The translations under genes were made by a program, and so were the position numbers. Below are positions 1 to 33,021 of a stretch of 33,021 bases of DNA, piece by piece; the first letter of the stretch is position 1; each line of letters begins with the position of its first letter. This stretch comes from a virus. The stretch lies in IMG/VR virus record IMGVR_UViG_3300032050_000493, positions 1 to 33,021 of that record. One strand, written 5' to 3'. The notes under the pieces are model-generated. The model worked only from the letters and a program-made list of their open reading frames with translations, had not been told where the DNA came from and made no database searches.

Positions 1-154
1 TAACATCGGTGAGGTATTGGCCGTGGGTCCTGGCGAGATTGACAAAAAAGGCCGGTTGATTCCTAATCCTATAGAAATAGGCCAGAGAATCCGATTTGGG
101 GGCGCGGAGGATTATTTGTCTTACCCTAGATTTGAGATTAACGGCGAAGAATAC
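1..154. repeat. Direct terminal repeat, left copy (contig circularisation)
   Basis: These 154 bases match 32868-33021 except at positions 1, 4, 10 and 28. All four differences fall at third codon positions of the GroES frame and are silent. The overlap shows that the sequence is circular or circularly permuted, as expected of a headful-packaging P22-like phage, rather than a duplicated gene. The silent differences suggest that the two contig ends come from slightly different phage strains in a population. Confidence 0.9.
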
Positions 155-214
155 CTTGTGATGTCTTGGAAAGATGTCTGTTTCGTTGAGGACAATAATG
201 CCAAAAACCACTAA
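2..214 (+). CDS. groES: GroES-like co-chaperonin, C-terminal part (gene split by contig ends)
   Basis: This is the 3' part of the co-chaperonin gene that starts at 32779. Joined across the contig ends it encodes about 100 residues, close to the family length of about 97. The visible part holds the second half of the GroES beta barrel: GEVLAVGPGE, then a hydrophobic IGQRIRFGG strand, then EEYLVMSWKDVCFV, which matches the family's final strands (EEVLIMSESDILAIV in E. coli). The frame is already open at base 2; the TTG at 17 is not a start. The stop overlaps the next gene, whose ATG is at 198. Phage GroES homologues such as T4 gp31 replace host GroES on GroEL during capsid protein folding, which is the inferred role here. 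Confidence 0.9.
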   Translation, partial: NIGEVLAVGPGEIDKKGRLIPNPIEIGQRIRFGGAEDYLSYPRFEINGEEYLVMSWKDVCFVEDNNAKNH

Positions 215-482
215 TAAACCAATTGCGCGTACTACGACCGGTAAGGGTAAAAACTACAAACCCACCGAAGCTGGCGCGGGCATGACCGCTAAAGGAAGGG
301 CGGCATACAATGCAAAAAATAATGCAAACCTTAAAGCACCTGCTCCAAACCCTAAAACAAAAGCTGACGAAGGCCGTAAAAAAAGTTTTTGCGCAAGAAT
401 GAGCGGAATGCCTGGTCCTATGAAGGACGAAAAGGGCAGACCAACCCGTAAAGCTGCATCTTTAAAGAACTGGAACTGCTAA
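198..482 (+). CDS. Small basic phage protein (DUF6321-like)
   Basis: A 94-residue, strongly basic protein. It has a GMTAKGRAAYNAKNNANLKA motif near residues 28-47 and a cysteine-containing tail with KSFCARMSGMPGPMKD and NWNC at the end. This pattern recurs in aquatic phages and, from memory, corresponds to DUF6321; no function is established. An upstream in-frame ATG at 174 lies inside groES, and the ATG at 198 is preferred because it leaves only a 17-base overlap. It is the first of three consecutive lysine-rich mini-proteins coupled by 1-base overlaps. A nucleic-acid-binding or virion role is plausible but not shown. Confidence 0.75.
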   Translation: MPKTTNKPIARTTTGKGKNYKPTEAGAGMTAKGRAAYNAKNNANLKAPAPNPKTKADEGRKKSFCARMSGMPGPMKDEKGRPTRKAASLKNWNC

Positions 483-649
483 TGGCTACTAAACCCGGAC
501 TCTACGCCAATATTCACGCTAAAAGGGAAAGGATCGAGCGCCAAAAGGCTGCTGGAAAGACTCCTGAGAAGATGCGTAGCCCAGGCACTAAGGGCGCTCC
601 AACTGCCAAGGCCTTTAAGGAATCGGCCAAAACTGCAAAGAAAAAGTAA
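482..649 (+). CDS. Small lysine-rich phage protein (55 aa)
   Basis: The start overlaps the previous stop in a TAATG junction and the end overlaps the next start in the same way, so the three small genes are translationally coupled. The product begins MATKPGLYANIHAKRERIER and ends in KTAKKK. The GLYANIHAKR start and the PGTKGAPTAKAFK segment recur in small proteins of aquatic phages that I know only as hypothetical. It is highly basic, with no membrane segment and no cysteine. The conserved neighbourhood upstream of the terminase suggests a packaging or virion role, but that is inference. Confidence 0.7.
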   Translation: MATKPGLYANIHAKRERIERQKAAGKTPEKMRSPGTKGAPTAKAFKESAKTAKKK

Positions 650-792
650 TGCCGCTCATTAAAGACATTGGCAAAAAGGCATTCCAAAAGAATGTCAAAG
701 CTGAGATTGCTGCGGGCAAGCCAGTTAAGCAGGCCGTGGCTATTGCGTACTCAGTTAAGCGTGAGGCTGCAACCAAGAAGAAGAAGAAATAA
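649..792 (+). CDS. Small lysine-rich phage protein (47 aa, DUF6496-like)
   Basis: This gene is coupled to both neighbours by TAATG overlaps. The 47-residue product is MPLIKDIGKKAFQKNVKAEI followed by a GKPVKQAVAIAYSVKRE segment and a KKKKK tail. The G-K-P-x-K-Q-A-V-A-I-A signature is typical of very short phage proteins that I recall as related to DUF6496; the function is unknown. With the two preceding genes it forms a trio of positively charged polypeptides. Confidence 0.7.
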   Translation: MPLIKDIGKKAFQKNVKAEIAAGKPVKQAVAIAYSVKREAATKKKKK

Positions 793-2393
793 TGGCCACA
801 TTGTCAGATGTTTTGCGTGAAGCAAAATATGCGCCGCGCACAACCTTAGCCCAAACCCAAAAAAATTATGTTATGGGCATTGGCCCAACTGCCATGAAAA
901 ACCTTGCTAATCAAAGGGCGGACATAGATGCTGCGTTGGTTATGGGTGATGCGGGGTTACAAATAGGTAACAGAGAGGCGTTTGAGCGCCAAATTTCCGA
1001 AGTACCTAATGTGGCCGGTATGTTTATTGGCCCCAAGTCATCTGCCTGGAATAAACCTGCTTACGAAAAAGCCGTAGAAATGGAAAAGGCTGGGGCGCGA
1101 CCCTCTGATATTTGGCGCGAAACCATGACTGCCCGCGGCTTAGACAATAAATGGCGGCAAGAGATACCTGATTATGGCGCAGTATTGAATATGGAAAAAA
1201 TACCAAAAGCGCCTAATGAAATTGATTTAGCAAACAAATTATTATTACAACGAGGATTTATTCCACCAGAAAAGGTTGGTCTTTTAGGTGTGGGAAGTAG
1301 TGAAAATTTAATACCTGCAGCAGCCCAAAAAAAGGCTCTTGAAGATGCTAGATGGGAAATATTAACTAAACCAGCGCAACAAGTTCGTCTAACTTCTGCA
1401 TTGCAACATAATGCGCTTGAGGAGGCTTACCCTAATCTTGTTAACAATCTAAGAATTGCGCGTGAGACCCGTAAAGACATACGCGGAGCCTACGACCAAG
1501 AAAAGAAACTGGTTACAACTGGTGGTGCAACCCATATTGGCCAAACCGCAGACGAGCAAGCCAATGCAGCCAGATCAACATTGCTGCATGAAATCCAACA
1601 CGCTATCCAACAGACCGAAAACTGGGGGCGCGGTGGTAGTCCAGAATCTGCCAAACTAATTGCTCAAGCCCAAATTAAGTCTGAACTTGCGCCCTTGGCC
1701 ACCCCATTTGCGACTAACCGTAAATATTGGGACGATTACGGCGCAGCTGCTAGGTCAGAATACATGGTCCGGCTTGGTGACATTGCGACCAAAGAAAACA
1801 TCAAACCAAGAACTATTTACAATCTGCAAGATTGGTATGTATACGGTAATGATTACCGGCGTGAGGCTGGTCCACAACCTAAAAAGCCAGGCGCAGCCAG
1901 AGATGAATGGTTTAGGGGCGCGGCTCAATTTATTCAAGACCGTAAATTTTCATCCGATGCTAAGTATCAAGACCTGCCATATGACAACCTGCGAGACGCG
2001 AAAAACGCACAAAAACGGGCTATGACCCAGATCAAGAAAACCGATGAGGCTGCGCGTCAGTTTCAAGAATTAGGCGCAAAACAAAAACGATTTGACGAAT
2101 TGTCTGATACAGAGGCCTATAGACGGTTGGCCGGTGAGGCCGAGTCAAGATTGACCCAAGCAAGAGAAACGCTCAATATGAATGAGCGCCGAGAAAACTT
2201 TCCGTTTAATGAGCGATATGAAAGAACGACCAATTTAGGTATTAAAACCGTTACAAATCCTTTTGGATTGGATGTTCCAGCCAAAGAAACTGTTGCGTAT
2301 ACCCAATTTGGTGACCCATTAGCAATGTTTTTAAGTAGTAAACCTACCCAAGACCCATTACAGATGTTTATTGGACTTCCAAAGAGTCGATAA
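792..2393 (+). CDS. Large polyvalent-type protein with HEIQH metallopeptidase-like domain (LPD23-like)
   Basis: A 533-residue protein that overlaps the previous stop by one base. Residues about 95-130 carry an IWRETMTARGLDNKWRQEI segment, a common N-terminal module of phage polyvalent proteins. Residues about 200-290 match the LPD23-type pattern: L-x-x-A-L-Q-H-x-x-L-x-x-A-Y-P, then STLLHEIQHAIQQTE and WGRGG. The HEIQH at 266-270 has the HExxH spacing of zinc metallopeptidases. The C-terminal 150 residues are charged and probably helical. Polyvalent proteins are usually injected with phage or mobile-element DNA and act early in the new host; that role here is inference. Its position before the terminase also allows a virion role. 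The last 26 bases overlap a convergent small gene. Confidence 0.75.
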   Translation: MATLSDVLREAKYAPRTTLAQTQKNYVMGIGPTAMKNLANQRADIDAALVMGDAGLQIGNREAFERQISEVPNVAGMFIGPKSSAWNKPAYEKAVEMEKAGARPSDIWRETMTARGLDNKWRQEIPDYGAVLNMEKIPKAPNEIDLANKLLLQRGFIPPEKVGLLGVGSSENLIPAAAQKKALEDARWEILTKPAQQVRLTSALQHNALEEAYPNLVNNLRIARETRKDIRGAYDQEKKLVTTGGATHIGQTADEQANAARSTLLHEIQHAIQQTENWGRGGSPESAKLIAQAQIKSELAPLATPFATNRKYWDDYGAAARSEYMVRLGDIATKENIKPRTIYNLQDWYVYGNDYRREAGPQPKKPGAARDEWFRGAAQFIQDRKFSSDAKYQDLPYDNLRDAKNAQKRAMTQIKKTDEAARQFQELGAKQKRFDELSDTEAYRRLAGEAESRLTQARETLNMNERRENFPFNERYERTTNLGIKTVTNPFGLDVPAKETVAYTQFGDPLAMFLSSKPTQDPLQMFIGLPKSR

Positions 2394-2529
2394 CCTCACC
2401 AGTTTTGGCCATGATTAGGTCTATCGTGCGATTAAGAACCGCTAATTGTTGCTCACCAGTAAGCATTTCAAAGTTTAAGGAATAAACAATAGTTTGCTCA
2501 CCTGATAGATAAAGATACATATCGTTCAT
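2368..2529 (-). CDS. Hypothetical 53-aa protein, third gene of leftward mini-operon
   Basis: An ATG at 2529 (minus strand) opens a 53-residue frame beginning MNDMYLYLSGEQTIVYSLNF and ending in VIDSLEVQ. It starts within an ATGA overlap with the 54-aa gene and runs convergently into the end of the metallopeptidase gene. It is acidic, lacks cysteine and membrane segments, and I do not recognise it. The tight coupling to the two genes upstream is the main evidence that it is real. Confidence 0.55.
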   Translation of the reverse strand: MNDMYLYLSGEQTIVYSLNFEMLTGEQQLAVLNRTIDLIMAKTGEVIDSLEVQ

Positions 2530-2690
2530 AAATGCCTTTCTTTAAGTAACTTTTCAATATAGTCAAACGCATCCTTATGTTTTTGCTCTAAAGCCACTAT
2601 TCGGTCAGATTGTTGGCGCAGCATTGCAGCCACATCCTTAAACAACTGGCCAAACTTATCCAGATCATCTGCCATCTCATTTGCGCTCAT
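2526..2690 (-). CDS. Hypothetical 54-aa coiled-coil protein, second gene of leftward mini-operon
   Basis: The 54-residue product starts MSANEMADDLDKFGQLFKDV and continues as one long charged helix with regular hydrophobic spacing (AAMLRQQSDRIVALEQKH), typical of a small coiled coil. The ribosome site GAAAGGG lies about eight bases upstream, inside the previous small gene. Its stop overlaps the next start as ATGA. Its function is not recognised. Overlapping start and stop signals on both sides indicate an operon. Confidence 0.6.
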   Translation of the reverse strand: MSANEMADDLDKFGQLFKDVAAMLRQQSDRIVALEQKHKDAFDYIEKLLKERHL

Positions 2691-2757
2691 CTTGGCCCTT
2701 TCTCAAAGCAATGTGTTTTTGTAGGATATGCCAGAACTCCGATTTGATTATTTCCAT
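2677..2757 (-). CDS. Hypothetical 26-aa leader peptide or micro-protein, first gene of leftward mini-operon
   Basis: An ATG at 2757 (minus strand) follows an almost ideal ribosome site, GGAGGAG, five bases upstream. It encodes only 26 residues, MEIIKSEFWHILQKHIALRK plus a short charged end, probably an amphipathic helix. It overlaps the start of the 54-aa gene. It could be a leader peptide that couples translation of that gene or a real micro-protein; the exceptional ribosome site argues that it is translated. Confidence 0.5.
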   Translation of the reverse strand: MEIIKSEFWHILQKHIALRKGQDERK

Positions 2758-2763
2758 AACTCC

Positions 2764-2804
2764 TCCATTAGAGTAAACAGTTTACACTATAAGATTAACA
2801 CAAA
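2764..2804 (-). promoter_or_regulatory. Operator/promoter of leftward mini-operon
   Basis: Bases 2773-2785 are a perfect 13-base palindrome around a central A, GTAAACAGTTTAC. On the minus strand this sits 16 bases before the 26-aa gene. A TATAGT box lies just upstream of it, and a TACTCT overlaps its end. A near copy of the palindrome overlaps the -10 box of the main leftward early promoter at 28725-28737, which suggests that one DNA-binding protein controls both. The -35 box here is poor, so the exact promoter is uncertain. Confidence 0.5.
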
Positions 2805-2860
2805 CAACAAGAAACGATTTATTATTATGTAACTGGAACTTATTGATTGAGTTAATCACT

Positions 2861-3130
2861 ATGGCCGCACCGATAGGAAATTCTAATGCCGTGAAAGGCA
2901 AGATGTTTTATGACAAGCTGAGAAAGGTTCTAACTCAAGAACCTCAAAAGCTGGAAAACATTGTTAAGCAGCTCGTTACGCAAGCTGAACAAGGCGAGGC
3001 CTGGGCTGTGAAAGAGGTCATTGACCGGTTGGATGGTAAGGCCGTTCAAACAAACCAAGTAGAAAACGCCGATGGAACTCCGCTTTTATCTGGTATTCAG
3101 GTCATGTTTGTAAAACCACAAGATGCTTGA
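2861..3130 (+). CDS. terS: Putative terminase small subunit
   Basis: An 89-residue protein beginning MAAPIGNSNAVKGKMFYDKL, directly before the large terminase gene and overlapping it by eight bases. The GNxNAxKGK N-terminus followed by helical KLENIVKQLVTQAEQGEAWA and VIDRLDGKA is a pattern I associate with small phage DNA-binding proteins encoded next to TerL. By position and size it should recognise phage DNA for packaging. The ATG at 2861 is preferred over the in-frame TTG at 2843, because GAGTTAATC before it resembles the GGAGTTAATCC leader of the scaffold gene. The sequence does not directly prove the function. Confidence 0.65.
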   Translation: MAAPIGNSNAVKGKMFYDKLRKVLTQEPQKLENIVKQLVTQAEQGEAWAVKEVIDRLDGKAVQTNQVENADGTPLLSGIQVMFVKPQDA

Positions 3131-4403
3131 GACTTTAGATAAAGCAGTAGCCAACGCAGAATTCCCCGTAAAACTGGCTTTTTTGTTTGAGCCAAAGAGA
3201 TACAAGATTCTTTATGGTGGGCGCGGTGGCGCTAAGTCTTGGGGAGTTGCCAGAGCGTTACTTATTAAGGCAGCAAAAGACCCTATTCGCATTCTTTGCG
3301 CCCGTGAGTTTCAGGTCTCTATTAAAGATTCTGTACACAAATTACTGACAGACCAGATTGACAGTCTTGGATTAGAGTCGTTTTACGAGGTCACCCAGAC
3401 CAGTATTCGGGGTAAGAATGGCTCAGAGTTCTTCTTTATTGGCCTTAAAAACAATATTACCAATGTCAAATCCTTTGAGGGCGTAGACATTTGTTGGGTT
3501 GAGGAGGCCCAGACTGTTTCTAAAACAAGCTGGAATGTCCTAATCCCGACCATTCGTAAGGACAACTCCGAGATATGGATTACTTTTAACCCGGAACTAG
3601 AAACTGATGACACATATCAGCGGTTTGTACTCGCGCCCCCAACCAACGCGATAGTCCAAAAAATTACCTGGCGCGATAACCCTTGGTTTCCTATGACCTT
3701 GCGGGAGGAAAAAGATAACCTCCAAATGCGGGACACAGAGGCTTACAACACTGTCTGGGAAGGCCTATGCCGTAAGACCGTAGACGGAGCGGTATTTGCC
3801 AATGAGATAACCCGTGCTGACCTGGAGGAGCGCATTACCCGCGTACCTTATGACCCAATCAAACCGGTTCATGCGGTTTTTGACCTCGGTTGGTCGGATA
3901 ATACGGCCATTTGGTTTGTTCAATTTATAGGCTTTGAGATCAGATTGGTCCGATACATGGAGGACAGTCAAAAGACCATGTCCTATTACATGGCCGAGAT
4001 GCAGAAGTTCGGCTATCACTATGACACCATTTGGCTACCGCATGATGCTGAGAACTCAACTCTGGCAGCTGCTGGGCGCTCGATTGCCGATATTGTCAGG
4101 GCAGCAGGTTACAAGGTGCAGATTGTGCCAAGAACTCCAACTGCGGACTCCATCAATGCAGCCAGAACAATATTCAACAAGTGTTATTTTGATAGAGAAA
4201 ATTGCCATCAAGGATTACAATGTTTAAGACATTACCGATATGATGTGGACCCAGATACCAAGCAATTCAGTAAAACGCCGCTGCACGACATTTATTCCCA
4301 CGGTGCCGATGCGTTTAAATATCTTGGATTAGTGGTGAATGAGCCCCGTAAATCGGTAACAAAACAAGCCGTGCGACAGCCGGCTGGATCATGGATGGGA
4401 TGA
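3123..4403 (+). CDS. terL: Terminase large subunit (PBSX/Terminase_3-like)
   Basis: The 426-residue packaging motor ATPase-nuclease. The Walker A motif GGRGGAKS is at residues 32-39 and the Walker B motif VDICWVEE at 121-128, followed by the coupling segment EIWITFNPE near 150-158. The C-terminal RNase H-like nuclease begins with FDLGWSDNTA, with its acidic residue D254. It continues with LPHDAEN and ends with HGADAFKYL, which supplies the last acidic position. The length matches PBSX-type large terminases. It pumps DNA through the portal encoded next and cuts the concatemer. It overlaps the small subunit gene upstream and the portal gene downstream, so packaging genes are co-translated. Confidence 0.95.
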   Translation: MLETLDKAVANAEFPVKLAFLFEPKRYKILYGGRGGAKSWGVARALLIKAAKDPIRILCAREFQVSIKDSVHKLLTDQIDSLGLESFYEVTQTSIRGKNGSEFFFIGLKNNITNVKSFEGVDICWVEEAQTVSKTSWNVLIPTIRKDNSEIWITFNPELETDDTYQRFVLAPPTNAIVQKITWRDNPWFPMTLREEKDNLQMRDTEAYNTVWEGLCRKTVDGAVFANEITRADLEERITRVPYDPIKPVHAVFDLGWSDNTAIWFVQFIGFEIRLVRYMEDSQKTMSYYMAEMQKFGYHYDTIWLPHDAENSTLAAAGRSIADIVRAAGYKVQIVPRTPTADSINAARTIFNKCYFDRENCHQGLQCLRHYRYDVDPDTKQFSKTPLHDIYSHGADAFKYLGLVVNEPRKSVTKQAVRQPAGSWMG

Positions 4404-6652
4404 TTATGGCAAACGACCAGCGTATACAAGACGCACAAAAATTCTTGAGATTCGCCAATGATGCGGACTCTTACAATCGCCAGGATGCCCTGGATGACCT
4501 TAAGTTCTCATCTGGTGATCAATGGCCAGTTGAGGTGCAGAACTCTCGAAACCTTGAGGCAAGACCCTGCTTAACGATTAACAAACTGGATGGCTTTATC
4601 CGCCAGGTCTGTAACCAGCAGCGCCAAGCCAGACCCCGCATGAAAGCGCACTCGATGAACTCGGCTGCCAACGCTAAAGTAGCGGACATCTTGACGGGCA
4701 TTTTTAAGCATATTGAGGTCAATTCGGACGCAGATACCGCCTACGATACGGCCTTTGAGTTTGCCGTACGCATGGGTTGGGGTTATTGGCGGGTTCTTAC
4801 CGACTACACACGGGCAGACTCGTTTGACCAAGAAATCTACATTAAACCCATTGCCAACCCTTTTACTGTTTACTATGACCCTAACAGTCAGATGCCAGAC
4901 GGCTCAGATGCCGAATGCTGCCTGATTACTGAGGTAATGAGCAAGAAAGAATTTAAGGCCCAATACCCTAACGCAGACGATGGCGGCAACTTTAATATGC
5001 GTGGTACTGGCGATGCGGACGCTGATTGGATTATGAAAGATGACATTCGCATAGCTGAGTGGTGGTATACCGAGCGCAAAAAGACCAAATTGCTCATGCT
5101 CTCAGACGGTACGCAAGTCTATAAAGAGGACGCACCCAGCGATGACATGATGATGGCAGCCGGTATTGAGGTGGTTGCCGAGCGTGAAACCATGCGCAAA
5201 ACCATCAAATGGGCCAAGCTAACCGGCTTACAAATCCTTGAGGAATCTACTTGGATTGGTAAGTACATCCCCATTATTCCCGTCTACGGCCAGCAACTGG
5301 TGGTTGACGATAAGCGCAAGAAGTACGGCATTGTGCGTATGGCTAAAGACCCGCAGCGGATGTACAACTACTGGCGTACTGCCTTAACTGAGTCGGTTGC
5401 TCTCGCGCCCAAGGCTAAATGGCTATTGGCAGAAGGACAAGACGAAGGCCATGAGAATGAATGGAACTTGGCTAACATCAAAGCCACGCCAGTATTGCGT
5501 TACAAGCAAAAAGACATTGAGGGACAACCCGCGCCGCAGCCAACCAGACTGCAACCAGAGCCACCAGCTGCCGGAATCGTTGAAGCCACAAGCGCTATCA
5601 ACAATGACCTGCAGACCGTAGTAGGGATATTTGACCCAAATATGATGGCCCAAGGCAATATGTCTGGTAAGGCTATTCGCGGTCAGCAGATGCAGATTGA
5701 TATGTCGAACTTCCATTACTACGACAATCTGACCCGTTCCCTCAAGCAAACTGGGCGCGTAATCCTAGATTTAATCCCCAAGATTTACGATAAAGAGCGG
5801 GTCATGCGGATTATTGGCTACGATAACCAGCCCGAAATGGTAACGATTAACCAGCGCGCCGTGGATGAAAGCGGTACAGAAAAGATACTTAACGATGTAA
5901 CTGTGGGCGAATACGATGTTTACATGGATACAGGCCCAGGCTACCAAAGCAAGCGCCAAGAGGCAGTCGAGTCTATGGTCCCGCTCTTGCAGGCTAACCC
6001 TGAACTATTCCAAGCTGCGGGTGATTTAGTGTTCCGCAACATGGACTTCCCAGGCGCAGATGTTATTGCTGACCGCCTAGCTGCTATGAACCCATTGGCT
6101 AAGATTGACGAGAAATCGGATATTCCGCCACAGGTCCAAATGCAGTTGATGGCCAGCCAAAAGATGGTTGCCGATATGCAACAACAGATTGCGGCCTTGA
6201 CCTTGAACCTGCAACACCAAACCGATGTGCAGCGTATGAAAGAAGAAGGCCAGACCAAGCGCAAACTCATGGATGTTACCTCTAGGGCGTACAACACCGA
6301 GACCATTAATGAGGCTAAAGTCAATCAAACCAACATGAAAGCAGTAACCGACCAAAACCGGACCGAGTTAGATGCTATTACCAAACTGTTACTAAAGGGC
6401 ATGGACTCACGCGCTTTGCAGCAAGAAATGGCCCGCAGAGATGCGGAACAAGGCCAAGTTGCCTCGTTTGCTGAGAGCGAAGTAAATATGAATGAGTCAC
6501 CATTTTTGCGTGAAGAAATGGCGATTGCCCAGCAACCTATGGTGAACCCTGGAATAGATGATCAAATGGCAGCGCAGTTTGCAGCACAAGAAATGCAACC
6601 GCAGCCGTTAGAGCAACCTGCAATCCCTGGCGTACCAATGGGGCCTCGTTGA
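4391..6652 (+). CDS. Portal protein (P22 gp1-like)
   Basis: A protein of about 750 residues, close to the 725 of P22 gp1. The N-terminal region has the P22-portal pattern DLKFSSGDQWP, RPCLTINKLDGFIRQVCNQQ and RPRMKAHSMNS, then a VRMGWGYWRV segment. The long C-terminal third is rich in Gln and Met with heptad-like helices (VQMQLMASQKMVADMQQQIA), matching the barrel of long P22-like portals. It forms the dodecameric ring at the capsid vertex through which DNA is packaged. Three in-frame ATGs lie at 4391, 4400 and 4406; the one at 4400 forms an ATGA overlap with the terL stop and may be the real start. Confidence 0.92.
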   Translation: MDGMIMANDQRIQDAQKFLRFANDADSYNRQDALDDLKFSSGDQWPVEVQNSRNLEARPCLTINKLDGFIRQVCNQQRQARPRMKAHSMNSAANAKVADILTGIFKHIEVNSDADTAYDTAFEFAVRMGWGYWRVLTDYTRADSFDQEIYIKPIANPFTVYYDPNSQMPDGSDAECCLITEVMSKKEFKAQYPNADDGGNFNMRGTGDADADWIMKDDIRIAEWWYTERKKTKLLMLSDGTQVYKEDAPSDDMMMAAGIEVVAERETMRKTIKWAKLTGLQILEESTWIGKYIPIIPVYGQQLVVDDKRKKYGIVRMAKDPQRMYNYWRTALTESVALAPKAKWLLAEGQDEGHENEWNLANIKATPVLRYKQKDIEGQPAPQPTRLQPEPPAAGIVEATSAINNDLQTVVGIFDPNMMAQGNMSGKAIRGQQMQIDMSNFHYYDNLTRSLKQTGRVILDLIPKIYDKERVMRIIGYDNQPEMVTINQRAVDESGTEKILNDVTVGEYDVYMDTGPGYQSKRQEAVESMVPLLQANPELFQAAGDLVFRNMDFPGADVIADRLAAMNPLAKIDEKSDIPPQVQMQLMASQKMVADMQQQIAALTLNLQHQTDVQRMKEEGQTKRKLMDVTSRAYNTETINEAKVNQTNMKAVTDQNRTELDAITKLLLKGMDSRALQQEMARRDAEQGQVASFAESEVNMNESPFLREEMAIAQQPMVNPGIDDQMAAQFAAQEMQPQPLEQPAIPGVPMGPR

Positions 6653-6683
6653 CAACTATCGAAAAACAGTTTCTAATAGATTT

Positions 6684-6710
6684 AACCTACCGATGGGTTC
6701 ATCGGGTTTA
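6684..6710 (+). terminator. Intergenic hairpin between portal and scaffold genes
   Basis: CCGATG at 6690-6695 pairs with CATCGG at 6700-6705 around a GGTT loop, followed by GTTTATT. The T run is short, so this could be a weak terminator that tunes expression or an mRNA-stabilising hairpin ahead of the highly expressed scaffold and coat genes. It fills most of the only sizeable gap in the head block. Confidence 0.4.
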
Positions 6711-6726
6711 TTCTTGGAGTTAATCC

Positions 6727-7653
6727 ATGTCCGATGCAGAAGTAGTGCAGGAACCAGCAAGGAAACAAGCTGCGAACCTGGTAACAAATGAGAATTTAGC
6801 TGAGTTTAATGCACAAAAACTTGGTTTAGCCACTCAGGAAACTCCAACTGAGGCCGCAGAAGCGGAGCCGGTTGTTGAGCAAGAGCGGAGTGAACCAGAG
6901 GCAGAAACAGAGGCTGCTGCAGGTGAAAAGAAGCACAACCCGAAACTTGAGAAGCGGTTTTCAGAACTGACCAAGCAGCGCGAAGCGGCCCGCCAAGAAG
7001 CGGATCGTGAGCGTACGGCTCGTGAGGCTCTTGAGGCGCGATTGAGGGACATGGAAGCTAAGGCTAATCCGCCAAAATCGGAAGAACCAGACCCTAAACC
7101 AGACCCATCGCAATTTAATGATGCCCTAGAGTATGCTGAGGCTCTGGCCGAGTGGACTACTGATCGAAAGATGCGGGAGCGGGATCAAGCAGAACTTGCT
7201 CGTAAAGTTGAGGCGGAACAGTCGCGGATGCGACAGAAGTTCCAAGAACGACTAGATAATGCGAAACAAGATTTGCCGGATTATGAGGAAATGATTGCGT
7301 CAAGCGATGTCTCGGTGTCACAACCGGTCACCGATGCAATTATTGAGAGTGATGTAGGCCCACAAATCCTATATTACTTAGCCGAAAATCCAGAGTTCGC
7401 TCGTGATTTGGCGGATAAATCCATCACTTCACAACTCCGTGCCATCGGGCGTTTAGAGGCTAAATTTGAGAAATCAGAGCCAACTAAACCGAGCGTAAGA
7501 GAACCTGTTGCGAAGAAGTCAAATGCTCCGGCACCGATTAACCCATTGAAAGCCGGTGGTAATCCTAGTGATATTGCTTTGGATTCCGACCGTAAGTTTC
7601 ATGGCACCTACCAGCAATGGAAAGCTGCAAGGGCCTCTGGGAAGATTAGATGA
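6727..7653 (+). CDS. Scaffolding protein (P22 gp8-like by position and features)
   Basis: A 308-residue, highly charged and probably almost wholly helical protein, almost the same length as P22 gp8 (303). The N-terminal 70 residues are Glu/Ala-rich. Residues about 75-115 form a strong coiled coil (LTKQREAARQEADRERTARE). The C-terminus ends in a short basic helix (YQQWKAARASGKIR), as expected for a coat-binding scaffold tail. It sits between portal and coat genes, the standard scaffold position. It would direct procapsid assembly and then leave the shell. The ribosome site TTGGAGTTAATCC precedes the ATG. Confidence 0.85.
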   Translation: MSDAEVVQEPARKQAANLVTNENLAEFNAQKLGLATQETPTEAAEAEPVVEQERSEPEAETEAAAGEKKHNPKLEKRFSELTKQREAARQEADRERTAREALEARLRDMEAKANPPKSEEPDPKPDPSQFNDALEYAEALAEWTTDRKMRERDQAELARKVEAEQSRMRQKFQERLDNAKQDLPDYEEMIASSDVSVSQPVTDAIIESDVGPQILYYLAENPEFARDLADKSITSQLRAIGRLEAKFEKSEPTKPSVREPVAKKSNAPAPINPLKAGGNPSDIALDSDRKFHGTYQQWKAARASGKIR

Positions 7654-7686
7654 CGGATAACTTTAAAATTAATTTGGAGAATTATC

Positions 7687-8934
7687 ATGGCAAATAACTT
7701 GCTAAGCATCTCCATGATCACCAACGAGGCGTTGATGGTCTTGGAAAACAGTTTGACCTTTACTGGTCGTGTAGACCGTAACTATGATGACCAATTTGCG
7801 GTTATCGGTGCAAAGATTGGTAACACAGTCAATGTACGCCGTCCTGGCCGTTTCATTGGTACCACCGGACCGGCTTTAAATGTCGAGGACTTCAACGAGA
7901 CCTCAACCCCTGTGACCCTCAGCACTCAATTCCATGTGGATACGCAGTTCACAACACAAGATTTGACCTTATCGTTAGATATGTTCTCTGACCGTGTTTT
8001 GAAGCCAGCAATCGCTGCTATTGCCAACAAAATTGACTTTGACGGCACCACAATGGCAGTAGATAACACAGCTAATACCGTTGGTACAGCTGGTGTAGTT
8101 CCATCTGACATCGCAACATTCCTAACCGCCCAGGCTTATTTGGACGGCGAAGGTTCGCCCCGCGATGGCAAGCGTTCTTGCGTGGTTGATCCCTTTACAG
8201 GTGCCTCGATTGTTGGCTCCTTAAAAGGTCTCTTTAACCCACAAGGCACTATCTCTGGTCAGTACGAAAAGGGAATGATGGGTCGCGACACCATTGGTAT
8301 GAACTGGTATATGGACCAAAACATTGTGTCCCATACTTATGGTTCTTACTCAACCGCCACATTGTCTACCAACACCAGCACATTTACTGGTTCGTTGACA
8401 ACTGGCTGGGCTCAGACCTCGACAATTACCATTGCAGCTGCAACCGCTAACGCCAACTTGAAGCAAGGCGATACGATTCAGATTGCTGGTGTATTCGCAG
8501 TCAACCCACAGAACCGCCAGCCATACGGTGGTAATGTATTGCGTAACTTTGTAGTTACTGCCGATACAACCATCACTTCTGGCGGCACAGCATCTGTAAC
8601 TGTTTCCCCAGCGATTATTACTGCTGGCCAGTTCCAGAATGTGAGCGTATTGTCTACCTCGTCAACTGCAGTTGTCACACCGTTCAACAAGACCGGTATT
8701 GTCAGCCCACAGAACTTGGTATTCCATCGCAATGCGTTTACCCTGGCTACAGCCGACCTCCAATTGCCTGACGGCGTACATTTTGCAGGTCGTGCAAGCG
8801 ATAAGGACAATGGTTTGTCGATTCGTGTGGTGCGTCAATACACCATTAACAACGACTCCATCCCAACCCGTTTAGATGTTTTATACGGCTGGGCTCCGCT
8901 TTATCCAGAACTCGCCTGCCGCGTAGCAGCTTAA
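7687..8934 (+). CDS. Major capsid protein (P22 coat gp5-like)
   Basis: 415 residues against 430 in P22 gp5. The start NNLLSISMITNEALMVLENS and the following VNVRRPGRF segment fit the P22 coat family N-terminal arm and E-loop region. Residues about 240-330 are Thr/Val-rich beta sequence with GDTIQIAGVFAVNPQNRQ and NFVVTAD, consistent with the inserted I-domain typical of this family. The end, RLDVLYGWAPLYPELACRV, is also characteristic. It forms the icosahedral shell. The strong ribosome site TTGGAGAATTATC precedes the ATG, as expected for the most abundant protein. Confidence 0.93.
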   Translation: MANNLLSISMITNEALMVLENSLTFTGRVDRNYDDQFAVIGAKIGNTVNVRRPGRFIGTTGPALNVEDFNETSTPVTLSTQFHVDTQFTTQDLTLSLDMFSDRVLKPAIAAIANKIDFDGTTMAVDNTANTVGTAGVVPSDIATFLTAQAYLDGEGSPRDGKRSCVVDPFTGASIVGSLKGLFNPQGTISGQYEKGMMGRDTIGMNWYMDQNIVSHTYGSYSTATLSTNTSTFTGSLTTGWAQTSTITIAAATANANLKQGDTIQIAGVFAVNPQNRQPYGGNVLRNFVVTADTTITSGGTASVTVSPAIITAGQFQNVSVLSTSSTAVVTPFNKTGIVSPQNLVFHRNAFTLATADLQLPDGVHFAGRASDKDNGLSIRVVRQYTINNDSIPTRLDVLYGWAPLYPELACRVAA

Positions 8935-8952
8935 TAGGAAAGGAACCTAATC

Positions 8953-9186
8953 ATGTCAAATCCAGGACCAGCAAGTACCCAAACCTCCAACTTCCTAATG
9001 AACGGAAGTGCAGCCGATGGTGTTTTACTCGGCATTGCAGGAGGTGAGGTTGGTTTTTACGGCGAGACTCCAGTAGTTCAAGCCGCTGCAATTACATCTT
9101 TGGCTGCAACCCCAACTACTGCTGAAACGGTAGCTGCTGTTAATGCCATCATTACAGCGTTAAAAAACATTGGCATTACTGCTTAA
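8953..9186 (+). CDS. Small head protein, possible decoration or head-fibre component
   Basis: A 77-residue protein straight after the coat gene, with its own ribosome site (AGGAAAGGAACC). It contains the motif GGEVGFYGETPVVQ followed by an alternating Ala/Thr stretch and VNAIITALKNIGI. The GFYGxTPVxQ plus VNAxIxALKxxGI pattern is a short module often seen at the ends of phage head-fibre and capsid-decoration proteins. A role on the capsid surface is inferred from this and from position. It is the last gene before the terminator at 9208. Confidence 0.6.
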   Translation: MSNPGPASTQTSNFLMNGSAADGVLLGIAGGEVGFYGETPVVQAAAITSLAATPTTAETVAAVNAIITALKNIGITA

Positions 9187-9207
9187 AATGTTTGTTTGAT
9201 TGGAAAG

Positions 9208-9233
9208 GCCACCCCCATAAAGGGTGGCTTTTT
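9208..9233 (+). terminator. Rho-independent terminator after the capsid genes
   Basis: GCCACCC at 9208-9214 pairs perfectly with GGGTGGC at 9222-9228 around a seven-base loop and is followed directly by five T residues. It lies between the small head protein and the glycosyltransferase gene. It would cut capsid-gene transcripts short and lower expression of tail genes relative to coat. Confidence 0.85.
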
Positions 9234-9250
9234 CCATTTACGGAGACTGC

Positions 9251-9934
9251 ATGAAACACATTATGATTGCAATGCCGGCCTATACTGGCACAGTTCATAT
9301 GGGAACAATGCGTTCCTTATTTACCGATTTAATCTCTTTAATCAAAAGAGGCGATAAATTTACCTTAGTTGATGACATTGGAAATGCGTTAATTGCCGAT
9401 TGTCGAGGCGTAATTGCCACTAATTTTTATCATTCCGACTGCGATGAGTTAATTTTTATAGATTCAGATGTGGCCTGGCAAGCTGGTGCTTTGTTAAGGC
9501 TAGTAGACGCGCCCGTTGATCTAGTTGCCGGAATATATCCCTCAAGAGCAGAGCCCATAAAATACAATGTTCGTTACCTAGATAAACCTGAGTTATGGGC
9601 CGATCCGGTTACCGGATTATTGGAGGTTCAATGCGCTCCCACGGGATTTATGAAAATTAGTCGTAATTGCATAACAAAAATGATTGAGGCCTATCCAAAG
9701 ACTGGATTTCACCATGAATGCAAAACAGAGCAGTTTTATCCATTATTTGACTATATTTATAACGAAGAATTGAAATATAAATTTGGCGAGGATTATTCTT
9801 TTTGTATTAGATGGCGAGATATTGGCGGCCAAGTATGGGTTGATCCAGAGATAGAAATGGGTCACATAGGACTAAAATGTTTTCAAGGACACTTTGGAAA
9901 TTGGCTTAAAAGTAGGATAATTAAACAAACTTAA
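9251..9934 (+). CDS. Glycosyltransferase-like protein (GT-A fold)
   Basis: 227 residues. The sequence begins KHIMIAMPAYTGTVHMGTMR, a nucleotide-sugar-binding start, and carries ELIFIDSDVAW near residue 70, where DSD matches the metal-binding DxD motif of GT-A enzymes. It continues with DLVAGIYPSR and later GFMKISR, both usual in phage-encoded members. The ATG at 9251 follows GGAG at six bases; the in-frame TTG at 9224 lies inside the terminator and is rejected. Enzymes like this may glycosylate virion proteins, DNA or host surface sugars; the target is not visible. It is the first gene after the capsid terminator. Confidence 0.75.
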   Translation: MKHIMIAMPAYTGTVHMGTMRSLFTDLISLIKRGDKFTLVDDIGNALIADCRGVIATNFYHSDCDELIFIDSDVAWQAGALLRLVDAPVDLVAGIYPSRAEPIKYNVRYLDKPELWADPVTGLLEVQCAPTGFMKISRNCITKMIEAYPKTGFHHECKTEQFYPLFDYIYNEELKYKFGEDYSFCIRWRDIGGQVWVDPEIEMGHIGLKCFQGHFGNWLKSRIIKQT

Positions 9935-9949
9935 CCATAAGGATTAATC

Positions 9950-10282
9950 ATGGATTCCCTTAAAATTCTTTCTCCAACCTATCGGCTGGACCTTACAACT
10001 TCCGCATCATCCGCTTTACAACTAATCCCAGATACGCCAACCCTTGCATTTCGTGTGGCTATCCTAAATACTGGAACGGGTACGGCAGCGATTACTTTTG
10101 GCACAACTGATTCCAATATGGCTACCCCTGCGATTGCGTCAACTGGTGGCAGCGGGTCATTTATCTTGGCTCCAAGTATGTTTTTGCCAATTATTATTGA
10201 TTGCCCAAGACCCAACTTTTTTATTAAGGCTATTTCGTCAACAACAAACACGCTTTATTTGACGCTCGTAGCTAACGAATAA
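9950..10282 (+). CDS. Hypothetical 110-aa beta-rich structural protein
   Basis: A 110-residue protein dominated by alternating hydrophobic and Ser/Thr residues (beta strands), with AFRVAILNTGTGTAAITFGT and a final NTLYLTLVANE. It has no cysteine pairs or membrane segment. The ribosome site AAGGATTAATC precedes the ATG. Position between the glycosyltransferase and the tail fibre suggests a virion component such as a fibre adaptor or head decoration, but I do not recognise a family. Confidence 0.6.
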   Translation: MDSLKILSPTYRLDLTTSASSALQLIPDTPTLAFRVAILNTGTGTAAITFGTTDSNMATPAIASTGGSGSFILAPSMFLPIIIDCPRPNFFIKAISSTTNTLYLTLVANE

Positions 10283-10292
10283 GGGATTTACC

Positions 10293-13058
10293 ATGTCCAA
10301 CGACACCGCAAAGACTATAACAACCAATATAGTGCCGGTCCAAGGAACTTTTGAGCCCTTGCCGCCGTATGAGTGCATTAACTTAATTGGACCTGCTGGA
10401 ACGCCGTTTTTTGCCCCTACAAACCCTAATTTGGATGGGGTAAGCATTACCAATAGCACGATTAATAGCACTACGATTGGGGCAACAACCCCGTCAACTG
10501 CGGCGTTTACCTCGGCAAGCGCAACAAGTCTGCCTGTTGGCGGTAATGACCTAACCAATAAAACCTATGTTGACGCGGCATTGGCTGGTATTTCTTGGAA
10601 AGAGCCAGTTCGTGCCGGAACAACGGCCAACATTACCCTATCAGGCGCACAAACAATTGATGGCGTGGCAGTCGTTGCTGGTGATCGAGTATTGGTAAAA
10701 GACCAAACTAACGCAGCGCAAAACGGTATTTATGTGGCAGCTGCGGGCGCGTGGGCAAGAGCAGAAGATGCCAATACTTGGGACGAATTGGTGTCTGCTT
10801 TGGTTTTTATAACCTCCGGTGGATTATCCGGTTCAGCTTGGTATTGCTACATTCAGCCAGGCGGCACTCTTGGAGTTACCGCGGTCAATTGGTCAAACTT
10901 CCAAGTGTCTGGCGCTTATTTTGCTGGCACCGGTTTATCGTTAGCAGCAAATACTTTTAGCATTACCAATACTGGTGTTTCTGCCAATACTTATGGATCG
11001 GCTAGCACGGTTCCAGCCATTGCAGTCAATGCCCAAGGTCAGATTACTAGCGCAACTAATACAAGTATTGCTATTGCAGGCAGCCAAGTTACTAGCGGAA
11101 CTATTGATACTGCTAGAATTTCAGGTTCTTATACAGGCATTACCGCGGTTGGTACGCTATCTGGATTGACAGTCAGCAGCACAATTACCGGCTCGATTTC
11201 GGGTAACGCAGCCACCGCAACAACTGCAACCACGGCTACAACGGCTACAACGGCCACCAACCTTGCAGGCGGCGCAACTGGTTCTATTCCCTATCAAAGT
11301 AGCGCTGGAACAACAACATTTTTAGCAGCTGGCAGCAACGGTCAAGTATTAACTTTGGCTGGTGGCGTACCAACATACGCGACACCAACCACGGGAACGG
11401 TCACCTCTGTAGGCGGTACTGGAACGGTATCTGGCATTAGTTTGTCGGGAACGGTAACAAGCAGCGGAAACCTTACACTTGGCGGCACATTAGACTTATC
11501 CGCGCCCCCAACCATTGGTAATACAACTGCAAATACAATTCGTGGCACAACCGTTACCGCAACTACTGGTTTTGTAGGTACTAATTTTGATGCTGCAGGA
11601 TCAGGCGGTGGTAATTTAAGAAATTCTAGTGGAACCCCTCAAATTCAATGGGGCGGCGGTGGTGGTAACAATGTTTCTATTGATGTAGCAACTAACATTA
11701 ATCCAGCAAATGCTGCGGTAGCAATTAGTCCTACCGGAACTGGAACTGTTGCAATATCGCCTGCGGGCGCGTTGACTGTAAATCCAACAACCGCATCAAC
11801 CATGAACAATGTGGCTATTGGCGGAACAACGCCGCTGGCTGGCACATTTACTGATTTAAGGGTAAACAACACTATTTCTTTGGCCGGAACTACCGGAACG
11901 GCTGGATTTGTTTTGACTTCCAATGGCGCATCTGCCCCAACCTGGCAATCTGCAGCAGGCGGTTTAACAATTACAGACGATACGACTACAAATGCAACTC
12001 GTTATTTAGCATTTACAAGCGCTACAAGCGGATCAATTACTGGTCAGAATGTATCATCTACCAAGTTGCAATTTAATCCCTCTACTGGATTTTTAGCATC
12101 AACTGGAACAATTGTTGGTGCTGGCACAGTATCAGCCCCAGCCATTACATTTACTGGCGATACCAACACAGGTATTTATTCCCCAGCAGCCGACACTATT
12201 GCCTTTACAGAAGGTGGTGTTGAGAGTATGCGGATTGATTCATCAGGTAATGTGGGTATTGGCACTACTAGTCCGTCTGCACCATTAGATATACAAAGCG
12301 ACTCAGGCGGTACTGGAATTAGAGTTCGTGGCAGAGCAAGCGCAAACGCTGGAGCAATTCGTTATTTTGCTAACGACAATACTACGCAACGAGCAAGAAT
12401 TGAGTCCAACGACACTAGTTTGGAAATTAATTCTATTTCAAGCCTACCCATAACAATTCTTACAGCCAACGCAGAACGGATGCGTATTACCTCTGGTGGT
12501 GATGTTTGCATTGGAACAACAACTGCCAACGCAAAGCTAGAAGTTGTTGGCGGTCAGTTTCGTGTAGCAAATACATCAACTGCTGCACTTTGTATTATTA
12601 GCACCGATAGCACCTCAACCAACGGCATTACCATTGAATCTTCTTACTATGGTGGTGCTGGATATGGACCAATGAAGTTTAATGCTGGTGGTTCAGAACG
12701 GATGCGTCTTGATACTTCTGGTAATCTGTTATTCAACTCAGGTTACGGCTCAGTAGCTACAGCATACGGTGTTCGTGCTTGGGTTAAGTTTACTGGTTCT
12801 AGCGGCGCTATATCTTCATCTGGTGGGGTATCTTCTGTAACTAGAAATAGTACAGGCCATTACACAGTTAATTTATCTTTTACTATGCCAGATGCAAACT
12901 ACGCCGTTACTGCTATGCCATTTAATCAATCAAGTGGTAGTGGAACACGCTGTATAGTAGGTGAAGGCACCCCAACAACTACAAGTTTCCAAATATTTAA
13001 CATGCTTTTTAACGGCTCTCAAGAAGACGCTAACACAGCAGTTATGGTAACTAGATAA
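10293..13058 (+). CDS. Tail fibre protein
   Basis: A 921-residue Ser/Thr/Gly/Ala-rich protein with low charge, typical of a trimeric phage fibre. Residues about 80-210 form a recognisable fibre domain (NDLTNKTYVDAALAG, VVAGDRVLVKDQTNAAQNGI). A Thr/Ala repeat near residues 308-324 is encoded by tandem ACA/ACG-GCT triplets at about 11213-11262, a likely slippage site. The middle has repeated MRIDSSGNVGIGTTSPSAPL-like units, common in fibre shafts. The end lacks an S74 self-cleaving chaperone and instead carries a compact beta domain (GHYTVNLSFTMPDANYAV). It is the likely receptor-binding fibre; this C-terminal part would decide host range. Confidence 0.88.
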   Translation: MSNDTAKTITTNIVPVQGTFEPLPPYECINLIGPAGTPFFAPTNPNLDGVSITNSTINSTTIGATTPSTAAFTSASATSLPVGGNDLTNKTYVDAALAGISWKEPVRAGTTANITLSGAQTIDGVAVVAGDRVLVKDQTNAAQNGIYVAAAGAWARAEDANTWDELVSALVFITSGGLSGSAWYCYIQPGGTLGVTAVNWSNFQVSGAYFAGTGLSLAANTFSITNTGVSANTYGSASTVPAIAVNAQGQITSATNTSIAIAGSQVTSGTIDTARISGSYTGITAVGTLSGLTVSSTITGSISGNAATATTATTATTATTATNLAGGATGSIPYQSSAGTTTFLAAGSNGQVLTLAGGVPTYATPTTGTVTSVGGTGTVSGISLSGTVTSSGNLTLGGTLDLSAPPTIGNTTANTIRGTTVTATTGFVGTNFDAAGSGGGNLRNSSGTPQIQWGGGGGNNVSIDVATNINPANAAVAISPTGTGTVAISPAGALTVNPTTASTMNNVAIGGTTPLAGTFTDLRVNNTISLAGTTGTAGFVLTSNGASAPTWQSAAGGLTITDDTTTNATRYLAFTSATSGSITGQNVSSTKLQFNPSTGFLASTGTIVGAGTVSAPAITFTGDTNTGIYSPAADTIAFTEGGVESMRIDSSGNVGIGTTSPSAPLDIQSDSGGTGIRVRGRASANAGAIRYFANDNTTQRARIESNDTSLEINSISSLPITILTANAERMRITSGGDVCIGTTTANAKLEVVGGQFRVANTSTAALCIISTDSTSTNGITIESSYYGGAGYGPMKFNAGGSERMRLDTSGNLLFNSGYGSVATAYGVRAWVKFTGSSGAISSSGGVSSVTRNSTGHYTVNLSFTMPDANYAVTAMPFNQSSGSGTRCIVGEGTPTTTSFQIFNMLFNGSQEDANTAVMVTR

Positions 13059-13067
13059 GGAAATAAA

Positions 13068-13484
13068 ATGTCACAAGTAATTATTTTTACTAACGAAAAT
13101 GGGAATGTATCAGTTACGTACCCAACACCAGAATATTTAGAGACAAACACAATTGAAGACGTGCTGGCTAAGGACTGCCCAGAACACGCTATTATTGTTG
13201 ATGCCTCAGAACTGCCAGAAGACGCAGCTGACTTTTTTGACGCATGGCGTTTAGTTGATGGTGTTGTTTCTGTTAACTTAGCTGCGGCTAAAGAAATAAC
13301 AAAAACTCGTTTACGTGCAGAACGTACACCACTATTGCAAGCACAAGATGTAGCCTTTCAGAGAGCATTAGAGTCTGGTGCAGATACGACTGCTATTGTT
13401 GCTGAAAAACAGAGATTGCGTGATATTACTAACTTGGCTGATACAGCTACAACCTTAGACGAACTAAAGGAAATTACAGTATGA
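13068..13484 (+). CDS. Putative tail fibre accessory or assembly protein
   Basis: A 138-residue protein directly after the fibre gene. The N-terminal half is beta-rich and acidic (MSQVIIFTNENGNVSVTYPT, IIVDASELP). The C-terminal half is helical, LRAERTPLLQAQDVAFQRAL and KQRLRDITNLADTATTLDEL. This helical end resembles the C-terminus of phage tail-fibre assembly proteins. Position supports a fibre chaperone or adaptor role, which is inference. It overlaps the next gene by four bases (ATGA). Confidence 0.6.
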   Translation: MSQVIIFTNENGNVSVTYPTPEYLETNTIEDVLAKDCPEHAIIVDASELPEDAADFFDAWRLVDGVVSVNLAAAKEITKTRLRAERTPLLQAQDVAFQRALESGADTTAIVAEKQRLRDITNLADTATTLDELKEITV

Positions 13485-13774
13485 GCTTTACATGGAATGT
13501 AGTACAGATGGACAGACTTACTTCTGATGGCTTTGTAGTTACAGTACATTACACAGTAAACGCAGTAGATGGTGATTACTCTGCGTCTACCTACGGCACA
13601 GTAGGTTACACAGAGCAACCTGGCAAGCAATACATTCCTTACATTGATTTGACTGAAGCTGAAGTTGTTGGCTGGGTGCAAGAATCGCTTGGCAAAAACA
13701 CAGTAGAGGAAGGTTTGGCAGCACAGATTGAAGCGCAAAAGAATCCGGCACAAGAGTCTGGTGTACCTTGGTAA
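13481..13774 (+). CDS. Small conserved phage protein (DUF7936-like)
   Basis: 97 residues starting MSFTWNVVQMDRLTSDGFVV, with a central SASTYGTVGY, a conserved DLTEAEVVGWV helix and a C-terminal ESGVPW. This order is a recurring small protein in phage fibre regions that I recall as DUF7936; the function is unknown. It overlaps the preceding gene by four bases. The next gene has the same plan, so the two are probably diverged paralogues. Confidence 0.65.
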   Translation: MSFTWNVVQMDRLTSDGFVVTVHYTVNAVDGDYSASTYGTVGYTEQPGKQYIPYIDLTEAEVVGWVQESLGKNTVEEGLAAQIEAQKNPAQESGVPW

Positions 13775-13787
13775 TTAAAGGCAAATA

Positions 13788-14099
13788 ATGACTGAATATC
13801 AATGGACAATATTAGAAACTCTTATTATTGATGGGGCTCTTAAATCCGTTAAATATTGGTGCAAAGCAACGGATAGTAAGCATTCCGTAGAGACAGAGGG
13901 TAACTGGAAAATGCTTATTCCGCACATGGTTGATGAAGATACAACAGAACACCAGGTTATCCATTGGCTTGATTTAGATGCTACCCAAGACGGCAAACAT
14001 CTTATAAAATACAGATTACAAGAGCAGCTGGATGCGCTTAGTTTTGAAATATCAACTAAACCGCCCTGGGCCGTGGACACATTTAAGGTGACGATATGA
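13788..14099 (+). CDS. Small phage protein, probable paralogue of the preceding gene
   Basis: 103 residues starting [20 protein letters not shown]. The layout parallels the previous protein: a short W-containing first strand, an acidic middle, a helix ending in VIHWLDLDA, a second helix [10 protein letters not shown], and a Pro-Pro-Trp near the end. The ribosome site is AAAGGCAAATA before ATG. The end overlaps the gp4-like gene by four bases. No function can be stated. Confidence 0.6.
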
Positions 14100-15061
14100 C
14101 ACAACCAATCGACATCATCTCCCGCGCCCTAAAAGACATTGGGGCTTTGGAGGCTGGTGAAACTCCCGCTCCAGCGGACTCGCAAGACGCATTTGATATG
14201 CTCAATGACATGGTTGACCAATGGTCAAATGAGCAAATGATGGTCTTTTATAAGACCGAAATTATTTTTACCCTGACCGCTGGCCAAACCCAATACACCA
14301 TTGGTGCGGGTGGCCAAATCGGGGGTACTATTACTGGATCAATCAGCGGCACGACCTTAACCGTTACCAATGTCTCTAGTGGCGCCATTGCCCTTGGAAT
14401 GACATTGTCAGGCTCTGGTGTGGCAGCTGGTACAAAGATTACTGGTTTTAAATCGGGTGCGGGCGGTAATGTTAATTCCAATGGAACTTACACCGTTAAT
14501 ATCTCGCAGACCGTAGCCAGTACGACAATTAGTGCGTATTACGAGCGCCCTTTATCCATTAATTCTGCATTTGTTAGGGTAAACACTAACTCCAATGGCC
14601 AGCCTATTTTGAATGGTGGCTTAGATTATCCGGTGGCTATTCTTAACCTAGAAAACTATGAGTTGATTGGTTTAAAGACTCTCAATGGTCCGTGGCCTCG
14701 CGCCCTGTACTATCAGCCAGGCGAATCTTTGGGAACAGTTACCGTATGGCCTAATCCATCCCAAGGCGAGATGCATATTTTTGCCGATACCCTGTTTCAG
14801 CGCTTTGCCTCCATTAACGATGAGATAGTCATCCCACAAGGCTATTTAATGGCCCTTAGATGGTGTTTAGCCGAGCGTTTGATGCCGATGTATGGAAAAG
14901 CTAGTCCAACGCAAATACAGATGATTAACGGCTTTGCTAACCACGCTAAGGCAACTATTAAACGCAACAATATGAAACCAATGCAAGTGGCTCGATTTGA
15001 GGATTCATTAATTGTAGGCAAGAGAGCAGACGCTGGCTGGATTCTGACCGGAGGCTTTTAA
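14096..15061 (+). CDS. Tail accessory / DNA-stabilisation protein (P22 gp4-like) with inserted beta module
   Basis: 321 residues. The N-terminus [20 protein letters not shown] and the [17 protein letters not shown] segment fit the helical P22 gp4 family, as does the later [21 protein letters not shown]22 gp4 has 166 residues; phage relatives often have longer C-termini. Residues about 79-148 are a foreign-looking module ([19 protein letters not shown] to [12 protein letters not shown]) placed in the loop between YTIGAGG and ERPLSIN. The same module occurs twice in the next gene. The core protein closes the portal after packaging and receives the gp10-like hub. Start and end each overlap neighbours by a few bases. 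Confidence 0.82.
14330..14539 (+). repeat. Beta-rich repeat module, copy 1 (in gp4-like gene)
   Basis: It encodes about 70 residues with the pattern [11 protein letters not shown], GxTLSGx[16 protein letters not shown]. It is related to the two copies at 15457-15657 and 15667-15870. This copy has a longer GGNVNSNG loop. It interrupts an otherwise normal gp4-like sequence. Confidence 0.75.
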
Positions 15062-16932
15062 TGCCAGACTTTGGATTTGTTGGCGCAGCTTACGAGGCTC
15101 CCTCTATTTATCAGGATGCCCAAGAATGCATTAATTTTTATCCTGAAATAGACCCCACTAAGCCGCAAGGTGACCGTGGAATCATAGCGCTTTATCCAAC
15201 ACCAGGCTTAGAAACTGTAGCAATTCTTCCCAATCAAGAAGAAGTGCGTGGTATTCGCACCCTGTCCGGTGGGGCTCAGGTCGTGACCGTATGCGGTGAT
15301 TTTGTATATGTCATGGAATCAGACTACACGCCCAAAATGATTGGCCAGATGAATACCTCTACCGGCTTGGTCGGAATTGTGGATAACGGCGTGAATGTCT
15401 ACATTGTTGATGAGACTTATCGCTATACATGGTTTATATCCAATCCATCCGCAGCAACCTTTACTGGATCAATATCAACAACGACTTTGACAGTTACCTC
15501 TGTTTTGAGCGGAACCATAGCTGTTGGCCAAGCTATTTTTGGTCAAGGAGTTTCCCAAAATACCGTCATTACTGCGTTAGGTACAGGTAGCGGTGGGGTT
15601 GGAACTTATACGGTTAGCAACTCGCAAACTGTTGCATCCACTACTATTAACTCGGTTGCCTCTCCTGCTATTGTTACTGGTGCTATATCAGGAACAACCC
15701 TTACGGTCTCTGCGGTCACTAGCGGGACTTTGCGGATAGGTCAAACCATTGATGGTACTGGCGTAACCGATGGCACGATTATTAAGGCGTTTGGTACAGG
15801 ATCAGGAGGCGTAGGTACTTACACAGTTAGCGCGTCCCAGACTGTTAGTAGCACAACTATATTTGCCATGAATTGGACCGTATTACCAGCTAATGACGGC
15901 CCATTTGAAGGTGGTGGAACGGTTGATATTACCGACAATTATTTTGTTTATAACAAACCTGATTCGCAGCTTTGGGCTGCCACAGATTTATTAAGCCCTA
16001 TTACCGACCCGCTATCATTTGCTAGTAAGGATGGCTCACCCGATGACCTTGTGTCGATTATTGTTGACCGCCGAGAAGTTTATTTATTGGGTGAGATGTC
16101 CTCCGAAGTATGGATTAATTCGGGCGCGGTGCCATTTCCATTTACTAGGATTCCTGGTACATCTACCCAACAAGGTATTGCAGCGCAATATTCTATGTCT
16201 CGGATGGGTAATTCGTTTGCATATGTCTCCAAAAACAATCGCGGTGAGGCAATGGTTGTGCGCATGAATGGATATTTTCCTGAAAGAATATCAACCCATG
16301 CGGTAGAAACAACCTTAGTCAATCAGAATGTGTCTAATGCGATAGCGTGGACCTATCAGCTTGAAGGCCATGAGGTCTATGTGGTGACCTTTCCCTCAAT
16401 TGGTGATAACGGCCTTACCTGGGCATTTGACAACACAACTGGCCTTTGGCATAAATGGTTGTACCGTAACAATCAGAATGAATACGAGCGACACCGTGGT
16501 AATTGCTGCGCATTCTTTAACCAGCAAGTATTGGTTGGGGATTACCAAAACGGCAAGATTTATCAGTTAAGCCGCAACTATTACACAGACGATGGCCAGC
16601 CAATCCGCCGGATTCGCAGAGCCCCACACATTACAAGCGACTTGCAGCGCCAGTATTTCCATGAGTTGCAGATTCAGTTTCAGCCTGGCGTTGGACTATC
16701 TACCGGCCAAGGGGATGACCCCCAGGCTATGTTGCGCTGGTCTAATGACGGCGGCTCTACTTGGTCTAATGAATATTGGACAAGTATTGGAAAACAAGGA
16801 AAATACCTAAATCGTGCTATTTGGCGGCGGTTAGGGTTTTCCCGTGATAAGGTTTTTGAGGTATCTATCTCAGACCCCGTCAAGGCAGTCATTATTTCAG
16901 CAAATTTAAAGGCCGAAGCTGGAGAAAATTAA
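15061..16932 (+). CDS. Tail hub / packaged-DNA stabilisation protein (P22 gp10-like) with two inserted modules
   Basis: 623 residues against 472 in P22 gp10. The start, [20 protein letters not shown] then NFYPEI, and the [20 protein letters not shown] segment are typical of the gp10 family, as are [20 protein letters not shown] and the end region [17 protein letters not shown]. The extra length comes from two tandem 65-70 residue modules at residues about 133-199 and 203-270, related to the one in the gp4-like protein. The protein forms a beta-propeller-like hub on which fibres sit. Its ATG overlaps the gp4-like stop, and its own stop overlaps the next ATG. Confidence 0.85.
15457..15657 (+). 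repeat. Beta-rich repeat module, copy 2 (in gp10-like gene)
   Basis: It encodes [12 protein letters not shown] to [11 protein letters not shown]. It shares the central [13 protein letters not shown] block with copy 3 and the SQTVASTTI end with copy 1. Confidence 0.75.
15667..15870 (+). repeat. Beta-rich repeat module, copy 3 (in gp10-like gene)
   Basis: It encodes [12 protein letters not shown] to [11 protein letters not shown], in tandem with copy 2 and separated from it by only a few residues. The protein-level match is much clearer than the DNA match, so the duplication is not recent. Confidence 0.75.
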
Positions 16933-17150
16933 TGTCTACACCGCAAAATCAACGGCTACCAACCAGCCCATTAATTGATAATACGGGACGGCCTACTCGC
17001 GCCTGGCAGCTGTTTTTATTAAACTTGTTGAACTTTTCAAGCGCCACAACGGCTACGGCTGGATCGGCTACTTTGCCAGCAAACCCAGAGGGATTTATTG
17101 AGGTTACCGTAAACGGTGAGTCTAAAAGAATTCCCTATTACAACCTATGA
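16932..17150 (+). CDS. Small conserved tail-region protein (72 aa)
   Basis: 72 residues starting [20 protein letters not shown]. It has a WQLFLLNLLNF helix, then an ATAGSATLPANPEGFIEVTV segment ending in IPYYNL. The SATLPANPxGF pattern plus the terminal PYY recurs in short proteins beside gp10-like genes in podoviruses. It overlaps both neighbours by a few bases. It could be a tail adaptor or a degenerate needle substitute; nothing in the sequence decides. Confidence 0.65.
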   Translation: MSTPQNQRLPTSPLIDNTGRPTRAWQLFLLNLLNFSSATTATAGSATLPANPEGFIEVTVNGESKRIPYYNL

Positions 17151-17578
17151 ATGCACAATTACTTGCCCCTCTTAGTTTGCCGCCGACTGCGCAACGGTGG
17201 CTTTTGGACTTTTTTGATGTTATCCAAGGGCTAGATGATTGGCGCGATGATGACCCAGTAGACCCAAAACAAAAAGAAAAGGTAATTTATCAGGTTATGG
17301 TGGAATTACCCCAAAATCATTTTTTCCAAACCCATTGCCACAATTTGTTGCCTTTAGTAAGTATTCTTGTTTTGAAGTGGATTGGCGCTAACAAATTGGA
17401 AGATAATAGAGAACAATTACACAAGGCCTATATGTGGCGGGCTGCGTACTACGATTTAATATTAGAAGTAGTGCGCTTAGTTCACGGGTTTGATGGGGCG
17501 GCTCATGCTGCCGAGTATGTTGCCAAATTGTATGGCGAGACTTATGAAGATTATGTAAAGGAGTTTGAGAATGCCTGA
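17147..17578 (+). CDS. Hypothetical helical protein with DDWRDDD motif
   Basis: A 143-residue, nearly all-helical protein. Residues about 22-37 read DFFDVIQGLDDWRDDD, followed by helices with HCHNLLPLVSILVLKW and YMWRAAYYDLILEVVRLVHG, and an LYGETYEDYVKEFE end. I recall this layout from other phages only as hypothetical. The aspartate-rich helix superficially resembles metal-binding motifs of isoprenoid synthases, but the protein is far too short for a full domain. It overlaps the preceding and following genes, so it belongs to the virion operon. Confidence 0.6.
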   Translation: MNAQLLAPLSLPPTAQRWLLDFFDVIQGLDDWRDDDPVDPKQKEKVIYQVMVELPQNHFFQTHCHNLLPLVSILVLKWIGANKLEDNREQLHKAYMWRAAYYDLILEVVRLVHGFDGAAHAAEYVAKLYGETYEDYVKEFENA

Positions 17579-18611
17579 TCCAGTTACCGGTACTATTGCA
17601 GCCGTTTCGCTTGGTAGCGGCTATATGCAATCACGAGCCGCAAAAGACTCTGCAAGAATGCAAATGGACGCGGCTAATCGCGCTATGGACCAAGAACGGT
17701 ATATGTATGAGCAAGGCAGAGAAGATTTAGCCCCATACCGCGAACAAGGATATGCCGCCCTTAAAGATATTGAGCGGATGAAACCATTTTTAATAGGTAG
17801 ATTTGGCCAGCCCTATCAGTCTCAAGTTGGATATAGATTGCCTACAACAACAGGTCCTGCTCCAATTCCTGCCAATTATCAACAAGCCAGAGATGCTTTT
17901 CAACAACAACAACAAGCGGAAGTACAAAGAAGGATTGATGCTGGTGAGCCTTTAGCACCTCCACAATTAACAATAACTGGTAAAGATCAATTTGGAAAAG
18001 AATTTGGTCTTGCCTCAGATGCGGCGGCATTTGATAAATTCTATAACGAAAATTATGGAGCGCCAGCACCTGTAATGGGTGAGCAAACAATGCCAATAAG
18101 TGGGCCAGGTAGCCCATTTGAGGAATACTTAGACCCTAGTATGGCATTTAGAATGCGCATGGGAACTCAGGCCACAGAGCGTTTAGCCAATATTGGTGGC
18201 GGGGCAATAAGCGGAAATACGATGCGCGCCCTGACTGATTATGGTCAAAATTTAGCATCAACTGAGTATGGCAATGCATTTAACCGTTACCAGACTGAGC
18301 GTGGCAACATTTATAACACCCTAGCCAATATTGCTGGAATGGGTCAAGGCGCGGTCAATACTGGCGTAACTGCTGGGCAAAATTTTGCAGGAAGCCAAAC
18401 CGGATTAATAACGGGCCAAGCAGCTGCCGGCGCTGCTGGAACAGTTGGCTCTGCAAATGCTTATAGTGGCGCTCTTGGAAATATTGGTAATGCTTATATG
18501 CTCAGTCAGTTTATGAAACCACCAGGCGGTAATCCGGCGGTACCAAATCCGCAACAAAATGCAATGTCACAAAACCCATACCAACAGTTTGCTATGTCTA
18601 CTAATGCATAA
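17571..18611 (+). CDS. Internal virion / DNA ejection protein (P22 gp7-like role)
   Basis: 346 residues. The N-terminus has a short Gly/Ser hydrophobic stretch and a long helix (DSARMQMDAANRAMDQERYM, then LAPYREQGYAALKDIERM). The middle is Gln-rich. The C-terminal half is Ala/Gly-rich with alternating small residues (ITGQAAAGAAGTVGSANAYS), typical of proteins that enter the host membrane during ejection. The motif MAFRMRMGTQATERLANIGG and ALTDYGQNLASTEYGNAFNR is common in phage injection proteins. The ATG at 17571 follows AAAGGAG. First of three ejection-type genes; the assignment to gp7 is by position. Confidence 0.75.
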   Translation: MPDPVTGTIAAVSLGSGYMQSRAAKDSARMQMDAANRAMDQERYMYEQGREDLAPYREQGYAALKDIERMKPFLIGRFGQPYQSQVGYRLPTTTGPAPIPANYQQARDAFQQQQQAEVQRRIDAGEPLAPPQLTITGKDQFGKEFGLASDAAAFDKFYNENYGAPAPVMGEQTMPISGPGSPFEEYLDPSMAFRMRMGTQATERLANIGGGAISGNTMRALTDYGQNLASTEYGNAFNRYQTERGNIYNTLANIAGMGQGAVNTGVTAGQNFAGSQTGLITGQAAAGAAGTVGSANAYSGALGNIGNAYMLSQFMKPPGGNPAVPNPQQNAMSQNPYQQFAMSTNA

Positions 18612-18621
18612 GGAATAAATT

Positions 18622-19971
18622 ATGGCAGTTAATATAAAACCAGACATCTCATTAAGCGCTAAACCACCAACAATGATGACATTGCCGGAAATGGTTAACA
18701 TGGCTCGTAATGCGCAAGCATACCAGCGTGAAAGAGAAATATTCCCTGAATTGGTACAACAAGCTAAAACACAAACGCAACAATCCCAATTTACCTTAGA
18801 TAAAGATCAAACTGCTGGCATTATGTCTTTAGTTGGTGGTTATCGAAATGACCCTCGAATTAATAGTGGAGACGCTAACCAAGCCGCAGAGGCAATGCAA
18901 GAAATCCGCTCTAAAGCCGTGGCTATTGGAATTCCTGAAAAACGAGTAGACGATTTAATGCGCATGGGTAACGCAATTGCGTTGCGCAATCCCAAAAACC
19001 TTGGCCAATATTTTGATAATGTAATCCAATCTCAGATTGGACCGTCTGGCCAACAAGCATTACAAACACCGCAAATCGTAAGTTCGGGCGGTCAGTCTGG
19101 CATATTCCGTGGCGGCCCTGCAACCGTAACAACATTGCCATTACCTGGAGCCGCTTCTTCGCCAGCGCCTACAGGCGTAACTCCAGCAGATATGACTGCT
19201 CCCATACTACCAAAACCAGCAGCTGCTCCGGCTGCAGGTCCAGCGTCAACATCAATGGTGCAGCCAGATACGGGCCGTTTGCCTTTAACTTATCCGGTGC
19301 GTCAAGCCGGCGTACCTTTTGCTGCGCTTCCGCAAGAAGAAACAGACCGCACCGCTGGCAGCCAATACCGAAATGGTTTAGTGCAGCGTCAGTCTGAACT
19401 GACAACGGCACGGCGTAATTTACAAGAAGTTGTTAAGACCGCACAAAAACTGCAAGAAGAATCTGTATTACCAGAAACAGGCCCTGTTGGTGCAGTTAAA
19501 AGAAAATTTGCTGATATTGTTGGTGATCCAACTTATAAACAATTATCTAAAGACCTGGCTAATGTGCAGATTTCTAACATTAAAGCCGTTGGTGGCTCAT
19601 TAGATACGGTTGGCGGTCAACAATTAATTCGCATGGCAAGTGGTGACGAGACATTCCCACCAGATGTATTGCTAAGTATTGCCCGCCGCGCCGATGCCGA
19701 TATTACCAATCTTGACATGATGGCAACCGGAATGCAGAGACATACCCAAAAATTTGGTGATGCTAACGCTAAACGATTCCAGCAGATGTGGTCATCAAAC
19801 GCAGACTCTCGTATTTTTGAAATTATGAATATTGCGCGTGATGTTAAAGATGTTAATAAACGCAAGGAATTAACCGACAAGTTGCTTGGTGATATGGATG
19901 ACAACCAACGCAAAGACCTGTATCGTAAATACAACAATTTAGTAAAATTAACAAATTCAGGTGATTTGTAA
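18622..19971 (+). CDS. Internal virion / DNA ejection protein (P22 gp20-like role)
   Basis: 449 residues. Residues 1-145 are helical and charged. Residues about 150-240 are Pro/Ala/Thr-rich and probably disordered (SSPAPTGVTPADM). The C-terminal 200 residues are again helical, with ELTTARRNLQEVVKTAQKLQ and KRKELTDKLLGDMDDNQRKD. The two-ended helical plan around a flexible linker suits a protein stored in the capsid and extruded with DNA. No enzyme motif is seen. It ends with TAATG overlapping the next start. The function is inferred from neighbours. Confidence 0.65.
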   Translation: MAVNIKPDISLSAKPPTMMTLPEMVNMARNAQAYQREREIFPELVQQAKTQTQQSQFTLDKDQTAGIMSLVGGYRNDPRINSGDANQAAEAMQEIRSKAVAIGIPEKRVDDLMRMGNAIALRNPKNLGQYFDNVIQSQIGPSGQQALQTPQIVSSGGQSGIFRGGPATVTTLPLPGAASSPAPTGVTPADMTAPILPKPAAAPAAGPASTSMVQPDTGRLPLTYPVRQAGVPFAALPQEETDRTAGSQYRNGLVQRQSELTTARRNLQEVVKTAQKLQEESVLPETGPVGAVKRKFADIVGDPTYKQLSKDLANVQISNIKAVGGSLDTVGGQQLIRMASGDETFPPDVLLSIARRADADITNLDMMATGMQRHTQKFGDANAKRFQQMWSSNADSRIFEIMNIARDVKDVNKRKELTDKLLGDMDDNQRKDLYRKYNNLVKLTNSGDL

Positions 19972-22352
19972 TGCAAGACATTGGCCAACTTATATTAGGT
20001 GGCTCAAAACCGCCATCCCAGCAACCGTCTAAAGATAGTTTTCGTTTTGAAAATTTGCAACCCACACAGGTGCAAATGGCGGTAAAACGGTTTACTGATA
20101 TGGGATATAACCCTAATCGATTACAAGAGATATTAACTACTCCTGAAAAATTTAATAATTACCCATTAGAGGTTCGTAAACAGTTTTTTGAACTGTCCTC
20201 TGGATCGCAGCCAGCAATGGCTAGGCCGTACACTAACGAGCCCGTAACCACAGAGATAACAAATAAACCGGCCGTTGCGCAACCCACTATGCGCCAAGCT
20301 GTTGCCGACCCTATTGGTGACATGATTTTAGGAAAACCAGTAGAAGTTAAGACAACCGAGCCACCAGCCCGTAAAGTTGGCAAAGTTAAAGATATGAGCG
20401 AGGCCAGCCCATTAACCCAGTTTGGTCGTACTGCTGCTAGTTTTTATGATGCAACCATTGGCAGCGTTGTTCCAGGGATTGTAGAACCAGTTACTTATGC
20501 AGGAGCCCGTGCAATTGGCAAAACGCCAGAGCAGGCTAAACAAATAAGTACGGCAGCTGCTGCGCCCTTTGAGTCTGGTATGGGCAAGACTTTTGGCGTA
20601 ACAGAAACTCCAGAATATCAAAGCGAGGCAACTCGCCGCTTGTTTAATTTTGTTGGTGAAAATTTCCAAAAGGGCGCTGCGTGGATTGCTGAAAAAACAG
20701 GATTACCGGCTACCGATATTGAAAACATGATGGGAACTGTTGCAGCCGGTGGTGGCGTAAAAGCTGCGCCAGCCGTACAACGCGGAATCGTTAAGGGTGC
20801 AGAAACCGTAGAAACTGCTTTAGGAACTGCAGTACCAAAAGCCCCAGAGGCACCTAGAGTTGAACCAACTTTAGCCGGCAAACCTAAAGTAACTTATGCA
20901 GAGTTTCAGGCTCAATTACAAAACAAACAAGGTGGAACGGCTGCTACATTACCACCAGCGCCAAAAATACAAACCCCAACAATGCCTGCACCAACCAATA
21001 CGCAGCCATTCCCAGAAGTTAAGTACGCACAAAAGGGCAGCGTAAATCTGCCAGAGCAAGAACAACGCAAGCAAATATTGGCTCGTGTTGGCTTAGAAAA
21101 CGCCCGTCAATCCTCTATTTTGGGTGACGGTTTTGCTGCGGCTAACGAGTTTCAGACTAGCAAAGTAGACGCTCCCGTAGGCCAGCTTTACAGAGATACA
21201 CTAGCCAATGAGCGGGCTACATTAGAAAACTTTGGCCAAAAAATTGTTGAGCGCACGGGCGGAACTTTAGGCCTTGATGAAACTTCTTTATATGACCGCG
21301 GCACACGAATTGCACGGCCTTTTGATGATTTTAAGAATGTACTGCAAACTCAAATGGATCAATCGTATGCCCAAGCTAAAAAAGTAGCTGGAACGCAGCC
21401 AGCGGTTATACCAAGCGACCTACAGAAATTCTTAGATACAAATTCTAACTTTACTGTAAACGACAGTTTTATGTCTTTGCGCCGCGGGGTTGAGGCTCAT
21501 TTGAAAGAAAATGATTTACTTGATGCAAACGGCAAAGTAAAACCAATGACAGTAGAGCAGGCCGAAGGTTTGCGTAGATACATTAATTCGAATTGGAATA
21601 ATGAGCGCTCTGGAATTATTGGCCGCCTAAAAGACAAAATTGACAATGATGTCACTAAGGTTGCTGGCGAAGATGTATACAAAAAAGCCAGAGACATTCG
21701 TACCAAAATTGCTCGCTTGTTAGATGATCCAAAAGGCGTAGCCAAGATTATGGATTACGATCCACAATCCCCAATGAATCGCGCCGTACCGTTTGAAAAG
21801 ATTGCCTCAACCGTGGAGCGGATGGATGTAGACCAGCAGCGGCATTTAATTAAACTGTTAAAAGAAATGCCAGACGAATTACGGCCCCAAGCAGATGCAG
21901 CAATTGCAGAAATTAAAGCCCAGTTTGCTAATCGCATATTGCAAGAGGGCTCTAAAAACAAGGGTCAATGGAATGCCGGCAATATTACAAAATACTTAAA
22001 TGACAACAATCGCAAACTTGGCGTATTGATGGAAGATAAAGAATTGGCCCAGATGGTTAAAGACTTGCATGATGCTGGCCATTTGGTCAAATATGACGCG
22101 TCCTACCCTGGCGCAGCAATACAGGCTCACAATTTAATTCGATTGGGCGCGGCACCATTATTGGGAACTTTAGGAACCTCAGTAGGCGGAGCGGTTGGAG
22201 GTGCTTTTGGCGGTGTGCCAGGCGCTGGAGTTGGAGCGACTGTTGGCGGTATGTATGGCGCAAAGAAGGGTGTGGCAATGGCAGAAAAATCTGCATTAAA
22301 ACGCGCTCAGAAAAAAATGGTTCCCCTCAAAGATGTTGGTAAAGGACAATAA
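19971..22352 (+). CDS. Internal virion / DNA ejection protein (P22 gp16-like role)
   Basis: 793 residues, the largest of the ejection trio. A short N-terminal motif (DSFRFENLQPTQVQMAVKRF) is followed by a Pro/Thr-rich linker, then repeated helical regions. Near residues 725-770 lies a glycine zipper, GTSVGGAVGGAFGGVPGAGV, flanked by Leu and Ala, a classic membrane-inserting feature, ahead of a basic C-terminus (SALKRAQKKMVPLKD). Such proteins help form the conduit across the cell envelope. There is no peptidoglycan-hydrolase motif that I can see. It is placed between the second ejection gene and the collar fibre. Confidence 0.68.
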   Translation: MQDIGQLILGGSKPPSQQPSKDSFRFENLQPTQVQMAVKRFTDMGYNPNRLQEILTTPEKFNNYPLEVRKQFFELSSGSQPAMARPYTNEPVTTEITNKPAVAQPTMRQAVADPIGDMILGKPVEVKTTEPPARKVGKVKDMSEASPLTQFGRTAASFYDATIGSVVPGIVEPVTYAGARAIGKTPEQAKQISTAAAAPFESGMGKTFGVTETPEYQSEATRRLFNFVGENFQKGAAWIAEKTGLPATDIENMMGTVAAGGGVKAAPAVQRGIVKGAETVETALGTAVPKAPEAPRVEPTLAGKPKVTYAEFQAQLQNKQGGTAATLPPAPKIQTPTMPAPTNTQPFPEVKYAQKGSVNLPEQEQRKQILARVGLENARQSSILGDGFAAANEFQTSKVDAPVGQLYRDTLANERATLENFGQKIVERTGGTLGLDETSLYDRGTRIARPFDDFKNVLQTQMDQSYAQAKKVAGTQPAVIPSDLQKFLDTNSNFTVNDSFMSLRRGVEAHLKENDLLDANGKVKPMTVEQAEGLRRYINSNWNNERSGIIGRLKDKIDNDVTKVAGEDVYKKARDIRTKIARLLDDPKGVAKIMDYDPQSPMNRAVPFEKIASTVERMDVDQQRHLIKLLKEMPDELRPQADAAIAEIKAQFANRILQEGSKNKGQWNAGNITKYLNDNNRKLGVLMEDKELAQMVKDLHDAGHLVKYDASYPGAAIQAHNLIRLGAAPLLGTLGTSVGGAVGGAFGGVPGAGVGATVGGMYGAKKGVAMAEKSALKRAQKKMVPLKDVGKGQ

Positions 22353-22354
22353 TT

Positions 22355-23098
22355 ATGGCAGTCAATCTATCCCCTATAGGCAATGGTTTTCAGTTTTTTA
22401 ACAATGATGGCCTGCCTTTAAACGCCGGTAAGATTTTTACTTATCAGGCTGGATCAACTACTCCGCTTACCACTTATACAGATTCTAGCGGGCTAATTGC
22501 CAATACAAACCCCATTATTTTGGGAACGGATGGCCGTCCACCCTCTACTATTTGGTTAACAGAGGGATTTTTCTATAAGTTTGTTTTAAAAACTTCTGCC
22601 GATGTAACCATACAGACATATGACAATTTGTATGGAATTGTTGGCGCAACTCCACCAGCTGCAACCCCAATACCATCTGGCGGTATTTTCTTGTGGTCAG
22701 GATCAATTGGATCAATACCAGCCGGGTATGTTTTATGTAATGGATCGAATGGTACGCCAGACTTGCGAGACCGATTTGTAATTGGCGCTGGCTCATCTTA
22801 TGCAGTAAACGCAACTGGCGGCTCTGCAGATGCTGTAGTTGTTACCCATACTCATGCTGCAACCTCAGTTGTTACTGATCCTGGTCATACCCATACAGCA
22901 CCAATTTTCTTTCAAGATTCAAGTACCCCAAGAAATCAATTTAGAGCAAGTTTTGCGGATGTAAGTCAAGGAACTGCCACTACAAATAGCAATACAACTG
23001 GAATTACTGTAGCTACTACTAATGCTAATGCTGGTGTAAGCGGAACTAACGCTAACTTACCTCCATACTATGCTCTTTGCTACATAATGAAAACCTAA
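22355..23098 (+). CDS. Phage tail collar-domain fibre protein
   Basis: 247 residues. The N-terminal 100 residues have the head/tail-attachment pattern PIGNGFQFFNNDGLPLNAGK, IFTYQAGSTTPLTTYTDSSG and GFFYKFVL. The C-terminal half is a phage tail collar domain: IPAGYVLCNGSNGTPDLRDR, FVIGAG, HTH metal-site histidines (VTHTHAATSV, GHTHTAP) and the closing NLPPYYALCYIMKT. The histidines would bind metal on the trimer axis. It is a second, shorter fibre or spike beside the main fibre at 10293, possibly contacting the host. It begins two bases after the previous stop. Confidence 0.85.
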   Translation: MAVNLSPIGNGFQFFNNDGLPLNAGKIFTYQAGSTTPLTTYTDSSGLIANTNPIILGTDGRPPSTIWLTEGFFYKFVLKTSADVTIQTYDNLYGIVGATPPAATPIPSGGIFLWSGSIGSIPAGYVLCNGSNGTPDLRDRFVIGAGSSYAVNATGGSADAVVVTHTHAATSVVTDPGHTHTAPIFFQDSSTPRNQFRASFADVSQGTATTNSNTTGITVATTNANAGVSGTNANLPPYYALCYIMKT

Positions 23099-23099
23099 T

Positions 23100-23354
23100 A
23101 TGGAATGGCAAACTATCATCAATATTGGCCTTGGATGTGTTATTGCATCAATTGGCTGGTTTGCTAGAGAACTTTGGGACTCTGTTAAAGAGTTGCGCAG
23201 AGACATCCACCAGATTGAAAAAGGTCTGCCAGAACTTTATGTGCGCAAGGATGATTTAAAAGAGGTGCGGATTGAGATGGCAGCACGATTTGACAAGTTA
23301 GAAAGCATTATGGCCTCGTTTTTTGACCGATTAAACGATAAGGCAGACAAGTAA
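23100..23354 (+). CDS. Small membrane-anchored coiled-coil protein (lysis block)
   Basis: 84 residues. An N-terminal hydrophobic segment (IINIGLGCVIASIGWFA, residues 5-21) is followed by a charged helix with heptads (LWDSVKELRRDIHQIEKGL, then LYVRKDDL). This small topology recurs near phage lysis genes, usually without a known role. It starts one base after the collar-protein stop and overlaps the next ATG, so it opens the lysis block. It could be a holin partner or spanin-like; the sequence does not decide. Confidence 0.65.
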   Translation: MEWQTIINIGLGCVIASIGWFARELWDSVKELRRDIHQIEKGLPELYVRKDDLKEVRIEMAARFDKLESIMASFFDRLNDKADK

Positions 23355-23569
23355 TGGATGTGCCATATAACAATGGCAAAATTAAGATTGGTTGTAAATA
23401 CGACCTTAATCCACTTAAACCAAAGTACATTGAACGCGATGAGGATATGTTGGAGTTGCAGAGTTACCTAATTCACGACCCGCGTTTACTTAATAAACAG
23501 TATTGGGCAAAGCGAATTTACGCTGCAATCCTGTTATTTATATTAACAATTATGCTAATGGCCAACTAA
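23354..23569 (+). CDS. Hypothetical small membrane protein (71 aa)
   Basis: The first 50 residues are polar (MDVPYNNGKIKIGCKYDLNP, then RDEDMLELQSYLIHD). They are followed by a single C-terminal transmembrane helix, IYAAILLFILTIMLMAN, giving a tail-anchored topology. It overlaps the preceding stop by one base, and the next gene starts immediately after its stop. I do not recognise a family. Confidence 0.6.
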   Translation: MDVPYNNGKIKIGCKYDLNPLKPKYIERDEDMLELQSYLIHDPRLLNKQYWAKRIYAAILLFILTIMLMAN

Positions 23570-23743
23570 ATGTTAACCACCATATTAAATATTTTTGCTT
23601 TATTTGTAGCTATTTTTGCGGTGCTTATATTTACGGTATTGTTTGCTTTTTTTCTATTTATTATGTTTGCTTGCACCTTTATTGGATGGAAAGAAATCAA
23701 CTCAATGCCGGTATCGGACATATGGCAAAAATTAAAAAAATGA
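23570..23743 (+). CDS. Small hydrophobic membrane protein, holin-like candidate (57 aa)
   Basis: 57 residues, of which the first 40 are almost entirely hydrophobic (MLTTILNIFALFVAIFAVLI, then FTVLFAFFLFIMFACTFIGW), ending in a short polar tail with a basic KLKK. This is one long or two short membrane helices. The size and charged tail would suit a holin or holin regulator, but a better holin candidate exists at 24527. It directly abuts the previous stop codon. Confidence 0.55.
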   Translation: MLTTILNIFALFVAIFAVLIFTVLFAFFLFIMFACTFIGWKEINSMPVSDIWQKLKK

Positions 23744-23749
23744 TGATAT

Positions 23750-24202
23750 ATGTCAGACGAACTGGGGCTATCCGCTGGTGCCAAGGGTATCAGCGAAGGG
23801 ATGAAAACCGGTAGAGAAGCCGGTAGAGAAATTGGCAAGAATATTGAGGAAGTACAGAAGGAAGCAGTAGATGTTGCAAAGCAACAAGCAAACGCAAGAA
23901 TACAGGAACGCAGGGAAGCGGAGTTAAGGAAAGAGCGGGCAATATTTAAAGCCCTTGAGGAGTACAAACACCGCAAGAAGATTTCCGATGAGGAGTACCA
24001 GCTGCGCATAGATTTTATAAAGAAGTACGGCACTAAAGAATGGCAGAAGTTAATTGACATTAAGGCCGAGATTGAAAAGCTAGAAAAAGAAGATAAGAAA
24101 TATTTTGATGCGGAGTTGGCAAAGGTTAAATGGGTACAGTTTTGGTGTTTTTTAGTGGCAGCGTGGATTGCTTATTACATGGTATGGGGGTCTAAAAAAT
24201 GA
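23750..24202 (+). CDS. Coiled-coil protein with C-terminal membrane anchor (lysis block)
   Basis: 150 residues. A Gly/Lys-rich start (LSAGAKGISEGMKTGREAGR) leads to a long charged coiled coil (residues about 30-120, such as RIQERREAELRKERAIFKAL). The C-terminus is a tryptophan-rich membrane helix (FWCFLVAAWIAYYMVWG) followed by KK. A cytoplasmic rod anchored at its C-terminus is the reverse of an i-spanin. I recall close relatives only as hypothetical proteins beside phage lysis genes. It starts six bases after the 57-aa gene and overlaps the next start as ATGA-type. Confidence 0.65.
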   Translation: MSDELGLSAGAKGISEGMKTGREAGREIGKNIEEVQKEAVDVAKQQANARIQERREAELRKERAIFKALEEYKHRKKISDEEYQLRIDFIKKYGTKEWQKLIDIKAEIEKLEKEDKKYFDAELAKVKWVQFWCFLVAAWIAYYMVWGSKK

Positions 24203-24459
24203 ATATGCAAGATGTCTTAAAGGCGGTAATACCAATTTTGGTGGCCTGTATTGCCTGGCTATTGGGCCAAGTATCGTCATTTCAGACCCGTTTGACCCAG
24301 ATTGAAGGCAAAATGCCAGCGCTGATTACCAACGAAGGTGTGCCAACGGACAGTCCTATTTCAGCCGAGCGCAGGGCAAAGATGCGTGAGGAACTGTACA
24401 AGGAACTCCATGACCTCCATGTGCGGGTCAAGTTACTGGAAGAAAGGTCTAAAAAATGA
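24199..24459 (+). CDS. Small protein with N-terminal membrane helix (86 aa)
   Basis: 86 residues. A hydrophobic segment near residues 8-26 (VIPILVACIAWLLGQVS) is followed by a charged C-terminal helix with heptads (ELYKELHDLHVRVKLLEERS). This resembles the N-anchored topology of i-spanins, although no o-spanin is encoded in an overlapping frame. It overlaps both neighbours by four bases. A spanin-like role is a possibility only. Confidence 0.6.
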   Translation: MNMQDVLKAVIPILVACIAWLLGQVSSFQTRLTQIEGKMPALITNEGVPTDSPISAERRAKMREELYKELHDLHVRVKLLEERSKK

Positions 24460-24542
24460 ATCGATATGACCTACTCGTAGCTACTTGGATGGCAGCAATT
24501 TTGTTTATTTGTATGGGGATTAATTCATGGATGCGTTATTAG
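24456..24542 (+). CDS. Single-span membrane micro-protein (28 aa)
   Basis: The product MNRYDLLVATWMAAILFICM plus GINSWMRY is essentially one membrane helix. Its ATG overlaps the previous stop as ATGA, and its end overlaps the holin gene by 16 bases. The coupling and the hydrophobic pattern support a real gene; it may modulate the holin. Confidence 0.5.
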   Translation: MNRYDLLVATWMAAILFICMGINSWMRY

Positions 24543-25030
24543 GAATACTTAAAGGGGTTGCGCCCGTATTAGCTACTGCCGTTGCTGGCCCAGCTGGTGG
24601 CGCTGCCGTAGGTTGGATTGCAAGCAAACTAGGGATTGATGACGCTACCGTTGAAGGGGTCACCCAGGCGCTTACCGGCAATCCTGAAATGACCTTAAAA
24701 CTAAAAGAACTAGATTTGGAATATGCCAAGCTAGAAGTCCAAGACCGAGATTCTGCCCGCCAGGCTTATGCCGCGGTAGCGACATCTGAACACGCAACTA
24801 AGCTAGATAAGCTGGTCGTACCCGTCTTAGCCCTTGGTGTCGTAGGATTGGCGTTTTTCTTAATTGGGATATTGATGTTTGTTGATACCCCAGACAACCA
24901 ACAACAACTGGTTATTTTTGCTCTTGGATTTATAACCTCAGCTGCGGGCCAAGTCTTATCGTTTTACTTTGGCTCAAGCCAAGGCAGCAAGAGCAAGACC
25001 GAAGAAATGAAAGGACTGCTTAAAAAATGA
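24527..25030 (+). CDS. Holin (3-TM, GTA-type family)
   Basis: 167 residues. An N-terminal Ala/Gly-rich hydrophobic segment (VAPVLATAVAGPAGGAAVGW) precedes a charged stretch with LKELDLEYAKLEVQDRDSAR, whose D-x-x-S-A-R is a hallmark of the 3-TM holin family of gene transfer agents and phages. Two further membrane helices follow (LVVPVLALGVVGLAFFLIGI and IFALGFITSAAGQVLSFYFG), then a basic tail. Holins set lysis timing by opening the inner membrane. The endolysin gene follows, overlapping by four bases. Confidence 0.85.
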   Translation: MDALLGILKGVAPVLATAVAGPAGGAAVGWIASKLGIDDATVEGVTQALTGNPEMTLKLKELDLEYAKLEVQDRDSARQAYAAVATSEHATKLDKLVVPVLALGVVGLAFFLIGILMFVDTPDNQQQLVIFALGFITSAAGQVLSFYFGSSQGSKSKTEEMKGLLKK

Positions 25031-25461
25031 TTACTCCACTTACGCAACACTTTACCCTTGAAGAACTAACCATTACCGACCATAGGCAGTTTGATAACAC
25101 GCCAAATCCCGATGAATTGGCCAACCTAAACCGCTTGGCTAAGTTCTTAGAGCAGGTCAAAACCGTCTTAGGCGGTAAGCCCGTAATGATTAATTCGGCA
25201 TTTCGTTGCAAACAGGTCAATGACGCGGTTGGTTCTAAAGACACCAGCCAGCACAGAGTTGGTTGCGCTGCAGACATCCGTGTCCCAGGCATGACCCCAG
25301 ATGAGGTAGTAAAAATTATTATGGCTGCGGGTCTTGGTTACGACCAGATCATTCGCGAGTTTGACCGCTGGACCCATATCTCAATTCCTAATAACCCAGA
25401 GGATAAACCTAGACAACAGGCATTGATTATTGATCGCAGCGGTACTCGTCCATACGCGTGA
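25027..25461 (+). CDS. Endolysin, M15 peptidase (D-Ala-D-Ala carboxypeptidase-like)
   Basis: 144 residues, the usual size of phage peptidase M15A lysins. The zinc site is visible as SQHRVGCAADIRV (S-x-H-x-x-G-x-A-x-D) around residues 75-87, and the third ligand lies in WTHISI near residue 118. The family's INSAFRCKQVNDAVG segment precedes it. It cuts peptide cross-links in peptidoglycan. There is no signal peptide, so release depends on the holin encoded immediately upstream. It is the last rightward gene before the convergent leftward operon. Confidence 0.92.
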   Translation: MITPLTQHFTLEELTITDHRQFDNTPNPDELANLNRLAKFLEQVKTVLGGKPVMINSAFRCKQVNDAVGSKDTSQHRVGCAADIRVPGMTPDEVVKIIMAAGLGYDQIIREFDRWTHISIPNNPEDKPRQQALIIDRSGTRPYA

Positions 25462-25465
25462 TACA

Positions 25466-25639
25466 CTAAATATTGATTTCGTTTGTTTCCTTTAAACCCT
25501 CTTGCCTTGCCTCTTTGGTGGGGCTCTTTTTTTCGTAGGTCATGGCATCTGTAAACCCCTCACGGTACGCATTGTGAACGGCCTCCATATGCCACAAACC
25601 TAACAAAACTGCCCCAACAATTAGTAAAGCGGGGCGCAT
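25466..25639 (-). CDS. Small membrane-anchored protein (57 aa), last gene of leftward operon
   Basis: On the minus strand an ATG at 25639 encodes 57 residues: MRPALLIVGAVLLGLWHMEA forms an N-terminal membrane helix, followed by a polar, lysine/glutamate-rich tail (YEKKSPTKEARQEG). It overlaps the lipoprotein gene upstream by 19 bases and ends five bases from the endolysin stop. A rightward terminator-like hairpin lies inside it on the opposite strand. I do not recognise its function. Confidence 0.6.
   Translation of the reverse strand: MRPALLIVGAVLLGLWHMEAVHNAYREGFTDAMTYEKKSPTKEARQEGLKETNEINI
25509..25533 (+). terminator. Likely terminator of the rightward lysis/late transcript
   Basis: GCCTC at 25509-25513 pairs with GGGGC at 25520-25524 (one T-G wobble), followed by TCTTTTTTT. 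It lies about 50 bases downstream of the endolysin stop, within the antisense of the 57-aa leftward gene. The stem is short, so confidence is moderate, but the T run and position fit. Confidence 0.5.
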
Positions 25640-25875
25640 GAGACATCCACCACAATGTCACGGGTCATGCCACCAACCTTGCGTTTAGCGTAAATCACCA
25701 CCGCCCTAGTCTTAGCAACCTGGCAGTCCTGAATGGCGCTAACCACCTCAAGTCTGGTCATTGAGTGGACTTTATCGTCCACAATAAGTTGCTGCTCTGG
25801 CATGGCCTGTTTATCGGGCATAATCCCGCAGCCACTTAAAAACAGTAAACAAACCCCGGCTATGATCATTTTCAT
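25621..25875 (-). CDS. Small lipoprotein
   Basis: 84 residues with an N-terminal signal MKMIIAGVCLLFLSGCGIMP. LLFLSGC is a lipobox, predicting lipidation at Cys15. The mature part has MTRLEVVSAIQDCQ and ends with DIVVDVSCAPLY; its two cysteines may form a disulfide in the periplasm. The start at 25875 is chosen because GGGGGAG precedes it and it gives the signal peptide; the in-frame start at 25989 would lie inside the SSB gene. Early phage lipoproteins may block superinfection; whether this one does, or acts as an outer-membrane spanin, is unknown. Confidence 0.75.
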   Translation of the reverse strand: MKMIIAGVCLLFLSGCGIMPDKQAMPEQQLIVDDKVHSMTRLEVVSAIQDCQVAKTRAVVIYAKRKVGGMTRDIVVDVSCAPLY

Positions 25876-25885
25876 AATCTCCCCC

Positions 25886-26287
25886 TTAAAATGGCGTGTC
25901 ATCGTTGATGTCACCCGCATAGGACCGAGAAGGGTATTTTCCGGCGTTTTGGGGCGTTTGCGCTTGAGAATCGGGTTTAGACCCAGCAAACTCTAATTCG
26001 CCCACCCTAGCCCTTAAAGTCACGCCCTCGGTGCCATCATGGCGCTTATAGGTTTCTACATGGGGTTCGGTCATGCTGACAAACAATAGTTGGCCTTTGG
26101 TTAAGTACGGTCTTAATTTTTCGCACCTATCCCCCCACATGGTTCCGTTAACCCATTGGGTCGGCTGCTTACCATCAACCTTGCGGCCATATGAAAACGC
26201 CAAGGACAAATCCATAACTGCTTTGCCGTCTGGTGTAAAGCGTACTTCTGGGTCATTGCCCAGACGGGCTAATCCGATCATTAACAT
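25886..26287 (-). CDS. ssb: Single-stranded DNA-binding protein
   Basis: 133 residues. The OB-fold pattern of bacterial SSB is clear: IGLARLGNDPEVRFTPDGKA, LSLAFSYGRK, WVNGTMWGDRCEKLRPYLTK and GQLLFVSMTEPHVETYKRHD. A short linker leads to the acidic tip DINDDTPF, which matches the host SSB end (DDDIPF type) that recruits repair and replication proteins. It overlaps the exonuclease stop in a TAATG junction. It would coat ssDNA for replication and for the annealase encoded two genes upstream. Confidence 0.93.
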   Translation of the reverse strand: MLMIGLARLGNDPEVRFTPDGKAVMDLSLAFSYGRKVDGKQPTQWVNGTMWGDRCEKLRPYLTKGQLLFVSMTEPHVETYKRHDGTEGVTLRARVGELEFAGSKPDSQAQTPQNAGKYPSRSYAGDINDDTPF

Positions 26288-26934
26288 TAAAAACTCCCTT
26301 TATCAAAATAATTCGATTCATCATTAAAAAACTCAAATAGTGCATTGCACTCGGCTAAGAACTTCTCGGCAGCTGCCTCAACTTCTGCCAACTCCTCTGG
26401 GGTCGGGACATATTTCTTGATAAATAGGTCTTTCCCCTCACCCATGCGCGGGTCGTAAGACACAAACCAAACATCTTTACCAGTACAGGCCGACTGCAAA
26501 AGCATCTGGGGTTTGTACTCTGGTGGGATAGCCTGGTTAGCCACATACTTCATGTGTGTCTTAGTCTTAGGGCATTTGACCTCAATCAAGCAGCCATCTG
26601 ACACGAACCCGTCAGGACTCACCCCGCAATGGTCAATACTTGGATGGTCAATAAAGCCGACATCCTTAACCATTAGACCGGTAAGGGTCTCAAAGGCCTC
26701 CTTAGCGGCAGCCTCCTGTTCCACGCCCCATTGCATATCCGAGGTCATATATTTGTCGGCAAAGGTGTTGGTAATGCGCTCGGCCACCACCTCATAACGC
26801 AGGTTCTCCCGCTCACTAGACTCTTTGCCAGACTTTAGGAAGTTCATGGCCGCAGCCATTCTGGAACCGGTCAGCTTACCGAGGCGGTCATTCCACCAGG
26901 TTCCGTCTTGCTGAAATGGATTTGGCTCACGCAT
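26287..26934 (-). CDS. YqaJ/lambda-exonuclease family 5'-3' exonuclease
   Basis: 215 residues from the ATG at 26934. The catalytic core of the family is present: LTGSRMAAAMNFLKSG near the N-terminus, WGVEQE (residues 69-74), SPDGF with D108, and LIEVKCPKTKTH with E118 and K120. These form the PD-(D/E)XK metal site of lambda Exo. It resects double-stranded ends to give 3' overhangs for the adjacent ERF annealase. AAGGTGAT precedes the chosen ATG; a GTG three codons upstream is the alternative. It overlaps the annealase by eight bases. Confidence 0.9.
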   Translation of the reverse strand: MREPNPFQQDGTWWNDRLGKLTGSRMAAAMNFLKSGKESSERENLRYEVVAERITNTFADKYMTSDMQWGVEQEAAAKEAFETLTGLMVKDVGFIDHPSIDHCGVSPDGFVSDGCLIEVKCPKTKTHMKYVANQAIPPEYKPQMLLQSACTGKDVWFVSYDPRMGEGKDLFIKKYVPTPEELAEVEAAAEKFLAECNALFEFFNDESNYFDKGSF

Positions 26935-27475
26935 TTTGATCACCTTTTAGTTTTTCGTTATGTTTGGCTGCAAAGTCCCGCACCATTTCGCGTTCGTCTG
27001 CTGCTAATGTTTTCCATGTAGCAGTTAACTGGTCGGTTGATGTGGCTGCCGTAATCAAGGCCTCAATCTCTGCCTTGGTGCGGGTCGATTTAGGTTTGTT
27101 TGGGCGCGATGCTTGATTGCCGTCATCATCCTCTGGCGCAATACCGCAAGCCGCCTGGAGCGAATACCGGCGGGCGTAGGTCATTGCTGACCCGTATCCC
27201 TGAGCATCCTGTTTAGTAGCTGGCACATGGAGTTTGCCACCAGAAATCATCTCACCAGACTCATGGATAAAAATAGTCTCGATAATGATTCCATCGGCGC
27301 AGTCATGCGAATGCTGAACCAAGGCAATACCGTTGTCGTTTAGGGCATCAATCACGGCCTCAACGCAAGCTGCCAAGTCGGCATACCTTGATTTGAAGTG
27401 TGGATTGGTGGACGATTTGAGTGCAGGTCCAAAGGCCTTTTGTGCTTTGACTAACGCGGTTGCTATTTTTTGCAT
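26927..27475 (-). CDS. erf: ERF-family single-strand annealing recombinase
   Basis: 182 residues. The ERF superfamily start MQKIATALVKAQKAFGPALK with NPHFKSRYADLAA and the diagnostic AQGYGSAMTYARRYSLQAAC then GIAPEDDDGN are all present. P22 Erf is the namesake; it anneals complementary ssDNA to recombine or circularise phage DNA. The start at 27475 has GGAGGGAAT in front; the open frame upstream to 27550 lies in the previous small gene's region and is not used. The partners are the exonuclease and SSB immediately downstream. Confidence 0.93.
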   Translation of the reverse strand: MQKIATALVKAQKAFGPALKSSTNPHFKSRYADLAACVEAVIDALNDNGIALVQHSHDCADGIIIETIFIHESGEMISGGKLHVPATKQDAQGYGSAMTYARRYSLQAACGIAPEDDDGNQASRPNKPKSTRTKAEIEALITAATSTDQLTATWKTLAADEREMVRDFAAKHNEKLKGDQNA

Positions 27476-27486
27476 ATTCCCTCCGA

Positions 27487-27615
27487 TTAAATAAATGCTA
27501 AAAGTAAACAAAACACCACTAAACCTACGGCAGCAAAGGCCTCCACCCAAGGAGATTCTTTTTTAGTAAACACATTACGCTGCCATTTATTTGCCTCAAA
27601 GTTAGTTTTTCTCAT
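27487..27615 (-). CDS. Small membrane protein (42 aa)
   Basis: The product MRKTNFEANKWQRNVFTKKE then PWVEAFAAVGLVVFCLLLAF has a basic N-terminal half and a single C-terminal membrane helix. It starts inside the end of the 122-aa gene and stops 12 bases before the ERF start, filling what would otherwise be a gap in the operon. I do not recognise it. Confidence 0.55.
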   Translation of the reverse strand: MRKTNFEANKWQRNVFTKKESPWVEAFAAVGLVVFCLLLAFI

Positions 27616-27970
27616 TTTTTCTTTTTAAATACCTTTCATGTGTGGTTAGTTTTGGCAATTTGTGTGGTTTGGTTAAACCCTGCCAAAATATTTTTTTTCG
27701 ATCATTAAAGTTCCACTCTTTTATTTCTTTGCATTTAACCTTTTGTTTATAGGCATCTGGTTGCAAAGTTGCTGGCTGAATAGGGTTTGATTCACCATCA
27801 ACAAAATACCAAACCCCATTTTCAAACCATGCTTCTGAACAACTAAAAATGCCCAAATACAAAAGATATAAACCATTTCTAACAGGCATAACCGCGTAAG
27901 AAATTGGCTCTGTTGTTGGGTAATCAGGGTCATTTTCTAAATTAAAATATATGTCTATGATTCCCATCAT
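27602..27970 (-). CDS. Hypothetical 122-aa protein of leftward early operon
   Basis: It starts at 27970 in an ATGA overlap with the HTH gene. The product begins MMGIIDIYFNLENDPDYPTT, has a beta-rich middle (AVMPVRNGLYLLYLGIFSCS, then WFENGVWYFVDGE), and ends with a very basic helix (LTTHERYLKRKNEKN). The A+T content is higher than in its neighbours, which may mean recent acquisition. I recognise no family. An open frame reaching to 28063 is rejected because it lies within the neighbouring gene. Confidence 0.6.
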   Translation of the reverse strand: MMGIIDIYFNLENDPDYPTTEPISYAVMPVRNGLYLLYLGIFSCSEAWFENGVWYFVDGESNPIQPATLQPDAYKQKVKCKEIKEWNFNDRKKIFWQGLTKPHKLPKLTTHERYLKRKNEKN

Positions 27971-28206
27971 GCCACCCGACTTCTGCGTGGTACTGATAGC
28001 AAGCGATAGACTGCGTAACGCACACCAGACGGCTCTTTGACCATATCGGTAACAATGTCCCAACCCTCTGCCTTGAGGTCATAAATAATGTCAGCTAGGC
28101 GTGTGGCGTGATAGCGCTCAATTGCCTCCCAACTGGTTATCTTTTTCTTGCTAATTAAATGATGTGCAACTAGGTTAATTTTGGTGTCTTTCATAATTAC
28201 TCTCAT
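27967..28206 (-). CDS. Small winged helix-turn-helix protein (HTH_39-like)
   Basis: 79 residues from the ATG at 28206, which follows the strong site GGAGGAATT. The core INLVAHHLISKKKITSWEAI, then RYHATRLADIIYDLKAEGWD, fits a winged HTH: a helix, the ITxxEA turn, a recognition helix RLADIIYDL, and a beta wing with VRYAVYRLL. Such short phage HTH_39-type proteins are probably DNA-binding regulators. It could be the factor acting on the early-region operators, but nothing links it to a given site. Confidence 0.7.
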   Translation of the reverse strand: MRVIMKDTKINLVAHHLISKKKITSWEAIERYHATRLADIIYDLKAEGWDIVTDMVKEPSGVRYAVYRLLSVPRRSRVA

Positions 28207-28460
28207 AATTCCTCCACGGTTATTTTGTAATGACGGCCATTGCAATCCACAACAAACAAATGCTTTTTGGTGCTAAGAAACTGACCCTCTGGGCCTAAAT
28301 CCCAATGAATGCGACCTGTTCCGTAAACAATATCTAATGGGTCAGGTGCGTTTAGGGCTCTTTTGATTATGTGAGCGATGTAGTCGCAATATGCTGGTTG
28401 CGCCTGTTGCTCTTGATGCTGCAACTGCTGGTGGTGATGTAAGTCTTGTAAATCGTCCAT
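28203..28460 (-). CDS. Hypothetical His/Gln-rich protein (85 aa)
   Basis: 85 residues. The N-terminus is unusual, a run of His and Gln (LHHHQQLQHQEQQAQPAYCD), which could bind metal. It is followed by a small beta-rich domain (HIIKRALNAPDPLDIVYGTG, then FLSTKKHLFVVDCNGRHYKI). The ribosome site GGAGAGAAG sits at the start, and its TGA overlaps the next ATG. No family recognised. Confidence 0.6.
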   Translation of the reverse strand: MDDLQDLHHHQQLQHQEQQAQPAYCDYIAHIIKRALNAPDPLDIVYGTGRIHWDLGPEGQFLSTKKHLFVVDCNGRHYKITVEEL

Positions 28461-28478
28461 TTCTTCTCTCCGATAAAT

Positions 28479-28492
28479 GGGGCCGAAGCCCC
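28479..28492 (-). terminator. UUCG hairpin between first two genes of leftward operon
   Basis: On the minus strand the sequence reads GGGGC-TTCG-GCCCC, a five-pair stem closed by a C(UUCG)G tetraloop, one of the most stable RNA hairpins. Only ATTT follows, so it is a weak terminator at best; a partial attenuator or an mRNA-stability element just ahead of the 85-aa gene is more likely. Confidence 0.55.
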
Positions 28493-28497
28493 GTTAA

Positions 28498-28677
28498 TTA
28501 ATTTTGATATTGCGTAGGTAATTTAGCGCGGGCCTGAATTTCGTTTGCAGCTTGATAGTCGGCACAAATTGGAAACTCGTCACCGTTGGCCAAAACTGCT
28601 ATCCATGCGCCGCCAACAGTAGCTTTAATACGAGCGTTGTAGCGTGATTCTTGTTTGTAAATTTCTTTAACTTGCAT
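28498..28677 (-). CDS. Hypothetical 59-aa protein, first gene of leftward early operon
   Basis: The product begins MQVKEIYKQESRYNARIKAT, continues VGGAWIAVLANGDEFPICAD and ends in a helix with QARAKLPTQ. It is a small mixed alpha-beta protein without recognised motifs. GGAGAG lies eight bases before the ATG. It is the promoter-proximal gene, followed by the UUCG hairpin, so it may be made in larger amounts than the rest of the operon. First early genes in phages are often host-takeover factors; here that is speculation. Confidence 0.6.
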   Translation of the reverse strand: MQVKEIYKQESRYNARIKATVGGAWIAVLANGDEFPICADYQAANEIQARAKLPTQYQN

Positions 28678-28721
28678 TTTTTCTCTCCGATTTTGTTACC
28701 CGATCAAATGACCGTAAATTA

Positions 28722-28750
28722 ATAGTAAACTGTTTATTTACTGTTTGCAA
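28722..28750 (-). promoter_or_regulatory. Main leftward early promoter with overlapping operator
   Basis: On the minus strand TTGCAA (28745-28750) and TACTAT (28722-28727) are separated by exactly 17 bases, a good sigma-70 layout. The spacer carries AAACAGT twice. The sequence GTAAACTGTTTAT at 28725-28737 is a one-mismatch copy of the perfect palindrome at 2773-2785. The transcript would have a leader of about 40 bases to the ATG at 28677. A repressor or activator bound here would control the recombination operon. Confidence 0.65.
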
Positions 28751-28769
28751 CGGATTTATGCGTTTTTTT

Positions 28770-28853
28770 ATCAAAATTAGGGAAAATACCTATAAAACTA
28801 GGGTAAACCACTATAAAAATAGGCGATTGCCTACTAAAAATAGGCGTATGCCT
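28770..28853. repeat. Four tandem 21-bp iterons with inner dyads
   Basis: Units start at 28770, 28791, 28812 and 28833. They begin ATCAAAATTAGGG, TATAAAACTAGGG, TATAAAAATAGGC and ACTAAAAATAGGC, so AAAA and TAGG recur every 21 bases, two helical turns. Units three and four also contain perfect dyads TAGGC-N4-GCCTA at 28820-28833 and 28841-28854. The first two units have looser dyads ending in CC. The phased A tracts predict bent DNA. Regular binding sites like these serve as replication-origin iterons or stacked operators. The 126-aa replication-like protein (29741) and the HTH protein (27967) are candidate binders. Confidence 0.7.
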
Positions 28854-28866
28854 ACTTGCCTAGCCG

Positions 28867-28875
28867 TGGTAATAT
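28867..28875 (+). promoter_or_regulatory. Extended -10 rightward promoter for the structured RNA
   Basis: TGG-TAATAT has the TGn extension that lets a promoter work with a weak -35; the -35 position falls in the last iteron and has no good match. The predicted start, 6-8 bases downstream, falls at 28881-28883, exactly where the first strand of the closing stem of the structured RNA begins. Iteron-bound protein would sit directly over this promoter. Confidence 0.55.
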
Positions 28876-28880
28876 AGAGG

Positions 28881-29338
28881 GGTCAGCAAGGTGGCACTTG
28901 TTGGAATCTCTTTATAGGCGTTAAACCCCGAATTTTTCGGTGGTGCGATAAATGCTTGGAATCGGTCATTCGCCGTAAAGAGGACTTATTCCAAGGATGC
29001 CCTGCCAGGCCGCACCACCCAAGAGTTTGGGGTTTTTTGTTGCCTGCTGACCGTACTCCGAGCGTTATTAAGAGCCTACATCGGCTGCGCGGAACAGTAG
29101 ATACGGTATCGGCTCACCACCAGATTACCGGAGCAGCCTGTCAACGAGGGACTGCGGAACTAGCCTAAGACATGGGTGATAGACAACTTAGGCTAGGATG
29201 AATCGTTGCCTTATGGGGCGCATAGGCTGGATTGTTTTACTAATCTTTGCTGGTGCTAAAGTGATCATGGCTATCACCCTTGGGTAATCTATGGCAAAAA
29301 GAAATAGAAACTAAAAACTGCCTTGCAAACTATTTCTT
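28881..29338 (+). ncRNA. Candidate large structured RNA with nested stems and a pseudoknot
   Basis: There is no credible gene between 28678 and 29370. Long perfect complementarities are nested: GGTCAGCA 28881-28888 with 29045-29052; AAACCCC 28923-28929 with 29029-29035; GGTGGTGCG 28939-28947 with 29011-29019; CTTGGAAT 28955-28962 with 28988-28995. A second domain has a 10-base stem (CTAGCCTAAG 29160-29169 with 29187-29196) whose loop GGGTGATAG 29174-29182 is complementary over nine bases to 29271-29279, a pseudoknot. A GCC(T)TATG/CATAGGC hairpin at 29208-29227 and a nine-base AAGAAATAG stem (29299-29307 with 29330-29338) follow. This may be one RNA of about 460 bases, or a shorter RNA plus a leader. 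I cannot assign it to a known class; GOLLD and ROOL types are the first to test. Confidence 0.6.
29018..29038 (+). terminator. Terminator-like hairpin inside the structured RNA
   Basis: CCCAA (29018-29022) pairs with TTGGG (29027-29031) around GAGT and is followed by G and six T residues. It would end a transcript of about 158 bases starting at 28881. Its GGGGTTT is also complementary to AAACCCC at 28923-28929, so the terminator and a long-range stem exclude each other, as in an attenuator. Confidence 0.55.
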
Positions 29339-29370
29339 AATCATTTATTCTCTGCAACAAGGAGAACAAT

Positions 29371-29643
29371 ATGACCTTAGATGACCTAGAAGAAGTTGCC
29401 CTTAAATGCGGAATGGTAAGAACTAAAAAAAATTGGTCGGCCACCGAATCACAGTTGGAATGCTTTGCAAACAACCTGCTGGAAGAATTTAGAGGCATTG
29501 CCAGGGACCAGTTAATCCAATCCATTAAACGAGCAGCTGACTATGAACGCGAACAATGCGCCAAGGTCGCTGAGATGTCCTGGTTTGAGGGCATGGAACA
29601 AGAGGACATAGCCAAGGCTATTCGTGAGCGGGGCGATGAATGA
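29371..29643 (+). CDS. Hypothetical helical protein, first gene of rightward early operon
   Basis: 90 residues, all helical and acidic: MTLDDLEEVALKCGMVRTKK, a central CFANNLLEEFRGIARDQLIQ, and a C-terminal EREQCAKVAEMS with EDIAKAIRERGDE. The strong site AAGGAGAACAAT precedes the ATG. The repeated A-x-x-E-R-E-x-C-A pattern is common in small phage early proteins of unknown role. Its stop overlaps the next ATG. Any attenuation in the preceding RNA region would control this gene first. Confidence 0.65.
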   Translation: MTLDDLEEVALKCGMVRTKKNWSATESQLECFANNLLEEFRGIARDQLIQSIKRAADYEREQCAKVAEMSWFEGMEQEDIAKAIRERGDE

Positions 29644-29744
29644 TTGCCTATTCTGCTCAAACCCCGTCATTAATGGACTTTTCGTGGTTTATTTTGGTTG
29701 TTGCTATTTTGGCTTGTTTAGCTATTTGGTTGAGGGATAAATGA
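29640..29744 (+). CDS. Single-span membrane micro-protein (34 aa)
   Basis: The product begins MIAYSAQTPSLMDFSWFILV, continues VVAILACLAIWL and ends RDK, a single membrane helix with a short polar start. It overlaps the preceding stop and the following start, each as ATGA, and so sits in the operon as a coupled gene. No function recognised. Confidence 0.55.
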   Translation: MIAYSAQTPSLMDFSWFILVVAILACLAIWLRDK

Positions 29745-30121
29745 CAGACTTTGAAGAATTTTGGAAAACCTACCCACGCCGTGTGGCCAAGGGCGATGCG
29801 CGTAAGGCTTGGAAACAAACTGAGGGTATTCGCCCGCCTCTGCCGGAACTGTTGGACGCTATTCGGCAACAAATCCGCTCAGACCAATGGCGCAAGAATG
29901 ATGGCCAGTTCGTATGCTATCCCGCCACATGGTTACGCCAAGAGCGGTGGTCTGACGAATTAAAAGTGACCTTGCCTGGTGTGGTTGACGGCAAGGAATG
30001 GCATGAGACATGGCCCGGAATTGTGGCCAAAGGCAAAGAATTAGGCATTTTGGAGAGCCAGTTTGACCAGCCGTATTTGTTTAAAGCTGCGGTATTGCGC
30101 GGATCGGTCAAGGCCGCATGA
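29741..30121 (+). CDS. Replication-associated protein fragment-like (phage replication protein C-terminal domain)
   Basis: 126 residues. The start DFEEFWKTYPRRVAKGDARK with AWKQ, and the later QFVCYPATWLRQERWSDEL, match the C-terminal domain of many phage replication and helicase-loader proteins (F-W-x-x-Y-P-R-K plus P-x-x-W-L-x-Q-x-R-W). Here the domain stands alone without the usual N-terminal winged helix, so it may work with a host helicase or with the iteron array 900 bases upstream. Its stop overlaps the dpdA-like start as ATGA. The replication role is a family-based inference. Confidence 0.7.
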   Translation: MTDFEEFWKTYPRRVAKGDARKAWKQTEGIRPPLPELLDAIRQQIRSDQWRKNDGQFVCYPATWLRQERWSDELKVTLPGVVDGKEWHETWPGIVAKGKELGILESQFDQPYLFKAAVLRGSVKAA

Positions 30122-30855
30122 TCCATTATCACGGCTTACCAATAACCCCGGCCACGGTTGCTAACTATGCAGTACAAGCAGGTCACGCATTTGTGTCGTT
30201 TGCGCACCCTGACCAGGTTGGGACGGCCATAGAAGTTTGCCAATCGTTTGCTTTAGACAATGGTGCCTTTAGCGCCTGGAAATCAGGAAAACCCATGAAA
30301 GATTGGACCCAGTTTTACGATTGGGCATTAAATCTTAAAAAAGTGCCATCGTGCGATTTTGCCGTGATTCCCGATGTTATTGACGGTACTGAATCGGACA
30401 ACGATGCTTTGCTAAAAGATTGCCCATTACCGCATTGGTTTGGCTCTCCGGTATGGCATTTGCATGAATCCCTTGAAAGACTTGAGCAGCTGGCCAATAC
30501 CTATGTACGGGTTTCTTTGGGCAGTTCTGGTGAATATGCCACGGTTGGCACAACTGCTTGGTGGTCTAGGATGGGCGCAGCAATGCGGGTTATTTGTGAT
30601 GATATGGGTAGGCCAATTTGCAAACTGCATGGACTTAGAATGCTTGACCCCGCCGTTTTTACTAGGTTTCCATTTAGTTCAACTGATAGCACCAATATTG
30701 GTAGAAATGTAGGAATTGATAAACATTGGAAAAATGGTAACTATCCACCGCCCACCAAAGAGGCTAGGGCGCAAGTTATGCGGGCGAGAATTGAGTCACA
30801 AAATGCACCAGCAACATGGAATTTTATGCAAATAGAACAGGATGGTTTATTTTGA
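30118..30855 (+). CDS. dpdA: DpdA-like DNA-guanine transglycosylase (7-deazaguanine DNA modification)
   Basis: 245 residues. The tRNA-guanine-transglycosylase-like pattern is visible: SFALDNGAFSAW with D47 in the position of the substrate-binding Asp of TDSGGF; IPDVID; PVWHLHESLERLEQLA; YVRVSLGSSGEY; KLHGLRM; and RFPFSSTDSTN with D190 in the likely nucleophile position. This order fits phage DpdA-family proteins, which exchange guanine in DNA for a preQ0-type base and so protect it from restriction enzymes. The queD-like gene follows with a four-base overlap and makes an intermediate of the same pathway. queE, queC and folE are absent, so the host must supply those steps. The exact base made cannot be read from the sequence. 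Confidence 0.75.
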   Translation: MIHYHGLPITPATVANYAVQAGHAFVSFAHPDQVGTAIEVCQSFALDNGAFSAWKSGKPMKDWTQFYDWALNLKKVPSCDFAVIPDVIDGTESDNDALLKDCPLPHWFGSPVWHLHESLERLEQLANTYVRVSLGSSGEYATVGTTAWWSRMGAAMRVICDDMGRPICKLHGLRMLDPAVFTRFPFSSTDSTNIGRNVGIDKHWKNGNYPPPTKEARAQVMRARIESQNAPATWNFMQIEQDGLF

Positions 30856-31211
30856 AGTTAACTCAAACATTTTTTTTTGATGCGGCGCACACCTTAGACA
30901 GAACGGTCAATGTTTACGACCATCTAAAATCTAAAAACATACATGGCCATACCTATCATGCCAGCATTTCTATAGAGGGCGAGCCAGGTGAAAACGGTAT
31001 GGTTAGGGATTTTGGCGATATTAAACACGCCGTAGATGCCATTCGTTATGCTCTGGACCATGAATTTTTAGACAAAATTCCTGATTTGGGGCCGCCAACA
31101 CTTGAAAATCTTTGCTTTTTTATTGCAAAAAAACTTAAAAATATTGATGTTTGCGAGGTTTCTGTTGAACGCAAAGCGGTTGGCGATAAATGCACATTAA
31201 CGGTTAAATAA
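30852..31211 (+). CDS. queD: QueD-like 6-carboxytetrahydropterin synthase (Cys to Ser)
   Basis: 119 residues from a TTG at 30852 that overlaps the dpdA stop (TTGA); AGGATGG lies before it. The ATG at 30816 would add 12 unrelated residues and a 40-base overlap. Zinc ligands are present: FFDAAH (H13) and IHGHTYH (H31, H33). So are MVRDFGDIK, the DH pair in YALDHEFL (D69, H70) and the substrate Glu in VSVERK (E106). In E. coli QueD the catalytic Cys lies four residues before the HGH; here that position is Ser27. The enzyme would convert dihydroneopterin triphosphate to 6-carboxytetrahydropterin, the second step to preQ0. Activity with Ser is uncertain. Confidence 0.82.
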   Translation: MKLTQTFFFDAAHTLDRTVNVYDHLKSKNIHGHTYHASISIEGEPGENGMVRDFGDIKHAVDAIRYALDHEFLDKIPDLGPPTLENLCFFIAKKLKNIDVCEVSVERKAVGDKCTLTVK

Positions 31212-31224
31212 TTTGGAATTAATT

Positions 31225-31482
31225 TTGAATAACAAACTGACTGCGTCCCAAAGAAATCACCTTACACGCGTTAAATCGTTGCCCTGTGGCGTTTGTGGCG
31301 TGTCTGAACCCTCAGATGCCCACCACATAGAACAAGGCCTGCAATACCTTTGTATTCCGCTCTGTAAGGATTGCCACCAAGGCAGCCATAACGGCATTCA
31401 TGGTCGCAAATCCATATGGAATGCAACCAAACAAACTGAACTAACGGTACTCAATGACACAATCCAAAAACTCCTCCGATAG
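31225..31482 (+). CDS. Ref/HNH-like zinc nuclease
   Basis: 85 residues from a TTG at 31225 (GGA six bases upstream); another TTG at 31213 would add four residues, and no ATG exists. RVKSLPCGVCG, SDAHHIEQGLQYLCIPLC and KDCHQGSHNGIHGRK form two CxxC/CxxCH zinc knuckles with an HH and HNGIHG catalytic region. This is the layout of Ref-type (RecA-dependent) nucleases and related phage HNH proteins. It would act in recombination with the ERF system. It overlaps the RusA-like gene by 29 bases. Confidence 0.75.
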   Translation: MNNKLTASQRNHLTRVKSLPCGVCGVSEPSDAHHIEQGLQYLCIPLCKDCHQGSHNGIHGRKSIWNATKQTELTVLNDTIQKLLR

Positions 31483-31813
31483 ACTTAGCCTGCCTTGGCC
31501 GCCTAAAGAACTAAGCCCCAATTATTCTGGGCATTGGGCTCCGCAAGCAGCTGCCAAGAAAAAGTATCGGTTTGCAGTCCGCATCCTAGCTATGCAGCAT
31601 CCGCAGCCAATACCGGAAGAAGGCCCTATTTATTTGGAAGTTGAGTTTTACCAGCCAGATAACCGGGCGCGAGATCAAGACAATATGATTGCAGCATTTA
31701 AAGCTGGTCAAGACGGTCTGGCCGATGCCTGGAAGATTAACGACAAACGAATTAATTGCACATACAAATTTAGCCAGCAAAAGGGCGGTATGGTAAAAGT
31801 AAAGGTTTTATAG
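31454..31813 (+). CDS. rusA: RusA-like Holliday junction resolvase
   Basis: 119 residues, the usual RusA length. The family core is clear: LPWPPKELSPNYSGHWA near the N-terminus, ARDQDNMIAAFKAGQDGLAD with the acidic D-x-D-N site, and DAWKINDKRIN. RusA-family enzymes form dimers that cut four-way junctions, which clears branched DNA before packaging. It follows the Ref-like nuclease, and together with ERF, exonuclease and SSB it completes the phage recombination kit. Confidence 0.9.
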   Translation: MTQSKNSSDRLSLPWPPKELSPNYSGHWAPQAAAKKKYRFAVRILAMQHPQPIPEEGPIYLEVEFYQPDNRARDQDNMIAAFKAGQDGLADAWKINDKRINCTYKFSQQKGGMVKVKVL

Positions 31814-31826
31814 GGAACTGTTTATT

Positions 31827-32066
31827 ATGAAAAAGATGAAACGCCGACCACGGCTTGCGCAAGATATTTTGTCCTTGCTTGAGCAAAAACCCAACATTAC
31901 GCAAGCTGAGATTGCAAAAGAACTGCTGGCCAAACCCCATTCTATTAAAGCGGTATTATGGAAATTAGTGCATCAACAGAATAAAATTGTTGCTACAAAA
32001 GGCGCAAAAGCAGATAAAATGACAGGGCCGAAGGTCATTAATATGTACTGTTTGAAGGAATTATGA
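31827..32066 (+). CDS. Small winged helix-turn-helix protein
   Basis: 79 residues. A basic start (MKKMKRRPRLAQDI) leads to a winged HTH: LLEQKPNITQAEIAKELLAK, then HSIKAVLWKLVHQQNKIVAT, with a beta wing ending in MYCLKEL. It is a likely DNA-binding regulator of the late switch or of the early operators. The ACTGTTTATT before its ATG resembles half of the GTAAAC-x-GTTTAC operator. Its stop overlaps the next start. Confidence 0.65.
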   Translation: MKKMKRRPRLAQDILSLLEQKPNITQAEIAKELLAKPHSIKAVLWKLVHQQNKIVATKGAKADKMTGPKVINMYCLKEL

Positions 32067-32419
32067 AAGACATCGAAGCATTCTCGCTGGCATTACTTAA
32101 CTCTGCAACCTGCGCTCATTTGCAGCATTGGCAGACCAAAAGCTATGCGCAGCATAAGGCCTTGGCAAAATACTATAACGCCATACCAGACCTTGTAGAC
32201 CAACTGGTTGAATCTTGGATGGGTAAGTATGGCCCAGTAGGCGATTTTGAAGAAGAATTTGAGATAGAAAAAGACCCCATCAAATATTTTAAAGCCCTAC
32301 AAAAGTATGTAAAAGAAAACCGTAAACACTTGCCAAAAGACACCGAATTACAGAATACTATTGACGAAATTACCGATTTAATCGACTCTTTGCTGTATAA
32401 ACTGCAACAACTCTCATAA
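32063..32419 (+). CDS. Helical bundle protein (DUF5856-like, ferritin-like plan)
   Basis: 118 residues in four helices. The first carries LALLNSATCAHLQHWQTKSY, then AQHKALAKYYNAIPDLVDQL. The repeated H-x-x-H-W-x-T-x-S-Y-A-x-H pattern is typical of DUF5856-type proteins, which have a Dps/ferritin-like four-helix layout. The middle is acidic (GDFEEEFEIEKDPIKYF). Function in phages is unknown. It is coupled to the HTH gene by a four-base overlap and is followed by AAGGAACCC before the next gene. Confidence 0.7.
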   Translation: MKDIEAFSLALLNSATCAHLQHWQTKSYAQHKALAKYYNAIPDLVDQLVESWMGKYGPVGDFEEEFEIEKDPIKYFKALQKYVKENRKHLPKDTELQNTIDEITDLIDSLLYKLQQLS

Positions 32420-32430
32420 GGAACCCAAAA

Positions 32431-32604
32431 ATGAACACATTTAACTGCCCAAAAGACTGCAACGATAATCCTGGTCGCAAAGAAAAAACCAAAAACGCCG
32501 TGATGCAAGAAGGCAAAAACAAGCCAATGGGCGAGAAAATTACCATGAAAGGTCGCGATACCAAGATGGGTACAAACAATTCTGGCGAAATGTACCAGAA
32601 GTGA
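32431..32604 (+). CDS. Hypothetical small polar protein (57 aa)
   Basis: The product begins MNTFNCPKDCNDNPGRKEKT and continues through a K/N/M-rich sequence to SGEMYQK. It has two cysteines near the start and no membrane segment, and is probably disordered. The site AAGGAACCC precedes its ATG by six bases. Its TGA overlaps a GTG start for the next gene. No family recognised. Confidence 0.55.
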   Translation: MNTFNCPKDCNDNPGRKEKTKNAVMQEGKNKPMGEKITMKGRDTKMGTNNSGEMYQK

Positions 32605-32798
32605 ATTGCGGAAATTGCCAGTTTTTTCAGGGTACGCAGTTCGGCCATTGCCGGCGCTACCCTGAAACAGTAACCAAACAGGCTGGGATGTGGTGCGGAG
32701 AACACCAAGTCGTGGTGCCTCCGCAGCCAATATTCACGGAATTGGCAGCCACTCCAGCACCCAAAAGGCGCAAGAAAAATGATACGACCGCTGCGTGA
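32601..32798 (+). CDS. Small cysteine-rich (zinc-ribbon-like) protein
   Basis: 65 residues from a GTG that overlaps the previous stop (GTGA). The start MNCGNCQFFQGTQFGHCRRY with PETV and MWCGEH gives a C-x-x-C, C, C arrangement (Cys3, Cys6, Cys17, Cys32) that could bind one zinc or an iron-sulfur cluster. The C-terminus is Pro-rich and basic (KRRKKND). Short phage proteins with this C-x-x-C-x-F-F and C-R-R-Y-P pattern are common and unassigned. It overlaps the groES start by 20 bases. Confidence 0.65.
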   Translation: MNCGNCQFFQGTQFGHCRRYPETVTKQAGMWCGEHQVVVPPQPIFTELAATPAPKRRKKNDTTAA

Positions 32799-33021
32799 CC
32801 GAATCGTTGTAAGACCCGTTGAGCGGGTTAAGAGCCAGGTGATTGAAGTCATCATGGATGAACTACCCAATATCGGCGAGGTATTGGCCGTGGGGCCTGG
32901 CGAGATTGACAAAAAAGGCCGGTTGATTCCTAATCCTATAGAAATAGGCCAGAGAATCCGATTTGGGGGCGCGGAGGATTATTTGTCTTACCCTAGATTT
33001 GAGATTAACGGCGAAGAATAC
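32779..33021 (+). CDS. groES: GroES-like co-chaperonin, N-terminal part (continues at base 155)
   Basis: The first 81 codons are present. The start MIRPLRDRIVVRPVERVKSQ aligns with the GroES N-terminus (NIRPLHDRVIVK), and PNIGEVLAVGPGE begins the barrel's next strand. The GroEL-binding mobile loop is four residues shorter than in E. coli, and its GGIVL is replaced by VIEVI, which keeps a hydrophobic contact. The gene is cut by the contig end and continues at 155-214 for a total of 100 residues. It starts within the end of the Cys-rich protein gene and leads into the small basic genes at 198. Confidence 0.92.
   Translation, partial: MIRPLRDRIVVRPVERVKSQVIEVIMDELPNIGEVLAVGPGEIDKKGRLIPNPIEIGQRIRFGGAEDYLSYPRFEINGEEY
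32868..33021. repeat. Direct terminal repeat, right copy (contig circularisation)
   Basis: This copy is identical to bases 1-154 at 150 of 154 positions. Trimming one copy gives a circular sequence of 32,867 bases. Confidence 0.9.

What the first reader, a model, noticed from the sequence alone, without database searches (positions are those of the whole stretch)
30118..31211. Minimal two-gene 7-deazaguanine DNA modification module in a small podovirus
A compact DpdA-family transglycosylase overlaps a QueD-like gene by four bases. Other preQ0 genes are missing, so the phage would top up one step and borrow the rest from the host. Such a pair in a P22-like genome of 33 kb is a streamlined anti-restriction system and predicts that the virion DNA contains a modified guanine.
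Basis: partly seen in the sequence, partly recalled or inferred. Interest (0 to 1): 0.72.

Follow-up and report, generated by a model that had tools for sequence, protein, structure and literature searches.

The report
Two-gene phage guanine-swapping DNA cassette
A small uncultured phage carries two coupled genes, one that probably swaps guanines in its DNA for a modified base and one that boosts the host's supply of that base; relatives fill the second position with an importer or a tailoring enzyme instead, so this is a widespread and newly recognised layout of a known phage anti-restriction strategy.

Summary
A 245-aa gene (30118-30855) overlaps a 119-aa QueD-like gene (TTG start, 30852-31211) by four bases. 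The first is a DpdA-family transglycosylase: PHROG 887 at E 6e-69, 32% identical to the DpdA of Salmonella phage 7-11 (whose DNA contains dADG), with a TIM-barrel model. No FolE, QueE, QueC or transporter gene lies in the 33-kb contig, a P22-like podovirus.

Relatives turn this into a system. In the 80 nearest contigs, the slot coupled to dpdA holds a QueD-like gene (44), a queuosine-precursor (YhhQ/Vut_1) transporter (20), or an 80-aa protein (8, two alongside the transporter) whose model matches archaeosine synthase QueF-Like. Each partner is almost always found beside this DpdA. Partners were acquired several times and in either gene order.

The QueD has Ser where QueD's signature Cys (CxxxHGH) should be. 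The same Ser form is the only PTPS/QueD gene in 19 of 21 Ser-type genomes of the Variovorax family, usually beside queE. It is therefore probably a working host-derived enzyme, not a dead one.

Best reading: DpdA inserts a host-made 7-deazaguanine into phage DNA, and QueD draws host precursor into that pathway. Neither the base nor the modification is shown. New variant of a known kind.

The parts
30118..30855 (+). DpdA-family (TGT-like) DNA 7-deazaguanine transglycosylase, 245 aa
   Evidence: PHROG 887 'queuine tRNA-ribosyltransferase' E 6e-69; 32% id, E 3e-36 to Salmonella phage 7-11 DpdA; hhalign 97% to CAjan DpdA; AF2 TIM barrel pLDDT 84; invariant D47, D86, H114, E117, H171, R174, D190 in 43 sequences down to 45% id
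30852..31211 (+). QueD-like (COG0720/PTPS) protein of the Ser type, 119 aa, TTG start; predicted 6-carboxytetrahydropterin synthase
   Evidence: Pfam PTPS E 1.3e-24; QueD equivalog TIGR03367 77.4 bits, below its 89.25 cut-off; S27-x3-HGH in place of C-x3-HGH; clade with chromosomal QueDs of the Variovorax family
30852..30855 (+). TTGA overlap: start codon of queD and stop codon of dpdA; predicted translational coupling
   Evidence: sequence; -4 spacing conserved in 37 of 44 QueD-bearing relatives
30118..30121 (+). ATGA overlap: start of dpdA and stop of the upstream gene (same operon)
   Evidence: sequence; upstream gene 29741-30121 is replication-initiation/primosomal-like, phrog_9327/270

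Best explanation
A two-gene 7-deazaguanine DNA-modification cassette that relies on the host. The host makes the precursor base (preQ0 or a close relative) for its own tRNA queuosine. The phage DpdA exchanges guanines in phage DNA for that base (inferred from homology). The co-translated QueD (Ser type, taken from a Burkholderiales-like host) raises flux at the branch point where dihydroneopterin triphosphate leaves folate synthesis and becomes 6-carboxytetrahydropterin; host QueE and QueC finish preQ0 (inferred). The partner position is exchangeable: relatives have an importer of queuosine precursors or a mini QueF-like tailoring enzyme instead. The likely purpose is resistance to host restriction (inferred from published DpdA phages). 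Shown here: gene identity, coupling, co-occurrence, exchangeability, purifying selection, and a bacterial lineage whose only QueD has the same Ser motif. Not shown: enzyme activities, the base inserted, its abundance, and protection.
For: DpdA identity. Conserved coupling of DpdA and QueD. Of 57 Ser-type QueD loci listed, down to 38% identity, only one short contig (L160) lacks an adjacent DpdA. The same slot holds Vut_1, whose only NCBIfam matches are the queuosine-precursor/preQ0 transporters, below cut-off, or an 80-aa protein whose top 13 PDB structure matches are all archaeosine synthase QueF-Like. Reciprocal searches: 80 of 80 transporter relatives and 77 of 80 mini-QueF-L relatives are adjacent to this DpdA. 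A true QueE sits in the operon in L011 (TIGR04508, 327 bits against a 240 cut-off), and a QueE homologue is found by tblastn in L152. Ser-type QueD is probably functional: it is chromosomal beside queE in 20 of 21 genomes, the sole PTPS gene in 19 of 21, with tgt detected in 20 of 21 and above cut-off in 19. Phage QueDs sit among host Ser-type QueDs in the tree in more than one place. DpdA-carrying bacteria have QueC. YhhQ/COG1738 transports preQ0 (PMC5372724). DpdA is needed for DNA modification and protection in phage CAjan (PMC6884629).
Against: No Pfam or NCBIfam family recognises the DpdA, and sequence searches of the PDB find no TGT. Foldseek ranks generic TIM barrels above archaeosine TGT (1j2b rank 44, TMq 0.51). 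The QueD fails the CxxxHGH signature (signature in PMC5041015) and the TIGR03367 cut-off. Nine of the 80 nearest DpdA contigs have none of the three partners, including L009, whose surroundings are nearly the same as the window's, so the partner is dispensable. Published modification in the same DpdA subfamily is very low (7-11: 50 dADG per 10^6 nt; PMC6884629). The host of this phage is unknown.
Confidence: 0.74

Rival explanations
1. The TGT-like protein acts on tRNA (host or phage) rather than on DNA, and the cassette tunes queuosine-type tRNA modification during infection.
For: Annotated as 'queuine tRNA-ribosyltransferase' in public phage records; QueD and the transporter would equally feed a tRNA pathway.
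Against: Closest tested homologues (7-11, CAjan) modify DNA (PMC6884629). The protein is 245 aa with no CxCxxC zinc motif of bacterial tRNA TGTs (sequence; family knowledge). Bacteria with the related Ser-type QueD already have their own tgt, and the window has no tRNA genes.
Confidence: 0.1
2. The Ser-type QueD-like protein does a different tunnel-fold reaction (for example folate-side pterin chemistry, PTPS-III-like) and its linkage to DpdA reflects another need.
For: It lacks the cysteine that defines QueD; PTPS subfamilies differ in product and in the residues of this motif (PMC5041015); TIGR03367 cut-off not met.
Against: It also lacks the PTPS-III ExxHGH and PTPS-II CxxxxxHGH motifs (sequence). 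Its cellular relatives are the only PTPS gene in genomes with queE beside it and a tgt. Other contigs pair the same DpdA family with ordinary Cys-type QueD (L184-L193, L206, L208). QueE occurs in the operon of L011 and L152.
Confidence: 0.1
3. QueD and DpdA are unrelated passenger genes that happen to be adjacent in this phage lineage.
For: Early regions of such phages are mosaics of small cassettes; some close relatives lack QueD.
Against: Near-exclusive reciprocal linkage of three different 7-deazaguanine partners to this DpdA, in both gene orders and from several acquisitions.
Confidence: 0.03

Closest known systems
Phages with DpdA and a full preQ0 pathway (CAjan, Rosebush; Hutinet et al. 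2019, PMC6884629)
   Same: DpdA homologue and a QueD-family gene; in CAjan also a putative preQ0 transporter in the cluster
   Different: They carry FolE, QueD (Cys type in CAjan), QueE and QueC and modify about 30% of G; the window has only DpdA and a Ser-type QueD, coupled by a 4-base overlap, in a P22-like podovirus
'DpdA-only' phages (Salmonella phage 7-11, group 3 of Hutinet et al. 2019)
   Same: Same DpdA subfamily (32% id, E 3e-36); rely on host preQ0
   Different: 7-11 is reported without any preQ0 or G+ gene; it showed only 50 dADG per 10^6 nt
Isolated phages AB3P2 (Acinetobacter) and PEAT2 (Pectobacterium)
   Same: Same DpdA family, directly coupled to a partner gene
   Different: Partner is the transporter family (phrog_4899 / VUT), not QueD; PEAT2 has the opposite gene order
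Chromosomal queE-queD operons of the Variovorax family (e.g. Variovorax guangxiensis, G040)
   Same: QueD with S-x3-HGH, 44-53% identical to the window QueD
   Different: Chromosomal, beside queE (and queC in one case), with no DpdA

Membership tests
DpdA (DNA 7-deazaguanine transglycosylase) | Homology to an experimentally linked phage DpdA | tested here: met
   7-11 DpdA 32% id E 3e-36; CAjan DpdA tblastn E 5e-10 and hhalign 97%; PHROG 887 E 6e-69
DpdA (DNA 7-deazaguanine transglycosylase) | TIM barrel with invariant acidic residues at the C-terminal ends of the strands (as TGT) | tested here: met
   AF2 model pLDDT 84; invariant D47, H114, G135, H171 and D190 lie at strand ends, D86 just after one. 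Equivalence to TGT D102/D156/D280 is inference
DpdA (DNA 7-deazaguanine transglycosylase) | Specific structural similarity to TGT over other TIM barrels | tested here: inconclusive
   1j2b at rank 44, TMq 0.51; other TIM barrels rank higher by E-value
DpdA (DNA 7-deazaguanine transglycosylase) | 7-deazaguanine found in DNA, lost on deletion | not testable with these tools
   needs virion DNA
QueD (PTPS-I, 6-carboxytetrahydropterin synthase) | PTPS/COG0720 domain | tested here: met
   Pfam PTPS E 1.3e-24; solved QueD/PTPS chains matched
QueD (PTPS-I, 6-carboxytetrahydropterin synthase) | CxxxHGH signature cysteine (PMC5041015) | tested here: not met
   S27-x3-HGH in the window and in all 44 QueD-bearing near relatives, so it is not filed as canonical PTPS-I; the works-like claim rests on host-operon evidence
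QueD (PTPS-I, 6-carboxytetrahydropterin synthase) | NCBIfam equivalog TIGR03367 cut-off | tested here: not met
   77.4 bits against 89.25
QueD (PTPS-I, 6-carboxytetrahydropterin synthase) | Zinc histidines and DH / E catalytic residues | tested here: met
   H13, H31, H33, D69, H70, E106 invariant in alignment A2; roles from family knowledge
QueD (PTPS-I, 6-carboxytetrahydropterin synthase) | Serves the queuosine/preQ0 pathway | tested here: inconclusive
   cellular Ser-type relatives beside queE, sole PTPS gene in 19 of 21 genomes, tgt present; activity not assayed
PTPS-III / PTPS-II | ExxHGH / CxxxxxHGH motif | tested here: not met
   sequence SKNIHGH
QueF-Like (for the alternative 80-aa partner in relatives, not in the window) | QueF-L tunnel fold | tested here: met
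   AF2 pLDDT 94; top 13 PDB hits all QueF-Like, best E 6e-5, TMq 0.60-0.72
QueF-Like (for the alternative 80-aa partner in relatives, not in the window) | Sequence-profile match | tested here: not met
   no QueF match in Pfam at E <= 5 or among PDB sequence hits

The most novel reading that the evidence does not exclude
A previously unrecognised class of minimal phage DNA-modification cassettes: one small DpdA plus one exchangeable, translationally coupled partner (Ser-type QueD for supply, YhhQ-like transporter for import, or an 80-aa QueF-Like for tailoring the base). Different phages using the same DpdA would thus carry different guanine derivatives depending on the partner and the host. 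It also implies a working QueD subfamily that uses serine in place of the signature cysteine.
Probability: 0.55. Interest if true: 0.72.

Novelty: new variant of a known kind. Interest (0 to 1): 0.6.

Why it matters
It suggests how small phages can use 7-deazaguanine DNA modification without carrying a whole pathway, by taking the base from the host's tRNA pathway and adding a single gene at the supply, import or tailoring step. It gives testable functions to two gene families listed as 'unknown' in phages (phrog_4899 and phrog_37496), explains many 'queuine tRNA-ribosyltransferase' genes in lambdoid and P22-like prophages, and points to a Ser-type QueD in Burkholderiales that current signatures miss. 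Isolated phages with the same DpdA (AB3P2, PEAT2, and several Salmonella and Escherichia phages) make it testable now.

Tried and rejected
(1) Cys-to-Ser in QueD as decay or as a phage-specific new function: rejected as the leading idea once the same motif appeared in chromosomal queE-queD operons where it is the only PTPS gene. (2) PTPS-III/folate reading: motif absent. (3) PDB sequence searches with the DpdA, single sequence and profile: nothing useful. (4) Foldseek on the DpdA model: generic TIM barrels, not decisive. (5) Pfam and profile-sequence searches for the 80-aa partner: nothing; only the structure search placed it. (6) Radical-SAM Pfam scan over 38 contigs found only L011 and missed the L152 QueE seen by tblastn, so a Pfam scan undercounts QueE. 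(7) A short DpdA-like query typed by guess found nothing and is not used. (8) The host could not be named; QueD kinship suggests Burkholderiales but does not prove it. (9) Caveat on counts: the search for related loci keeps the best 80 and uses motif patterns, so proportions describe near relatives, not all phages; the canonical-QueD scan used a pattern containing the Cys. (10) One row in the QueD tree (L238) was mis-extracted and is ignored.

Full report
OBSERVATION. The window holds a 245-aa ORF at 30118-30855 and a QueD-family ORF ending at 31211. The QueD start that fits its relatives is TTG at 30852, so the TGA stop of the first gene and the TTG start of the second share TTGA. The first gene itself starts inside the stop codon of the gene before it (ATGA, 30118-30121). 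The pair lies in an operon of small early genes: replication-initiation-like upstream (29741-30121), HNH-like and RusA-like downstream. The contig encodes P22-type terminase, portal, scaffold, coat, Hc3, DNA ejection and Erf proteins. It is a linear IMG/VR record and may be incomplete. Within it there is no QueC, FolE, radical-SAM protein or Vut_1 transporter.

THE 245-aa PROTEIN. Pfam and NCBIfam are silent, but PHROG 887 'queuine tRNA-ribosyltransferase' matches over 1-236 at E 6e-69. It is 32% identical (E 3e-36) to the DpdA of Salmonella phage 7-11 and related to CAjan DpdA (E 5e-10; hhalign 97%). Hutinet et al. 2019 (PMC6884629) showed that CAjan loses dPreQ0 when dpdA is deleted and found dADG in 7-11 DNA at 50 per 10^6 nt. 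An AlphaFold2 model from 43 homologues is a confident TIM barrel (pLDDT 84). Its invariant residues D47, H114, G135, H171 and D190 sit at the C-terminal ends of strands, and D86 just after one, where a TIM barrel has its active site. The PDB structure search finds TIM barrels in general, archaeosine TGT 1j2b among them (rank 44, TMq 0.51). So the fold agrees with TGT but does not single it out; the DpdA assignment rests on sequence.

THE QueD-LIKE PROTEIN. It is a clear PTPS/COG0720 protein and scores below the QueD equivalog cut-off. The QueD signature is CxxxHGH (PMC5041015); here and in all 44 QueD-bearing near relatives it is SxxxHGH, while the zinc histidines and the D69-H70 and E106 residues are invariant. 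I first took this for loss or change of function. But searching the bacterial family of Variovorax found the same SxxxHGH form in 21 of 61 genomes, next to queE in 20 of those 21. In 19 of the 21 it is the only PTPS gene, and tgt is detected in 20 and above the cut-off in 19. In the tree, host and phage Ser-type QueDs form one clade (99/93). The window's phage group is nearest host L260 (94/67), a second phage group, mostly with the opposite gene order, is nearest host L264 (95/96), and L152 stands apart. So Ser-type QueD is probably an active host enzyme captured by phages more than once. Activity was not tested.

THE CASSETTE. In the 80 nearest IMG/VR contigs the slot next to dpdA holds QueD in 44, a Vut_1 protein in 20 (two of them with the 80-aa protein as well), the 80-aa protein alone in 6, nothing recognised in 9, and one is cut off. 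Overlaps of 4 bases recur with all three partners. Vut_1 is the YhhQ/COG1738 family; YhhQ transports preQ0 in E. coli (PMC5372724). The only NCBIfam matches of these proteins, below cut-off, are the queuosine-precursor and preQ0/preQ1 transporters. The 80-aa protein has no sequence match, but its model (pLDDT 94, beta-beta-alpha-alpha-beta-beta) has archaeosine synthase QueF-Like as all of its first 13 PDB matches (best E 6e-5, TMq 0.60-0.72). Reciprocal scans: all 80 transporter relatives lie on the 3' side of this DpdA within 400 bases; 77 of 80 mini-QueF-L relatives are adjacent to it, usually on its 5' side; and of 57 Ser-type QueD loci listed, only L160, on a short contig, has no DpdA beside it. 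A further QueD type without Cys or Ser (L084, L176-L181) and ordinary Cys-type QueDs (L184-L193, L206, L208, L087, L111, L115) are also paired with this DpdA. QueE is added in L011 and L152. Isolates AB3P2 and PEAT2 have the transporter version.

HOW IT WORKS (inference). The host makes preQ0 for tRNA queuosine: all 23 searched bacterial genomes with a related dpdA have QueC and 22 have a PTPS gene. The phage DpdA puts a 7-deazaguanine into phage DNA. The partner removes the bottleneck: QueD diverts dihydroneopterin triphosphate from folate to the deazaguanine route, the transporter imports precursor, or the QueF-Like protein changes the base. The pay-off expected from published DpdA phages is restriction resistance. 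Low published levels in 7-11 warn that modification may be sparse; a partner gene may raise it.

NOVELTY. DpdA phages with a full pathway and DpdA-only phages are known (PMC6884629). QueD and QueE are known as common viral auxiliary genes (PMC9301287). I found no held paper describing the two-gene DpdA cassette with an exchangeable partner, the 80-aa QueF-Like partner, or the Ser-type QueD; papers outside the held library were not seen. I rate it a new variant of a known kind.

Noticed in passing
L056:4307-4549, L066:6735-6974, L088:5756-6004 (phrog_37496) and about 110 IMG/VR matches: 80-aa phage protein of 'unknown function' whose predicted structure matches archaeosine synthase QueF-Like and which sits beside DpdA in 77 of 80 loci; invariant C12-P13 and H49-E50.
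   Followed up: yes
L061:4664-5143, L072:3874-4377, L079:6735-7208 (phrog_4899): About 160-aa Vut_1/YhhQ-family transporter on the 3' side of DpdA in 80 of 80 loci; listed as unknown in PHROGs.
   Followed up: yes
G040:C23:513665-514009 (L256) and L260-L280, L289: Chromosomal QueD with Ser in place of the signature Cys, beside queE, in the bacterial family of Variovorax; usually the genome's only PTPS gene.
   Followed up: partly
L281-L288: In the same bacterial family, other genomes carry long ORFs (mostly about 380-450 aa) with an HGHTY PTPS region next to queE, possibly a multi-domain QueD form.
   Followed up: no
L009 around 6001-6738: A contig with nearly the same gene order as the window but without QueD: a natural queD-less version for comparison.
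   Followed up: partly
L010:415-1254 and others (cluster 24): PAPS-reductase-like gene (phrog_424) in 12 of the DpdA loci; could be a companion of another DNA modification or a defence trait.
   Followed up: no
window 32063-32419: DUF5856 protein (Pfam E 7.5e-27; phrog_858 'starvation-inducible transcriptional regulator').
   Followed up: no
window 792-2393, 18622-19971 and 19971-22352: Large ORFs (533, 449 and 793 aa) with no PHROG match at E 1e-5; the last two lie where ejection/tail proteins are expected.
   Followed up: no
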